A DNA stretch of 64,000 nt from Bacillota bacterium (lineage in GTDB: Bacteria; Bacillota; Sulfobacillia; JAIMAT01). The stretch lies in contig JASBVS010000037.1 of assembly GCA_029960955.1 (NCBI GenBank), forward strand, positions 62,001-126,000, written 5' to 3'. The translations under genes and the position numbers were made by a program. Of this stretch, positions 1 to 64,000 are shown one piece after another. The notes under the pieces are model-generated. The model saw only the letters and a list, made by a program, of their open reading frames with translations. It had not been told where the DNA came from and made no database searches. Position 1 is the stretch's first letter. Each line of letters begins with the position of its first letter.

Positions 1-842
1 ACCCTCCTCCCCGCCAACGCCGCCGCGGGCACCAGCGCCTGCACGCCCCGGCCCGGTGCCGGAGGCGCCGGCACCACCGCCACCACCAGCTCCGCCTCGA
101 CGCGCTCGTCTCCCAGCCGGATCTCCGCCCGTTGCGGGCGCCAGCCGGGCAGGAGTCCGCCCTCGGTCGGCCCCTGGTAAGGCAGCCAGCAGAGCGAGGG
201 GGCGAGCGCTTCCGGCGGCTCGACGCCCCGCCGCCAGCCGAGGAAGAAGTCCCTCCCCCGCCGCCCGAAGAGCCTCTCCAGAGCCCCCGCCCAGACGACC
301 GCGGCCGGCCGGCCGCTCAGGGGATCGACCAGGGTGTCGCCGGAGTCGACGAGCGCGTCCAGCGTGAGGCTGCGATCGCCTTCCACCAGGACGAGCTGGC
401 AGGCCCAGCGCTCCAGCGCCCATTGGCGACGGCCGCCCCGGGTCAGCCTCTCCAGCGCCAGGGCGCCCGCCGCCAGGGCGACCAGGAGGGCCAGCCAGCT
501 CCGGCCGCCCGCGCCCGGGCCGGTCGGAAGGGCCAGGGCAACGCCGGCCACGATGGCGCCCGAGGCGTAGAGGTAGCCGGCCTGCCGGGCGAGGGCGGCC
601 GGCCCGCGCCAGCCGTGGGCGACAGGCAGCATGACCAGCGAGACGAGGAGCAGCCAGGGCGCCCGCAGCGGGCGCAGGAGGGGCAGGAGCTCGCCCGCCA
701 CGGCCAGCGTCGCCCCCAGAGCGGCGGCGGAGAGCACCCGCCCCGGACGCGGGCGCAGACCCGCCAGCCGGCCGGCGACCACGAGGAGCACCGTGTCGAC
801 GGCGGCGTTGACCAGCCAGTAGACGTCCAGGTAGACGACCAT
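1..842 (-). CDS. spoIIGA: Sigma-E processing peptidase SpoIIGA (partial, C-terminus beyond window start)
   Basis: Not in the ORF track because no stop lies inside the window. Minus frame from ATG at 842 reads MVVYLDVYWLVNAAVDTVLLVVAGRLAG..., a multi-TM N-terminus, then DALVDSGDTLVDPLSGRPAAVV (SpoIIGA aspartic-protease-like D[TS]G motif) and LPYQGPTEGGLLPGWRP. Lies immediately downstream of ftsZ, as in Bacillus. Confidence 0.88.
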   Translation of the reverse strand, partial: MVVYLDVYWLVNAAVDTVLLVVAGRLAGLRPRPGRVLSAAALGATLAVAGELLPLLRPLRAPWLLLVSLVMLPVAHGWRGPAALARQAGYLYASGAIVAGVALALPTGPGAGGRSWLALLVALAAGALALERLTRGGRRQWALERWACQLVLVEGDRSLTLDALVDSGDTLVDPLSGRPAAVVWAGALERLFGRRGRDFFLGWRRGVEPPEALAPSLCWLPYQGPTEGGLLPGWRPQRAEIRLGDERVEAELVVAVVPAPPAPGRGVQALVPAAALAGRR

Positions 843-918
843 GGGGCCCCTCCGGAACATCGGATGCATATGGCGGCGCCCGTGAACCGATGCCATCGGG
901 CCCGGGCCGAAGATAGCG

Positions 919-954
919 GGAGCCCCGGGGCGACCGCTGTCACCCCGGGGCTCC
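919..954 (-). terminator. Hairpin between ftsZ and spoIIGA (12-bp perfect inverted repeat)
   Basis: GGAGCCCCGGGG (919-930) / CCCCGGGGCTCC (943-954); weak U-tract on the minus strand. Confidence 0.5.
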
Positions 955-1042
955 GGCAGCTTCCGGCAAGGGTTCTTCTTCGATCGGTCTCGCCAGCGCC
1001 TGCCGCCCGCCCCCACCCGCGCCGGAGGCGCGCCCGGGGCGG

Positions 1043-2230
1043 TCAGGGCAGCTGGCTGCGCCGTCGCAGGAAGGCGGGGATGTCGAGGTCCGCCCGCGCG
1101 AAGGGCTTGATGTCCAGCTCCTCGAGGGGCGCCTCCGGCTTGGGCCGGCTGGTGTCGAAGCCGGTGGCGATGACGGTGACGCGGATCTCGTCGTGGAGCG
1201 ATTCGTCGATCACCGCGCCGAAGATGATGTTGGCCTCGGGGTCGACGGCCTGCTGGATGATGGCGGCCGCCTCGTTCACTTCGTAAAGACCGAGGTTGGC
1301 GTCGCCGGTGATGTTGAGGAGGACGCCGCGGGCGCCCTCGATCGAGGTCTCCAGGAGCGGGCTGGAGATGGCGGTGCGCGCCGCCTCCACCGCGCGGTTC
1401 TCGCCGGAGGCGACGCCGATCCCCATCAGGGCCGAGCCGGTCTCCGTCATCACCGTGCGCACGTCGGCGAAGTCCAGGTTGATCAGCCCGGGCACCGTGA
1501 TCAGGTCGGAGATGCCCTGGACGCCCTGCCGGAGCACGTCGTCGGCGACCCGGAAGGCTTCGAGCATCGAGGTCTTCTTGTCGACCACCTGCAGCAGGCG
1601 GTCGTTGGGGATGATGATCAGCGTGTCCACCTGCTCGCGCAGCGCGCGGGTGCCCGCCTCCGCCGCCGCCGCCCGCGGCTTCCCTTCGAACGAGAAGGGC
1701 CGCGTCACCACCCCCACCGTCAGCGCACCCAGCTCCTTGGCGATGGAGGCGATCACGGGCGAGGCGCCGGTTCCGGTCCCGCCGCCCATGCCGGCGGTGA
1801 TGAAGACCATGTCCGCACCCTTGAGCGCCTCGGCGATCTGGTCCCGCGACTCCTCGGCCGCCCGCTTGCCGATCTCCGGGTTGGCGCCCGCTCCCAGTCC
1901 CTTGGTCAGCTTCTGGCCGATCTGGATCTTCTCGGTCGCCTCGGAGAGGCCGAGCGCTTGCGCGTCGGTGTTGACCGCGATGAAGTCGACCCCGTGCAGG
2001 CTGGCGCGGATCATCCGGTTGACGGCGTTGCTGCCGCCGCCTCCGACGCCGACCACCTTGATGACCGCGTAGTTGTATGCGGAAGGCTCCAACTCCAGCA
2101 ATTCCGTCCGCTCCTCCCCGGGTACGTCTTCCCCAGGAAGTAGGGCCCGACCCCCGGTCTTTTGGCCAGTCCTTCGCCGGACCCCCTGCAAACCCTGCCT
2201 TCTCCGGCTTTCCGGTACTGAATTCGACAT
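1043..2230 (-). CDS. ftsZ: Cell division protein FtsZ
   Basis: [42 protein letters not shown]-terminal start uncertain. Confidence 0.97.
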
Positions 2231-2243
2231 CCTTCGCGGACGC

Positions 2244-3086
2244 TTAACCCGCCGGCGGCGGCGCAGGCGCGGCCGGGGACGACGGGGCGGGCGGCTTGGG
2301 CGGCCAGGCGACCGCCGGCAGCCCGGGCGCGCGCAGGTCGACGTAGAGCGGCGACTGGCCGCGACGCCGCGCCTCGGCCAGCACGCCCAGCAGCTCCTCG
2401 GCCACCTGGCGGGCGGAGGAGCCGGCGTCGATCCAGACGGGGATCCGCGCCGGCGGCCGCGCGTTCCCGGCTTGCTGCGGCTGCAGCCAGAGGGTGATGC
2501 TCCCGTCGGCGTGGACGTCGATGGCGCCCACCGGCGGCTGCGCGTCCGACAGCAAGGCGGCCAGCGCCACCGGCCGGGCGGCCGCCGCTCCCAGCGCCCG
2601 GCCCGCCTCCGGTTGCATCGCCCGGGCGAAGCGGACGACCGGCAGGCCGGCCGTCCCGCTCCGCTTCAGGAAGGGAACCCCGAAGCGATCGACCCACCAG
2701 TATCCGCCGCCCCGGGCCGGCAGCGCCGCCACCGCCGTCCGTTCGACCACGTCGATGACCAGCCGGTCGGGCCAGACGATGCGGACCGTCGCCCCCTCGA
2801 TCAGCGGGTCGCGTTCGAGGCGGGCGGCCAGCTGCGCCGGTCGTATCTGCCAGATCGGGACCTGGTAGCGCAGGCCCGCCTCGCGCAGCACCTGCGCGGC
2901 GGTCTGCAGGCGGAGCCCGGTCACCTCCACCTCCCGGAGGCGGAAGGCCGGCCACTGGAGGAGTTCGTACGCCAGCACCGCGGCGAGGACCAGGGCCGGG
3001 ATCGCCCAGAGCGCCCTCCGCCCCCCCGGCCTGGCGCGGGCATCGGGCTCCGGGCTTCCGGAGAGACTAGCCACGGTCTTCTCCAT
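2244..3086 (-). CDS. ftsQ: Cell division protein FtsQ/DivIB (POTRA domain)
   Basis: Single N-terminal TM then [25 protein letters not shown] (POTRA) and [29 protein letters not shown]; adjacent to ftsZ. Start could be 3086 or 3122. Confidence 0.85.
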
Positions 3087-3112
3087 TCCTCCCGGAAACG
3101 GAGGCTCCGCGG

Positions 3113-4414
3113 GTGCGGTCACCTACCGTGGGCGCCCTTCTGGCGCTGGTCTCGGTACCCTTCTGCATGGTTCTCTCCAACTCGCTCCTGATCCCGGTCC
3201 TGCCGTCCATCCAGCGCGGCGCCCACCTGACCGCCTTCCAGGCCGGCCTGCTGATCACCGCCTTCTCCGTCACCGCCGGGGTGGTGATCCCGTTCGGAGG
3301 GTACTTCTCGGATCAGATCGGCCGCAAGGCGGTGATCGTTCCCGCCCTGGGCCTCTTCGGCCTGGGCGGTCTGGTGGCCGGGCTGGCTCCGCTCTTCGTC
3401 TCCCGCCCCTTCGGCTGGCTGGTGGCCGGTCGACTCATCCAGGGCATCGGCGGCGGCGGCACCTACCAGGTGGCCATGGCACTGGCCGGCGACCTCTACC
3501 GGGGCGGCGAGCGGGTCCAGGTGCTGGGGACGTTGGAAGCCTCCAACGGCGTCGGCAAGGTGGCCGCCCCGATCATCGGCTCGGCCCTGGGCCTGGCGGC
3601 CTGGATGGCGCCCTTCTTCTTCTATCCGTTGGCCGCCTGGTCGGCCGCGGCGGCCGTCTTCTGGCTGATCCGGCCGTCCCGCGCCGGCAAGGGGAGGCGC
3701 CGGCCGTTCGTCGCCTACGTCGACGACCTGAAGGAAGTCTTCCGCGCCAAGGGAGCACCCCTCGCCATCCTCTTCGCCGTCGGATTCGTCGCGCTTCTCG
3801 TCCTGTTCGGCTTCCTGAGCTACTACTCGGACGTCCTGGAGGCCTCCTGGAGGATCAGGGGGCTGGTCAAGGGGCTGATCATGGCCGTCCCGGTCGGCTC
3901 CATGGCCGTCCTCTCCTACCTCACCGGGACGCTCCTGCGGGAGCGGATCGGGCGCTGGAGCAGGAGCCTGCTCCTGGCCGGCCTCGCCCTGGGCGCCGCC
4001 GGCTTCGCGCTTTCCCTCTGGCTGCGCAGCCTCTGGGGTCTGACCGCCGCCGTCACCCTGGTCGGCATCGGCGACGGGCTCCTCCTCTCGCCCGTCAACA
4101 CGCTGGTCACCGAGAGCGTGGGAGCGGCCAAACGCGGGCTGATCACGGCGCTTTACGGCACCACGCGCTTCTTCGGGGCGGCGCTGGGGCCGCCGCTCTT
4201 CACGCGGGCCGCGGAGGCCGGCCGCGACCTCGTGGCGGGCGGCGGGGCGGCGCTCCTGGCGCTCACCTGCCTGCTGGTGGCGGCCGGCGTCCGGCCGGCG
4301 GTGCTGGGCAGGAACCTCCCGGCGGGGGAGCGCCAGGAGGCCGCCGCCCCGCTCAGGGCAGACCCTGGCGGAAGCCTTCGCCGAGCACCTCGGAGACCTC
4401 GCCCAGCGCCATGA
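3113..4414 (+). CDS. MFS transporter
   Basis: Multi-TM protein with MFS signature GGYFSDQIGRKAVIV and AGRLIQGIGGGGTYQVAMAL. Confidence 0.88.
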   Translation: MRSPTVGALLALVSVPFCMVLSNSLLIPVLPSIQRGAHLTAFQAGLLITAFSVTAGVVIPFGGYFSDQIGRKAVIVPALGLFGLGGLVAGLAPLFVSRPFGWLVAGRLIQGIGGGGTYQVAMALAGDLYRGGERVQVLGTLEASNGVGKVAAPIIGSALGLAAWMAPFFFYPLAAWSAAAAVFWLIRPSRAGKGRRRPFVAYVDDLKEVFRAKGAPLAILFAVGFVALLVLFGFLSYYSDVLEASWRIRGLVKGLIMAVPVGSMAVLSYLTGTLLRERIGRWSRSLLLAGLALGAAGFALSLWLRSLWGLTAAVTLVGIGDGLLLSPVNTLVTESVGAAKRGLITALYGTTRFFGAALGPPLFTRAAEAGRDLVAGGGAALLALTCLLVAAGVRPAVLGRNLPAGERQEAAAPLRADPGGSLRRAPRRPRPAP

Positions 4415-5390
4415 AGGCGCCCGGGTCGAGCTGGCGCACCAGGAGGCGGAGCTCGGCCACTTCCTCGCGGCCGACCACCACGTAGAGAAGGGCGTGGCTC
4501 CGGCCCGTGAAGGCGCCCTCCACCTCCACCCGCGTCACGCCGCGCTCGAGCTTCTCGAGGACGGCCTGCGCGATCACCTCGGCCCGGTCCGTGACGATCC
4601 AGGCGGCCATGGCCGAGCGGGCACCCTGGAGGAGGAAGTCGATCACCCGCGTGGCGACGAAGAGCGAGATCGCGCCGTAGAGCGCCCGCTCCGCGCCGAA
4701 GAGGAGACCGGCGCTGCCGATGATGACGACGTCGATCCAGAGGACCGTGGTGCCCACCGGCCAGGGGAACCAGCGTTGCAGCGAGCGCGCCAGGGTGTCC
4801 GAGCCGCCCGTCGAGCCGCCGGCCCTCAGCACCAGGCCGGAGCCGAGCCCGCTGAGCAGGCCGGCGTAGAGCGTGGCCAGGAGCGGGTCCCCGGTGACGG
4901 TGGGCAGGCCGGCGGTGAGCTGCACCCAGCCGGCCAGCGTGGCGATGCCCAGGAAGGTCCGGGCGATGAAGCGGTAGCCGTGGGCGCGCAGGCCCAGCGC
5001 GAGGATGGGCACGTTGAGCGCGACGATGGTGACGCTGACCGGCACGCCCAGGGTGTGGAGCAACAGGACGCCGACGCCGCTGACGCCGCCGTCGACGATG
5101 CGGAAGGGTACCTGGAAGAGGTTGACGCCCAGCGCGATCAGGCCGGTGCCCGACGTGATGAGCAGCGCGCGCGCCCAGCCGGTTTCGAGCCACCTCGCCA
5201 GAAGTCGACGGATGCGCCTCTCCCCCTCGCTTCCTCGCCAGGAATCTACCCTACGCCGTCGAAGCGTGGGTGGTGAAGCGCCTCCTTCCGGTTCCCCGCA
5301 AGGAAGCCAGGCGTCAGGGGGAGAGATCGCGGTGACCGGATCGGCGGAAGCCGGCGCGGCCACGCCCGCCGCCGCGGAGGAGCAGCGCAC
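4353..5390 (-). CDS. YitT family (DUF161/DUF2179) membrane protein
   Basis: GTGLIALGVNLFQVPFRIVDGGVSGVGVLLLHTLGVPVS and AGGSTGGSDTLARSLQRW; C-terminal DUF2179-like region. True start is probably downstream of 5390. Confidence 0.85.
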   Translation of the reverse strand: MRCSSAAAGVAAPASADPVTAISPPDAWLPCGEPEGGASPPTLRRRRVDSWRGSEGERRIRRLLARWLETGWARALLITSGTGLIALGVNLFQVPFRIVDGGVSGVGVLLLHTLGVPVSVTIVALNVPILALGLRAHGYRFIARTFLGIATLAGWVQLTAGLPTVTGDPLLATLYAGLLSGLGSGLVLRAGGSTGGSDTLARSLQRWFPWPVGTTVLWIDVVIIGSAGLLFGAERALYGAISLFVATRVIDFLLQGARSAMAAWIVTDRAEVIAQAVLEKLERGVTRVEVEGAFTGRSHALLYVVVGREEVAELRLLVRQLDPGAFMALGEVSEVLGEGFRQGLP

Positions 5391-5655
5391 GCTGCCCGGC
5401 GTCCTCCGCCTGGCCGTGCGCGCCGGCGCACTGGAGCTGGAGACGGCGCAGGAGCGGGAGGTCGTGCCGGTCGCGGCGGGCGAGGCGGTCCACGTCCTCG
5501 ACGGGCACCTCCACCCCCGCCCCGGCGCCGGCGACCGCGGCCTGGTGGCCGCCTTCTACTATTTCGACGCGCCCGGGGTGACCGTCCGCCTGGTCCGCGA
5601 CGGCGGCGCCTGGTACGTCCTGGCCAGCCGGTCCGCGCATCAGGCCGTCCTGTAG
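5332..5655 (+). CDS. Hypothetical small protein (107 aa)
   Basis: GTG at 5332 preceded by AGGGGGAGAG; MTGSAEAG...LRLAVRAGALELETAQEREVV...FYYFDAPGVTVRLVRDGGAWYVLA. Confidence 0.45.
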   Translation: MTGSAEAGAATPAAAEEQRTLPGVLRLAVRAGALELETAQEREVVPVAAGEAVHVLDGHLHPRPGAGDRGLVAAFYYFDAPGVTVRLVRDGGAWYVLASRSAHQAVL

Positions 5656-6719
5656 GCGAGGCTGCCCGGGGTCGGCGCGGCGAGGGTGCCCCGCAGGACC
5701 GCCACGAGGCCGTCGGCGACCGCCTCGGCGGCGTTTTCGGCCACCTGCAGGCGCAGCTCCAGCTTCCGGCCGAGGTACTCCGGCAGGCCGCGCAGCAGGG
5801 CTCCCCGGCCGACCTGATGCCCGCCGTCCTCCCAGATGTCGGCCAGAAGCTCCGGCGGCGTCTCCCCCAGCAGCTGGGCGACGCTCTCGGCGATCCGGTC
5901 GAGGACCGGGACGAGCGGTGCCGCCAGCTCGCCCGCCGGGACGGTGACCACTGCGGGCAGGCCGCTGCCGACGTGAACGCCCGCCACGCTCACCCTCTCC
6001 TCGCCGGGCGCCGCGCCCGGCGCCGCCGCGGCCGTCGTCCTCAGCCGCTCCGCCGTCGGCCTGCCGATGACCAGCCCGTGCTCCTGGCGGAACCAGCGGA
6101 TGATCGCCTCGTCCATCTCCTCGCCGCCCACCGGCCAGCGCCCGGCCAGGGCGATGCCGCCCGCCGTCACCACGGCCGCCGAGCTCTCGCCCGCGCCGAC
6201 GTCGACGATCAGCCGCCCGCGCGGCTCCGCGACCTCCAGGCCCAGGCCGGCCGCCGCCAGCAGCGGCGCCGCCAGGAAGTGGACGCGGCCCGCACCCGCG
6301 CTCTCCAGAGCCTGCTCGATCGCCCGCTCCTCCACCTGGCTCTGCCCCCAGCGGGCCGCCACCAGCACGGGGCGCGGCCGGCGGAAGCGGCCCCGCCCGC
6401 CGAGCCTGGCGAGGAGACGGCCCAGGAGCGCCTCGGCCGCGTCGTAGTCGGCGATGGCCCCCCTGCGGATGGGATGGACCAGCTCCAGCTCGGAGGGCGC
6501 CCTCCCCTCCATGCGGCGCGCCTCGTTCCCGTAGGCGACGATCCGCCTCGCCCCCTGGCGCTCGCGCGCCAGCACGGCCGCCTCCTCCAGCCGCCGGCCG
6601 CGCGCGTCGACCAGGCGCAGGTTGGCGCTACCCAGGTCCAAGCCGAAGCCGCCCTGCCAAGGGGCGGCTCGACGGAAAGAAGGTATCCCGGCCAATGGTT
6701 GGATCCACCCTCCCGGCAC
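5640..6719 (-). CDS. Diverged MreB/Mbl-family actin-like protein
   Basis: GFGLDLGSANLRLVDARGR, AYGNEARRMEGRAPSELELVHPIRRGAIADYDAAEALL, GRLIVDVGAGESSAAVVTAGGIALAGRWPVGGEEMDEAIIRWFRQEHGLVIGRPTAE match MreB layout. Confidence 0.8.
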   Translation of the reverse strand: MPGGWIQPLAGIPSFRRAAPWQGGFGLDLGSANLRLVDARGRRLEEAAVLARERQGARRIVAYGNEARRMEGRAPSELELVHPIRRGAIADYDAAEALLGRLLARLGGRGRFRRPRPVLVAARWGQSQVEERAIEQALESAGAGRVHFLAAPLLAAAGLGLEVAEPRGRLIVDVGAGESSAAVVTAGGIALAGRWPVGGEEMDEAIIRWFRQEHGLVIGRPTAERLRTTAAAAPGAAPGEERVSVAGVHVGSGLPAVVTVPAGELAAPLVPVLDRIAESVAQLLGETPPELLADIWEDGGHQVGRGALLRGLPEYLGRKLELRLQVAENAAEAVADGLVAVLRGTLAAPTPGSLAYRTA

Positions 6720-6784
6720 GGCCTCTCCACCTGGCAGGCTAGTGCCCGCGAGGGAAGCTCACAACGCAAAAAGTCTGCCAGGAT

Positions 6785-7360
6785 TCAAACTCCCAGCTCC
6801 AGCTCGGCGGCGACGCCCTTCAGGGCCTCGAGGACGACGGCGATGTGCTCGTCGAGCGGCACGCCCAGCTCGGCCGCGCCCCGCTCGATGTCGGCGCGGC
6901 TGACGTTCCTGGCGAAGGCCTTGTCCTTCAGCTTCTTCCGCACCGAGGCCACGCCGAGGCCGGCGACGTCGCGGCCGGGACGGACCAGGGCGACCGCGAC
7001 GATGAAGCCGGAGAGCTCGTCGCAGGCGAAGAGCGCCTTGTCCATCAGGCTCTCGCGGCGAACGCCGGTGTGGTCGGCGTGGGCGCGGATGGCGTGGACC
7101 ACGTCGGCCGGGTAGCCGCGCTCCTCCAGGATGGCGGCGCCGCGCAGGGGATGGTCGGCCGGGTCGGGCCAGCGCTCGTAGTCGAAGTCGTGCATCAGGC
7201 CCGCCAGCCCCCACCGCTCCTCGTCCTCGCCGAAGCGCCGCGCGTAGGCGCGCATCGCCGCCTCCACCGCCAGGGCGTGCTTCCTGAGGTTGGGGCTGCG
7301 GGTGAACTCGTAGAGGAGATCCAGCGCCTCCTGGCGCGAGACCAAGCCGCTCCCTCCCAC
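6785..7360 (-). CDS. HD-domain phosphohydrolase family protein
   Basis: LRKHALAVEAAMRAYARRFGEDEERWGLAGLMHDFDYERWP ... HAIRAHADHTG (HD pattern). Confidence 0.85.
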   Translation of the reverse strand: MGGSGLVSRQEALDLLYEFTRSPNLRKHALAVEAAMRAYARRFGEDEERWGLAGLMHDFDYERWPDPADHPLRGAAILEERGYPADVVHAIRAHADHTGVRRESLMDKALFACDELSGFIVAVALVRPGRDVAGLGVASVRKKLKDKAFARNVSRADIERGAAELGVPLDEHIAVVLEALKGVAAELELGV

Positions 7361-7368
7361 CGTGCCGG

Positions 7369-8204
7369 CTAGGGTGCGCCGAGCAGGTCGGCCACCCCGC
7401 GGCGGACCCGTTCGCGGATCTCGGCGGCGCTTCCTCCCCGGGCGACGAGGCGGACCAGGGCGGAGCCGACCACGGCCGCGTCGGCCACCGCGCCCGCCGC
7501 CCGCACGTCGGCCGCCGTCGAGAGGCCGAATCCCACGGCCACCGGCCAGGGGGTCAGCGCCCGCACCCGTCCGACCAGGGCGGGAACGCGCGGGTCGAGA
7601 CCGCCGGAGGCGCCGGTGACGCCGGTCAGGGCGACGCCGTAGACGAAGCCCGTGCCGACCGCCAGCGCTGCGCGCAGGCGGGCCTCGGTGGCGGTGGGCG
7701 CGACGAAGGGGATCCAGGCGAGGCCGAGCTCGCGCGCCCGGAGCGGGAGGTCGCCCGCTTCCTCCGGCGGCAGGTCGGGCAGGATGACGCCCGCCGCCCC
7801 GGCCTCGGCCGCCTGCCCCAGCCAGCGCTCGCAGCCGTAGGCCAGGACGGGGTTGAAGTAGCTCATCAGGCAGACCGCCGCCTCGGGCCGCGCCTCGCGC
7901 AGCCGGCGCAGGCCCTCGAAGACCTGCGAGGGGCGGGTGCCGGCGCCCAGCGCCCGCTGCCCCGCCGCCTGGATGACCGGCCCGTCGGCCAGCGGATCGG
8001 AGAAGGGCAACCCCAGCTCGAGCACCGCCGCGCCTCCCTCCAGCGCCCCGGCGGCCGCGGCCAGCGACCTCTCCGGGTCGGGGTCGCCGTACATGACGTA
8101 GGCGACGAGCGGGACGGCCCCCTCCGCGCGTCTCCGGCGGATCGCCTCGGCGATCAGGCGGGCGCCGCGCGGCTCCTCGCCACGGCTCGTCTCGACGGCG
8201 AGGC

Positions 8205-8208
<4 letters not shown>
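7369..8208 (-). CDS. trpA: Tryptophan synthase alpha subunit
   Basis: [53 protein letters not shown]; follows trpB with ATGA-type overlap. Confidence 0.96.
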
Positions 8209-9402
<1,194 letters not shown>

Positions 9403-9425
<23 letters not shown>

Positions 9426-10860
9426 GTTCCCACCCCCTCACGGCTTGCACGAAGGCCCGGATCCGCCCGGGATCCTTCCTCCCCCCGCTCTCCACGCCCG
9501 AGGAGACGTCCACCCCGTCGGGCCGGTAACGCTCCAGAAAGCCGGCCACGTTCTCCGGATCGAGGCCGCCCGCCAGCCACCAGCGGAGGCCGCGGGCGCG
9601 GAAGCCGAGCGCGGCCTCCTCCGGCGCGCGCCGCCCGGCGCCGCCCTCGCCGGGGTCGAGAAGCCAGCGGTCGGCCTCGCCCCGCGCCTCCTCCGGCGAC
9701 GCCACGGCGCGGATCAGCTCCGCGTCAGGAAGGAGGCTCCGCAACCGGAGCACGTACGCCTCGTCCTCGCCGCCGTGCAGCTGGACCGCGTCCAGGCGGC
9801 AGCGGCGCGCCAGCGCCGCCACCTCCTCGGGCGCCTGGCGGGCGAAGACGCCCACGCGGAGCACCGCGGGCGGCACCTCCCGCGCCCAGGCCGCCGCCGC
9901 CTCGGGGTCGACGCTCCGCCGCCGCCCCGGCAGCAGGATCCAGCCGACCGCGTCCGCGCCTGCCTCCACCGCCGCGCGGGTGGCCTCCAGGCTGTCCAGG
10001 CCGCAGATCTTCACCCGCACGCGCTCCCGGCCCGCGGGCGCGCCGGGCCGCCGGACGGCCGCGAAGCCTGCGGCCAGTCGCGCGGGATCGCCGGCGCGGA
10101 CCAGCGCCTCGCCGACGAGGGCGGCGTCGACGCCGGCCTCCGCCGCAGGGAGGAGCTCCTCGGGCCGCCGGTAGCCGCTCTCGGCCACCAGCAGCGCGCC
10201 CCGCGGCCGGCCTTGCCCCGGGGCGCGCAGGAAGCGCGCCACCCGCTCCGCGCGCTCCCGCTCGACCCGGAAGGTCGCCAGGTCGCGGTTGTTGACGCCG
10301 ACCAGACGCGCGCCCAGCGCGGCGACCCGGGCCGCCTCCTCCTCGTCGTGGACCTCGACCAGCGCCTCCAGCCCTGCGCGCTCCACCTCGTCGAGCATGG
10401 CGGCGAGCTGCTCGGGCTGCTCGAAGAGGCGCGCGATCACGAGGACGGCGTCGGCCCCCAGCGCGGCGCTCTCCCGCACCTGGTCCGGATCGATCAGGAA
10501 GTCCTTGCGCAGGACGGGCACGGGGACCGCCGCGCGCACCGCCCGCAGGTCGGCCGGGTCACCGCCGAAGAAGGTTCGGTCGGTCAGGACGGAGAGGGCG
10601 GCCGCCCCGCCCTCGACGTAGCGCTCGGCCAGCCGGGCCGGCTCCGGGATGGGCGCGATCTCGCCGGCGGAGGGCGAGCGCCGCTTGCACTCCGCGATCA
10701 GGCCGAGCCGGCCCTCCCGCGCCCGCCGCCGCAGCGCGCGCTCCAGCGAGAGCGGAGGGCGCGCCCCTCCGGCCCCCGCGGCCCGCGTGGCGACCGCCGG
10801 CGCCTCCCGCGCCGCCGCCAGCTCCCTGCGCTTGGCCTCCACGATCGCGTCGAGGATCAT
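9403..10860 (-). CDS. trpCF: Bifunctional indole-3-glycerol-phosphate synthase / phosphoribosylanthranilate isomerase (TrpC-TrpF fusion)
   Basis: One uninterrupted frame: IGPS ([50 protein letters not shown]) then PRAI ([59 protein letters not shown]). Start 10860 overlaps the trpD stop. Confidence 0.93.
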
Positions 10861-11921
10861 GCGCCGCGCCGCTCCTCGCCCGGCCTGCGCTCCGCCAGCT
10901 CGCGGCTGAGCGTGCGGAGCGCTTCCAGTCGCTCCCGCGCCGCCCCGCCGTCGACGCTGCGCCGGGCCAGCTCCAGCCCCTCGCGCAGGTCCCCGGCGAC
11001 GTCGGCCGCCAGGAGCGCCGCCGCCGCGTTGAGCAGGACCGTCTCCCGCCGCGGGCCCTCCTCGCCCCCCAGGACGGACTCGGTGATGGCGGCGTTCTCC
11101 GCCGCGTCGCCCCCGGCCAGCGCGCTTCGCGGCGCGGGCGCCAGGCCGAGCTCCTGGGGATCGAGCACGTAGGTGTGCAGCCGCCCCTCCCGGGCCTCGG
11201 TGACGCGCGCCGGCGCGCTGGTGCTCAGCTCGTCCAGGCCGTCCAGGGAGTGGACCACCAGGACGTGCCGGGCGCCCAGACGCATCAGCACCTCGGCCAG
11301 CGGCTCGGTCAGCGCCGGGTCGTAGACGCCCACCAGCTGCGCCTCCGCCCCGGCCGGGTTGGTCAGCGGACCGAGCACGTTGAAGATCGTCCGGAAGCCG
11401 AGCTCCCTGCGCGGCCCGGCGGCGTGGCGCATGGCCGCGTGGAGCCGCGGCGCGAAGAGGAAGGCGATCCCCACCTCGTCGAGGCAGAGCCCGGCCGCCT
11501 CCGCGTCCAGGTCGACGGCGACGCCCAGCGCCTCCAGCACGTCGGCGCTCCCGGCGCGGCTGGAGACCGAGCGGTTGCCATGCTTGGCCACCGCCTGCCC
11601 CGCCCCTGCCACCACGAAGGCCGCGGTGGTGGAGATGTTGAACGTGCCGGCCCCGTCGCCCCCGGTTCCGCAGGTGTCGACGACAGGCGCCCGCCTCCGC
11701 TCGACCCGTGCGGCTCGCTGCCGCATCGCCCGCGCGGCCCCCTCGATCTCCTCCTCCGTCTCGCCGCGCACGCGCATCGCCGTCAGCAAGGCGGCGATCT
11801 GCGCGTCGCTGGCGCGCCCGTCCATCACCTCGCCGATCACTTCCTCGGCCTCGGCGACGGTCAGCCGCTCCCCCGCCGCCACCTTCGCCAGCGCCTCGCG
11901 CAGCATCCCACCACCCCCCAT
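10857..11921 (-). CDS. trpD: Anthranilate phosphoribosyltransferase
   Basis: LREALAKVAAGERLTVAEAEEVIGEVMDGRASDAQIAALLTAMRVRGET, VDTCGTGGDGAGTFNISTTAAFV, KHGNRSVSSRAGSADVLEALG. Start 11906 or 11921. Confidence 0.95.
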   Translation of the reverse strand: MGGGGMLREALAKVAAGERLTVAEAEEVIGEVMDGRASDAQIAALLTAMRVRGETEEEIEGAARAMRQRAARVERRRAPVVDTCGTGGDGAGTFNISTTAAFVVAGAGQAVAKHGNRSVSSRAGSADVLEALGVAVDLDAEAAGLCLDEVGIAFLFAPRLHAAMRHAAGPRRELGFRTIFNVLGPLTNPAGAEAQLVGVYDPALTEPLAEVLMRLGARHVLVVHSLDGLDELSTSAPARVTEAREGRLHTYVLDPQELGLAPAPRSALAGGDAAENAAITESVLGGEEGPRRETVLLNAAAALLAADVAGDLREGLELARRSVDGGAARERLEALRTLSRELAERRPGEERRGA

Positions 11922-11951
11922 CGGCTCGGACACCCCGGCCTCCAGGCCGAC

Positions 11952-11988
11952 AGAAAAGCGGCCCCGCCCGTTGGGACGGAGGCCGCGG
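11952..11988 (-). terminator. Second (gene-proximal) T-box-associated terminator
   Basis: Minus: GCGGCCTCCGTCCCAACGGGCGGGGCCGCTTTTCTGT, strong hairpin followed by a U-rich tract. Confidence 0.7.
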
Positions 11989-11998
11989 TGCCACCCAA
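11983..11998 (-). promoter_or_regulatory. Second T-box (antiterminator) sequence of the trp leader
   Basis: Minus: TTGGGTGGCACCGCGG, matching the T-box core (GGGTGGnACCGCG). Confidence 0.88.
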
Positions 11999-12031
11999 GC
12001 TTGGAGCCCCTGCCGGAGGTGCGCCGGCGGA

Positions 12032-12063
12032 TAAAAAAACTTCCGCCCGCATGGGACGGAAGT
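12032..12063 (-). terminator. First T-box-associated terminator
   Basis: Minus: ACTTCCGTCCCATGCGGGCGGAAGTTTTTTTATCC, hairpin plus seven Ts. Confidence 0.88.
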
Positions 12064-12304
12064 CGATTCCGCGGTGCCACCCAACTGGGAGGAAGCTCCC
12101 ACTCAGCCCGGATCCCTTACCGGATCCGGCTCCCCTGTACCGGGGGGAGAACCGGCGCACCCTAGGGCGCCCCAGCGCCTTCGGGCCGCAGCTCCGGGAG
12201 CCATTCACCCGCCCGCCGCACCGGCTCGCAGCCGCCGCCGGCTCTCTGAAGCGGCCAGACCAGGCTACTCGTTCCCGTCATCGCCCGGGACCACGTTCGG
12301 TTTG
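12032..12304 (-). ncRNA. T-box riboswitch leader of the trp operon (Stem I with UGG specifier plus first antiterminator/terminator)
   Basis: Minus: GATGACGGGAACGAGTAGCC (AGTA region), CAGAGAGCCGG, GGGTGAATGGCTCCCGGAG (TGG specifier at 12203-12201), TTGGGTGGCACCGCGGAA (12084-12067), then terminator. The UGGC bulge in the T-box would pair with G73-CCA of tRNA-Trp. Confidence 0.9.
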
Positions 12305-12310
12305 GGTGCG

Positions 12311-12340
12311 ATTCTACCTGCGCGCCCGGGGAGGCGTCAA
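12311..12340 (-). promoter_or_regulatory. Sigma-A-type promoter for the trp T-box leader
   Basis: Minus: TTGACG (12340-12335) - 18 nt - TAGAAT (12316-12311). The TGA of TTGACG is the sucD stop codon. Confidence 0.75.
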
Positions 12341-13209
12341 GCCGCACCGAGCTTCTGCCTGAGCAGCTCGGCCACCTGCCACGGGAAGTCGGCCACCTGG
12401 ACGCCCGCGGCCGTCAGCGCCGCCACCTTGCTCTCGTAGGTGCCGCGGCCGCGCTCGATGATGGCGCCGGCGTGGCCCATGCGCTTCCCGGGAGGGGCGC
12501 TGCGTCCGGCCACGTAGGCGACCACCGGCTTGGACATGGTCTTGATGAACTCGGCCGCCTCCTCCTCGGCGGTGCCGCCGATCTCGCCCACCAGGGCGAC
12601 CGCCCGCGTCGCCTCGTCCGCCTCGAACCGCTTCAGCACGTCGATGAACGTGAGGCCGACCACCCGGTCGCCGCCCATGCCCACGACCGTGGACTCGCCG
12701 AGGCCGGCCTGGGAGATGGCCTGCACGATCTCGTAGCTGAGGGTCCCGCTGCGGGCGACCACGCCCACGGCGCCGGGCCGGAAGATGCTGTTGGGCGGAA
12801 TGCCGATCTTGGACTTGCCCGGGGAGCAGATGCCGTAGGTGTTGGGGCCGATGACGATCGCGCCCCGCTGCCGGGCGAAGGCGACGATCGCGGCCGCGTC
12901 GTGCAGGGGCACGTGCTCGGCGATGACCACGACAAGCGAGCAGCCGGCCTCGATCGCCTCGAAGGCCGCGTCCTTGACGAAGGGGGCCGGCACGAAGAGG
13001 ACGGAGGCGTTGGCGCCATGCTTGTCCACCGCCTCCTGCACCGTCTCGTAGACGGGGACGCCGTGGACCTCCTGGCCGCCCTTCCCCGGCGAGACGCCGG
13101 CGACGACGCGCGTGCCGTACTCCAGCATCAGGCTCGTATGGAAGCTCCCCTGGTGACCCGTGATCCCCTGCACCACGACCCGGGTCTTGTCGTCGACCAA
13201 GATCGCCAT
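12337..13209 (-). CDS. sucD: Succinyl-CoA ligase [ADP-forming] subunit alpha
   Basis: MAILVDDKTRVVVQGITGHQGSFHTSLMLEYGTRVVAGVSPGKGG, GPNTYGICSPGKSKIG, GHAGAIIERGRGTYESKVAALTAAGV. Confidence 0.95.
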   Translation of the reverse strand: MAILVDDKTRVVVQGITGHQGSFHTSLMLEYGTRVVAGVSPGKGGQEVHGVPVYETVQEAVDKHGANASVLFVPAPFVKDAAFEAIEAGCSLVVVIAEHVPLHDAAAIVAFARQRGAIVIGPNTYGICSPGKSKIGIPPNSIFRPGAVGVVARSGTLSYEIVQAISQAGLGESTVVGMGGDRVVGLTFIDVLKRFEADEATRAVALVGEIGGTAEEEAAEFIKTMSKPVVAYVAGRSAPPGKRMGHAGAIIERGRGTYESKVAALTAAGVQVADFPWQVAELLRQKLGAA

Positions 13210-14334
13210 TCAGCCCTCGACCCCCTCGCCGGCGCGCGCCAGCTCCACCGCGCGGGCCGCAGCCTCCTCCATCGAACGGTAGGCCTGGATGCCCTCGCCG
13301 CGAAGCATCTCCACGCCCTTCTCCTCGTTGGTGCCCACCAGCCGGACCACCATCGGCATGGAGATGCCCACCTCGCGCCGCGCGGTGATGACGGCCTGCG
13401 CGACGTCGTCGCAGCGGGTGATCCCTCCGAAGATGTTGACGAAGATCGCCTTGGGGCGGGTCGAGACCAGGACCTTGAGCGCCTCGGCCATGGGCCCGGC
13501 GGCGGCGCCGCCGCCGGCGTCGAGGAAGTTCATCGGCCGACCGCCGTAGCGCTGCAAGACGTCCAGCGTCGCCATGGTGATGCCGGCGCCGTTCGCCATG
13601 ACCGCGATGTCCCCGTCCAGCTCCACGTAGGCCAGGCCCAGTTCGCGCACCCGCTTCTCCAGCTCGGTCGCCTCGCTGGTGCGCGGCAGGTCGGGATGGC
13701 GGTAGAGCGCGTCGTCGTCGACGTTGAGTCGCGCGTCGGCGGCGACCAGCCGGTCGCCGGCGACGGCCAGAGGGTTGATCTCCACCAGCTCCGCGTCGTA
13801 GCGGCGGAAGATCTCGTAGAGCTTGAGCGCGATCTCGCCGAACTGCCTGGCCAGGTCGCCCGAGAGGCCGAGCCGGTGGGCGACCCAGCGGGTCGCGTAC
13901 GGCATCAGCCCCCACTCCACCGGTACGGGCTGGCGGACGATGGCGCGCTCGGGCACCTCCTCGATCTCCATGCCGCCCGAGGCCGAGGCGATCAAGAGCG
14001 GCCGCTTGGCCGCGTTGTCCATCGTGATGCCCAGGTAGAGCTCGCGGTCGATGCCCAGCATGCTCTCGACGTAGACCGTCTCGACCACGCAGCCCTTCAG
14101 GTTCATGCCGAGGATCTCGCCGGCGCGGCTGCGCGCCTCCTCCGGCGTCTGGGCCGGCTTCACGCCGCCCGCCTTGCCGCGCCCGCCCACCAGCACCTGC
14201 GCCTTGACGACGCAGGGGCCCAGCGAGCGGGCCGCCGCCTCGGCCTCCTCGGGCGTACGGGCGAGGCGGCCCGGGGGCACCGGAACGCCGTTCTCGCGCA
14301 GGACACCCTTGGCCATGTACTCGTACAGCTTCAT
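13210..14334 (-). CDS. sucC: Succinyl-CoA ligase [ADP-forming] subunit beta
   Basis: MKLYEYMAKGVLRENGVPVPPG, VVKAQVLVGGRGKAGGVK, NFLDAGGGAAAGPMAEALKVL, FVNIFGGITRCDDVA. Confidence 0.95.
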   Translation of the reverse strand: MKLYEYMAKGVLRENGVPVPPGRLARTPEEAEAAARSLGPCVVKAQVLVGGRGKAGGVKPAQTPEEARSRAGEILGMNLKGCVVETVYVESMLGIDRELYLGITMDNAAKRPLLIASASGGMEIEEVPERAIVRQPVPVEWGLMPYATRWVAHRLGLSGDLARQFGEIALKLYEIFRRYDAELVEINPLAVAGDRLVAADARLNVDDDALYRHPDLPRTSEATELEKRVRELGLAYVELDGDIAVMANGAGITMATLDVLQRYGGRPMNFLDAGGGAAAGPMAEALKVLVSTRPKAIFVNIFGGITRCDDVAQAVITARREVGISMPMVVRLVGTNEEKGVEMLRGEGIQAYRSMEEAAARAVELARAGEGVEG

Positions 14335-14396
14335 CCGGTCACATCACCTTCCTGGTCGTGCCTCGGAGCGGCTCGGGCGGCGGCGGCGCCCTGCGC

Positions 14397-15674
14397 CTAG
14401 GCGCTGGCGCGGCGGACTTCCGCCACGAGCTCGCGCGTGTGCCGCGCCACCTCCTCGGGCGTGCGCTCCACCCGCGCCACCCCGTCCTGGACGGCTGCCT
14501 CGGCGACGGCCGCGGCCACGACGGGGGCCACCTCCGGATTCCACATGGAGGGGATGATGTACTCTTCGCGCAGCTCCCCCGGTGCGACGAGCGCGGCGAT
14601 GGCCTCGGCGGCCGCCCGCTTCATGTGCTCGGTGATCTGCCGGGCGCGGACGTCGAGGGCGCCGCGGAAGACGCCGGGGAAGACCAGGCTGTTGTTGATC
14701 TGGTTGGGGAAGTCCGAGCGCCCCGTGGCCACCACCCGCGATCCCGCCGCCCGCGCGTCGTCCGGGTAGATCTCCGGGACCGGGTTGGCCATGGCCATGA
14801 CGATGTTCTCCGGCGCCATGGTCCGAACCATCTCCGGCGTGAGGGCACCTCCCGCCGAGACGCCGATGAAGACGTCGGCGCCCCGGACGGCCTCGGACAG
14901 GCCGCCCCGGACGCCCCGCGGGTTGGTCAGCTCGGCCATGCGGAGCTTATACGGGTTCATGTCCTCCTTGCGGTCCTTCCAGATCGCGCCGGCCCGGTCG
15001 CAGAGGATGACGTCCCGGGCACCCATGTCCAGCAAGAGCTGGGTGATGGCGATGCCGGCGGCTCCCGCGCCGTTGACCACGATCTTGACCGCGGCCAGCG
15101 GTCTGCCCACCAGCTTGAGGGCGTTGATCAGCGCGGCCGCCGTGACGATGGCGGTGCCGTGCTGGTCGTCGTGGAAGACCGGGATCTCCAGCTCCTGGCG
15201 GAGGCGCGCCTCGATCTCGAAGCAGCGCGGCGCGGAGATGTCCTCGAGGTTGACGCCGCCGAAGTTGGGCGCCAGGAGCTTCACGGTCTCGGTGATGCGG
15301 GAGACTTCCTTGGTGGCGAGGCAGACGGGGATGGCATTGACACCGCCGAAGATCTTGAAGAGGACGGACTTCCCCTCCATCACCGGCAGCGCGGCCTCCG
15401 GACCGATGTCGCCCAGCCCGAGGACGGCGGTGCCATCCGTCACCACCGCCACCGTGTTCCCCTTGCCCGTGTACTCGTAGGCCAGATCGGGCTGCTCGTG
15501 GATCTCCTTGCACGGTTCCGCGACCCCCGGGGTGTAGGCCAGGCTCAGGTCATGACGATCCCGGACGGGAACCCGCGAACGCACCTCGATCTTGCCGCGC
15601 ACCTGCCTGTGCAGCGTGAGCGCCTGCTCCCGAAGCTCGTCGGCCTCGCGCTCCGTCACTGCCATCCCGTCCAC
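14397..15674 (-). CDS. NAD(P)-dependent malic enzyme
   Basis: [84 protein letters not shown]. Confidence 0.95.
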
Positions 15675-15734
15675 CTCCTGTCCCGCCGGCAGCCGCGAAC
15701 GCCCTGCCTGGCGAATGCGCCACTCGCCCCCGTC

Positions 15735-16679
15735 TCAGCCGAGGGAGCGCAGGATCTCCAGGTTCTGTCTGACCTCGTCGCACGAGCGTTCGAACGCCTG
15801 GCGCTCCTCCTCCGTCAGCTCCAGCTCGATCACCTTCTCCACGCCGTCGCCGCCGAGGATGACCGGGACCCCCGCGAAGATGCCCCGCTGCCCGTACTCG
15901 CCGTCCAGGTAGGCCGCGCAGGTCAGGATCCGCTTCTGGTCGCGCAGGATGGCGGCCACCATCTCCGTGACGGCCGAGCCCGGCGCGTAGAAGGCGCTGC
16001 CGGTCTTGAGCAGGTCGACGATCTCGCCGCCGCCCTTCCGCGTCCGCTCCACCAGGGCCGCGATCCGCTCCGGGGGCAGGAGCCGCTCGATGGGGATCCC
16101 GCCCGCGTAGGCGTAGCGGACCAGCGGAACCATGCTGTCGCCGTGCCCGCCGAGGACCATGGCGGTGACGTCGCGGTAGGAGACGCCCAGCTCCTGGGCG
16201 ATGAAGGTGCGGAAGCGAGTCGAGTCGAGGATCCCGGACTGGCCGACCACCCGGTTCCTGGGGAAGCCCGTGGCCTCCAGGGCGACGGTGCACATGGTGT
16301 CCAGCGGGTTGCTGAGGACGATGACGTAGGCGTCGGGGGCGTGACGGGCGATCTGCTCGGAGGCGGAGCGGACGATGCCTGCGTTGGTGGCCAGCAGGTC
16401 CGACCGGCTCATGCCGGGCTTCCGCGCCACCCCGGCGGTGATCACCACCACGTCGGCGCCCTCCAGCGCCGCAAAGTCGTTGGAGCCCGTGACGTGGACG
16501 TCGAAGTGCTCGACAGGGGCCGCTTCCTGGAGGTCGAGGGCCTTCCCCTGGGGCAGACCTTCCACGATGTCGATGAGGACGATGTCTCCCAGTTCCTTGG
16601 CGGCGCACCAGTGCGCGGTGGTGGCTCCGGTGGCGCCTGCGCCGACGATGCCGATCCTGGGCCTTCTGTTCTTCGCCAT
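15735..16679 (-). CDS. mdh: Malate dehydrogenase (LDH-like type)
   Basis: [78 protein letters not shown]. Confidence 0.94.
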
Positions 16680-16751
16680 CTGGTCCTCCCCCCTGGTCCG
16701 CGGCGCTCCGCCGGGCGCGGAACGCCGCTCAGCCGTGGCGAGGAAAACGAA

Positions 16752-16807
16752 GGGCCGGGCGACGCAGCCTCACCGGGTCCCGCGAACTCGTCCCTCGCGC
16801 CCGGCCC
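16752..16807 (-). terminator. Hairpin between ccmD and mdh
   Basis: Minus: GGGCCGGGCGCG...CGCCCGGCCCTTCGTTTTCC, GC stem with long loop and a T-rich tail. Confidence 0.5.
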
Positions 16808-16874
16808 AAGGCATCCCCGGTCCCGGCCATCCGATGCCGATTATAGTGCCGCCCGGGATGCAGGAAAAGGCAGG

Positions 16875-17075
16875 TCAGTCGCCGCCTTCCTGCCGCGAAG
16901 CCGCGCCCCGCCTCGCATCCCGGGCGGCGTCGGAAACCGTCGCCTCCTCCTCCGGCAGCATCGAGGAGAGCCGCCCGACCTCCTCCTCCAGCCTGCGCGT
17001 GGCCAGCGCCAGCCGGACTACGTACCCCGCCAGGCCCAGCCAGATCACCCCGTACGCCAGCGCCACCCAGCCCAC
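16875..17075 (-). CDS. ccmD: CcmD-like small membrane protein
   Basis: GTG at 17075 with upstream AAAGGGGAG; VGWVALAYGVIWLGLAGYVVRLALATRRLEEEVGRL, single TM plus basic tail, directly downstream of ccmC. Confidence 0.65.
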   Translation of the reverse strand: MGWVALAYGVIWLGLAGYVVRLALATRRLEEEVGRLSSMLPEEEATVSDAARDARRGAASRQEGGD

Positions 17076-17104
17076 GTTCGCTCCCCTTTCCGACCTTCCT
17101 CCGG

Positions 17105-17836
17105 CTACGTGCGTTCGCAGCGCATCTCCAGCTCGGCGAGCCGGTCGCGCAGTTCCTCCAGCCGCCAGCGCTGCAGGAAGAGGACGACGCCCACGAGCAG
17201 CACGGCGACGCTGGCCGCGAGCAGCGCCACCACCATCTGCGGCGCCATCCGGATCCCTTGCGGCGTGATCACCTGCGGGTGGTTGGAGTACCACCAGACG
17301 ACCGAGAAGTGGACCACCGGAACGATCGCCACGCTGAGCAGCCCGTAGAGCGCCGCCAGCCTGCCGCCCTGCCCGTCGCCCTCCCTGGCCGCCGCCCGCA
17401 GCAGCAGGTAGCCCGCGTAGAGGAACCACATCAGCAGGGTGGTGGTCAGGCGCGCGTCCTGCCAGAGCCACCAGGCGTTCCAGGCCGAGCGCGCCCAGAT
17501 GCTGCCCGAGAGCAGCGTGAGCGTGGTGAAGAGGACGCCCACCTCGGCCGCGGCCACCGCCACCCGGTCCCAGCGCGCCTGCCGTCGCAGCAGGTAGATC
17601 GCGGAGGCGACCGCCACCAGCCCGAAGGCCAGATAGGCCGTCATGGCCGAGGCCACGTGGAAGTACATGATGCGCTGCACGTCGCCCATCACCCGCTCGG
17701 GCGGCGCCCAGACCAGCCCCAGGTAGAGCGCCACCGGCACCGCCAGCCCGGCCGACACCTCCAGCCACGGCAGGCGGGCCGGCCGACGCCTCCCTCTCCT
17801 CTCCGTCCGGCGGATCGCCGTCGACGGCTCGACCAT
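17105..17836 (-). CDS. ccmC: Heme exporter CcmC
   Basis: APPERVMGDVQRIMYFHVASAM, LLSGSIWARSAWNAWWLWQDARLTTTLLMWFLYAGYLLL, VPVVHFSVVWWYSNHPQ. Confidence 0.9.
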   Translation of the reverse strand: MVEPSTAIRRTERRGRRRPARLPWLEVSAGLAVPVALYLGLVWAPPERVMGDVQRIMYFHVASAMTAYLAFGLVAVASAIYLLRRQARWDRVAVAAAEVGVLFTTLTLLSGSIWARSAWNAWWLWQDARLTTTLLMWFLYAGYLLLRAAAREGDGQGGRLAALYGLLSVAIVPVVHFSVVWWYSNHPQVITPQGIRMAPQMVVALLAASVAVLLVGVVLFLQRWRLEELRDRLAELEMRCERT

Positions 17837-17841
17837 CTGGC

Positions 17842-18489
17842 TCACCCCTCCCACAGGAGCTCGAAGAGCAGCGCCGGAACCACCGCGAAGAGCAGGTCGT
17901 ACCCGACCAGGAGCTCCCACCAGAGCGGCGCCGCCGGCGGACCGCCCGCCAGCGCCCAGCCGCCCAGGCGGACCGCCGCCAGGAGCGGCGGGACCAGGAG
18001 CGGGTAGAGCAGGATCGGCAGCAGGATGGGGGCGGCGCGGAGGCGCGCGGTCACCGCCGCCAGGAAGGTGCCCGCGCCGGCGAAGCCCGCGGTTCCCAGG
18101 AGGAGGGTCGCCGCCAGCGCCCAGGCGGGACCGCGCGGGGAGGCGCCCAGCAGACCGAAGGCGGCCAGCCAGAGGAGCGCGCCGAGAAGGGCCAGGTAGA
18201 GCCAGCTGGCCAGCGCCTTGCCGCAGTAGAGCGCGCTCCGGTCGACGGGCCAGAGCAGGAGCTGCAGGAAGGCGTCCTCCTCCGTCTCCTGCGCGAAGGA
18301 GCGGTGGAGGAGGAGGGCCCCCGCGAAGAGCAGGATCAGCCAGAGCGCCGCCGCCAGGCGCTCGCCTTCCCAGCCCGGCTGCGTACCCGCGGCGAGGCTG
18401 AGCAGGGTCAGGAGGAGCAGCGCGAAGAGCAGGCTCGCGCCCAGCGTCTCGCCGCTCCGCGCCTCGCTGACGAGCTCCTTCCGGATCAC
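17842..18489 (-). CDS. ccmB: Heme exporter CcmB
   Basis: GTG 18489 overlaps the ccmA stop; VIRKELVSEARSGETLGASLLFALLLLTLLSLA, EEDAFLQLLLWPVDRSALYCGKALASWLYLALLG. Confidence 0.85.
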   Translation of the reverse strand: MIRKELVSEARSGETLGASLLFALLLLTLLSLAAGTQPGWEGERLAAALWLILLFAGALLLHRSFAQETEEDAFLQLLLWPVDRSALYCGKALASWLYLALLGALLWLAAFGLLGASPRGPAWALAATLLLGTAGFAGAGTFLAAVTARLRAAPILLPILLYPLLVPPLLAAVRLGGWALAGGPPAAPLWWELLVGYDLLFAVVPALLFELLWEG

Positions 18490-19202
18490 CGCGGCGAGCG
18501 CGCGAGCGTAGCCCCGTCCGTCCCGACCCCCGCCGCCTCGCCTTCCTCCCCCGGCTCCGCGCACAGCCGTCCCGCCTCCAGCCACCAGCGCCGGTCCACC
18601 TCCCCCAGCCCCGGGTCCGGCTCGTGCGAGACGACGATGGCGGCCGCCCCCCGCGCCCGCGCCTCGTCCAGCGCCTGGCGCAGGAAGCGGCGTCCCGTCT
18701 CGTCCAGCCCGCCGGCCGCCTCGTCGAGGAGGATCAGCTCGGGCTCGGTCAGGAAGCTCCGCGCGATGGCGAGCCGCTGCTGCATCCCCCGCGAGTAGTG
18801 CGAGACCGGCCGCTCCGCCCAGCGCAGCAGCCCCGCGCGCTCCAGCCAGAGCTCCGCCCGGCGGCGCGCTTCCTGCCGGTCGAGCCACGGGTAGCCGGCC
18901 GCATGGAGGAGGAGGCTCTCCCGGCCGGTCAGCCGGGGGTAGAGCGCCGTCCGGTGGCCCACCCAGGCCAGCCGCCCCCGGTAGAGTGCGCCCAGCTGGC
19001 CGACCGGACGCCCCCGCCAGAGGATCTCCCCGGCATCCGGTCGCTCCAGCCCCGCCAGCACGCGCAGCAGGCTCGTCTTCCCGGCCCCGTTGGGTCCCCG
19101 CAGGAGGACGGCCTCGCCCGCCTCCAGGCGGAAGCCTACGCCGCGCAGGACGAGCCGCCCGCCCAGCCGCAGGACCAGCCCCCGCACCTCCAGCAGCGTC
19201 AA
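18486..19202 (-). CDS. ccmA: Heme exporter ATP-binding protein CcmA
   Basis: ABC ATPase: LLRGPNGAGKTSLLRVLAGLERPDAGEI, SHYSRGMQQRLAIARSFLTEPELILLDEAAGGLD; TTG start at 19202; gene context. Confidence 0.88.
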   Translation of the reverse strand: MTLLEVRGLVLRLGGRLVLRGVGFRLEAGEAVLLRGPNGAGKTSLLRVLAGLERPDAGEILWRGRPVGQLGALYRGRLAWVGHRTALYPRLTGRESLLLHAAGYPWLDRQEARRRAELWLERAGLLRWAERPVSHYSRGMQQRLAIARSFLTEPELILLDEAAGGLDETGRRFLRQALDEARARGAAAIVVSHEPDPGLGEVDRRWWLEAGRLCAEPGEEGEAAGVGTDGATLARSPR

Positions 19203-19209
19203 GCGGCCT

Positions 19210-20097
19210 TCACCCCGCCTCGCGCGAGCTTCCGTCCACCTCCGCCAGCAGCTGCGCCGCCTCGTCCACCAGCTGCTGCCGGCGGATCCGGTAGGGCGCC
19301 TCCTGGAGCCGCCCCGCCTCGTGCAGCCGCTCGACCCGCTCCAGCGCCCTGCGCACCCGCTCCAGCTCCGCCTCCGGACGCGACCGGCGCCAGAGCCAGA
19401 ACGCCAGCGCCGGCACCCCCGCCAGCAGGAGCGCCCAGGCGGCCGCCAGCGCCCCTGTGCCGTGCTCGTACCACCAGTCCGGCGGCGTCAGAAGGAGTTC
19501 GAGCCGCTGCCCGGCGGCCAGCGGCCTCTCGAGGGCGTACTGGCGCAGGGCCCGGCCGCCGACGGCGACCACGCCCAGACGCACCCAGCCGGGGCCCGCC
19601 AGCCGCAGGCTGCCCTCGTCGACCAGTGCGCTGGCGCTCTCGACCGGCAGCGACGGGGTGAAGGCCAGGCGTGCCGGCACTTTGTAAGGAAGTTCGTACC
19701 GCAGGGCGTAGGACCTCTGCTCCCCGGGAGCCAGCGGCCGCGCGTCCGCCAGCGCGCCGCCGCCCAGGCGCGCCGCGGCGCCGCCCGGCTGGAGCGTGGC
19801 GGCGCGCGCGCCCGGGGGAAGCCGCCACGACCAGGCGGCCGTGGCGCTTCCTCCCGCGTTGGCCACGGTCACCATCTCCAGGACCGCCAGCCCACCCGGC
19901 TGGACCGTCAGCACCCAGCGGACGCTCGCGGCCACCACCGGCCCGGCCGCCGCCGCCCGCCCCGCCAGGGCCAGCGGGCCGGCCAGGAGAGCCAGGACGA
20001 GCGCCACGAAGAGCCTGCCTGCGCCCCGGAGCCGCCGGCCGTGCGCGGCCGCCGCCGCGGCCGCCTCCGCCCCCCGCGCCGGGCGCCGCGCGCTCAA
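19210..20097 (-). CDS. Uncharacterised exported, C-terminally membrane-anchored protein in the ccm cluster
   Basis: TTG 20097 overlaps the ccmE stop (TTGA). Signal-like LFVALVLALLAGPLALAGRAAAAGP, beta-rich ectodomain, TM ALAAAWALLLAGVPALAFWLW, coiled cytoplasmic tail LERVRRALERVERLHEAGRLQEAPYRIRRQQLVDEAAQLLAEVD. Confidence 0.75.
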   Translation of the reverse strand: MSARRPARGAEAAAAAAAHGRRLRGAGRLFVALVLALLAGPLALAGRAAAAGPVVAASVRWVLTVQPGGLAVLEMVTVANAGGSATAAWSWRLPPGARAATLQPGGAAARLGGGALADARPLAPGEQRSYALRYELPYKVPARLAFTPSLPVESASALVDEGSLRLAGPGWVRLGVVAVGGRALRQYALERPLAAGQRLELLLTPPDWWYEHGTGALAAAWALLLAGVPALAFWLWRRSRPEAELERVRRALERVERLHEAGRLQEAPYRIRRQQLVDEAAQLLAEVDGSSREAG

Positions 20098-20507
20098 CCG
20101 TTGCCTCCGCTCTTGGGCACGTACTTCGACGGGCACTTGACCAGGATGCCGCTGGCCTGGAAGGCGCCGTCCCGCATGCTGCCGGTCACCACCGCCTCGA
20201 TCCCCGCCTGGAGCGTCTCGGGCTTCATGCCCCGGTAGCGGACGGGCAGCACCTTGCCGTTGTTCTGCAGCTCGAAACTCAGGTCGAGGCGGGCGCCGTC
20301 CCAGCGGATGCTGCCTGGCACCACCTCGCCCTTCACCTCGGCCTGCCGCTGCCAGGCCGCGGCTCCCCGGCTCAGGTACTGGTCGACCGTGTAGTAGACC
20401 GAGGCGGAGTCGGCGATGGAGCGGATGGCCAGGCCGCCCACCACCGCCGCCACGACGAAGAAGGCCAGCGTCAAGCGCCAACGCCTGTTCAACCCCATCG
20501 CCCCGCT
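20094..20507 (-). CDS. ccmE: Cytochrome c maturation protein CcmE, CxxxY variant
   Basis: LTLAFFVVAAVVGGLAIRSIADSASVYYTVDQYL, VKGEVVPGSIRWDGARLDLSFELQNNGKVLPVRYRGMKPETLQAGIEAVVTGSMRDGAFQASGILVKCPSKYVP. Heme-attachment site reads CPSKY rather than HDENY. Upstream starts possible to 20561. Confidence 0.88.
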   Translation of the reverse strand, partial: SGAMGLNRRWRLTLAFFVVAAVVGGLAIRSIADSASVYYTVDQYLSRGAAAWQRQAEVKGEVVPGSIRWDGARLDLSFELQNNGKVLPVRYRGMKPETLQAGIEAVVTGSMRDGAFQASGILVKCPSKYVPKSGGNG

Positions 20508-20610
20508 CCGCGCCGAAGGGCGCCGGAAGGCGCGCCCCGTTCGACCCGGTTTCGATGCCATTTCACGTGCATTTTCGCATAATCTCCGCCCGCACCGAAA
20601 GTGAGGAGCT

Positions 20611-21567
20611 TCACGGGCGGGGAGGAGGCGAGAGCCGCCCGCAGGCGGAGGGAAGCAGCCCGTTCCGCCGGGCGAAGGCGCGCAGCGCCAGCGGGTCGTC
20701 GTCGACGCCGCACGCCCGCGCCAGCGCCTCCAGCAGGTTGGCCGCCAGGCTGACGCCCCCCAGGTCGGGGCCGAGGAGGAGGAGGCGCTCCAGACCGCGC
20801 CGGCGGAGCTCCTCCATCTCGGCCGGACGGACGGAGCTGGTCAGCATCCATTTCCCGTCCAGGCGGAGGGGCAGGTGCCGGTAAAGCAGATGGAAGTCGC
20901 CCGCCAGGAGGCGGGCGCGGCGCAGGACCGCGCGGCCACTCCGGCCGGCCTCCTCCTGGGCCGCCCCCAGGGGATAGAGGCGGGCGATGGGGCGGCCACG
21001 CAGAAGGGGCATCGCCATCCGGGCCGCCAGGCGGAAGGCGGCGGGCCGCGGCGTCCAGGGAAGGCCGAGCGAGACCCAGGGGTCCCCGACCCGCACGCGC
21101 CAGCCCGCGCGCGCCAGCGCCTCGCCCAGCTCGGGCCGGTCGAGGTAGCTGGCCAGGAAGGCCTCGCCCGGCGGGAGGCCCTCCGCCTCCAGAAGCCGGA
21201 CCGCCTCCGGCTCCACCGCCGCCTTCCAGGCCGAGCCGTCCGCCAGCGGCGTGCGCCGCACCTCCCGCGCCAGCCGGAGCGCCTCCGGCGCCGGGTAGAG
21301 CCGCCCGGGCAGCCGGTAGCCGAGGTTGATGCCGCCGAGGCCCAGCGCCGCCACGCGCCCGTCCAGCCGGCGCAAGAGCGCGGCCGCCATCTCCAGGTCG
21401 CCGTCGCTGCCGACGCGCAGCAGGCGCCAGCGCCGCCCGTCCGCCCGGAGGCGCAGATCGAGGTTGCGGTGCGAGCCGCCCAGGCTGACGCTGACGACCC
21501 AGGCGGCGCGCTCGCGGGCCCCGGCCGCCTCCAGCTCCGCCAGGAAGGCGGCCGGCGAGGTCAGCCC
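20611..21567 (-). CDS. Conserved protein resembling Bacillota proteins annotated as quinate 5-dehydrogenase
   Basis: VVSVSLGGSHRNLDLRLRADGRRWRLLRVGSDGDLEMAAALLRRLDGRVAALGLGGINLGYRLPGRLYPAPEALRLAREVRRTPLADGSAWKAAVE...; start uncertain. Confidence 0.55.
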   Translation of the reverse strand, partial: GLTSPAAFLAELEAAGARERAAWVVSVSLGGSHRNLDLRLRADGRRWRLLRVGSDGDLEMAAALLRRLDGRVAALGLGGINLGYRLPGRLYPAPEALRLAREVRRTPLADGSAWKAAVEPEAVRLLEAEGLPPGEAFLASYLDRPELGEALARAGWRVRVGDPWVSLGLPWTPRPAAFRLAARMAMPLLRGRPIARLYPLGAAQEEAGRSGRAVLRRARLLAGDFHLLYRHLPLRLDGKWMLTSSVRPAEMEELRRRGLERLLLLGPDLGGVSLAANLLEALARACGVDDDPLALRAFARRNGLLPSACGRLSPPPRP

Positions 21568-21737
21568 ATGCGGCTCTGGCCCTGCTCCCCGCCCCCGGCG
21601 AGGTAGCGCTCGGGCTCCCTCTCGAAGGCGCGCTTGCAGCCCGGCGCGCAGAAGTAGTACGTCTTGCCCTCGTACTCCGCCTTGGCCGGCGCCGTCGCCT
21701 CGTCGACCTCCATGCCGCAGACCGGATCCTTCGCCAT
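21561..21737 (-). CDS. YHS-domain small metal-binding protein
   Basis: 58-aa ORF below the track cutoff: MAKDPVCGMEVDEATAPAKAEYEGKTYYFCAPGCKRAFEREPERYLAGGGEQGQSRMG. Confidence 0.88.
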   Translation of the reverse strand: MAKDPVCGMEVDEATAPAKAEYEGKTYYFCAPGCKRAFEREPERYLAGGGEQGQSRMG

Positions 21738-21800
21738 CGAACGAAGCCTCCTTGCCTCTCTCCCGTCTCTTCCCGCCGATCCCGCGCGCGGGCGTCGCCG

Positions 21801-22154
21801 CTACCTGACGAAGCGCGTGACGACGCTCATCAGCTCCCGGATGTACGGCTCGCCTTCGCCGCTCCGGATCGCGTCCGAGACGCACCCCTCCACGTGGGCC
21901 TCCAGCAGCTGCAGGCTGACGCGGTCGAGCGCCGCCCGCACGGCGGCGATCTGCACCAGGATGTCGACGCAGTAGCGCTCCTCGTCGATCATCCGCTCGA
22001 TGCCCCGCACCTGCCCCTCGATCTTCCGCAGGCGCTGCAGAAGGTCCGCCTTGTTGGCGTACGGGCTGAGGTGCACGTGAAGGGCGGGCCGCACCCGGGC
22101 CGGCCCTTCCGCCGCGCTGCCGGCGCCCGTCTCCTGGTCAGCCGACCCGACCAT
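21801..22154 (-). CDS. CsoR/RcnR/FrmR-family metal- or electrophile-sensing repressor
   Basis: NKADLLQRLRKIEGQVRGIERMIDEERYCVDILVQIAAVRAALDRVSLQLLEAHVEGCVSDAI; C-H-C ligand set present. Start may be internal. Confidence 0.9.
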   Translation of the reverse strand: MVGSADQETGAGSAAEGPARVRPALHVHLSPYANKADLLQRLRKIEGQVRGIERMIDEERYCVDILVQIAAVRAALDRVSLQLLEAHVEGCVSDAIRSGEGEPYIRELMSVVTRFVR

Positions 22155-22174
22155 ACCCTACCCTCCCGGCGTAT
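22153..22174. promoter_or_regulatory. Candidate CsoR-type operator
   Basis: ATACCCTACCCTCCCGGCGTAT, imperfect palindrome ATAC...GTAT flanking a G/C tract at the 5' end of the csoR-like gene. Confidence 0.35.
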
Positions 22175-22246
22175 CTGGCATGCCCATCTTAGGGTCTCCA
22201 TATGCGGCGAGTCAACGAAGCACGACCCACACGAGGAAGCATACCC

Positions 22247-22630
22247 CTATCCGATTTCGCCCCCCGCCAGCAGCTCGTCGCCCACGTCCCGCAGGTGCCG
22301 GACGACGCAGACGCCCGCGCCCCAGCCCACCAGGACGACGTCCAGGCGGGGCTCGGGCTCCCCGTGGGCCGCCGCGTAGAGGAGCGCCGCACGCAGGAAG
22401 CGCAGCCGCTTCCTCCGGAAGAGCGAGAGGGCGGGATCGGGGGCGGCGCCCAGGCGCCTTCCTCGCACCTCGACGAGCACCAGCGAGCGCCCGGCGGGGG
22501 CGCGGACCGCCAGGTCGAGCTCCAGGCCCGGCCGGCGCCAGTTCCGGTCGAGCAGCGTGTATCCTTGGGAGAGAAGGAGCCTGGCCGCGGCCCGCTCGGC
22601 TGCCCCGCCGAGGCGACCCGGCAGGCCGCT
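22247..22630 (-). CDS. UPF0102/YraN family protein
   Basis: Frame reads LGGAAERAAARLLLSQGYTLLDRNWRRPGLELDLAVRAPAGRSLVLVEVRGRRLG...RLDVVLVGWGAGVCVVRHL. No ATG or GTG found at the expected N-terminus, so start is uncertain. Confidence 0.6.
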   Translation of the reverse strand, partial: SGLPGRLGGAAERAAARLLLSQGYTLLDRNWRRPGLELDLAVRAPAGRSLVLVEVRGRRLGAAPDPALSLFRRKRLRFLRAALLYAAAHGEPEPRLDVVLVGWGAGVCVVRHLRDVGDELLAGGEIG

Positions 22631-22669
22631 GCGCAGAGGATCCCGAGAGCGAAAGGCGGATCACCCCCC

Positions 22670-24235
22670 GTGTCCCGATCGTCCGGCCGGATCGCCTGGC
22701 GCGACTGGTCGGCCGCCGCGCTCGCCGAGGCGTCGCGGAGCGGACGACCGATCTTCCTGGTCGTCGCGCCCGCCTGGTCGGAGAGCGCCCACCGCTTCGA
22801 CGAGACGGTGCTCTCCGATCCCGCGGTGCAGGCGGTCCTGGCCGAGAGCTTCCTCCCGGTCCGGGTCGATCCCGACGAGCGGCCCGACCTGGACGCGCGC
22901 TACAACCTGGGCGGCTGGCCCAGCGTCGCGGTGCTGGCGCCGAGCGGCGACCTGCTGGCCGCGGCCGGCGTCGCCGACGGGAGCCGGCTGGCCGGCCACC
23001 TGCGCGGGCTGGCCGGCCAGTGGCGGCTCCGCCGGCCGCTCCTGGAACGCCAGATCGGGCGCTACCGGCTGCCCGAGCGGCTCCCCGAGCTGCTGGTCGA
23101 GCCGGGCGCGGCGTGGCTGGAGCAGCTGGAGGCGCTCCTCCTCCGCCACTACGACCCGGAGCACGCCGGCTTCGGCGGGGCGCCCAAGTTCCTCCCGCTG
23201 GAGCCGCTGGAGGCTCTGGCGGCCTTCGCCCCGGGCGAGCTCGCGGAGCCGCTGCGGCCGCTTCTCCCCGCGACGCTGGCGGCGCTGCTGCGGAGCCCGC
23301 TGCGCGACCCGCGGGGCGGGTTCCGGCGGCTGGCCGCCGAGGCGGACTGGAGCGACCCCGCCGGCGAGCGGCTGCTCGCCGACAACGCCCGGCTGCTGGC
23401 GCTCCTCGCCCCGCTCTCGCGGCCGGAGAGCGGCTGGCGGGCCCGCCTCGAGGCGGCCGGTCTCGCGGCGGCGGAGGTGGCGGAGGCGGCGGAGGGGCAG
23501 GTCCGCTTCCTCGCGTCGCTGGAGCGGGTGGAGGGCGGCTGGGCCAGCGCCTTCGACGCGACGCCGGCGCCCGCGGGGGAGGCGCGGCCGGTCGGGCCGG
23601 TGGCGGTGGGCCCCTCGAGCCTGGCGGCGCGGGCGCTCCTGGAGGCGGCGGCCGGGCCGGGCGAGGCGGAGGCCGCGCTGCGCTTCCTGCGCAGGCTGGA
23701 CCGGATGCTGCCCGGCGGCCCCGCGGCCGCGCCGGCGCTGCCCCGTCGCCTCGACCGCCCCGGGCCCCTGCGCGGTTACCTGGGCGACCTCGTGCCGCTG
23801 GGGCGCGCCTTCCTCGCGGCCTGGGAGGCGACCGGCGAGGCGGCCTGGCTGCGTCGCTCCCTCGAGCTGGCGGCGGGCGCGCTCGCCACCCTGGCCGGCG
23901 AAAGCGGGGCCCTCGCCGACCTGCCGCAGGAGGAGGCGGAGGCGCTGGGCCTCCGCCGTGCCGCCGCCTACCCCGGGCCCAACGCGGAGGCCGCGCTCTG
24001 GCTGCTCCTGCTGGCCGAGGCGCAGGCCCGGGGTGCCTCGCCCGGTCGCGGCGGCGGCGCGACCGCCCTCCCGGAGCTCCCCGCGCCCGCCAGGCTTCTC
24101 GAGGCCGCGCGGGCCATCCTGGCCTGGGGTCTCCCCTTCGCGCCCACCTCGGGCTGGCAGGGGGCCGCCTGGTATCGCCCGCTCCGGCTCTATCTCCGCC
24201 TCACGGAAGGAGAAGCGTCGAGCCCAGAACCTTGA
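22670..24235 (+). CDS. DUF255/YyaL-like thioredoxin-fold protein lacking CxxC
   Basis: GRIAWRDWSAAALAEASRSGRPIFLVVAPAWSESAHRFDETVLSDPAVQAVLAESFLPVRVDPDERPDLDARYNLGGWPSVAVLAPSG, then a long alpha-helical domain. GTG 22670. Confidence 0.78.
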   Translation: MSRSSGRIAWRDWSAAALAEASRSGRPIFLVVAPAWSESAHRFDETVLSDPAVQAVLAESFLPVRVDPDERPDLDARYNLGGWPSVAVLAPSGDLLAAAGVADGSRLAGHLRGLAGQWRLRRPLLERQIGRYRLPERLPELLVEPGAAWLEQLEALLLRHYDPEHAGFGGAPKFLPLEPLEALAAFAPGELAEPLRPLLPATLAALLRSPLRDPRGGFRRLAAEADWSDPAGERLLADNARLLALLAPLSRPESGWRARLEAAGLAAAEVAEAAEGQVRFLASLERVEGGWASAFDATPAPAGEARPVGPVAVGPSSLAARALLEAAAGPGEAEAALRFLRRLDRMLPGGPAAAPALPRRLDRPGPLRGYLGDLVPLGRAFLAAWEATGEAAWLRRSLELAAGALATLAGESGALADLPQEEAEALGLRRAAAYPGPNAEAALWLLLLAEAQARGASPGRGGGATALPELPAPARLLEAARAILAWGLPFAPTSGWQGAAWYRPLRLYLRLTEGEASSPEP

Positions 24236-24968
24236 GGCTTCGATGGACGACCACCACCTTCCGGACGACGGTCTCGGCCCCGTCGGGCCAGCTGTAGCGG
24301 AGCGTGACGACGGCCGCTCCGTCCACCTGGAAGGTGCCGGGCTTCCTCCAGGCCACGTGGAAGCGCGGCGCCGGATCGTAGCGGATCCCGTAGCTCGCCA
24401 GGCAGGGCGCGCTGCCCACCTCCAGCTGGAGCCCCCAGGTCGACGGCCGCGCGCTCAGCCAGACGGCGGGACCCTGGAGACGTAGCACGAGCCGGGGGAT
24501 CTCCACCGTCTGCGCGCGGAAGAGCCGCAGCCCGGCGGTGACCGCGGGGAGCCCGTCGCGGGGCAGGAACTCGTCCGGCCGGACGACCACCCGCCAGCGC
24601 TGGCGGCGCAGGAGCCTCCCTTCGGCGCTGTAGGAAGAGGCGACGACCTGGTAGATGCCGGGCAGCTTGAAACGGTGCGGCATCAGCGGCCGCGTGTGAC
24701 CCGGCAGAGGGTCGATCCAGCCGCTTCCGTCGCCGAAGGACCAGATCCAGCGGGCGTGACCCGGATTGTTGGGCTCCAGCTCCGTGGTGCGGCGGTTGTG
24801 GTAGACGACCTCGATGAAGGGCTCCCCGGCGGGCACTCCCACGCCCTCGAAGCCTGCCGCGGAGGTCGGCCAGGCGGGCAGCACCAGGAGGAGCGCCGCC
24901 GCGAGAAGAGGTCCGAAGGCACGCCGGGAGCCGCCCGCTGGCTCCGGAAGGCGTCGCCGGTCCGCCAT
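24201..24968 (-). CDS. Exported PKD-domain-like protein
   Basis: Signal peptide (AFGPLLAAALLLVLPAWPTSAAG), PKD-like WIWSFGDGSGWIDPLPGHTRPLMPHRFKLPGIYQVVASSYSA. Confidence 0.7.
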   Translation of the reverse strand: MADRRRLPEPAGGSRRAFGPLLAAALLLVLPAWPTSAAGFEGVGVPAGEPFIEVVYHNRRTTELEPNNPGHARWIWSFGDGSGWIDPLPGHTRPLMPHRFKLPGIYQVVASSYSAEGRLLRRQRWRVVVRPDEFLPRDGLPAVTAGLRLFRAQTVEIPRLVLRLQGPAVWLSARPSTWGLQLEVGSAPCLASYGIRYDPAPRFHVAWRKPGTFQVDGAAVVTLRYSWPDGAETVVRKVVVVHRSLKVLGSTLLLP

Positions 24969-25101
24969 GACTACCCCCCCTGCGGAGGTCGAAATTACAC
25001 AGATGGGCTATATAAAATCGCCCGTTGATCCGGTAACTTCGGGTCGACAAGGCTCCCGCGCACGCGGCGCTCCAGGCGCGGGAACGGTAGGAGGGTCGAC
25101 C

Positions 25102-25758
25102 GTGGCCGAGACGGCGACGACGAGAGACGAGATCCTCGAGCTCCTCAAGCGGCGCCCGGGCGCCACCGTCGAGGAGCTCAGCCGGTCGCTGCGGATCAGC
25201 GCGATGGGCGTCCGCCAGCACTTGGCCATCCTGGAACGGGACGGGCTCATCCACAGCACCAAGCGTCGGGGCGGCATGGGCCGCCCGGCCAACCTGTACT
25301 TCCTCACCGAGCGCGGCCAGGAGACGTTCCCCCGTGCCTACGACCGTCTCGCGCTGCAGCTCCTCGCCGCCGCCGAGCGCCTCGGGGGTCCGGAGCTCGT
25401 GGAGCGGTTCTTCGACGAGCGCGAGGAGATCCTCGCCGAGGAGCTGTCGGAGAAGCTCCAGGGCAGCGAGGGCGAGGAGCGGATCCGCAGGCTGATGGAG
25501 ATCCAGAAGGCGTCCGGCTACCAGGCGGAGGTGCAGCTCCACGATGGCCGTATCCACCTTCTGCAGTACAACTGCCCCATCGCCCGCGTGGCCGCCCGCT
25601 ACGCCGACGCCTGCCGGAAGGAGCACGAGCTCTACGAACGGCTGCTGGGCACCGAGCTGGAGCAGTCCGGCTGCGCCGCCCGCGGCGAGGGCCCGTGCGT
25701 CTACGCGGCCAACCTCGCCGACCTGGATGCGCCCGCGCTCGAGGCCGCTCGCGGCTGA
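25102..25758 (+). CDS. SufR-like winged-helix regulator with C-terminal Cys cluster
   Basis: TRDEILELLKRRPGATVEELSRSLRISAMGVRQHLAILERDGLIHSTKRRGGMGRPANLYFLTERG; cysteines in YNCPIARVAARYADACRKEHEL...SGCAARGEGPCVYAAN. Confidence 0.82.
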   Translation: MAETATTRDEILELLKRRPGATVEELSRSLRISAMGVRQHLAILERDGLIHSTKRRGGMGRPANLYFLTERGQETFPRAYDRLALQLLAAAERLGGPELVERFFDEREEILAEELSEKLQGSEGEERIRRLMEIQKASGYQAEVQLHDGRIHLLQYNCPIARVAARYADACRKEHELYERLLGTELEQSGCAARGEGPCVYAANLADLDAPALEAARG

Positions 25759-25785
25759 CCGCGCCAGCCTGCGCTTCCCGAGGTC

Positions 25786-25808
25786 GCCGGCCCCTGCGGG
25801 GGCCGGCT
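25786..25808. terminator. GC hairpin between convergent sufR-like and tatC
   Basis: GCCGGCCCC-TGCG-GGGGCCGGC; no strong T-tract. Confidence 0.4.
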
Positions 25809-25874
25809 CGCCGTCTCCGAGCAGCCCCCGACCTCTCGAGTTCCAGCCTTCGCCGCGTCCCTGGTAATTCCTTC

Positions 25875-26726
25875 CTAGGAAGTGGGCTGCTCGCTCGAGG
25901 CCGCCAGCCACCGCTCGCGGCGCCGGCCGACCAGGCGGGCGATCCAGACGCTCGCCTCGTAGAGGGCGAGCATGGGGATGGCCGTCACGATCTGCGAGAC
26001 GGGGTCGGGAGGCGTGATGATGGCGGCCACGATGAAGATCAGGAGGATGGCGTAGCGGCGCGCCTTGGCCAGCCGCTCGGCGGTGAGGAGACCGATGGCG
26101 GCCAGCCCGGCGACGGCGGCCGGCCACTCGAAGACCAGCCCGAAGGGCCAGATCAGGTTGAGGATGAAGCCGAGGACGCTCTGGACGGAGAGCGTCGGCC
26201 GGACGCCGGGGAAGGAGAGGCTGAGGAAGAAGCGGAGCACGTACGGGATGATGACGAAGTAGGCGAAGGCGCTTCCTGCCAGGAAGAGGAGGAGGACCGC
26301 CGGGAGGATGAGGACGACCATCCGCCGCTCCTGGGGGCGCAGGCCCGGCCAGACGAAGGCGCCCAGCTGGTAGAGGAGGACGGGCGAGACCGCGATCAGT
26401 CCCAGGATGACGCCCACGCGCAGGTAGACCCAGAAGAGCTCCGAGGGCGTCAGGTAGATCATCTGGACGTGCAGGAGCCGCGCGGGACGCAGGAGGAAGG
26501 CGATCCCGCTCGGCGCGACGAACCAGCCGCCGACCGCTCCCGCCACGGCCGCGATGGCCATGATCACCAGCCGGCGGCGAAGCTCCTCCAGGTGCTCCAG
26601 CACCGTCAGCTGAAGCTCGCCGTTCGCCTCGCCCGAGCGAGGGCTCCGCGCCTTCGCGGCGGAGTCGCCCCTGCCTGTCGCCACGCGCGTCCCTTCCCCC
26701 GTTCCTCCGTCGCCGGCGCGCCGCAT
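25875..26726 (-). CDS. tatC: Sec-independent protein translocase TatC
   Basis: LTVLEHLEELRRRLVIMAIAAVAGA, PGLRPQERRMVVLILPAVLLLFLAGSAFAYFVIIPYVLRFF, PFGLVFEWPAAVAGLA, YAILLIFIVAAIITPPDPVSQI. Confidence 0.93.
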   Translation of the reverse strand: MRRAGDGGTGEGTRVATGRGDSAAKARSPRSGEANGELQLTVLEHLEELRRRLVIMAIAAVAGAVGGWFVAPSGIAFLLRPARLLHVQMIYLTPSELFWVYLRVGVILGLIAVSPVLLYQLGAFVWPGLRPQERRMVVLILPAVLLLFLAGSAFAYFVIIPYVLRFFLSLSFPGVRPTLSVQSVLGFILNLIWPFGLVFEWPAAVAGLAAIGLLTAERLAKARRYAILLIFIVAAIITPPDPVSQIVTAIPMLALYEASVWIARLVGRRRERWLAASSEQPTS

Positions 26727-26753
26727 GGGGCCCCGGCGTTCGGGTTCATACTA
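26723..26753 (+). promoter_or_regulatory. Sigma-G-type promoter for the DUF421/YetF-like gene
   Basis: GCATG (26723-26727) - 19 nt - CATACTA (26747-26753), followed by GGGAGGACCCGCCGTG start. Confidence 0.6.
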
Positions 26754-26787
26754 GCATTCCGTGCAGGCTGCGTTGGGAGGACCCGCC

Positions 26788-27471
26788 GTGAACGCGCCCG
26801 ATCCCGTGGGCCTCTTCTACCGGACGCTCTTCTTCTACGTGGCGCTGGTGGTGGTGACGCGTCTCATGGGCAAGCGGGAGCTGGGTCGCCTCTCGCCCAG
26901 CGACTTCGTCGTCACCATCATGATCGCGGATGCGGCGACGCTGGCCATCGACGAGAAGATGCCGCTCTGGATGGGCATGATCCCGGTCGCCACCATCGTC
27001 GCGCTGGAGCTCCTGATCAGCGTCGTCCTCCTCCGCAGCCCCCGGTTCCGCCAGTGGGTGAGCGGCACGCCGGCGCTGGTCATCTACCACGGCCGCCTGG
27101 ACCGGCGGGCGATGGCGCGCATGCGCTACAACCTGGACGACCTGATGGCGCAGCTGCGCGAAAAGAACGTCGCCGACATCCGCGACGTCGAATTCGCCAT
27201 CCTGGAGACGGGCGGCAAGCTGAGCGTCGTGCCCTACCCGGACAAGCGGCCGCTCACGCCGGCGCTCATGAACATCCACCCCGAGGAGACCGGCCTGCAG
27301 CTGCCGGTCGTCCGCGACGGCTCCGTCGACCACTGGGCGCTGGAGCGGCTGGGCCGCGACGAGCGCTGGCTGCGCGAGCAGCTGGCGCTGCGCGGCTTCG
27401 CGGACCCCGGGGGCGTGCTGGCCGCCTTCCTGGACGAGAAGGGCCAGCTGGTCGCCTTTCCGCATGACTGA
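26788..27471 (+). CDS. DUF421 / YetF-like membrane protein
   Basis: TLFFYVALVVVTRLMGKRELGRLSPSDFVVTIMIADAATLAIDEKMPLWMGMIPVATIVALELLISV and AMARMRYNLDDLMAQLREKNVADIRDVEFAILETGGKLSV. Confidence 0.9.
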   Translation: MNAPDPVGLFYRTLFFYVALVVVTRLMGKRELGRLSPSDFVVTIMIADAATLAIDEKMPLWMGMIPVATIVALELLISVVLLRSPRFRQWVSGTPALVIYHGRLDRRAMARMRYNLDDLMAQLREKNVADIRDVEFAILETGGKLSVVPYPDKRPLTPALMNIHPEETGLQLPVVRDGSVDHWALERLGRDERWLREQLALRGFADPGGVLAAFLDEKGQLVAFPHD

Positions 27472-27525
27472 GCGCCGGCCCGGAAAACTAGGAGGCGGTG
27501 CATTCTCTCCCGGGCGGTGAGAGCG

Positions 27526-28094
27526 TGATCCACCCCAGGCCGCAGGAAGCAAGACCCGAGGCGAGGGCGCCCCGGCTCGAGCGCGAGACGCTGCTCCGGG
27601 CGGAACGCGCCCTGCGCCTGACGCCCCAGCCGCGCAGGAACCGCGCCCTCCTCCATCTGACCATCGCCTTCGGCTGCATGCCCGACGACCTGGCGCAGTT
27701 GCGCCTGGAGGACATCGACCTGAAGTCGCAGCGCATCCGCTGGCGGAAGGCGGGCGGCACGGCCCGTCTCTCCGAGCCGCTGCTGGACGACCTCCAGCAG
27801 TACGTCGAGCGGGAGCGGCGCGGGCGGGGCGAGCGGCTCTTCCTCACCCGTCTCGGCCATCCCGTCGAGGTCCGCACGCTGGCGCTCTTCTTCCGCCGCC
27901 TGGCACGGGAGGTGGGGGACGCGCACCTCTCGCCCCTGGCGCTGCGAGAGCGGCGCCTCCGCCTCCTCCTCGAGCGCCACCGGGCCGCCGCCTGGGCGCG
28001 GCACCGCGGGCGCTGGCTCTATCTGGCCGATCCCTCCCCGCTGGCGGACGAGGAGGAAGCGGACTCCGCGGTGGCGGTTCTTGCCCACCGCTGA
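27526..28094 (+). CDS. Tyrosine-recombinase-like domain protein, catalytically degenerate
   Basis: RRNRALLHLTIAFGCMPDDLAQLRLEDIDLKSQRIRWRKAGGTARLSEPLLDDLQQYVERERRGRGERLFLTRLGHPVEVRTLALFFRRLAREV resembles the XerC/D catalytic fold. Confidence 0.6.
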
Positions 28095-28100
28095 CGGGCA

Positions 28101-28139
28101 GGAGGGCGCCCCGGCCCGAAACGAGCCGGGGCGCCCTCC
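28101..28139. terminator. Bidirectional terminator hairpin
   Basis: 15-bp perfect inverted repeat GGAGGGCGCCCCGGC / GCCGGGGCGCCCTCC between convergent genes. Confidence 0.7.
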
Positions 28140-28172
28140 GTCCTCCGTTCCTCCCGTTCCCTCGCCCCCGCC

Positions 28173-28727
28173 TCAGCCCGCCAGGTGGCGCGCCAGGAAG
28201 CCCGCCGTCGCCGCCGCCACCTTGGCCTCGCTCTCGCCCACGTCGCGGCCGTTCTCCAGGGAGGCGACGATGACGGCGCCCACCGGGTCGCCCGCCACCA
28301 CGACGGGCGAGATCACTTCGCTGGCGAAAGGGCAGGTGTCGCCGCCGCCCACGGTCGCCCCCTCGTGATGATGCGAGGTGGTCCGGTAGCGGGCCTCGCG
28401 CCGCTCCTCCATGGCGTTGAGCACGGGCATGCCCACCTCCTTGCCCAGGAAGCGGTGCCCCTCCTCCCCCGCCACGGCCACCACCTGGTCGCGGTCGGTC
28501 AGCAGGCTGACGAAGCCCGTGGTCGCGTGGATCGCCTGCATCACGGCCTGCGCCAGGCGGTCCAGGTCGGCCAGGGCCGAATACTTCTTGAGTATGACCT
28601 CGCCATCCTTTTCCACGTAGATCTCGAGAGGGTCTCCGTCCCGGATGTTCATGCTGCGGCGGATCTCGATGGGAATGACGATGCGGCCCAGGTCATCGAT
28701 GCGCCGTACGATCCCCGTAGCCTTCAC
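28173..28727 (-). CDS. spoVT: Stage V sporulation protein T (AbrB-type)
   Basis: VKATGIVRRIDDLGRIVIPIEIRRSMNIRDGDPLEIYVEKDGEVILKKYSALADL plus GAF-like C-terminus. Start by homology near 28727; ORF opens at 28760. Confidence 0.93.
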   Translation of the reverse strand: MKATGIVRRIDDLGRIVIPIEIRRSMNIRDGDPLEIYVEKDGEVILKKYSALADLDRLAQAVMQAIHATTGFVSLLTDRDQVVAVAGEEGHRFLGKEVGMPVLNAMEERREARYRTTSHHHEGATVGGGDTCPFASEVISPVVVAGDPVGAVIVASLENGRDVGESEAKVAAATAGFLARHLAG

Positions 28728-28762
28728 CAACGTCTCACCTCTCGTCGCCGCGGTGGTCAAGG

Positions 28763-28792
28763 GCTAGTATCCCTCGGGGCCACCCGCTCATC
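28763..28792 (-). promoter_or_regulatory. Putative sigma-G-type promoter of spoVT
   Basis: Minus: GGATG-AGCGGGTGGCCCCGAGG-GATACTA. Confidence 0.5.
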
Positions 28793-28864
28793 CGGGCCGT
28801 CCCGGCCAGGGCGGCCGGAGGGCGGCGGAGGCGAGTCGAGCGCGACGGCGGCCGGCCGGCTGCG

Positions 28865-29296
28865 TCAGGGCGATGAACGGTCCTTCAGATAATGACGGAG
28901 CAGGAACTGCAGGACCTCGTCGCGTTCCAGCTTGGTCACCAGGCTGCGCGCGCCACGGTGAGCGGTGATGTAGGCCGGCTCGCCGGTCAAGAGGTAGAAG
29001 GCCAGCTGGCGGATCGGGTCGTAGCCCTTCTCCTGCAAGGCCTGGTAGACCTCCGCCAGGATCCGCTCCAGGTCGCTCGCTTCGCCCGGTGCGGGCGGAG
29101 CCCCGCGGACCACGCGGGTGCGGTCCTGCTCCCTTCCGCCCTCGTCCAGCGCGATCACCCCCTCGAACCGCCTGCCTGGGCCCCTGGTCGTCCTGTCGTC
29201 CGGGCTCTCTCGGCTTCCATCTCTTCGCCGACGGCTCGAGCCGGTCCTTCCGCCGATCGGCCCACCTCCCGCCGCGCCTCCTCTCTTGCATGCCAC
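28865..29296 (-). CDS. IreB/UPF0297-like protein with N-terminal extension
   Basis: ILAEVYQALQEKGYDPIRQLAFYLLTGEPAYITAHRGARSLVTKLERDEVLQFLLRHYL matches the IreB core (Y.AL.EKGYNPI.Q..GYLLSGDPAYIT.H..AR). Basic N-terminal extension or internal start. Confidence 0.82.
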   Translation of the reverse strand: MACKRGGAAGGGPIGGRTGSSRRRRDGSRESPDDRTTRGPGRRFEGVIALDEGGREQDRTRVVRGAPPAPGEASDLERILAEVYQALQEKGYDPIRQLAFYLLTGEPAYITAHRGARSLVTKLERDEVLQFLLRHYLKDRSSP

Positions 29297-29390
29297 GAGC
29301 GGGCCGCCGCGATACGCACGGCGGTCCGCTACTCCGTCTGCCGTTCGGCCCGGCGACGACCCGTCGGAGCCTCGCCGGCCTATTCGGACC

Positions 29391-29651
29391 TCACTGGGGA
29401 TTGCCGAAGCGACCGAAGGTCGTGGCCGGGGTCGCCGCCTGGCCGGCAGCCAGCTGCTGCTCGGCCTGCTGGATCATGCGGCGCACCATGTGTCCGCCCA
29501 CTGCGCCGCAGTCGCGGGAGGCGAGGTCGCCCCAGTACCCGCTGGCGGGCGGGTTGACACCGATCTCCGAGGCGACCTCGTACTTGAACTGGTCCAGCGC
29601 CCTGGTCGCCTCCCGGACCAGAACGCGGTTACTGCTCGAGCCTCTGGCCAT
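29391..29651 (-). CDS. Alpha/beta-type small acid-soluble spore protein
   Basis: ALDQFKYEVASEIGVNPPASGYWGDLASRDCGAVGGHMVRRMIQQAEQQL. Confidence 0.94.
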   Translation of the reverse strand: MARGSSSNRVLVREATRALDQFKYEVASEIGVNPPASGYWGDLASRDCGAVGGHMVRRMIQQAEQQLAAGQAATPATTFGRFGNPQ

Positions 29652-29679
29652 CGCTTCTCACCTCCCCTGCAGGCACGCC

Positions 29680-29710
29680 TAGTATCGGAGCCGGCGGATG
29701 CCGCTCATGC
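29680..29710 (-). promoter_or_regulatory. Putative sigma-G-type promoter of the SASP gene
   Basis: Minus: GCATG-AGCGGCATCCGCCGGCTCC-GATACTA, upstream of GGGGAGGTG RBS. Confidence 0.55.
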
Positions 29711-29856
29711 TAGCGGAAGCATGGCACCGCTGGCTCCGAGGAAGTCGCCCTGCAACCGGAGAGGGAGTCTACCCCCCATCTGCCATCCCGCCCAGGCGGC
29801 GGCAGCGGCTGGGCGGCCGGCTCAGGAAGGGCTTCGGCTTCGGTTTTTTTCAGCTT

Positions 29857-30735
29857 TCAGTCGCGGAAGCGGGTCCCGTGCGAGCGGGCATACTCGAAGT
29901 ACGCCTCGCGCAGCCGCCGCGTCACCGGACCCGGCCGCCCGTCGCCGACCGGCCGGCCGTCGACGGTGGTGACCGGCACCACCTCGGCCGCCGTCCCCGT
30001 CAGGAAGCACTCGTCGGCCGTGTAGACGTCGTAGCGCGTGAAGACCGCCTCGCGCGCCTCGATCCCCATCTCGCGCGCCAGGTCGAGAACCGTGGCGCGG
30101 GTGATCCCCTCCAGGATGCCGAGGTAGGCGGGCGGCGTCAGCACCGCGCCGCCCCGGACGATGAAGACGTTGTCCCCGGTCCCTTCGCAGACGTACCCCT
30201 CGCGGTTCAGCATCAGGATCTCCTCGGCGCCCGCCAGGTTCGCCTCGATCTTGGCCATGATGCTGTTCAGGTAGTTGAGGCTCTTCACCCGCGCGTCCAG
30301 CGCGTCCACCGCCGTCCTCCGGGTGGCGGCCGTCACCGCGGTCAGGCCCTTCTCCAGGAGGCTCTCGGGGAAGAGGGCGATGCGGTCGACGATGACGACG
30401 ACGGTGGGTTTGGGGCACTTGCGCGGGTCGAGTCCCAGATCGCCGGCGCCGCGGCTGACCACCAGGCGGATGTAGCCGTCGTCCAGCTCGTTCCGCCGGC
30501 ACGTCTCCAGGACGACCCGGCTCATCTCCTCCGGCGGCAGCGGGATCTGCAGGTCGACGACGCGAGCGGAGTGGTAGAGCCGGCGAACGTGCTCTTCCAG
30601 CTTGAACACGCGCCCGCTGTACATGCGGATGCCCTCGAAGACGCCGTCACCGTAGAGAAAGCCGTGATCATAGACCGAAACCCTCGCCTGCTCGACCGGT
30701 ACGAACTCGCCGTCCAAGTAGATGACCTGCCCCAC
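29857..30735 (-). CDS. ilvE: Branched-chain amino acid aminotransferase (class IV)
   Basis: VGQVIYLDGEFVPVEQARVSVYDHGFLYGDGVFEGIRMYSGRVFKLEEHVRRLYHSA, LNREGYVCEGTGDNVFIV. Confidence 0.92.
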   Translation of the reverse strand: MGQVIYLDGEFVPVEQARVSVYDHGFLYGDGVFEGIRMYSGRVFKLEEHVRRLYHSARVVDLQIPLPPEEMSRVVLETCRRNELDDGYIRLVVSRGAGDLGLDPRKCPKPTVVVIVDRIALFPESLLEKGLTAVTAATRRTAVDALDARVKSLNYLNSIMAKIEANLAGAEEILMLNREGYVCEGTGDNVFIVRGGAVLTPPAYLGILEGITRATVLDLAREMGIEAREAVFTRYDVYTADECFLTGTAAEVVPVTTVDGRPVGDGRPGPVTRRLREAYFEYARSHGTRFRD

Positions 30736-30785
30736 GCACCAACCCCCCCGCGCGCCAGAGGGAGCGCGCCGTCCCTTGATCTGCC

Positions 30786-32138
30786 TCAGATTGCTTCGGT
30801 GGCGCGCGCTCCCCTCCTTCCTGCCGGGCTGGCCTGGACCACGGCGAGTGCGTCCACGCAACCCGCGCCCTCCAGCTGCGGGTCGCGGGAGCCGACGGGC
30901 TCGGCCGAGGCCCGCAGCCGGGCCGGAACCTCCCGCGGCGCGATCCCCCGCGCAAGCGCCAGCGCCGCGCTACCGCTGACGTGGGGAGCCGCCATGGAGG
31001 TGCCCGAGAGCCGCCGCAGCCCTCCCGACGGCCAGAGCGAGAGGATGTCGACCCCCGGTGCGACCAGGTCCAGCTCCGGCCCGCGGCTGGAGAAGCGCGC
31101 CACCCTGTTCTGCCGGTCGATGGCACCGACGGCCAGCACCTCCGGGTAGCGGGCGGGAAAGAGGACCGTGCCGTTGGACGGGCCGGCGTTTCCTGCTGCG
31201 CAGACCAGCACCATGCTGCGCGAGGCGGCGCGGACCGCCTCGCGCATGGTCCGGTTGCCGGTCAGGCTGCCCAGGCTCAGGTTGACCACCTGGATGCGGT
31301 GCTGGAGGCACCACTCCAGCCCCAGCACCAGGTGGGAGAGGCGCCCGCCCCCCTCCTGGTCGAGCGCCTTGACGGGGTGGAGCCAGACCCGGGGCGCCAC
31401 GCCCAGGATCGAGCCGTGGGCGGCGATCACGCCGGCGACGTGGGTCCCGTGCCCGTTGTCGTCCTCGGGCGGCGCGCCGGGACGCAAAAGGTTGATTCCC
31501 GCGCCGATGCGGTCGGCCAGCGCCGGATGGTCGAGGTCGACCCCCGTGTCGAGGACGGCCACGTGGACCTCTTCGCCCTGGCTCCACTCCCACGCCTCGG
31601 GCGCCTGGATCCGGCGCACGCCCCAGGGGACGGCCGCATCGCCGGGCGGCGGGAGCGGGCGGCCGGGCGGGACGACCGGCCGCGACGGCCGGCGCTCCCT
31701 CGACGGCCCGGGCGCCGCGGGCCGTCCGGGCCGGAGGCGGTGCAACCGTTCGCAGGTGGAACGTAGCCAGCGTCGCGCCCGCCTCCACCCGCGCGCCCCC
31801 GGGGGCCAGCCGGCTTCCTGGTCGGACGAGCCCGGCCCCTCGTCCTCCTCCTGGCCGGCCTCCCCGACCAGGCGGAGCGGCAGATCCTCGTCGACGCGGA
31901 CGACGTCGCCGTGGCGGTCGAGCGCGGCCAGCGCCCCCTCCTCGGCGAACTCGGCCACGACGGCGTTGATCAGCGAGATCCGCTGCAGCACGACCCCGCC
32001 CATGCGCCGGATCTCCGCCAGGTCTACGCGGCTCCCGTGGCGGAAGACCACGATCTTCCGCGCGGTGCGAAACTCTCCCCCGACAGGCGTTGATGCGAGA
32101 CGACGACGGCTCTCTCCACCGGAAGAAACGATGCGCAT
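30786..32138 (-). CDS. Subtilisin-like serine protease (S8)
   Basis: Triad blocks VAVLDTGVDLDHP, DDNGHGTHVAGVIAAHG, LSGTSMAAPHVSGSAAL. Confidence 0.95.
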   Translation of the reverse strand: MRIVSSGGESRRRLASTPVGGEFRTARKIVVFRHGSRVDLAEIRRMGGVVLQRISLINAVVAEFAEEGALAALDRHGDVVRVDEDLPLRLVGEAGQEEDEGPGSSDQEAGWPPGARGWRRARRWLRSTCERLHRLRPGRPAAPGPSRERRPSRPVVPPGRPLPPPGDAAVPWGVRRIQAPEAWEWSQGEEVHVAVLDTGVDLDHPALADRIGAGINLLRPGAPPEDDNGHGTHVAGVIAAHGSILGVAPRVWLHPVKALDQEGGGRLSHLVLGLEWCLQHRIQVVNLSLGSLTGNRTMREAVRAASRSMVLVCAAGNAGPSNGTVLFPARYPEVLAVGAIDRQNRVARFSSRGPELDLVAPGVDILSLWPSGGLRRLSGTSMAAPHVSGSAALALARGIAPREVPARLRASAEPVGSRDPQLEGAGCVDALAVVQASPAGRRGARATEAI

Positions 32139-32258
32139 GCCCGTACACCCCCGCGCCAGCCTATGGAAATGGCCTCGCGGGGGTGCGGACAGCCCCGGCC
32201 CGGGAAGCGGGGCGAAGAAGGGGCCTTCCGGGCCGGCCGGAAGCGGACGGGGCCCGGA

Positions 32259-32642
32259 TCAGGCCTGGGCCCCGTCACCCGCTGCCTGGCGTTCGCCGAT
32301 CTTGCGCAGCAACAGGTCGAAGGCGGCCTCCCGGTAGCGGTCGAGCTCGCGCTCCAGCCGCCGGGCGAAGGTATCGCGTTCCAGGCGATGGAGGATGTAG
32401 AGCCAGAGGGCGGGGTAGTCGCTGCCCTCCAGGTCGTGCCGGAGTCGCGTCGCCGCGGCCGCGCGGCGGCCGGCGGGGATCTCGTCGAAGAAGAGCGCCA
32501 GGGCGGCCCAGAGGCGCTCGTCCCCGGTGACCGCCTTCAGCGTGCAGTAGAGGTCGAACTCCTCGTCAGAGGCCTGCCGCAGCCGTTCCTCGGTCCAACC
32601 GAGCGTCTCGAGGACCTCGTCGCCGTCCAAGGTGACCATCAT
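32259..32642 (-). CDS. Conserved hypothetical protein
   Basis: MMVTLDGDEVLETLGWTEERLRQASDEEFDLYCTLKAVTGDERLWAALALFFDEIPAGRR...; RBS GGGGGTG upstream. Confidence 0.6.
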   Translation of the reverse strand: MMVTLDGDEVLETLGWTEERLRQASDEEFDLYCTLKAVTGDERLWAALALFFDEIPAGRRAAAATRLRHDLEGSDYPALWLYILHRLERDTFARRLERELDRYREAAFDLLLRKIGERQAAGDGAQA

Positions 32643-32752
32643 CGGCCGCACCCCCTGCGCACAGCCTCCATGAGACGACCTTCCAGGTCGATCATAGGGC
32701 TGCGCCAGGGGGACGGATATACCTCCGCCGGGCGAGGAGGGCCCGCGCGCCG

Positions 32753-33151
32753 TCACCCGCCGGGGGCGGCGGGCCGCTCCTCCTCCCCCGCCTCCGGTCG
32801 CAGGGGCGGCGGCGACCAGCGTCGCCGGTCCCGCCGGCGGTACTTCTCCAGCGTCTCGAGCCACGCCCGGTCGAGGTCGATCTCCAGCCGGTTGGCCATG
32901 CAGGCGACCACGTAGAGGATGTCGCCCAGCTCCTCCGCCACGGAACCGGGCGGCTCCTCCTCCCGCTTCCGCTTCGGCCCGTAGCGGGCGTTCAGCTCCC
33001 GCGCCAGCTCGCCCACCTCTTCGCTCAGGCGGGCCAGCAGCGCCAGCGGCTCCCAGTAGGAAGCGCCCTGTTCGCGGATCCAGGCGTCCGTCTCTTCCTG
33101 GAGGGTGCGCAGAGGCGCCCCGCGCGAGGCCGGCCGCTCCAACCCGATCAC
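32753..33151 (-). CDS. MazG-like nucleotide pyrophosphohydrolase
   Basis: LARLSEEVGELARELNARYG...SVAEELGDILYVVACMANRLEIDLDRAWLETLEKYRRR; GTG 33151 overlaps the serA stop. Confidence 0.85.
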   Translation of the reverse strand: MIGLERPASRGAPLRTLQEETDAWIREQGASYWEPLALLARLSEEVGELARELNARYGPKRKREEEPPGSVAEELGDILYVVACMANRLEIDLDRAWLETLEKYRRRDRRRWSPPPLRPEAGEEERPAAPGG

Positions 33152-34746
33152 GCTCCCGGCGGGAGCCAGGGGCCCAGCTCGATGCGGCGCAGCTCCTCGA
33201 CCGGCTCGATGGCGGAGAGCGCCTCCATGGTCGCCTCGTCGACGGGCTGGTCGGTCCCCAGCACCATGACCGCCTCCCCTCCGGGGGCGCTTCGCCCGAG
33301 GCGCATCTCGGCGATGTTGATGCCGCGCTCGCCCAGGATGCTGCCGAAACGGCCGACGATTCCGGGCCTGTCGGCGTGGCGGCTGAGGAGCATGTGCCGG
33401 GTCGGAACCAGGTCGATGGGGAAGTCGTCCAGCGCGACGATCCGCGGCCGGCCGTCGGGGTCGAGGCGCGCGCGCAGGCGGCGCCGGGCGCCGGCCGGGC
33501 CCGCCTCGAGGGCCACTTCCTGGTGGCCGAGGCCGTCCCGCTCGCTGCGCAGCTCCCAGTGGATCCCCTGCTCGGCGGCGACGGCGGCCGCGTTGACCAG
33601 GTTGAGCGGCGAGTTGAGGACGGCGCCGAGGAGACCGGCCAGGACGGCCGACGCCACCAGCTCGGCCGCGCGCCCCTGCAGCGAGAGGCCGACGCTCACC
33701 TGCTCGAGCCGCGTGGGCAGCGCCTGGACGAAGAAGGGCCCGAGGACGCCGGCCAGCCCCAGGAAGGGCCGGACGGCGGCCCACTCTTCCTCGCTCAGCG
33801 GCGGCAGGTTGACGGCGTTGCGCACCGGCCGCCCGGCGAACCAGCGGATCAGCTCGTCCGCCACCGTCTCCGCGTTCAGCCGCTGCGCCTCCACGGTGGA
33901 GGCGCCCAGGTGCGGGGTGACCACCACGCGGTCCAGCTGGAGGAGCGGATGGTCGGGACGGGGCGGCTCCTCCTCCCAGACGTCGAGGGCGGCGCCGGCC
34001 AGCCTTCCTTCGCGGAGGGCGACGGCCAGCGCCTCCTCGTCCACGATGCCGCCGCGCGCGCAGTTGACGACGTAGGCGCCCGGCTTCATCAGGGCGATCT
34101 CGCGCGCACCGATCAGGTGCCGGGTCTGGGGGGTGAGCGGGGTGTGGACCGTGAGGATGTCGGCCTCGCCGAGGAGCTCCTCCAGGCCGACCAGCCGCAC
34201 GTCGCCCACGCTCTGGCCGCCGCCCAGGTAGGGGTCGTGGGCCAGCACCCGCATGCCGAAGGCGAGTGCGCGCAGCGCCACCTGCCGGCCGATGCGCCCC
34301 ATGCCCACGATGCCCAGCGTCTTCCCGTAGAGCTGGACGCCTACCAGGTGCCGCTCCCAGCGACCGGCGCGCAGGGCGGCGTCCGCCGCCGGCAGGTGGC
34401 GGACCATGGCCAGCATCAGGGCAAAGGTGTGCTCCGCGGCGGAAAGGGTGTTGCCGTCGGGCACGTTGACCACCACCACGCCGCGGCGGGTGGCTTCGGC
34501 CACGTCGACGTTGTCCACGCCGACACCCGCCCGCCCGACGATGCTCAGGCGCGGCGCGGCGGCCAGCAGCTCCCGGTCGACGCGCGTGGCGCTGCGGACG
34601 ACGAGGCCGTCGGCGGCGGCCACTTCCTCGAGCAGGCGCTCGCGCCCGCCCTGGTGGAGGAGCACCTCCAGCCCCGCCTGGCGCAGGCGCTCCAGGCCCT
34701 CCTCGGCGATCCGCTCCGCCACGAGAACCCGCTTGGAAGCCGCCAT
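33148..34746 (-). CDS. serA: D-3-phosphoglycerate dehydrogenase (with ASB and ACT domains)
   Basis: VGRAGVGVDNVDVAEATRRGVVVVNVPDGNTLSAAEHTFALML, LGIVGMGRIGRQVA, NCARGGIVDEEAL; C-terminal ACT DRPGIVGRFGSILGERGINIAEMRLGR. Confidence 0.95.
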   Translation of the reverse strand: MAASKRVLVAERIAEEGLERLRQAGLEVLLHQGGRERLLEEVAAADGLVVRSATRVDRELLAAAPRLSIVGRAGVGVDNVDVAEATRRGVVVVNVPDGNTLSAAEHTFALMLAMVRHLPAADAALRAGRWERHLVGVQLYGKTLGIVGMGRIGRQVALRALAFGMRVLAHDPYLGGGQSVGDVRLVGLEELLGEADILTVHTPLTPQTRHLIGAREIALMKPGAYVVNCARGGIVDEEALAVALREGRLAGAALDVWEEEPPRPDHPLLQLDRVVVTPHLGASTVEAQRLNAETVADELIRWFAGRPVRNAVNLPPLSEEEWAAVRPFLGLAGVLGPFFVQALPTRLEQVSVGLSLQGRAAELVASAVLAGLLGAVLNSPLNLVNAAAVAAEQGIHWELRSERDGLGHQEVALEAGPAGARRRLRARLDPDGRPRIVALDDFPIDLVPTRHMLLSRHADRPGIVGRFGSILGERGINIAEMRLGRSAPGGEAVMVLGTDQPVDEATMEALSAIEPVEELRRIELGPWLPPGA

Positions 34747-35900
34747 CAGCCCCTCGCCTCCCGCTGCTCCAGCCGCTCCAGCGCCCTCTGCAGAAGCCCC
34801 AGGGCCCGGTCCACCTGCTCGGCCTCCACCGCCCCCATGTGGGCGACGCGGAGGATGCGCCCCTTCAGGGGACCCTGGCCGCCCGCCGCCTCCACGCCCA
34901 GCTCGCGCAGCGCCTGGAGGAGCGCAGCCGCGTCGACGCCCTCCGGCGGGTAGAAGGCCGTGACGGTGGGCGAGGCCGCCTCGTCGCCCGCCAGCAGGCG
35001 GCAGCCCAGCCGCCTCAGGCCCTCCCGCCAGCGCGTCGCCAGCGCCCGGTGACGCGCGTAGACCGCCTCCAGCCCCTCCGCCTCGATCCGCTCCAGCGCC
35101 GCCTCCAGCGCGTACCAGAGGGTGAGGGCAGGCGTGTACGGGGTCTCCCGGTGCTCCCCCGCCCGCCGGGCTTCCCGCAGGTCCCAGTACGCCCGGGGGA
35201 GCGCGGCCGCCTCCACCCGCTCCCAGGCCTCGGGCGCCACCCAGAGGAGCGCCAGGCCCGGCGGGGTCATGAGGCACTTCTGGGAGGCGCTGGCCACCAG
35301 GCTGACCCCCCACCGCTCCGCCTCCAGCGGCATGCCCCCCAGGGCGCTGACCGCGTCGACCAGCAGCGGGATCCGGCGCTCCCGCGCCAGCCGGCCGACG
35401 GCCGCCAGGTCCGCGGCCGCCCCCGTGGAGGTCTCGTTGTACGTCAGGAGAAGGCCGGCGAAGGGCCCCGTCCGGTCGAGCCAGGCGGCCAGCTCGGCCG
35501 GGGCCGGCACGCTGCCCCACTCGACCTGGTAGCGCTCCACGGTCAGGCCGAACGTCTCGGCGATGGAGGCCCAGCGGTGGCCGAACTCGCCCATCACCAC
35601 CGCCGCCACGCGCTCGCCCGGGGAGAAGAAGTTGACCACGGCCGCCTCCAGCGCCCCGGTGCCGCTGCCGGGAAAGAGGAAGGGGTCGCCGCCGCCCCCG
35701 AAGAGGGGCAGCAGCCGGCTGCGCACCGATTCGTAGAGCCTGTGAAAAGCGGCGCCCCGATGGTTGATCACCTGGCGCGCCGCCGCCTCCCGCACCTCGG
35801 CCGGAACCGGTACCGGCCCCGGAGTCAGCAGGATCTCGTCCTCGTCCCTGGCCGTCGTCCTCGCCCCCGTTCGCGCCGGCTTGTGAAATTTGTCACCCAA
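34746..35900 (-). CDS. Class V aminotransferase (serine-glyoxylate/alanine-glyoxylate/phosphoserine type)
   Basis: ILLTPGPVPVPAEVREAAARQVINHRGAAFHRLYE, LLLTYNETSTGAAADL, VDAVSALGGMPLEAERWGVSLVASASQKCLMTPPGLALLWV. TTG start at 35900; stop overlaps the serA start. Confidence 0.9.
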   Translation of the reverse strand: MGDKFHKPARTGARTTARDEDEILLTPGPVPVPAEVREAAARQVINHRGAAFHRLYESVRSRLLPLFGGGGDPFLFPGSGTGALEAAVVNFFSPGERVAAVVMGEFGHRWASIAETFGLTVERYQVEWGSVPAPAELAAWLDRTGPFAGLLLTYNETSTGAAADLAAVGRLARERRIPLLVDAVSALGGMPLEAERWGVSLVASASQKCLMTPPGLALLWVAPEAWERVEAAALPRAYWDLREARRAGEHRETPYTPALTLWYALEAALERIEAEGLEAVYARHRALATRWREGLRRLGCRLLAGDEAASPTVTAFYPPEGVDAAALLQALRELGVEAAGGQGPLKGRILRVAHMGAVEAEQVDRALGLLQRALERLEQREARG

Positions 35901-35963
35901 TGTACCACCCCCGGCCGGCATCCGCCAAGAGCGAGGGCCATACCATCTGGGGGAGGTGGAGGC

Positions 35964-36854
35964 GTGCGCGGCCGCGCAGACGGAAGACCGCTTCCCCGGG
36001 CCCTGGGCGGGATCCTCCTGCTCCGCCGGCGCACGCTGGTGACGGCGCTGGCTCTCCTCCTGGCGGCCGCCTACGGGCTCCGCGCGGGCGGCTGGCCGGG
36101 CGCCGGAGGCCGGGCCGACCGTCCCGTCCCCGAGCACGAGGAAGTGATCGCGCCCGCCCCCGGGGAGCCGCCTGCGGCGCGCCCCATCTTCTACGCGCGG
36201 ACCACGCGCAGGGTGCTCGCCCTCACCTTCGACATCAGCTGGGGCTCCAAGGTGGCGCCGCTCGTCCTCGACGTCCTGAAGCAGTACCGCGTCCACGCCA
36301 CCTTCTTCCTCTCCGGCTTCTGGGCGCGCCAGCACCCCGACCTGGTCCGCCGCATGGTGGCGGACGGCCACGAGATCGCCAGCCACGGCGACGAGCACGT
36401 CGACCTCGACCGGCTCAGCCGCGAGCAGGTCCGCCGGAACCTGAGCATCGCGGAGCGCGACATCCGCAGCGTCGTCGACGTCAGGCCGCGCTTCCTGCGC
36501 CCGCCCAACGGCGCCTACGACGCCATGGTGGTGGAGACGGCCCGCCAGCTCGGCTACGAGACGGTGATCTGGTCGGTGGACAGCCTCGACTGGAAGCGGC
36601 CGGGACCCGAGGCCATCGTGCGGCGTGTCACCTCGCTGGTCTTCCCCGGGGCCATCGTCCTCTTCCACGCCAGCGACTCGGCGCCCGACACGCCGGTGGC
36701 GCTGCCGACCGTCCTGGCCAACCTGAAGGCACGCGGCTACCGCGCCGTCCCGCTGGGCGAGCTGCTGAAGGAAGCGCCGCCCGCCCGCGACGACCCGCGC
36801 GGCCGGCCCGACTACCCGCCCAACGACGAGAGCGGCAGCCCGGGCTCAGGATGA
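35964..36854 (+). CDS. Polysaccharide deacetylase (NodB-homology, PdaB-like)
   Basis: RVLALTFDISWGSKVAPLVLDVLKQYRVHATFFLSGFWARQHPDLVRRMVADGHEIASHGDEHVDL; GTG 35964 with GGGGGAGGTGGA RBS; N-terminal TM. Confidence 0.92.
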   Translation: MRGRADGRPLPRALGGILLLRRRTLVTALALLLAAAYGLRAGGWPGAGGRADRPVPEHEEVIAPAPGEPPAARPIFYARTTRRVLALTFDISWGSKVAPLVLDVLKQYRVHATFFLSGFWARQHPDLVRRMVADGHEIASHGDEHVDLDRLSREQVRRNLSIAERDIRSVVDVRPRFLRPPNGAYDAMVVETARQLGYETVIWSVDSLDWKRPGPEAIVRRVTSLVFPGAIVLFHASDSAPDTPVALPTVLANLKARGYRAVPLGELLKEAPPARDDPRGRPDYPPNDESGSPGSG

Positions 36855-37436
36855 GCGGCCGCCCGCCTCGCCGGCGCTCCAGCCGATCTCGGCCCGGCCC
36901 TCGCGGCGGTTGGCGGCGCGGGCGGCGACGAAGAGATAGTCCGACAGCCGGTTGAGGTAGCGGCCGATCTCCGGCTCCACCGGTTCCGCCTCGGCCAGGC
37001 GGACCACCGCCCGCTCGGCCCGCCGGCAGACCGTCCGCGCCAGGTGGAGGAGCGCCCCCGCGCGGCCTCCCCCGGGCAGGATGAAGCGGTCGAGGGGCTC
37101 GAGCCCCTCCTCCAGCCGGTCGATCTCGCGCTCGAGCCGCGCCACCGCATCCGCCGGCAGCTCCGGCAGGCGCATGGCGCGGGCGCCGGCCGCCTCGCGG
37201 GCGGCCGGAGCGGCCAGGCGGGCGCCGACGACGAAGAGCTCCCCCTGCACCCGGCGGAGCGTCGCCGCCAGCTCTTCTCCCGGCTCCTCGCTCAGCACGA
37301 CGCCGATCGCGGCGTTCAGCTCGTCGACGCTCCCGTAGGCGTCCACGCGCGGCGAGGACTTGCGCACGCGGCTGCCGTCCACCAGGCCGGTCTCGCCGGC
37401 GTCGCCCGTGCGGGTGTAGAGACGCGCCCGCGGCAA
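36846..37436 (-). CDS. Cob(I)yrinic acid a,c-diamide adenosyltransferase (PduO type)
   Basis: RLYTRTGDAGETGLVDGSRVRKSSPRVDAYGSVDELNAAIGV, FILPGGGRAGALLHLARTVCRRAERAVV, YLNRLSDYLFVAARAAN. Confidence 0.94.
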   Translation of the reverse strand: MPRARLYTRTGDAGETGLVDGSRVRKSSPRVDAYGSVDELNAAIGVVLSEEPGEELAATLRRVQGELFVVGARLAAPAAREAAGARAMRLPELPADAVARLEREIDRLEEGLEPLDRFILPGGGRAGALLHLARTVCRRAERAVVRLAEAEPVEPEIGRYLNRLSDYLFVAARAANRREGRAEIGWSAGEAGGRSS

Positions 37437-37442
37437 CGGGGA

Positions 37443-38081
37443 TCACCTGCCCTCTCGCGGCGCGCCGGCCGGCCCGACCAGGCTGACCGGCCGGCCCCCG
37501 GCCACCGGGCTGACCCGGCGGCCGGCCACCGCCCAGAAGTAGAAGATGGAGAAGATCGAGAGGAGGAGCGCCGCGTCGCGGGCGAAGGGAAGCGCCGCGG
37601 GATCGGGCAGCGTCGGGTGGAGGCGACCCGCGAGGTAGTCGGTCACGTCGTTGAGCAGGGCCCAGGAGGCTCCCAGCGCGCCGGCTGCCGCCCCCGGCCG
37701 GTAGACGCGCAGGAAGAGCCAGGACTCCAGCGCCATCCCCGCGTGCGAGAGAGCGAGCAGGAGCCCTTCCGCGGGCAGCCAACCGTGGACCCAGGCGAAC
37801 TGGGAGAAGATGACCACCGTCCAGAGCCCGTACTTCATCAGGTTGACGGCAGCCAGGCCCTCCAGCCAGCGCCACCTGCGGCCCAGCGCCAGGCCCGCCA
37901 GCGCCAGCGTGAAGAAGAAGCTGGCCGAGGGCGAGTCGGGCACCACCGGCCACTGCCACCAGGGTGTGGAGGCGAGCTGGGGACTGTACCAGTAGAACCC
38001 GTAGAGCGAGCCCAGGAAGTTGACCCCGACCAGCGCCAGCACCCAGCTCCGGTTGCGCGGAACGTCGAACAGCCAGCGCAA
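37443..38081 (-). CDS. DUF1405 family membrane protein
   Basis: NRSWVLALVGVNFLGSLYGFYWYSPQLASTPWWQWPVVPDSPSASFFF, MKYGLWTVVIF; TTG 38081. Confidence 0.8.
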   Translation of the reverse strand: MRWLFDVPRNRSWVLALVGVNFLGSLYGFYWYSPQLASTPWWQWPVVPDSPSASFFFTLALAGLALGRRWRWLEGLAAVNLMKYGLWTVVIFSQFAWVHGWLPAEGLLLALSHAGMALESWLFLRVYRPGAAAGALGASWALLNDVTDYLAGRLHPTLPDPAALPFARDAALLLSIFSIFYFWAVAGRRVSPVAGGRPVSLVGPAGAPREGR

Positions 38082-38171
38082 GCGACCGCCCCTTCCTCCC
38101 GGGAGAGCTTCCCCGGGGCGCGGAGGCTTCCTTCCTGCGAGGCGGGGCCGGGGGCGGCCGCGCGTGAAAAC

Positions 38172-38197
38172 GGAGGCATCGACCGGCCGATGCCTCC
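38172..38197 (-). terminator. Terminator of speH
   Basis: Minus: GGAGGCATCG-GCCGGT-CGATGCCTCC followed by GTTTTC. Confidence 0.75.
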
Positions 38198-38278
38198 GCG
38201 CCTTCGCTCCTCTCCTGGACTCCTGGCGGTCACCGCCAGCGCCGGCCAGACCGGCCGCCAGCCGAGCCGGCCTTGGCG

Positions 38279-38689
38279 TCAGCGCGCCGCGGTCACCGGC
38301 AGGGGCTCCTCGGCCTCCACGATGCCGGCTTCCGTGCCGCGGACGAACTCGCGCACGTAGTACCGGCTGCTGGGCAACGCGTCGACGAGGAAGCGCGCGG
38401 CCTCCATCGGACGCATGTTCTCCCCGCAGGTGAAAACGTCGAACGAGGCGTAACCGTGCTCCGGCGTCGTGTGCACCGAGATGTGGGACTCGGCCAGCAC
38501 CAGGACCCCGCTCAGCCCCTGCACCGGGAAGCGATGAAAGGTCTCCTCCACCACGGTGGCCCCGCTGATCCGGGCCGCCTCGCGGAGAAGGTCGCGCATG
38601 CCGTCGAGGTCGTTGAGCGTCTCGAACGGCACACCCCACACGTCGAGCAGGACGTGATGCCCGACGGTGTCGTGGAAGACCCCATCCAT
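38279..38689 (-). CDS. speH: S-adenosylmethionine decarboxylase proenzyme
   Basis: MDGVFHDTVGHHVLLDVWGVPFETLNDLDGMRDLL, VLAESHISVHTTPEHGYASFDVFTCG (self-cleavage serine context); [12 protein letters not shown] upstream of ATG 38689. Confidence 0.93.
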   Translation of the reverse strand: MDGVFHDTVGHHVLLDVWGVPFETLNDLDGMRDLLREAARISGATVVEETFHRFPVQGLSGVLVLAESHISVHTTPEHGYASFDVFTCGENMRPMEAARFLVDALPSSRYYVREFVRGTEAGIVEAEEPLPVTAAR

Positions 38690-38858
38690 GAGAAAAGCCC
38701 CCCTTTGTGCAGACATTCCAGCCCTCTCAGGCTGGCCGGGACCATCGTTTTCGCCACGGGGGAAGAAGTCGGGCCGCACTGCCCCAACCCTTTGAGCGAA
38801 ACTAGGTTCCTGATTGGCGGGTCGGCGACGCTCCGGCCGCTTGGACCCAACACGGTGG

Positions 38859-38887
38859 ATTCTAGGGTGGGTACCCCCCGCCGTCAA
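38859..38887 (-). promoter_or_regulatory. Sigma-A-type promoter for speH
   Basis: Minus: TTGACG (38887-38882) - 17 nt - TAGAAT (38864-38859). Confidence 0.75.
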
Positions 38888-38995
38888 GAGACGACAAGAC
38901 CCCCCCGGCCCCGCCGCCGGAGGCCGCCCGCCGCGCATATTTCTGCCCTTACAGGCGCATTCAAAGAAAAGGGAACCATCTCCCAATGAAAGGGG

Positions 38996-39559
38996 GTGAA
39001 AGGAACGGAGCAAGAGGTCGCCGAGCGCAAGCCGCAGACGGTGGATCCTCTCCTGCTCCTGCGCACCCTGGAAGAGACGCCCGCGCTCAAGCGGGTCCTC
39101 CTGGCGCGCATGGAGGAAGAGTTCCAGAGCTACCGCCTCGCCGTGGAGCGCACGCTGGACGCCGTCGCCGACCTGCTCCGCGCCACCGTCGGCCCCCTGA
39201 CCGAGCGCGTGGCGCACGTCGAGCGGCGGGTGGAGCGCCTCGAGCAGGGCGGGAGCGCGGGCGTGGAGGCGCTCAGCCCCCGCGCCCGCCAGCGGATCCG
39301 CTGGGGCAGTTCGCCCGAGGAGATCCGGCGCACGGTCTTCCGGCAGATCGACCTGCTCCAGGCGAGGGGACGCGAGCTGACCACGGAGACGATCAAGGCG
39401 GAGGTGCCCAGCCTCCTGCGCTGGATCTACGGCGAGCGGGCGCTCTTCGACGGCATGGAGGGCCTGCGGCGGGCATACGAATCCCAGCGACGCGGCAAAT
39501 CGGACGAGGAGGAAGCTCGGCAGGACGGCGCCCCGCTGGGCGCGACCGGAGCCCGCTGA
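38996..39559 (+). CDS. Hypothetical coiled-coil protein upstream of spoVB-like gene
   Basis: TVDPLLLLRTLEETPALKRVLLARMEEEFQSYRLAVERTLDAVADLLRATVGPLTERVAHVERRVERLEQG...; GTG 38996. Confidence 0.6.
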   Translation: MKGTEQEVAERKPQTVDPLLLLRTLEETPALKRVLLARMEEEFQSYRLAVERTLDAVADLLRATVGPLTERVAHVERRVERLEQGGSAGVEALSPRARQRIRWGSSPEEIRRTVFRQIDLLQARGRELTTETIKAEVPSLLRWIYGERALFDGMEGLRRAYESQRRGKSDEEEARQDGAPLGATGAR

Positions 39560-39583
39560 GCTTCCGCCGAAGGAGGGAAGCCG

Positions 39584-40990
39584 GTGCGCAACCGGCTCCT
39601 TCGCGGCGCCATGGCCTCCCTCTTCGCCGGGCTCGTCACGCGCGCTCTGGGTGCCCTCTACCGTCTCTTCCTGGCGCGGTTGGTCGGCGACACCGGTATC
39701 GGCGTCGTGCAGATGGCCATGCCCGCCTACTACCTGGTGGTGATCCTGGCCGGCCTGGGACTGCCGACCGGCGTCGCCAAGCTGGTGGCCGAAGGCCGGG
39801 CGCGGCGCGACGAGCGCAGCATCGAGATGACGCTGGAGCGCGCCCTCCGCCTGGCCGTGGCGGCCGCCACGCTGGCGGCCGCCGGCCTCTGGCTGGCCGC
39901 GCCCTGGCTTTCTCGGAGCCTGCTGGAGGAGCGCCGGGTCCTGGGGGCGTTGCGCTGGATGCCGCTGGCCATGCTGATCGCGGTCCCCAGCGCCCTCTTC
40001 CGCGGGTACTTCCAGGGGCTGGACGACCTGGAGACACCCTCCTGGGCACAGCTGGCGGAGCAGGTGGTCCGGGCCCTGGCCGTCCTCCTCCTGGTCCGGG
40101 CGCTGCGCCCCTTCGGCCTGACCGCGGTGGCGACGGGCTCCATGCTGGGCGTCGCCCTGGGCGAGGCGGCCGGCTTCGCCGTCTACGCGCTGGCCTACCG
40201 GCGGCGTGCCAGCCGCCCGCGCCCCTGGCTGTCGCGCGGTCGCCGGACCACCTCCGCGGAGCTCCTCCGTCTCTCGCTGCCCGTCATGGTCGCCAGCCTG
40301 AGCGGGGCGCTCAGTTCCATGCTGGACGCCGTCCTCATTCCGCGGCGGCTGGAGAGCGCCGGACTCAGCCCGGCGGAGGCCACGGCCGCCTACGGCCGGG
40401 TGGTGGGCATGGCGCTGCCCGTCCTCTACCTGCCCATGGTGGCCGTCTATCCGCTGGCGGTGATGGCGCTCTCCGGCATCTCCGCGGCGACGGAGGCGCG
40501 CAACCCGGCCTCCGTCCGCAGGCAGCTGACGCTCTACGCGGCCCTCGCCGCCACTGTCGGCCTGGCCACCTCCCTCTCCCTGACCGCGGCCCCGGGGTCG
40601 ATCGCCGCGCTCCTCTACGGGGAGGCGACGCTGGCCCCGCTGATGCTCTGGCTGGTGCCGGCCGCGCCGCTCCTCTACGTCGGCCAGGTCTTCAGCTCCG
40701 CCCTCAACGGCATGGGACGGACGGCCTCCGTGCTGGTCAACGGGACGCTGGGCCTGGTCGTCCGGTTGGCGCTCCTCTGGGCCCTGACCGCCGATCCGCA
40801 GGTGGGCGAGGCGGGGCCGCTCGTCGCCTTCGCGGCGGGTACGGGGGTGACGCTGGCGCTCAACTTCCTGGCGCTGCGGCGGGAGATCCGAAGCTCACTG
40901 CGCGCGGGTCCCCCACCACCTGGACCCAGATCGCTCCCGGGGCCCACGGGAACGCCTGCCAGCGATCTCCTGCCCGGATCTCGAAGCTGA
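39584..40990 (+). CDS. SpoVB-like flippase/polysaccharide biosynthesis membrane protein (MOP superfamily)
   Basis: LFAGLVTRALGALYRLFLARLVGDTGIGVVQMAMPAYYLVVILAGLGLPTGVAKLVAE, LFRGYFQGLDDLETPSWAQLAEQVVR; GTG with GGAGGGAAG RBS. Confidence 0.87.
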   Translation: MRNRLLRGAMASLFAGLVTRALGALYRLFLARLVGDTGIGVVQMAMPAYYLVVILAGLGLPTGVAKLVAEGRARRDERSIEMTLERALRLAVAAATLAAAGLWLAAPWLSRSLLEERRVLGALRWMPLAMLIAVPSALFRGYFQGLDDLETPSWAQLAEQVVRALAVLLLVRALRPFGLTAVATGSMLGVALGEAAGFAVYALAYRRRASRPRPWLSRGRRTTSAELLRLSLPVMVASLSGALSSMLDAVLIPRRLESAGLSPAEATAAYGRVVGMALPVLYLPMVAVYPLAVMALSGISAATEARNPASVRRQLTLYAALAATVGLATSLSLTAAPGSIAALLYGEATLAPLMLWLVPAAPLLYVGQVFSSALNGMGRTASVLVNGTLGLVVRLALLWALTADPQVGEAGPLVAFAAGTGVTLALNFLALRREIRSSLRAGPPPPGPRSLPGPTGTPASDLLPGSRS

Positions 40991-41912
40991 ACGGCGCCGC
41001 GGCGGAGGGCTTGCTCCAGCGCCCCTGCCAGAGCCGGCCGTCGCGGAGGAACCAGGCGTCGCCGGAGCCGGTCAGGCGGACGTCGAGGTAGCCTTCCTTG
41101 CCCGGGAGGAGCCGGATGTCGGTGACCAGGACGACCAGGTCGCCGGCGCGGACCTGCGCGCCCTCGCGGGTGCGGAACGGCTGCCCGTTCAACCACCGCT
41201 CCCAGGCGCCGTTCCGGTACCGCCAGGCGATGACGTTCCGGTCGATGCCCGAGGTCAGGTAGTGGAGGTCGAGCTCGGAGACGGGCTTCCCGCCCGCCGG
41301 TGCCGGCCCGGAGGAGAGCCCCAGGCTGCCCGGCTGGAGATCGAGCCGCGCGGCGGCCTGGAGGAGCTCCTGCGCCGAGGTGTAGAGGTTGTGCGGCGCA
41401 CGCCGCGAGGGGTCCCGCGAGAAGTACCGGTCGCCGGGCGGAAAGAGGCCGTCGATCTGGGCGACGCCCAGCGCCTGGATGGCGGCGAAGCCCGCCTGGC
41501 TGCCGCCGGCGTGGACGAGGACGGCGCCGTAGGCGGCCGCGATGGCGGCGAAGTAGGGGCGGGCGCTGCGGACGGGGCCGATGCGCTCCGGCGACCGGCT
41601 CTCGAAGAAGGCCTCGAAGCGCGTGATGTAGCCCTCCGCCGGCACCTCCCAGACCATGTCCGCCTGGTCGAGGCCGCTCTGCGGGCGGGCGCCGGCCTGG
41701 TTGTCGACGGTGACGGCGAAGAGCCCGCCCAGGGCCGGCTCTCCGGCGGAGGAGGGCGGGGCGGGAGCCGCCGGCCCGGAGCCGCCGCCGCTTGGAGCGG
41801 CGGGCGGGACGGAGGCGGAGGGGCTCCGCCGCCCGCCGCCCGAGCAGCCGCCCGCCAGGAGAAGCGCGGCCAGAGCGGCCGCCAGCGCCAGGCGGAGCGG
41901 GGAGCGGCTCAT
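40860..41912 (-). CDS. DUF3048 (YerB-like) lipoprotein
   Basis: Lipobox LALAAALAALLLAGGC; FAVTVDNQAGARPQSGLDQADMVWEVPAEGYITRFEAFFESRSPERIGPVRSARPYF; C-terminal IWVQVVGD. Confidence 0.9.
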   Translation of the reverse strand: MSRSPLRLALAAALAALLLAGGCSGGGRRSPSASVPPAAPSGGGSGPAAPAPPSSAGEPALGGLFAVTVDNQAGARPQSGLDQADMVWEVPAEGYITRFEAFFESRSPERIGPVRSARPYFAAIAAAYGAVLVHAGGSQAGFAAIQALGVAQIDGLFPPGDRYFSRDPSRRAPHNLYTSAQELLQAAARLDLQPGSLGLSSGPAPAGGKPVSELDLHYLTSGIDRNVIAWRYRNGAWERWLNGQPFRTREGAQVRAGDLVVLVTDIRLLPGKEGYLDVRLTGSGDAWFLRDGRLWQGRWSKPSAAAPFSFEIRAGDRWQAFPWAPGAIWVQVVGDPRAVSFGSPAAAPGS

Positions 41913-42685
41913 CGCCCGGTGAACCTCGGTTCGCGCTTCTCGAGGAAGGCGCGCATACCCTCCTCCTTGTCGGCGGTGGCGAAGAGCGCCTGGAAGAGGT
42001 GCTGCTCCAGCCGCAGGCCCTCCCCCAGCGGCAGCCGCTCCGAGGCGCGCAGCGCCTCCTTGGCGGCGCGGACCGCCTGGCGCGGACGCGAGGCGATGGT
42101 CCGCGCCAGCTCGCGGGCGGCGTCCAGCAGCTGGTCGTCGGGGAGGACGCGGTTGACGAGACCGGCCTCCAGCGCTTCCTGGGCGGTGTAGCGGGCGCCG
42201 GTCAGGATCCACTCGCTGGCCCGGTAGCGTCCGATCCGGCGGGGCAGGCGCTGCGTGCCGCCGGCCCCGGGGATGATGCCCAGCCGGATCTCGGGCTGGC
42301 CGAGCCGGGCGGAGGCGGCGGCGAGGATGATGTCGCAGGCCATGGCCAGCTCCAGCCCGCCGCCCAGCGCGTAGCCGTTGACGGCGGCGACGAGCGGCAT
42401 GCGGACGCGGTCGATCCGCCGCCAGACGGCGAAGGGCTGGCGGTCGAGCAGGTCGACGACGCCCAGGCCGGCCATCTCGCCGATGTCGGCCCCGGCGGCG
42501 AAGGCCCTTCCTCTGCCGGTCAGGACGGCGCAGCCGACCGCCGGGTCGGCGTCCAGCTCCTCCAGCCGGTCGGCCAGCTCGGTCATCAGCTCGAAGTCGA
42601 GGGCGTTGAGCACCTCGGGGCGGTTGAGGGTGAGCACGGCGATGGGCTCCTCGCGGCTCACCTCGACAAAGCGGCTCTCGGCCAC
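41909..42685 (-). CDS. Enoyl-CoA hydratase/isomerase family protein
   Basis: IAVLTLNRPEVLNALDFELMTEL, GRGRAFAAGADIGEMAGL, AVNGYALGGGLELAMACDIILAAASARLGQPEIRLGIIPGAGGTQRLPRRIG. Confidence 0.93.
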   Translation of the reverse strand: MAESRFVEVSREEPIAVLTLNRPEVLNALDFELMTELADRLEELDADPAVGCAVLTGRGRAFAAGADIGEMAGLGVVDLLDRQPFAVWRRIDRVRMPLVAAVNGYALGGGLELAMACDIILAAASARLGQPEIRLGIIPGAGGTQRLPRRIGRYRASEWILTGARYTAQEALEAGLVNRVLPDDQLLDAARELARTIASRPRQAVRAAKEALRASERLPLGEGLRLEQHLFQALFATADKEEGMRAFLEKREPRFTGR

Positions 42686-42787
42686 GGGCGAAACCCTCCT
42701 TTCGCGTTCGCACCGCCGCTCCCTGGCGGCGGCCCCCGAAGCGGCGGGCGGCGCCGGTGCACCGCCCGCGGCCGCCGGCGGTCGACC

Positions 42788-44290
42788 TCAGAGCAACTGT
42801 TCGAGCCTCTCGGGCAGGAGGGCCAGCGTGCGGGTGGCGAAGCCGGTGGCGCCCGACTCCGTCAGCGCGGCCGGCTTCTCCACCCAGGCGGTGCCCGCCA
42901 CGTCGAGATGCGCCCAGGCCGCCTCGCCGACGAACTCGCCGACGAAGAGGCCGCCCACGATGGTGCCGGCGCCCGCCTCGCGCGGAGCGACGTTGGCCAG
43001 GTCGGCCACCTCGCTCTTGTAGAGCTGGCGGTACTCCCGCCAGGCCGGCAGCTCCCAGTAGCGCTCGCCGGCGGCGCGGCCGGCCTCGATCACCGTCTCG
43101 ATCAGGCGCCGGTCGTTCCCGAGGATGGCGGCCGCCTCGTGCCCGAGCGCCGTCACCACCGCGCCGGTCAGCGTCGCCACGGTGACGATCCAGCGCGCCC
43201 CCTCCCGCGCGGCGTAGGCGACCGCGTCGGCCAGGACGAGCCGTCCCTCCGCGTCGGTGCTGAGCACCTCGATCGTCGTCCCGTTCATCGCCCGCACCAC
43301 GTCGCCCGGGCGCTGGGCGCCGCCGCCCGGCATGTTCTCGGTCACCGGCGCGACGCCGATCACGTCGACGGAGGGCTTGAGGGCCGCGATGGCCTGCATG
43401 GCCGCGATCACGTCGGCGGCGCCCGACTTGTCCATCTTCATCTCGTGCATGCCGGCGGCGGGCTTGAGCGAGATGCCGCCCGAGTCGAAGACGATCCCCT
43501 TGCCCACCAGCGCCAGGAGCGGCGCGCCCTCGCGGCCCGAGCGGTAGCGGAGGAGGATCAGCCGCGGCGGCTCGTGGCTGCCGCGGTTGACGCCGAGCAG
43601 CGCGCCCATGCCCAGCCGCTCCATCTCGCGCTCGTCCAGCGCCTGGAAGTCGAGCCCCGCCCCGGCCGCCACCGCCTGGGCCCGCTCGGCCATCCGCCGC
43701 GGCGGCAGCTGGTTGGCCGGCTCGTTGGCGAGCTGGCGGGCGAGCAGCGTGGCGCGGGCCAGCACCTCGGCGCGCCGGACCGCCGCCTCCCGCTCGGGCT
43801 CGGCGACGAGGAGGAACGCCTCGGGGTCCGCTTCCTCGGGCGACTCCTGCCGCCCCCCGCTCTTGTAAGCCAGGAAGCGGTCGAGCCCGAGGAGCGTCCC
43901 CTCGACGACCGCTGCCGCCGCCGCGTCGTCGCCCAGGAAGGCGCCGTAGAGCGTGCTGGCCAGCCGCCGCACGCCCGCGGCGCGGGCCGCGCGCGCGGCG
44001 CGGGCCGCAGCCCGGCGGAGTCCCTGGCCGTCCAGCTCGGCGTGCGCGCCCAGACCGGCCAGGATCAGGAGGGGCGCGCGCAGGTCGCCTCCCGCCGGCA
44101 GGACCGCCGTCTCCTCGAGGCGGCCGCGCATGCGTCCCTCCGCCAGCCAGCGGGCGACCAGCCCGCCCGTCGCCCGGTCGACGGCGCGCGCGCCCGGATC
44201 GAGCCGTTCGCCGTCGCTGTAGACGCCGACCACCAGCGCGTCCGCCTCCGCCTCCAGGGGGCTGCCTGCGATCCTTCGAACCTCGGTCAT
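42788..44290 (-). CDS. pepA: Leucyl aminopeptidase (M17)
   Basis: LVGKGIVFDSGGISLKPAAGMHEMKMDKSGAADVIAAMQAIA, NTDAEGR-like LSTDAEGRLVLADAVAYA, LTGAVVTALG. Confidence 0.95.
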   Translation of the reverse strand: MTEVRRIAGSPLEAEADALVVGVYSDGERLDPGARAVDRATGGLVARWLAEGRMRGRLEETAVLPAGGDLRAPLLILAGLGAHAELDGQGLRRAAARAARAARAAGVRRLASTLYGAFLGDDAAAAAVVEGTLLGLDRFLAYKSGGRQESPEEADPEAFLLVAEPEREAAVRRAEVLARATLLARQLANEPANQLPPRRMAERAQAVAAGAGLDFQALDEREMERLGMGALLGVNRGSHEPPRLILLRYRSGREGAPLLALVGKGIVFDSGGISLKPAAGMHEMKMDKSGAADVIAAMQAIAALKPSVDVIGVAPVTENMPGGGAQRPGDVVRAMNGTTIEVLSTDAEGRLVLADAVAYAAREGARWIVTVATLTGAVVTALGHEAAAILGNDRRLIETVIEAGRAAGERYWELPAWREYRQLYKSEVADLANVAPREAGAGTIVGGLFVGEFVGEAAWAHLDVAGTAWVEKPAALTESGATGFATRTLALLPERLEQLL

Positions 44291-44334
44291 GCTCTCGCTC
44301 CTTCCTTGGCGTCGACGCTCCCCGGTCTTGCTCC

Positions 44335-45315
44335 TCACTCCACCGCCGCCGGCGGGCGGCGACCCTGCAGCGCCGCCAGGAGGTTGTCCACGGCAAGGCG
44401 GGCCATCGCCTCGCGGGTCTGGCGGGTGGCGCTGCCGATGTGCGGCGTCAGGACCACCTGGGGCAGCCGCAGCAGCCTGGGCTCGACCGCGGGCTCGCGC
44501 TCGAAGACGTCGAGCCCGGCCGCGGCCGGACGGCCGGCCTCCAGCGCGTCGGCCAGCGCCGCCTCGTCGACGACGGCACCCCGCGAGGTGTTGACCAGCA
44601 CGGCGTGCGCTCCCATCAGGGCGAGCTCGCGGCGGCCGATGAAGTGGTGCGTCTCGGCCGTGTAGGCCAGGTGGACGCTGACGAAGTCCGCCTTGGCGAG
44701 GAGCTCGTCCAGCTCGACGCGGCTGACGCCCAGCCACTCGTCCTCCATGGGGTTGATCTCCGTCCGGTTCCAGTAGATCACGTTCATGTCGAAGCCGGAG
44801 GCGCGCTTGGCCACGGCCTTGCCGATCCGTCCGAGGCCGACGATGCCCAGCGTCCGCCCGTAGACCTCGGCGCCCAGGAGCAGGTCGGGCCGCCAGCCGT
44901 GGAAGCCGCCCGCGCGCACCAGCCGGTCGCCCTCGACCACGCGCCGGGCCGCGGCCAGCATCAGCGCCCAGGCGAGGTCGGCGGTCGCCTCCGTCAGCAC
45001 GTCGGGCGAGTGGGTGACGACGATCCCCCGCTCGCGGCAGGCGGCCAAGTCGATGTGGTCGACGCCGGTGGAGAGGGTGGAGACCGCGCGCAGGCGCGGG
45101 GCCGCGTCGAGGAGCTCCCGGTCGACGCGGTCGACCAGCAGGCAGAGGAGACCGTCCGCCTCGCGCACCGCCTCGAGGAGCCACACCCTCCGGTCGACGC
45201 CCTCCGCCGGCGGGCCGAGCACCTCCACCTCGCGGGCCAGGCGCTCCGTCCCGCCTCCCGGGAGGAAGCCCGTCACCACCACGCGCGTCGCCACCGCGAC
45301 CGCCACCTCCTGCAC
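44335..45315 (-). CDS. D-isomer-specific 2-hydroxyacid dehydrogenase (glyoxylate reductase-like)
   Basis: LSTGVDHIDLAACRERGIVVTHSPDVLTEATADLAWALMLAAARR, LGIVGLGRIGKAVAKRASGFDMNVIYWNR, VNTSRGAVVDEAAL. Confidence 0.92.
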   Translation of the reverse strand: MQEVAVAVATRVVVTGFLPGGGTERLAREVEVLGPPAEGVDRRVWLLEAVREADGLLCLLVDRVDRELLDAAPRLRAVSTLSTGVDHIDLAACRERGIVVTHSPDVLTEATADLAWALMLAAARRVVEGDRLVRAGGFHGWRPDLLLGAEVYGRTLGIVGLGRIGKAVAKRASGFDMNVIYWNRTEINPMEDEWLGVSRVELDELLAKADFVSVHLAYTAETHHFIGRRELALMGAHAVLVNTSRGAVVDEAALADALEAGRPAAAGLDVFEREPAVEPRLLRLPQVVLTPHIGSATRQTREAMARLAVDNLLAALQGRRPPAAVE

Positions 45316-45346
45316 GCCCGGCGTCCATTATGCCAGTATGCCGGCC

Positions 45347-46447
45347 CTACCAGCGCCAGGCGAGCGTCCAGCGGCTGCTGAAGAGCCAGCGCTCCACGCG
45401 CACCCCGTCTCGTCCCGGCTCGAGCAGGGTCAGGGTGCGCCCCGCCAGCCAGGCCGGATGAAGGATGTAGGGCGGACCGGCCGGGAGGCTGGCGCTCCAG
45501 GTGCGCGCGCCGGCGGTGTCGCGCAGCTCCAGCCTGGCCGGGCCGCCCGGCTCGCTCCGCCAGAGGAGCCAGCCCAGGCCCGGGAGCTCGCCCAGGAGGT
45601 CGACCGTCTCGCCGGGCGAGCGGAGCTCGAGCGAGAAGAGCCTCTCCGGGCCGCCCGCTCCGAGGCGGACCAGCCGCCGGAGGAGCGGCGAGGGGCCGCC
45701 CAGCAGCGCCGCGATCCCCTGGCGCGCGGGGGCGGCGGAGAGGATGAGGCCCCCGCCGCCCCCTCCCGGCGCCTGGATTGCGCTTTCGCCGACGGGGCGG
45801 AGTCGCCCTTCCTCCAGCAGCCAGAGCCGGCGCCGGACGAAACGGGTGCCGCCCTCGCTGGCCAGGACCGCCAGCGCGCCGGGCTGGCCGCGGAGGAGAA
45901 GGATCCTCCGCCAGCGCACCTCGCGGCCGTCCGGCGCGCCCATGAGCGGGAGCGGCTCGCCCGGGTCGGGCCCCGGGCGAAGGGCGAGGAGCGCTCCGCT
46001 GCGGCCGTCGGCGAGCAGCCAGCCCTGCGGCAGCGGCGCCAGCGCCGTGTACCAGCCGCTGCCGGGCAGGGAGGCGGCCCGCCAGCGGATTCCGCCCCCT
46101 GCCTTCCGGCCCGCGCCGCCCCCCTCGCCCTCCGGCGGGGCGGTCGCCACGGCCTCCAGCAGGCGGTGGTTGGCGGCGTCCAGGATGACGGGCCGCCCGG
46201 AGGCGTCCGTCGCCACCGCCGTCGGGCCGCGCCAGAGGCCGTCCAGCGAGAGGTAGCGGCCGACTTCGCCCGCGCCGGAGCCCCAGCGGAGCCGGGCCAG
46301 CTGCCGGCGCTCGACATGCACCGTCCGCACCGGGCGCACCAGCAGAAAGGCCGCCAGGAGCGGCAGCAGGAGCAGGAGCGAGGCCCGGCGCCCGGGGCGG
46401 GCGCCGCGCGGGGAGGAGGCCGCAGGGACGCGGGAGAGGCCGGACAT
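45347..46447 (-). CDS. Hypothetical exported protein, possible beta-propeller
   Basis: N-terminal TM RASLLLLLPLLAAFLLVRPVRTVHV, repeated strand-like segments (GPTAVATDASGRPVILDAANHRLLEA...). Confidence 0.55.
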   Translation of the reverse strand: MSGLSRVPAASSPRGARPGRRASLLLLLPLLAAFLLVRPVRTVHVERRQLARLRWGSGAGEVGRYLSLDGLWRGPTAVATDASGRPVILDAANHRLLEAVATAPPEGEGGGAGRKAGGGIRWRAASLPGSGWYTALAPLPQGWLLADGRSGALLALRPGPDPGEPLPLMGAPDGREVRWRRILLLRGQPGALAVLASEGGTRFVRRRLWLLEEGRLRPVGESAIQAPGGGGGGLILSAAPARQGIAALLGGPSPLLRRLVRLGAGGPERLFSLELRSPGETVDLLGELPGLGWLLWRSEPGGPARLELRDTAGARTWSASLPAGPPYILHPAWLAGRTLTLLEPGRDGVRVERWLFSSRWTLAWRW

Positions 46448-46529
46448 CGACCACCCACCCCGGCGCGGGGAGTGGAGCCGCGCCGGGGATAGGTATGCCG
46501 GGCAGGCGCGCGCCAGCCCGCCTGCGGGT

Positions 46530-48032
46530 TCACTCCGGGAGGGGCGGGGCCTCCCGCAGCATGAGCGCGGCCAGCCGCTCAATCTCGCCGGCCGGCGAGC
46601 GGTCGCCCGCCACGGGCGGGACCGCCTCCCGGATGCGCTCGAGGACCGCGCGCGAGGCGGGCGCCAGCCCCTCGGGACCGCGCAGCTCGACCGCGGCGGC
46701 GGCCGTGATCGCCTCCCCGGCCAGGACCCGGGAGACGTTGCGCACGACCTGGCGGGCCTTGCGCGCCGCCCAGGCGCCCATGCTGACGTGGTCCTCCTGG
46801 CCGGCCGAGGTCGGGATGGAGTCGACGCTGGCCGGGTGGGCCAGCGTCTTGTTCTCCGAGACCAGGGCGGCCTGGGTGTACTGCACCAGCATCAGGCCCG
46901 ACTCGACGCCGCCGTTCCGCGCCAGGAAGGCCGGCAGCCCGCTCAGCTGGGGGTTGAGCAGGCGCTCCGTCCGCCGCTCGGAGATGTCGGCCAGCTCGGC
47001 CAGCGCGATGGCCAGCAGGTCGAGGGCCAGGGCCAGGGGCTGGCCGTGGAAGTTGCCGCCGGAGACGGCCTCCTCGGGATCGGTGAAGACCAGCGGGTTG
47101 TCGGTGACCGCGTTCAGCTCGGTGCGGAGGACGCTTCCTGCGTACTCCAGGGCGTCGCGGCTGGCGCCGTGCACCTGGGGCATGCAGCGGAGGCTGTAGG
47201 CGTCCTGGACGCGCAGCTCGCCGGGCGCGGTGGTCAGGCGGCTGCCCCGCAGGTAGCCGCGCAGCCGCCGGGCGGAGAGGATCTGGCCGGGATGGGGGCG
47301 GAGCTCCTGGATCTCCGGCCGGAAGGCGTCGGCGATGCCGCGCAGCGCCTGCAGGCTGAGCGCGCCGACGGCGTCGGCCCACTCCGCCAGCCGGCGGGCG
47401 CCGAGCCAGCCGAGGAGGCCGAGCGCCTCCATCAGCTGGGTGCCGTTGATCAGCGCCAGCCCTTCCTTCGCCTCCAGGGTGAACGGCTCCAGCCCCGCCC
47501 GGCGGAGCGCCTCGCCGCCGGGCAGGAGCTCGCCGCCCAGCTCCGCTTCCCCCTCGCCGATCAGCACCAGCGCCGCATGCGCCAGCGGCGCCAGGTCGCC
47601 GCTGGCGCCGACGGAGCCCTGCTCCGGCACGCGCGGGTGGACGCCCGCCTCCAGGAGGCGGAGGATCTGCTCCACCAGCTCCGGGCGGACGCCCGAGTAG
47701 CCCCGAGCCAGGGCGTTGGCGCGCAGGAGGAGGAGCGCCCGCACCTCCTCGCGGGCGAGCGGAGGGCCGACGGCGGCGGCGTGGCTGCGCAGCAGGTTCC
47801 GCTGCAGCTGGCGCAGCTCCTCGGGCGGGATGGCCACGTCGGCCAGCCGGCCGAAGCCGGTGTTGACGCCGTAGACGGCCGCCCCGCGCCGGAGCATGGC
47901 TTCGACGGCGCGGCGGGAGCGGCCCAGCCGCTCGCGGGCGACGGCCGCCAGGCGGACCGGCCGCCCGTTCACCGCCACCTCCTCCACGTCGTCGGGCGTC
48001 AGGTGTTCGCCGTCGATCTCCAGCGGCTCCAC
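46530..48032 (-). CDS. hutH: Histidine ammonia-lyase family
   Basis: [40 protein letters not shown] (MIO Ala-Ser-Gly), [28 protein letters not shown]. Confidence 0.94.
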
Positions 48033-48034
48033 GC

Positions 48035-49336
48035 CTACCCCTCCGGCAGGATCAGCGAGACGGCGTGGAAGGCGGGATCGAGGTGGCTGCGGAGGCGTTC
48101 CTCCACCTCGCCCAGCGAGAGATCGCGGGCGACGGCGAAGGTGTCGAAGAGGGTGTGGCCGTGGAAGTAGGCCTCGTTGGCCAGGAAGGCGAGGCTCTCC
48201 GGCGAGTCGAGCTCCGCCACCAGGCCGCCCAGGAGCTTCTTCCGCAGCGCCTCGAAGCGGCGGGCGTCGACGCCCCCGCGGCGGGCGCGCTCCACCACCT
48301 CCAGCACCCGTTCGACCAGCCGCTCCGGCTCGTCGCTCTCGCCCTCCACCACGCTCAGGCCGAAGTCCTCGTCGCCGTTGTAGCCCGCGCCGAAGGAGCC
48401 GTCGATCAGCCCTTCCTCGTAGGCTTCGGCGTAGAAGTCCGAGCCGCGGCCGAAGATCAGCTCGAGCAGCAGGCTGGTCGCCAGGTCGCGGCGCACCGCC
48501 GCCACTCCCTCCGCCAGCCCGCCCCGCTCCTTGAAGCCGACGGCCACCCAGGGGCGCGCCACCGGCATGCGCGCCTCCACGCGGCGCCGTTCGATCCGGT
48601 CCGGCTCCTCGGGGCGGAAGCGGCGGATGGGCGGCTGGGGTCCGACGCCGCGCCGCGCCTGGTCCTCCGCCACCTGCTCGACGACGCGCCGCGGCTCCAC
48701 GTCGCCCACCACCGTCAGCACCATGTTGGACGGGTGGTAGAACGTCCGGTAGCAGCGCTCCAGCAGGTCGCGGGTGATCCGCCGGATGCTCTCGGGCGTC
48801 CCGGCCACGTCGAGGCGGAAGGGATGGCGGACGTAGAGCGCCTGGCGCAGGTTGAAGTCGATCCGCCAGCGCGGGTCGTCCTGGTACATGCGGATCTCCT
48901 GGAGGATGATGCCGCTCTCCTTCCTCACGCCCGCCTCGGTGAAGTACGGGTGCTGGACGAAGTCGAGGAGGATGGCGAGCGCCTCCTCGAAGCGCTCGGT
49001 GGCGGAGAAGAGGTAGGTGGTCGAGGTGTGGGTGGTGAAGGCGTTGGAGCCGGCGCCCAGGCGGGAGAAGCGGTCCATGGCGTCGCCCTCTTCCTCGGCG
49101 AAGAGCTGGTGCTCCAGGAAGTGGGCGATGCCGTCGGGCACGTCGGTCCGCTCGCTCTCGCCGGGCACCCAGAAGCTGGAGTCGAGACCGCCGTAGCGCG
49201 TGGCGAAGGTGCCGTACTTCTTGGCGAAACCGGGCTTGGGCAGCACCTGCACCATCAACCCGGAAGGAAGGAGCGCCCGCTCCATCCGCTCCCCGATCTC
49301 CGCGGCCTCCACCCGCTCGATCTGCGGTTCAGGCAA
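48035..49336 (-). CDS. M16 family peptidase, YmfH-like (intact HxxEH)
   Basis: [77 protein letters not shown]. Confidence 0.92.
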
Positions 49337-50642
49337 GCCCCAGCGCCTCCTTCTGGCCCGTAGCCGTCAGGTAGTAGACGGTGTCCAGGCGCACCCGGTT
49401 GAAGGCGCGGACCGCCTCCTCGCGCGTCACCCGCGCGATCGCCGCCAGCCGCTCCTCCAGGCTGCGGCGCACCCCCCAGAGCGTCTCCTCGAGCGCCTGG
49501 CTGATCAGCGCGTCGGGGTCGTCGGCGCTCTCGCGCAGGCGGTTGGAGAGGCGGAGCTTGGTCGTCTCCAGCTCCTCCTCGCTGACGTCGCCGCGCCGCA
49601 CCGCCTCCACCTGCTCGAGCACGATCTCCAGCGCGCGACGGAAGTCCGGGGGCTCGATGCCGGCCTGGATGAAGGCGACGCCCTTGCTGGGATCGATGGA
49701 GGAGTGGGCGTAGTAGGCGAGGCTCGCCTTCTCGCGCACGTTGCGGAAGAGCTTGGAGTGGCTGAAGCCGCCGAGCACGCCGTTGGCCACCACCAGCGGG
49801 TAGAAGTCCGGGTCGCGGACGCCGACGCCGGTGCGGAAGCCAAGGACCAGCTTCCCCTGCACCACCGGCTGCTCCTCGACCACCGTGCGCGCCTCGCGAT
49901 CCAGCGGCTCCGCCACGCGCGTCCCCTCCAGCGGCCGCAGGGCGCTCGGGCGAAGCCGCTCCAGCCTCCGTTCCAGCTCCGCCTCGACCCGCTCCACCGG
50001 ACCCGGGCCCACGCCCACGACGAGGCGGGGCGCCGTGGCCAGGAGCTGCCGGAAGCTCTCGGTCAGCCGTTCGGCGTCGATGTGCGGCAGGTCCTCGGGA
50101 CGCCCCAGCTTGGAGAGGGCGTAGGGCTCGCCCTGGAACATCTCCTGCGTGCAGCGCAGGAGGGCGTAGCGGCTCTTCTCGTTGATCAGCGCCTGCTGGC
50201 GGCGGGCCAGGTTGACCTTCTCCTGCTCCACGTAGCGCTCCGAGAGCCGCCCCCGCTCCATGTACGGCTCCAGCACCAGCTCGGCCAGGAAGTCCAGCGC
50301 CTGCCCGGTCAGCCCTTCCGCTCCCGCGACGTACCGCTCGTCCGGGAGATCCAGGTGCCAGCCGACCGTCTCCACCTCGCCGTACTTCTGCACGTTGACG
50401 CGCAGGTCGGCCCCGTAGAGTTCGTCCAGCCGCCGGTTGACCGCCCGCAGGTCGGGATGACTGCGGGAGCCGCGGACCAGCACCTCGGGCAGCAGCGCCG
50501 TCTCGGTGACGCTCTCGGGGCGGAGGTCGCGCTGAAAGAAGAGGCTCAGGCTGAGGGTCCGGAACTTCTCGGTCGGCAGGAAGTAGAACGGAATCCCCGC
50601 GCTCAACCGACGCTCGACAAACTCGTTCGCCTGTTCGGCCAA
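49329..50642 (-). CDS. M16 family protein, YmfF-like (lacks HxxEH)
   Basis: GIPFYFLPTEKFRTLSLSLFFQRDLRPESVTETALLPEVLVRGSRSHPDLRAVNRRLDELYGADLRVNVQKYGEVETVGWHLDLPDERYV; paired with the upstream-numbered M16 gene. Confidence 0.88.
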   Translation of the reverse strand: MAEQANEFVERRLSAGIPFYFLPTEKFRTLSLSLFFQRDLRPESVTETALLPEVLVRGSRSHPDLRAVNRRLDELYGADLRVNVQKYGEVETVGWHLDLPDERYVAGAEGLTGQALDFLAELVLEPYMERGRLSERYVEQEKVNLARRQQALINEKSRYALLRCTQEMFQGEPYALSKLGRPEDLPHIDAERLTESFRQLLATAPRLVVGVGPGPVERVEAELERRLERLRPSALRPLEGTRVAEPLDREARTVVEEQPVVQGKLVLGFRTGVGVRDPDFYPLVVANGVLGGFSHSKLFRNVREKASLAYYAHSSIDPSKGVAFIQAGIEPPDFRRALEIVLEQVEAVRRGDVSEEELETTKLRLSNRLRESADDPDALISQALEETLWGVRRSLEERLAAIARVTREEAVRAFNRVRLDTVYYLTATGQKEALGLA

Positions 50643-50654
50643 ACCTTCTCCCCC

Positions 50655-51923
50655 TCATCTCGGCCCGTCCGCCGGGGCGAACTCGCGCAACAGGTAGATG
50701 CGCAGGCGCTCCGGCCGGTTGCGCGCGGGATCCTCGCGCACCCAGGCGGCGAGCCGCTCGAGGGCGCGCCCGATCGCCGGCCCGCCGGCGCCCAGCCAGC
50801 GGGCCACCTCGCCCCCGTCCACGGCCAGGTCGCCCGCCCGGCACGGGTCGCCGCGTTCCACCACCTCGCGGACGGCGCGCGCCCAGCGCCCGGCGGCCTG
50901 GCCCAGCCCCGGGCGCGGGCAGCCGCCCGCCGGATGCGCAGCCAGCCATTCGGCGAGGAGCCCGGCTTCCTCCCGCCCGAGGCGGGCGACCCACTCCCGC
51001 GCGGCCGGGCCCAGCCGCCGGACCCGCTCGCCTTTCGCCGCCGGACCCTCGCCTCCCTCCTCGGCCGCGAGGCGCCCGGCGGCGCGCAGGAGCTGCTCCA
51101 CCGCCCGGCGCAGCCGTCCGGGCAGGATGGCCCGCGCCGCCAGCTCCTCGCCGCGGGAGAAGGCGTGGAGAAAGGCCACCCAGCGCGCGGCCTCGCGGCG
51201 CGGCGCGCGTTCCACCGCCTCGCCCACGTGGCCGACGCCCTCCTCCCCCAGCTCGCCGGCGGCGCGCCCGACGACCGCCCAGGCGGCCCCGGTCTTCCAG
51301 AGAAGCACCACCCCGGCGGCGGCCCTGCGGCCCATCAGCAGGCGGCTCATCTCCGCGAAGAGCCGTTCCCGCGAGACCCCCGCCAGGTCGGCCGCGCCGC
51401 GGAGCGCCGCCTGCACCGTCTCCTCGTCCATCCGCCAACCCGTCTCCGCGGCCAGGCGGGCGCCCCGGAGCACGCGCAGCGGATCCTCGGCGAAGCGCCG
51501 CAGCGGGTCGCCGACGGCGCGGATCCGCCCGGCGCGCAGGTCGCCCAGGCCGCCCCAGGGGTCGACCAGCCGGCCGTCCAGTCCCAGAGCCATGGCGTTG
51601 ACGGTGTAATCGCGCCGCGCCAGGTCGCCTTCCACTTCGTCGAGCCAGCGGACTTCGGAAGGGTGGCGCCGGTCGTCGTAGGGCGACTCGCGCCGGAAGG
51701 TGGTCACCTGGACCCAGCGGAGACCCGTGGCGACGCTGACCGTGCCGTAGGCGAGGCCGGTGGGAAGCACCCGCGGGAAGAGGGCCGTCACCCGCTCGGG
51801 AGGCGCGGAGGTGGCCACGTCCCAGTCGTGGGGGACGCGGCCGCGCAGCAGGTCGCGCAGGCAGCCCCCCACCAGGTAGGCCCTCTCCCCTTCCTGTCGC
51901 AGCCGCTCGAGAACCGCCAGCAC
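50655..51923 (-). CDS. cca: CCA tRNA nucleotidyltransferase
   Basis: AYLVGGCLRDLLRGRVPHDWDVATSAPPERV, EVRWLDEVEGDLARRDYTVNAMALGLDGRLVDPWGGLGDLRAGRIRAVGDPLRRFAEDPLRVLR. Confidence 0.95.
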   Translation of the reverse strand: MLAVLERLRQEGERAYLVGGCLRDLLRGRVPHDWDVATSAPPERVTALFPRVLPTGLAYGTVSVATGLRWVQVTTFRRESPYDDRRHPSEVRWLDEVEGDLARRDYTVNAMALGLDGRLVDPWGGLGDLRAGRIRAVGDPLRRFAEDPLRVLRGARLAAETGWRMDEETVQAALRGAADLAGVSRERLFAEMSRLLMGRRAAAGVVLLWKTGAAWAVVGRAAGELGEEGVGHVGEAVERAPRREAARWVAFLHAFSRGEELAARAILPGRLRRAVEQLLRAAGRLAAEEGGEGPAAKGERVRRLGPAAREWVARLGREEAGLLAEWLAAHPAGGCPRPGLGQAAGRWARAVREVVERGDPCRAGDLAVDGGEVARWLGAGGPAIGRALERLAAWVREDPARNRPERLRIYLLREFAPADGPR

Positions 51924-52015
51924 GTCCGCCGGGACCGCTGCCAGGAGTCGCGTCCGTCCTCCCCCCCGCGCGTCCCAGTCTACCGTGCTCGGCGGCGGCC
52001 GAGCCTATGCGGCGC

Positions 52016-53002
52016 TCAGGCGTGGGCCACCCGCCGCGCCGGCACGCCCCCGGAGGCGGCCGGCTCGACCGTCGCCGGCGCCGGACCGCTCATCAGGAGC
52101 GCGTAGCTGAGGGCGGCGAAGAGCAGCGTGACCAGCGTGGTGTGCAGCAGCTCCGCGCCCAGCGCCAGGCCGCTCAGCACCACCACGCCGCCGCTCGCCG
52201 CCTGCAGGAGGACGAGGAGGAAGGCCGCCGCCGCCCCTCGCGCCAGCTCCGGTCGCGTCCGCCGGAGCTTCCGGCCCTCGACGTAGAGCGCGAAGAGCAG
52301 GCCCGCCGTCAGCAGGGCGGCCAGGCGATGGACGAACTCGATGGCCGGGCGACCGGCCAGCGGTGGCACCAGCGACCCCTGGCAGAGCGGCCAGCCCCCG
52401 CAGGCGCCGCCGGCGCCGGTGTGCTGGACGTAGGCGCCCAGGTAGATGACGCCGTAGACGGCGACCGCCGCCGCCCAGGCCAGGCGGCGGAAGCGAGCGG
52501 GCGCCGGGCCGCGGCGGCCCCGGCGGACCGCCTCGTCCTGCAGCAGCCAGGCCGTCAGCAGCCAGATGCCGGTGAAGGCCAGGAGCGAGATGCCGAAGTG
52601 GAGCGCCAGCATGGCGGTGGGCTCGCCCCAGAGGACGGCCGCGGCGCCCAGGAAGGACTCCACGACGACGAAGCCCAAGCCGAAGAGGAGGAGCCGCTTC
52701 GCCCGGCCGTCGCCCCGCCGCCAGGTCCAGACGGCCAGCGGCACCAGCAGGAAGCCGGCCAGGCCGGTGACGGCCCGGTGGCCGAACTCGATCAGGGCCG
52801 GCAGCGTCAGCTCGGGCAGGAGCCGCCCGTTGCAGAGCGGCCAGCTGTTCCCGCAGCCGTGCGCCGATCCGGTGTTGGTGACGAGCGCGCCGGCGATGAC
52901 CACGACCAGCATGGCCAGGCTGCTGGCGACGGCCAGTCCGCGCAGGCCGGCCGGCACCCCGCCCCCCGTCTCCCCGCGGGCTTCTCGGTGGACTGCTCTC
53001 AT
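52016..53002 (-). CDS. ctaA: Heme A synthase CtaA
   Basis: MLVVVIAGALVTNTGSAHGCGNSWPLCNGRLLPELTLPALIEFGHRAVTGLAGFLL, YLGAYVQHTGAGGACGGWPLCQGSLVPP...IEFVHRLAALLTAGLL. Confidence 0.93.
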   Translation of the reverse strand: MRAVHREARGETGGGVPAGLRGLAVASSLAMLVVVIAGALVTNTGSAHGCGNSWPLCNGRLLPELTLPALIEFGHRAVTGLAGFLLVPLAVWTWRRGDGRAKRLLLFGLGFVVVESFLGAAAVLWGEPTAMLALHFGISLLAFTGIWLLTAWLLQDEAVRRGRRGPAPARFRRLAWAAAVAVYGVIYLGAYVQHTGAGGACGGWPLCQGSLVPPLAGRPAIEFVHRLAALLTAGLLFALYVEGRKLRRTRPELARGAAAAFLLVLLQAASGGVVVLSGLALGAELLHTTLVTLLFAALSYALLMSGPAPATVEPAASGGVPARRVAHA

Positions 53003-53040
53003 CCTTCCCCTACCCCCTCGTCCGGCCGGGACGGCCCCGC

Positions 53041-54420
53041 TCACCGCCCCGCCGTCGCCTCGGACGCCGCCGTCGTCGTCTCGCGCACCAGGCCGAAGAG
53101 GCCGATCCCGACCAGCGAGGCGAGGGCGACGCTGGAGAACATGCCGGTGAAGCTCCGGAAGGAGGTGGCCAGGGCCAGGATCACCGGCCCGGCCGCCATC
53201 CCCACCGAGCGGAAGACGGCGACCAGCGAGAGCGCCTCGCCGGCCTGCTCCTCCCGGTAGAGGGCGAGCGCCAGGCGGTTGATCGGCGCGCCCATGGTGA
53301 AGGCCGTCGCCGCCCCGAGAAGCGCCATGGCCACGACGAAGCGGGTCAGGTCGAGCCCCGGCCAGGCCATGAGGACGGAGCCCAGCACCGCCAGCCCGAG
53401 CCCCGTCTGCAGCACCGGCCTGGGCCCCAGCCGGTCTACCAGAAGCCCGGCGGCGCCGGCCAGCAGGGCGCCCGTCACCGCCGCGGGCATCATGGCCACG
53501 CCCGAGGCCAGGACCGAGAAGTGGAACTCCCGCTGCACCATGGTGGGCACGAAGGTGGAGGCGGAGAGGTCGAAGCCGATGACCGCCGAGCCCGCCACCA
53601 GCGCCAGCCCGGCCGCCTGGACCAGCGGCGCCGTCTCCAGGAAGGGCACCTCGGCCCGCCGCTGGCGCATCCCGAAGAAGGCCAGCGCGGCCGCGGCGCC
53701 CGCGCCCAGCAGCCAGCCGCCCGTGCCCCGCACCGTCAGGGCGAGCAGGAGCAGGGCCAGGCCCCCGCTGAAGGCGAGGCCGGCGGGGAGGTCCGGCAGC
53801 GGCCGCTCGGAGCGGCTCCCGTCGCCCAGCCCGCGCGAGCGCCAGAGCACCGCCAGCACGACGGGCACGTTGAGCAGGAAGATGCTCGGCCAGCCGAAGT
53901 ACTGGCCCAGCACGCCGCCCAGGTCGGGCCCGACGACGCTGGCCAGCCCGAAGACGGCCCCGAAGACGCCCAGCGCCATCCCCTGCCGTTCGGCCGGGAA
54001 GAGCGCGATCCCCTCCGCCTGGGCGTTGGGGTAGACGGCGCCCGCGCCCATGCCCTGGATCACCCGCGCCAGGAGGAAGAGCTCCAGGTCGGGCGCGCGC
54101 GCCGCCAGGAGGGAGGCGAGGCCGAAGGCGGCGACCCCCACCCGGAAGAGGCGCACGTGGCCGAGGCGGTCGCCCAGCGCCCCCGCCACCACCGTCGAGG
54201 CCGCGTAGGCGATGGTGTAGGCGGTCAGCGTCCAGGCGGTCCACGCCAGCGAGACGTGGAAGGAGCTGGCGATCCCCCTGCTGAGCACGGGCAGGAGGAT
54301 GCTGGTGTCCAGCGCTCCGATGCCCACGCCCAGCAGGTAGACGCCCAGCTCGCCCCAGCGCACCTGCGTCGGCACCCTCGGCCTCTTCCTGCCGGGTTGC
54401 CCCGCTCCGGACCGCTTCAA
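53041..54420 (-). CDS. MFS transporter (DHA-type drug:H+ antiporter-like)
   Basis: IGALDTSILLPVLSRGIASSFHVSLAWTAWTLTAYTIAYAASTVVAGALGDRLGHVRLFRVGVAAFGLASLL, RVIQGMGAGAVYPNA. Confidence 0.9.
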   Translation of the reverse strand: MKRSGAGQPGRKRPRVPTQVRWGELGVYLLGVGIGALDTSILLPVLSRGIASSFHVSLAWTAWTLTAYTIAYAASTVVAGALGDRLGHVRLFRVGVAAFGLASLLAARAPDLELFLLARVIQGMGAGAVYPNAQAEGIALFPAERQGMALGVFGAVFGLASVVGPDLGGVLGQYFGWPSIFLLNVPVVLAVLWRSRGLGDGSRSERPLPDLPAGLAFSGGLALLLLALTVRGTGGWLLGAGAAAALAFFGMRQRRAEVPFLETAPLVQAAGLALVAGSAVIGFDLSASTFVPTMVQREFHFSVLASGVAMMPAAVTGALLAGAAGLLVDRLGPRPVLQTGLGLAVLGSVLMAWPGLDLTRFVVAMALLGAATAFTMGAPINRLALALYREEQAGEALSLVAVFRSVGMAAGPVILALATSFRSFTGMFSSVALASLVGIGLFGLVRETTTAASEATAGR

Positions 54421-54497
54421 GCCCCTCGCCCCCCGCCCCTGCGCGCGCTCCCGGGCCGCCTACCCTCCTCGCCGGCCCGCGAAGTCGCTCGATCGCG

Positions 54498-54968
54498 TCA
54501 ATGACCTAGAATCGCTTTTAGAATATGGGTCGTCGGTCCCGGCCGGTAGATGACGTAGAGCATCAGGTAGACGACCAGTCCTGTGGCCGCCGCCACCAGC
54601 CACATCGCCGCCGTCCAGGGCGCCACGCGCCGGTGCTGCGGGAAGCGCCCCGACAGCGCCCGGCGCAGGGCGACGATGCCGAGGATGCCCGCCAGGGTGG
54701 CGAGCAGCGTGTGCACCTGGAGGAAGGTCAGGTAGGGCAGCCGCAGGGAGGGCGGTCCCCCGAAGCTGGTGTCGCCCACCGCCAGCGTCCGCACCGCGTA
54801 ACTGAGAAAGAAGGCGGCACCCAGCGCCGCCGCGCCCAGCATCAGCCGCCGGTGCTGCTCGACGCGGCGCTGCCGGATGCGCCGCCACCCCAGCGCCACC
54901 GCCAGCGCGCTGGCGATCATGAAGAGCTCGCTGAGAAGGGGCAGACCTCGGCTCCAGAACGCGTTCAT
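54498..54968 (-). CDS. DUF420 (CtaM-like) membrane protein
   Basis: LPLLSELFMIASALAVALGWRRIRQRRVEQHRRLMLGAAALGAAFFLSYAVRTLAVGDTSFGG...LTFLQVHTLLATLAGILGIVALRRAL. Confidence 0.85.
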   Translation of the reverse strand: MNAFWSRGLPLLSELFMIASALAVALGWRRIRQRRVEQHRRLMLGAAALGAAFFLSYAVRTLAVGDTSFGGPPSLRLPYLTFLQVHTLLATLAGILGIVALRRALSGRFPQHRRVAPWTAAMWLVAAATGLVVYLMLYVIYRPGPTTHILKAILGH

Positions 54969-55933
54969 ACACCGACCACGTGGCTGACCACCAGGGCCGT
55001 GAAGAGAACGGTCAGGTAGAGCAGCGAGTAGCGGAACGTCAGCCGGGCCCAGGGCGCCTCCGGAGCGCGGTCGCGCCAGAGCGGCACGTGCAGCGCCAGG
55101 AAGGCCGCCCCCAGCACGGCGGCCACCGCCACGTAGAGCGGTCCCACCGTCCCCGTCCGCCCCATCGCCAGCGATGCGGCCACGAGCGCCACCGTGTAGA
55201 GCAGGCTCTCGATCTTGGTCCGCCGCTCCCCCCGGGCGACGGGCATCATGGGGATGCCGGCGCGCCGGTAGTCCTCCTGCTTGTAGAGCGAGAGCGACCA
55301 GAAGTGCGGCGGCGTCCACAGGAAGATGATCAGGAACATGAGCACGGCGGCCGGGCTGATCGATCCGGTGACCGCCGCCCAGCCCACCAGCGGCGGGAAG
55401 GCGCCCGCGCCCCCGCCGATGACGATGTTCTCGGGCGTCCGCCGCTTCAGCCACATGGTGTAGATGAGGACGTAGTACAGGTAGCCGGCCAGTGTCAGCC
55501 CCGCCGCCAGCCATCCCACCTGCCAGGCCATGAGGGTGAAGGCCAGCGCCCCCAGCGCCAGGCCGAAGCCCAGCGCCTGCTCGCGACGCATCCGCCCGGC
55601 CGGGATCGGCCGCTGGCGCGTGCGGCTCATCACCCTGTCGATGTCGGCGTCGTACCACATGTTGACCGCGTTGGCGCCGCCGGCAGACAGCGCCAGCCCC
55701 AGCAGCGTCCAGAGCACCCTCCAGGGCGAAGGCAGACCTCTCGTCGCCACCAGCATGGCCGCGTAGGCCGTCAGGACCAGCAGCAGGACGATACCCGGCT
55801 TGGTCAGCGCCACGTAGTCCGACGCCCTCGCCAGGAAGCCCTCCCGCGGACGGGCCTTGCCCCGCTCCAGCGAGGTCGCCCCCGCCCCGGCGAGGTAGGT
55901 CTCTGCCGCCACCGAACCCGGCTCGTGCTTCAT
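54965..55933 (-). CDS. ctaB: Protoheme IX farnesyltransferase (heme O synthase)
   Basis: DYVALTKPGIVLLLVLTAYAAML, GGANAVNMWYDADIDRVMSRTRQRPIPAGRM, IIFLWTPPHFWSLSLYKQEDYRRAGIPMMPV. Confidence 0.95.
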   Translation of the reverse strand: MKHEPGSVAAETYLAGAGATSLERGKARPREGFLARASDYVALTKPGIVLLLVLTAYAAMLVATRGLPSPWRVLWTLLGLALSAGGANAVNMWYDADIDRVMSRTRQRPIPAGRMRREQALGFGLALGALAFTLMAWQVGWLAAGLTLAGYLYYVLIYTMWLKRRTPENIVIGGGAGAFPPLVGWAAVTGSISPAAVLMFLIIFLWTPPHFWSLSLYKQEDYRRAGIPMMPVARGERRTKIESLLYTVALVAASLAMGRTGTVGPLYVAVAAVLGAAFLALHVPLWRDRAPEAPWARLTFRYSLLYLTVLFTALVVSHVVGV

Positions 55934-56059
55934 CGTTGCCGCCTCCCGTCCCCACCTGTCACGGGACCGGCTCTCCCCGGCCCGGGGACGGGGCCCGGGT
56001 GGTCGCCCCGGGCCCCTCCACGCGCCCCGGACCCGTTCCGACACCCTTGGCCGCGCCGG

Positions 56060-56368
56060 TCAGGGGATCCGGTCGAGGACGCCCAGGGCTACGCCGATCA
56101 GAACGGCCAGCGCCACGCCGATGCCGAAGATGACCTGATAGGCGCGCGGTGACCGGTTCAAGTGCATCAGGTAGTAGATCTGCAGGAAGATCTGGACCAG
56201 CGCCATCGCCAGCAGGAGCGGAGCCAGCAGCCCGATGGCGACGTGCGCGTAGGCCAGGACCACCGCCGCCACGGTGAGGAGTGCGGCCACCACCGTGCTG
56301 ATCACATAGGCGCCGATGGGATGCTCGTTCTCGGCCCGCCGTCCGGTTGCCTCGGACCTTGCACTCAT
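56060..56368 (-). CDS. Cytochrome c oxidase subunit IV (CtaF/CyoD-like)
   Basis: ENEHPIGAYVISTVVAALLTVAAVVLAY...LLLAMALVQIFLQIYYLMHL; in the cta cluster. Confidence 0.85.
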   Translation of the reverse strand: MSARSEATGRRAENEHPIGAYVISTVVAALLTVAAVVLAYAHVAIGLLAPLLLAMALVQIFLQIYYLMHLNRSPRAYQVIFGIGVALAVLIGVALGVLDRIP

Positions 56369-56381
56369 GCCGCCTCGCCTC

Positions 56382-56999
56382 CTAGGCTGCGGTGCCCAGC
56401 ACGTAGACCACGGTGAAGATGACGATCCAGACCACGTCGACGAAGTGCCAGTAGAGACCGGCCACCTCGAGCTTGTGCGCCTCCTCCGGGCGGAGGTGGC
56501 CCCGGAAGGCGCTGATCAGGAGCCCGACGATCCAGGCGACGCCGAAGGCCACGTGCGCCCCGTGGAAGCCGGTCAGGGTGTAGAAGCTGGCCGAGAAGAC
56601 GTTGGTGTTGAAGAGCAACCCGTCGCGCATGAAGCCCGAGTACTCGGTCGCCTGGAAGCCCAGGAAGGCGAGTCCCAGCAGCGCCGTCAGGGCCAGCCAG
56701 AGCTTGACCGCGCCCTGGTTCCTGCGCCACATGGAGACCACCGCCAGCACCATGGTCAGGCTGGAGAGCAGCAGGTCCAGCGTGGCCAGCGTGGTCACGG
56801 GCAGGTCGAAGACGTCCGTGGGCGTCGGGCCGGCGACGCTCCGGCCCTCCAGGGCCACGTAGACGCCGATCAGCGAGGCGAAGAAGACCGCCTCGGACGC
56901 CAGCCAGACCCAGAAGCCCAGCCGGACGTTCTCCGCGTGAAGGGCGGCTTCGCGTTCCTCCTCCTCCTGCTGCAGCGCCTCCAGAGGGCGGCTGCTCAT
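56382..56999 (-). CDS. ctaE: Cytochrome c oxidase subunit III
   Basis: VRLGFWVWLASEAVFFASLIGVYVAL, SASFYTLTGFHGAHVAFGVAWIVGLL, VAGLYWHFVDVVWIVIFTVVYV. Confidence 0.94.
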   Translation of the reverse strand: MSSRPLEALQQEEEEREAALHAENVRLGFWVWLASEAVFFASLIGVYVALEGRSVAGPTPTDVFDLPVTTLATLDLLLSSLTMVLAVVSMWRRNQGAVKLWLALTALLGLAFLGFQATEYSGFMRDGLLFNTNVFSASFYTLTGFHGAHVAFGVAWIVGLLISAFRGHLRPEEAHKLEVAGLYWHFVDVVWIVIFTVVYVLGTAA

Positions 57000-58852
57000 T
57001 CGCTCTCACCCCTCGGTTCGAGGAGGTAGCCCCTGTCCGCCTCGAACATCTGCCGGAAGATCGAGTAGAAGGCGACCAGCCCGCCCAGCGCCGCCAGCCA
57101 GGCAAGCTTGAAGTTGACGCCGTAGGCCGCCACCAGCAGGCCCAGGGAGAGCAGCGCCGGCAGGTAGGTCAGCCCCGGCATGTGGATCGCACCCGCCACC
57201 TCTTCCGACGGGCGCACGCGCCCGTCGCCGTCCGCCGCGTGCTTCTCGTACCAGAGCGCGTCGCGGCTCCGCACCAGCGGGATGACGCGGAAGTTGTAAG
57301 CGGGCACGGGCGAGGGCGTCGCCCACTCCAGCGTGCGCGCGTCCCAGGGATCGGCCCCGGCCTTCCGTCCCGAGGCCAGGCTCCGCACCACGTTGACGAT
57401 GGTGAGCAGCAGGCCCACGCCGAGCACGTAGGCACCGACGGTGGAGAGCAGGTTGTAGACGTCGACTCCCAGCAGCGGCGAGTAGGTGTAGATGCGCCGC
57501 GGCATGCCCAGGAGCCCGCTGAGGTGCATCGGGAAGAAGGTCAGGTTGAAGCCGACGAAGGTGACCCAGAAACTCCACTTGCCCAGCCTTTCATCCAGCA
57601 GCTTCCCGGTCATCTTGGGCAGCCAGTAGTAGGCGGCGGCCAGCATGCTGAAGAGGATGCCGCCGACGGCGACATAGTGGAAGTGGCCGACGACGAAGTA
57701 GGTGTCGGTCAGCTGCAGGTCGGCCGGCGCCGTCGCCAGCATCAGCCCGGTCAGGCCGCCGACGATGAAGACCGGCAGGAAGCCGACCGCGTAGAGCATG
57801 GCCGTGGTGTAGCGGATCCGGCCCCCCCAGAGCGTCAGCAGCCAGGTGAAGACCAGCGCGCCCGTCGGCAGCGAGATCAGCTTGGTGGTCACCATGAAGG
57901 CGTCGTTGACCACCGGCCCCATGCCGGTCGCGAACATGTGGTGCGACCAGACCGTGAAGGAGAGCGAGGTGATGGCAAAGAGCGCGATCACCGCGCCGCG
58001 GTAGCCGAAGAGCGGCTTGCGGGCGAAGGCGGGGATCACCTCGGAGATGATTCCCCAGGCGGGGACCGCCAGGATGTAGACCTCCGGGTGGCCCATGATC
58101 CAGAAGAGGTGCTGCCACATCAGCGCGTTGCCGCCCGCGGCCGGCACGAAGAAGCCCGTGCCGGCGATGCGGTCGAGGAGCAGCAGGATCAGCGCCACGC
58201 TGAAGGGCGGCGCGGAGAAGAGCAGCAGCGCCGACCAGAGGAAGGTGCCCCAGACGAAGACCGGCATGCGCATGAGCGACATGCCCGGCGCGCGCATGTT
58301 GATGATCGTGGTGATGAAGTTGACCGCCGAGACGATGGAGGAGAAGCCGGTCAAGAGCAGGCCCAGGATGTAGAAGTTCTCGCCCGGGCCGGAGAAGGCA
58401 TCCGAGAGCGGCACGTAGTTGAACCAGCCCGCGTCCGGCGCGCCGCCCAGGAACCAGCTCGAGTAGAGGATGACGGCGCCGGCCAGGTAGAGCCAGTAGC
58501 TGAGGGCGTTGAGGCGCGGGAAGGCGACGTCGCGGGCGCCGATCATGATCGGCATGAAGTAGTTGAAGAACGCCGCGGCCAGCGGGATGACCGCCAGGAA
58601 GATCATGGTCGTCCCGTGCATGGTCAGCACCTGGTCGTACGCCTTCGGACCCAGGAAGGCGTTGTCGGGCCGGATCAGCTGGGTGCGCATGAGGAGCGCC
58701 TCGACACCCCCGGCCGCGAACATGATGGTCGAGGTGAGCAGGTAGAGCACCCCGATCCGCTTGTGATCGACCGTCATCAACCAGCTCAGGAACCCGCGCT
58801 CCTCCGCCGTGCGGACCTCCGGCAGTCGAAGCGCCCGTTCCGCAGTGGCCAT
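56996..58852 (-). CDS. ctaD: Cytochrome c oxidase subunit I
   Basis: VDHKRIGVLYLLTSTIMFAAGGVEALLMRTQL, LFWIMGHPEVYILAVPAWGIISEV, VWSHHMFATGM, TDTYFVVGHFHYVAVGG. Confidence 0.97.
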   Translation of the reverse strand: MATAERALRLPEVRTAEERGFLSWLMTVDHKRIGVLYLLTSTIMFAAGGVEALLMRTQLIRPDNAFLGPKAYDQVLTMHGTTMIFLAVIPLAAAFFNYFMPIMIGARDVAFPRLNALSYWLYLAGAVILYSSWFLGGAPDAGWFNYVPLSDAFSGPGENFYILGLLLTGFSSIVSAVNFITTIINMRAPGMSLMRMPVFVWGTFLWSALLLFSAPPFSVALILLLLDRIAGTGFFVPAAGGNALMWQHLFWIMGHPEVYILAVPAWGIISEVIPAFARKPLFGYRGAVIALFAITSLSFTVWSHHMFATGMGPVVNDAFMVTTKLISLPTGALVFTWLLTLWGGRIRYTTAMLYAVGFLPVFIVGGLTGLMLATAPADLQLTDTYFVVGHFHYVAVGGILFSMLAAAYYWLPKMTGKLLDERLGKWSFWVTFVGFNLTFFPMHLSGLLGMPRRIYTYSPLLGVDVYNLLSTVGAYVLGVGLLLTIVNVVRSLASGRKAGADPWDARTLEWATPSPVPAYNFRVIPLVRSRDALWYEKHAADGDGRVRPSEEVAGAIHMPGLTYLPALLSLGLLVAAYGVNFKLAWLAALGGLVAFYSIFRQMFEADRGYLLEPRGESE

Positions 58853-58938
58853 CGCTCACTTCACTCCCCTCGAGGTGATGGATGAGCCCCGCCCGGACGA
58901 GCGAGCGCCGCTGGAGGCACGATGGCCCTCCGCGACGC

Positions 58939-60018
58939 TCACTGGGCCAACGGGTTCTCCAGCGCTGCCTTCACCTGGGGACTCTCGTACGTCTTCTGCG
59001 ACTGCAGGAAGGCGATCAGCTCCTTGATCTGCTGTTCGGTCAGCTTGGGAATGACCATGTCGTTGCCCGGCTTGACCGCCTGCGGGTCGTGCAGCCATGT
59101 CGACAGGTTCTGCGCGTCGTTGGGGACCAGGGTCATCGCGGCGACGCCCAACCGGCTCCCGATTCCGGTCAGGTTGGGGCCGATGATGCCCTTGGCGTCC
59201 GTGCCGTCGATGGTGTGGCAGTTCTTGCAGGTGCCCGGCCCGTCGAAGACCTGCCAGCCGGCCAGCGCGTCACCCGTCAGCTGGGCCACGCCCACGGGAT
59301 GCTGGTGCGAATCCACCCACTTCTGGAAGTCGGCGGGCGACTCCGCCACCACGCGGAGCCGCATGTTGGCGTGGTTGAGCCCACAGAACTCCTTGCACTG
59401 GCCCCAGTAGACGCCCGGCTTGTCGGCCTGGATCCACTCGGTGTTGACGCGGCCGGGAATGGCGTCCAGCGTTCCGGCGATGTTCGGCGCCCAGAAGCTG
59501 TGGATGACGTCCGCCGAGGTGACCTGGAGGTCGACCTTGGCGCCCACGGGGATGTGCATCTCGTTGGCTGTCACGAACTGGTAGTCGGGGTACTGGAACT
59601 CCCACCACCACTGGTGGCCGACCACCTTGATGTGGACGACGTCGGGGCCCTTCGGCGTCTGGGCCAACACGAATTCGTCGCGCAGCGGCGGCACCACGAG
59701 GAAGATGAGGCCGAGCGCGATCACCACCCACCAGGCGATCTCCAGCCTGGGGTTGCCCTCGACCTGCGCCGGTGTCTCCTCCTCGCCGGGGCGGTGACGG
59801 AACCGGATCGCTGCGTAAATCACCAAGCCGATCACGATGATGCCGATGACGCCCAGGAAGCGCATGTCCTCCACCAGCGCCGACCGCTGCAGCTGGGAGA
59901 CCGGGCCGACCGCGTTGAAGTCCGACTGCGGATAGGTCCCACATCCACCCAGCAGCGCCGCCGCCGCCAGAGCGAGTGGCACCAGCGCCACCTTCCTGTG
60001 ACGCCCACCTCCACCCAA
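58939..60018 (-). CDS. ctaC: Cytochrome c oxidase subunit II with fused C-terminal cytochrome c domain
   Basis: Lipobox LAAAALLGGC; Cu-A region WGQCKEFCGLNHANMRL; heme c motif CKNCH; C-terminal MVIPKLTEQQIKELIAFLQSQ. Confidence 0.95.
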   Translation of the reverse strand: MGGGGRHRKVALVPLALAAAALLGGCGTYPQSDFNAVGPVSQLQRSALVEDMRFLGVIGIIVIGLVIYAAIRFRHRPGEEETPAQVEGNPRLEIAWWVVIALGLIFLVVPPLRDEFVLAQTPKGPDVVHIKVVGHQWWWEFQYPDYQFVTANEMHIPVGAKVDLQVTSADVIHSFWAPNIAGTLDAIPGRVNTEWIQADKPGVYWGQCKEFCGLNHANMRLRVVAESPADFQKWVDSHQHPVGVAQLTGDALAGWQVFDGPGTCKNCHTIDGTDAKGIIGPNLTGIGSRLGVAAMTLVPNDAQNLSTWLHDPQAVKPGNDMVIPKLTEQQIKELIAFLQSQKTYESPQVKAALENPLAQ

Positions 60019-60089
60019 GCATCGTCACCTCCCGTCGATCTCGAGCGCCCAGGCGGGGTACTATTCAGACATTAGGCGCTTTTGCCTTG

Positions 60090-60118
60090 ATTATCTATCG
60101 CGCGCAGGTCGATGCCAA
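60090..60118 (-). promoter_or_regulatory. Candidate promoter of the cta cluster
   Basis: Minus: TTGGCA - 17 nt - GATAAT. Confidence 0.5.
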
Positions 60119-60126
60119 GTCAAAAA

Positions 60127-60155
60127 GAACGGCCGGGTCACTCTCCCGGCCGTTC
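60127..60155 (-). terminator. Terminator of ftsH
   Basis: Minus: GAACGGCCGGG-AGAGTGA-CCCGGCCGTTC followed by TTTTTG. Confidence 0.88.
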
Positions 60156-60201
60156 TCAGGGCTCATCACCCTCTTCGCACCCGCTGGCTCGATCTGGCAC
60201 C

Positions 60202-62184
60202 TCAGATCGCGCCCGATGGCGCCTCCGGGTTGGGCCGCGGCGGCAGTGGCAGCCCGGGGTTGATCAGGCCGTGCCGGCCCTCCTCCCGGCCGCCGGCCTG
60301 CTCGTTGGAGCGGGAGACGTCGGAGGCGGCGGCGCGGCGCGCGGGCACGGGCGCTTCCTCCGGCGCGTCCAGGATGCGGCCCTCCAGGATGGCCTGGAGC
60401 TCGTCGCCCTCCAGCGTCTCCCTCTCGAGAAGGCGGTGGGCCAGCGTGTCCAGGCGGTCGCGGTGCTGCCGGATCAGCTCCTTGGCCGTCTCGTAGCGGG
60501 TGGTGACGATCCGGTTGACCTCGCTGTCGATGGCCGCCGCCACCTGCTCGGAGTAGTCCCGCTCCCGGGTCAGCTCGCGACCCAGGAAGGGGCTCGAGGC
60601 CTTGTTCCCGAAGGTGAGCGGCCCCAGCTCCTCGCTCATGCCGAACTCGGTGATCATCTGGCGCGCCATCTTGGTCGCCTTCTCCAGGTCGTCGGCGGCC
60701 CCGGTGGTGATGTCGCCGAAGACCACCTCCTCGGCCGCGCGACCGCCCAGGAGCGCGGTGATGCGGTCGAGGATCTCCTCGCGCGAGGTCAGGTAGCGGT
60801 CCTGCTCGGGCAGCGAGAGGGTGTAGCCGAGCGCGGCGCCGCGCGAGATGATGGAGACCTTGTAGACCGGGTCGGTGTGCAGGAGGAGCTTGCCGACCAG
60901 CGCGTGGCCCCCCTCGTGGTAGGCGACGCGGGTCTTCTCCTCCTCGCTCATGATGCGGCCCTTCCGTTCCGGCCCGCCCGCCATCACCTTGTCGATGGCC
61001 GCCTCGATGTCGCCCATCTCGATCTTCTTCTTCTGCTGGCGCGCCGCCAGCAGCGCCGCCTCGTTGAGGACGTTCTCCAGGTCGGCGCCGGTGAAGCCGG
61101 GGGTCCGGCGGGCGAGCACCTTCAGATCGACGTCGGGAGCCAGCGGCTTGTTGCGCGCGTGCACCTGCAGGATCGCATAGCGACCGTTCAGGTCGGGCCG
61201 TTCCAGCACCACCTGGCGGTCGAAGCGGCCGGGCCGCAGGAGCGCGGGGTCGAGCACGTCCGGGCGGTTGGTGGCCGCCATGACGATGATCCCCTCGTGC
61301 GGGCCGAAGCCGTCCATCTCGACCAGCAGCTGGTTGAGCGTCTGCTCGCGCTCGTCGTGGCCGCCGCCCAGGCCCGCGCCGCGCTGGCGGCCGACGGCGT
61401 CGATCTCGTCGATGAAGACGATGCACGGCGCGTTCTTCTTCGCCTGCTCGAAGAGGTCGCGGACGCGGGCGGCGCCCACGCCGACGAACATTTCGACAAA
61501 GTCGGAGCCGCTGATGCTGAAGAAGGGGACGCCCGCCTCGCCGGCCACCGCCCGGGCCAGCAGCGTCTTGCCCGTGCCCGGCGCGCCCACCAGCAGGACG
61601 CCCTTGGGGATGCGCGCGCCCAGCGCCGCGTAGCGCTTGGGATGCTTGAGGAAGTCGACGATCTCCGTCAGCTCTTCCTTCGCCTCCTCGACGCCGGCGA
61701 CGTCGGCGAAGGTGACGCGGTGCTTGGGATCGTCGACGTTCATCTTGGCCCGGCTGCGGCCGAACTGCATCACGCGGTTCCCGCCGCCCTGCGACGACTG
61801 CATCATGTACATGAAGAAACCCACGATGATCACGATGGGCAGGAGCGTCGTGATCAGCCCGGTCCACCACGGCGGCTGGGTCGGCGGCTGGATGTCCACC
61901 GTCGCCCCCTTGCCGTAGAGCTGCTGGCTGATCTCCTGGATCGACTGCGGCGGCACCGTCGTGGTGAATTCCGTCTTGTCCTTGAGCTGTCCGATCAGCC
62001 TGCCGTCGGTCTGGATCTGGACCTTTTCCACCTGGCCCTGCTGGACCAGGGTGAGAAAGCGATTGTAGGTCACCTGCTCCGGCTGCTTCGTCTCCGTGTG
62101 GGAGAAGAGCTGGAACATGGTGACCACCAGCAGCACCAGCAGGACGTAGAAGGCTAGGCTGCGGATCGCCCGGTTCGAATTCAT
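60202..62184 (-). CDS. ftsH: ATP-dependent zinc metalloprotease FtsH
   Basis: [77 protein letters not shown] zinc site. Confidence 0.97.
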
Positions 62185-62201
62185 CCTCGCCCTCCTAGCA
62201 G

Positions 62202-62256
62202 GAGCGGGGAGCCGGTGCCGGACCCGACCCGGCTGCTCCCCCACGGCTCCCCGCTC
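62202..62256. repeat. 13-bp perfect inverted repeat in the ftsH 5' region
   Basis: GAGCGGGGAGCCG (62202-62214) / CGGCTCCCCGCTC (62244-62256), ending about 17 nt before the ftsH start. Confidence 0.7.
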
Positions 62257-62292
62257 GCCCCGCAACCGCGGGTCGCGACCAGATGCGAGTTG

Positions 62293-62301
62293 ATTCTATC
62301 A
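62293..62301 (-). promoter_or_regulatory. Candidate extended -10 promoter of ftsH
   Basis: Minus: TGATAGAAT (TGn-TAGAAT) within GCCTATGATAGAATCAAC. Confidence 0.45.
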
Positions 62302-62324
62302 TAGGCTTCTCCCGGCCCCATGCC

Positions 62325-63755
62325 CTAGGAGGCTGGCGCCTCGGCGCGCAGCGCCCACGAGCGGGCGCCGGCGGCGGCCAGGATGCGGCGGTCGGGCAGG
62401 AGCCCGGGACTCCAGACCGGCCGGCCCCGGTGGAGCAGCACGGGCCAGCGGGAACGCGCATCCCGTCCCAGCCCGCGCCTTTCCAGCGCGCGCACGAGGC
62501 GGAGCGGCATCTCCAGCCCGGCCGGCTGCCAGCGGTCCTCGCGGCGCGGCGGGCGGATCGCCAGCCCGCCTTCGGCGAGACAGCGCCCGTCGATCCAGAG
62601 CGGTTGCCAGGCCCCGCCTGGCGCGGCCGGGCGCGGAGCCGGCCCCTCCAGGCGGAAGCGCCAGAAGCGGCCGCCCGGAGCGCGCCAGAGAAGGACGGTG
62701 GCGGGCGGCAGCGCCCAGGCGGTCGCCTCGGGAGCCGTCTCGCGCGGCTGCGGGGGCACCTCCGGCGGCGCGCCGGCGGCGGCGGTCGCCGTCTGGCGGA
62801 CGCGCGCCCCGGCTCCCGCGATCTCGAGGAAGCGCCCCCCGCCCAGTTCCTCCCGGCGCGGGCTGCCGCGCAGGAGCGCCCGGCGCGCGGCTTCCAGGCG
62901 ACGGAAGGCGAGCTGGCGCCCGGGAGCCCCCGCCAGCAGCCGCAGCAGGCGGCGCTGGGCCGCCACGGGCAGGCGGCGGAAGCGGCGGCGGTCGAGGTCG
63001 CCGCCGGCGTCGAGCACCTCCGCGAGGAGAGCGCGCGCCAGCTCGTCCAGCCAGGCTTCCTCGTCCGCCAGCATCTCGGCCAGGTTCCAGAGGCGCTCCC
63101 GCAGGGAGGGGGCGATCCGCTCGAGCCCGGGCAGCACCTCGAGGCGGAGGCGGTTCCGCAGGAAGGCGGGATCGGTGTTGCTGGCGTCCTCCCGCGCTTC
63201 GATGCCCGCCGCCCGGCAGTAGGCGCGCGTCTCCTCGCGGCGAAAGGCGAGAAGCGGCCGCACGAAGGGCGGCCGGCTCCAGCTCATGGCGCCCAGCCCG
63301 CGCCGGCCGGCCCCCCGCAGGAGCCGCATCAGCACCGTCTCCACCCGGTCGTCGGCCTGGTGGCCCAGCGCCACGCGCTCCGCTCCGAGGCGGAGCGCCT
63401 CCTCGCGCAGGGCGCGCAGCCGCAGCTCGCGCCCCGCGCTCTCCACCGACCAGCCCGGCCGGGCGGCCAGGCCGCGGACGTCCACCGCCCGGACCGCCAG
63501 GGGCACGCCGCGGGCCCCGGCCAGCTCCCGGCAGAAACGGGCCTCCGCCGCGCTCTCGGGCCGGAGGCCGTGGTCGACGTAGAGGGCGAAGAGCTCCAGC
63601 GGCCAGAGGCGGCGGACCGCGGCCAGGGCGTCGAGGAGCGCCGAGGAGTCGGGGCCTCCCGAGAACGCCACGAGGACGCGCTGGTGGGGTCCGAAGAGGT
63701 GGCGGGCCAGCGCTTCCTCGACCAGGCGGCGGCGGAACCGCTCCACCTCGTCCAT
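62325..63755 (-). CDS. tilS: tRNA(Ile)-lysidine synthase
   Basis: RVLVAFSGGPDSSALLDALAAV, LALGHQADDRVETVLMRLLRGAGRRGLGAM, REDASNTDPAFLRNRLR. Confidence 0.95.
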   Translation of the reverse strand: MDEVERFRRRLVEEALARHLFGPHQRVLVAFSGGPDSSALLDALAAVRRLWPLELFALYVDHGLRPESAAEARFCRELAGARGVPLAVRAVDVRGLAARPGWSVESAGRELRLRALREEALRLGAERVALGHQADDRVETVLMRLLRGAGRRGLGAMSWSRPPFVRPLLAFRREETRAYCRAAGIEAREDASNTDPAFLRNRLRLEVLPGLERIAPSLRERLWNLAEMLADEEAWLDELARALLAEVLDAGGDLDRRRFRRLPVAAQRRLLRLLAGAPGRQLAFRRLEAARRALLRGSPRREELGGGRFLEIAGAGARVRQTATAAAGAPPEVPPQPRETAPEATAWALPPATVLLWRAPGGRFWRFRLEGPAPRPAAPGGAWQPLWIDGRCLAEGGLAIRPPRREDRWQPAGLEMPLRLVRALERRGLGRDARSRWPVLLHRGRPVWSPGLLPDRRILAAAGARSWALRAEAPAS

Positions 63756-63799
63756 GGACGATCCTCCCGGGCTCGAGTATAGCCGGCGCCCTCGCGGCC

Positions 63800-64000
63800 T
63801 CAGCGCGCGGGAAGCAGCCGCACGGCCACCACGGTCAGGTCGTCCTCCGGCTCCCCCCCGGCCGCCGCCACCGCCAGCCCGAGCAGCCGTTCGGCGGTCT
63901 CCTGCGGGCCGCCCAGGAGCGGGTGACGAAGGAGCTGGCCGAGCCTGGCGACGCCTTCCGCGCCGGCGCCGAAGGCGGCCGGGACGCCGTCGGTCACCAG
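63800..64000 (-). CDS. spoIIE: Stage II sporulation protein E, C-terminal PP2C-like phosphatase end (partial)
   Basis: LVTDGVPAAFGAGAEGVARL...GEPEDDLTVVAVRLLPAR (terminal DDLTVV motif), directly upstream of tilS-ftsH as in Bacillus. Confidence 0.75.
   Translation of the reverse strand: MVTDGVPAAFGAGAEGVARLGQLLRHPLLGGPQETAERLLGLAVAAAGGEPEDDLTVVAVRLLPAR

Follow-up and report, generated by a model that had tools for sequence, protein, structure and literature searches.

One predicted tRNA-Trp sensor followed by two antiterminator/terminator modules in the leader of a trpD-first tryptophan operon

Can a single T-box sensor serve two antiterminator/terminator modules arranged in series, and is the second module maintained by selection? 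The question is raised by a leader on the minus strand of the window (the whole stretch of 64,000 nt of DNA that was analysed), located between sucD (end at 12337) and trpD (start at 11906). The letters were read directly and the features placed by exact match. A sigma-70-type promoter, TTGACG-18 nt-TAGAAT, is predicted at 12311–12340 on the minus strand (10 of 12 positions match; shuffles gave an expectation of 0.0) and overlaps the sucD stop codon; it is aligned and kept in the congener G002 and visible in the congener G001. The preliminary description had assigned the leader to a trp operon, and NCBIfam models recovered three of its genes on the same strand: trpD (10857–11906; TIGR01245, 410.5 bits), a trpC-trpF fusion in a single open frame (9403–10860; TrpC at residues 1–262, TrpF at residues 280–478) and trpB (8205–9425; TIGR00263, 620 bits). 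The fourth, trpA (7369–8208, minus strand), was recognised from its translation alone, with its start inferred from the overlap with trpB, giving the order trpD-trpCF-trpB-trpA behind the leader.

In a scan by E-value the Rfam T-box model RF00230 matched positions 12290–12049 of the minus strand over its full length (model positions 1–219) with 67.5 bits and E = 1.8e-14. This covariance-model match identifies the leader as a member of the family, though the score lies below the Rfam gathering score of 93. A scan at the gathering score found nothing at the leader, so that ordinary Rfam annotation would miss this T-box. Throughout the high-GC genome of the host, 10 RF00230 matches were obtained at E up to 10, and 0 of these 10 at the gathering score; standard annotation would therefore report no T-box in this genome.

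Within the match, Stem I, the specifier domain, occupies 12191–12286 (minus strand; RF00230 positions 1–104) and carries the UGG specifier at 12201–12203 directly after the GAA of the specifier loop, an arrangement (GAA-TGG) also found in 68 leaders of the same class. It is followed by a Stem II or IIA/B-like region at 12105–12190 (RF00230 match and alignment, parsed by eye), with an F-box-like motif CCGGTA that reads CCGTTA in both congeners, and by the Stem III hairpin GTGGGAG-CTTC-CTCCCA at 12085–12102 (RF00230 match and folding). The covariance scan had been proposed beforehand as a check on the claim that only one Stem I is present. It returned the one full match and no second match up to E = 10, and thus no second Stem I with its own specifier; neither a Stem I terminal motif nor an F-box was detected between the two modules of the window leader, and a second Stem I is excluded by the 86-nt repeat spacing, which is too short for it. 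A full tandem T-box, whose second unit has its own Stem I, was rejected on the RF00230 scan and the motif search.

The two T-box cores lie at 12084–12069 and 11998–11983 of the minus strand (exact match). They are copies of the 16-mer TTGGGTGGCACCGCGG, which occurs exactly twice in the 64 kb, 86 nt apart. Allowing up to three mismatches yielded the same two copies and no others in the 64 kb; because about 1.9 matches at three mismatches are expected by chance, the signal consists in the exactness and the 86-nt spacing. Antiterminator 1, UGGG[UGGCACC]GCGGAA...UUCCGUCCCA (12052–12084, minus strand), is predicted at −10.0 kcal/mol, and terminator 1, a hairpin followed by U7 (12033–12063), at −16.9 kcal/mol when folded alone with flanks (z −4.8). 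The corresponding elements of module 2 are antiterminator 2, UUGGG[UGGCACC]GCGG-CCU-CCGUCCCAA (11971–11998, −7.5 kcal/mol), and terminator 2, a GC-rich hairpin and then UUUUCUG (11951–11986, −25.2 kcal/mol alone with flanks, z −4.5). Both terminator hairpins are hence much more stable than their shuffles. When evaluated in the same caller as the antiterminators, a heuristic one for terminators, they gave −15.5 and −23.8 kcal/mol, and in each module antiterminator and terminator are predicted to be mutually exclusive. By these folding energies, termination would be the default at both gates unless the antiterminator is stabilised, as expected of a T-box. The positions given in the preliminary description for the TGG specifier (12203–12201), both T-boxes and both terminators hold on the minus strand, as does its reading of two complete modules in tandem, with an identical core, after one sensor. 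Two complete modules behind a single Stem I and specifier are the arrangement of a partially tandem T-box.

Three further structural possibilities were set aside. A short hairpin ahead of module 2 (12012–12028, minus strand) is Stem III-like by position; its sequence varies within the genus, and with a z of only −1.1 it is no better than shuffles as a second Stem III. A crossed antiterminator, joining the 5′ half of T-box 1 to the 3′ half of module 2, reached −11.5 versus −10.9 kcal/mol and was otherwise unsupported. A translational role of module 2 was dismissed, as some 30 nt separate the end of the module from the ribosome-binding site.

The specifier loop reads GUGAA-UGG-C, in which the glycine codon GGC begins one base further on. 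A sensor reading glycine through GAA-U-GGC would be compatible with the usual one-base gap after GAA, yet we regard this as highly improbable, given the acceptor ends of the tRNAs concerned and the genes that follow such leaders. The bulges of T-box 1 and T-box 2 are both UGGC. The genome contains two tRNA-Trp(CCA) genes, read at their loci, that both end in G73-CCA, while the single tRNA-Gly that was read, tRNA-Gly(CCC), ends in U73 (UCCA); the UGGC bulges therefore fit tryptophan and speak against a GGC specifier, and in both modules the bulge is complementary to the discriminator G73, as had been anticipated. Moreover, the leaders picked by GAA-TGG with any next base (n = 68) mostly precede trpE, trpD, trpB2, trpS or transporter genes, and at the window locus the UGG specifier agrees with the amino acid made by the products of the downstream trpD, trpCF and trpB. 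Read from the letters and the predicted folds, the leader thus combines one sensor, two complete modules and a match to tryptophan. The tRNA-Trp(CCA) genes are located at C21:147663-147735 and C12:2393-2465 of the host genome; the acceptor stem of the C12 copy contains a U1-U72 mismatch, and this copy adjoins an extra tRNA-Thr(TGT), and further tRNA genes were seen on the small contig C43.

Conservation in relatives had been named as a test of the double module. In both other genomes read of the genus the trpD leader carries two modules as well (L193, L195), so the arrangement is kept in 3 of 3 genus members. In the genus alignment T-box 2 is nearly invariant; the inter-module linker and the sequence beyond terminator 2 are variable. 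Terminator 2 of G001 ends in CTTGCG, a poor U tract, and termination there may be weak for that reason.

For the GTDB class, Trp-type Stem I sequences were collected by the pattern CAGMGARCCGG...GAATGG, yielding 68 leaders with a readable T-box. The next gene was trpE in 37 cases, trpD in five, trpB2-like in five, trpS in nine, a transport gene in eight and another gene in four; beyond trpD these groups rest on recognisable translations, and trpE also on an NCBIfam match for L049 (identical to L282). Two modules were present in 21 of the 68 leaders (16 before trpE, three before trpD, two before trpB2). The doubles make up 21 of 47 biosynthetic leaders versus 0 of 17 trpS or transport leaders (Fisher p 5e-4, an indicative value, since the compared sequences are related and p-values overstate their independence). 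The modules are mostly spaced by 65–124 nt, and by 166–207 nt in three Thermaerobacter-like genomes. Of the 21 class doubles, 0 showed a Stem I motif or F-box between the modules and 18 showed an F-box-like motif ahead of T-box 1. The genome of the window itself has two more GAA-TGG leaders with one T-box each, before trpE (C21, L261) and before a small transporter-like membrane protein (C45, L263), the latter so read by eye from its resemblance to L259 and L266 of the congeners.

Both antiterminators can form in all 21 class doubles, and for each module a hairpin with a U-rich tail was called in 19 of 21. In the alignment of module 2, which was not fitted to the structure, the structure itself being taken from the known T-box fold, the pairs of antiterminator 2 are kept in 93.3% of cells, versus 44–60% with one strand slid by 1–3 columns. 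There are 20 two-sided (compensatory) changes, and 0 of 500 shuffles scored as high. Terminator 2 is stronger than terminator 1 in 19 of 21 doubles (medians −25.3 versus −17.3 kcal/mol), the antiterminators being of equal stability; in single-module Trp leaders the terminator median is −23.3 kcal/mol, which makes module 1 the weak one in the class doubles. Taken as patterns of sequence change, these comparisons demonstrate selection on both modules.

When the species genomes of GTDB were scanned for a TTTT flanked by two T-box cores, at least 119 loci with the same spacing emerged (121 occurrences among the matches listed), in several phyla and for other amino acids. Conservation of the T-box cores and of the TTTT of module 1 in this set reflects data selection, because the pattern demanded them. 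The N (fourth base) of the UGGN bulge, left free in the pattern, is identical in both modules in 106 of the 121 matches listed (shuffled mean 55, maximum 73), an agreement that is partly due to common descent. Among the matches listed are Lactobacillaceae, Veillonellales and other Negativicutes, Clostridium, Alicyclobacillus, Paenibacillus, Chloroflexi, Pyramidobacter and Sumerlaeota, with downstream genes for amino-acid ABC transporter permeases, sodium/solute symporters, DAHP synthase, Asp/Asn-tRNA ligase and acetolactate synthase as well as trpE, ilvD, argC, thrS, serC and lysA. The shift in terminator strength is much smaller in these matches than in the class, with −17.8 kcal/mol for module 1 and −18.7 kcal/mol for module 2. 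In at least four leaders a single Stem I is followed by three modules at intervals of about 90 nt (L054 of Paenibacillus alvei, L076 of a Veillonellaceae member, L141 and L159). Two separate double-module leaders occur within about 2 kb on the contigs of L064 (Veillonellales) and L127. In Symbiobacterium-type leaders (L198, L199, L200) two UGGC T-boxes precede a class V (serine-type) aminotransferase gene, and a long insert interrupts the second hairpin.

We favour, with a probability of about 0.7, a transcriptional T-box that senses tRNA-Trp through one sensor and acts through two successive expression platforms. Uncharged tRNA-Trp would bind Stem I with its CCA anticodon on the UGG specifier, and its free 3′ GCCA end would stabilise antiterminator 1 via the UGGC bulge, letting the polymerase pass terminator 1. 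The polymerase would then transcribe the second T-box copy and would pass terminator 2 only if antiterminator 2 forms, the bulge of which fits the same tRNA end. With charged tRNA, terminator 1 would form, and any leak would meet the more stable terminator 2. Both modules are probably tRNA-dependent in the cell, in which case readthrough would approximate the product of two gates, with lower leak and a steeper response; that two decisions tighten repression is plausible. One bound tRNA could serve two, and elsewhere three, platforms in turn: once terminator 1 is passed, hairpin 1 would refold, free the 3′ end of the tRNA and pass it to bulge 2. We consider this hand-off attractive but tentative and somewhat unlikely; alternatively, a second tRNA may serve module 2.

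The engagement of module 2 by the sensor is itself a proposal, and module 2 might instead be a constitutive attenuator or back-up terminator with a disused antiterminator, tRNA control being confined to module 1. Such a role would suit the energies, as terminator 2 is far more stable than antiterminator 2 (−23.8 versus −7.5 kcal/mol), and the poor U tract of terminator 2 in G001 has also been counted in its favour. Against it stand the compensatory changes that preserve the antiterminator 2 pairing, the near-invariance of T-box 2 in the genus and the fourth bulge base of module 2, which follows that of module 1. A pure terminator needs neither antiterminator pairing nor a T-box nor a bulge match, and we therefore judge this explanation unlikely. 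The same covariation largely refutes the claim that module 2 is functionless, be it what is left of a complete second T-box after decay, or an artefact of a recent tandem duplication. Loss of Stem I would be an easy route to such a relic, given that full tandem T-boxes are, according to a passage of PMC12452182, common on Bacillota trp operons. However, all three genomes of the genus keep the arrangement, many families show it in their trpE, trpD and trpB2 leaders, the sequence between the modules holds remnants of Stem I or an F-box in 0 of 21 leaders, and three-module leaders exist, which leaves this origin quite improbable. The reading with two tRNA-controlled platforms in series accommodates the pairing of antiterminator 2 and the matching bulges.

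A structural class of T-box in which the terminator-antiterminator elements are duplicated was reportedly described by Vitreschak et al. 2008 (RNA 14:717). This class apparently has the same architecture, one specifier domain with repeated terminator-antiterminator elements; the window locus differs in belonging to a high-GC Bacillota-like lineage and in its trpD-first operon. A literature phrase search for duplicated T-box elements gave no match. The RF00230 T-box of the transcriptional tRNA-Trp class shares with the window leader Stem I with the specifier, Stem III, the T-box with UGGN bulge, the terminator overlapping the antiterminator and the downstream amino-acid gene; the window leader adds a second antiterminator/terminator module without its own sensor. 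A passage of a 2020 review (PMC7583486) names 'partially tandem' T-boxes and gives their mode of action as unknown. Complete tandem T-boxes, which according to a passage of PMC12452182 are enriched on trp genes in Bacillota, likewise put tryptophan genes behind two successive terminators, but have a sensor per unit where the window leader shares one. The passages of Sherlock et al. 2022 (PMC9481103) on tandem riboswitches describe a similar series gating with a steeper, pseudo-cooperative response, in categories where a single platform is served by one or more aptamers or where several aptamer-platform units are combined. The cited passages of PMC9481103 and PMC12452182 contain no category in which one sensor serves several platforms. 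For double T-boxes, a passage of a 2022 histidine study (PMC9413887) considers possible cooperativity, 'leading to a sharper response'.

The architecture itself is not new, since it is widespread and already named in the cited passage of the review PMC7583486. Judged by the comparisons made here, the window leader is a real, evolutionarily maintained case of this recognised, partially tandem form. The form is common and is shared by leaders for several amino acids; in the class of the host it accompanies genes of tryptophan biosynthesis but not trpS or transporter genes. Natural leaders with one, two and three gates are thereby available as material for serial gating, and the hand-off, if true, would mean that a single sensor checks the same ligand again at each successive gate.
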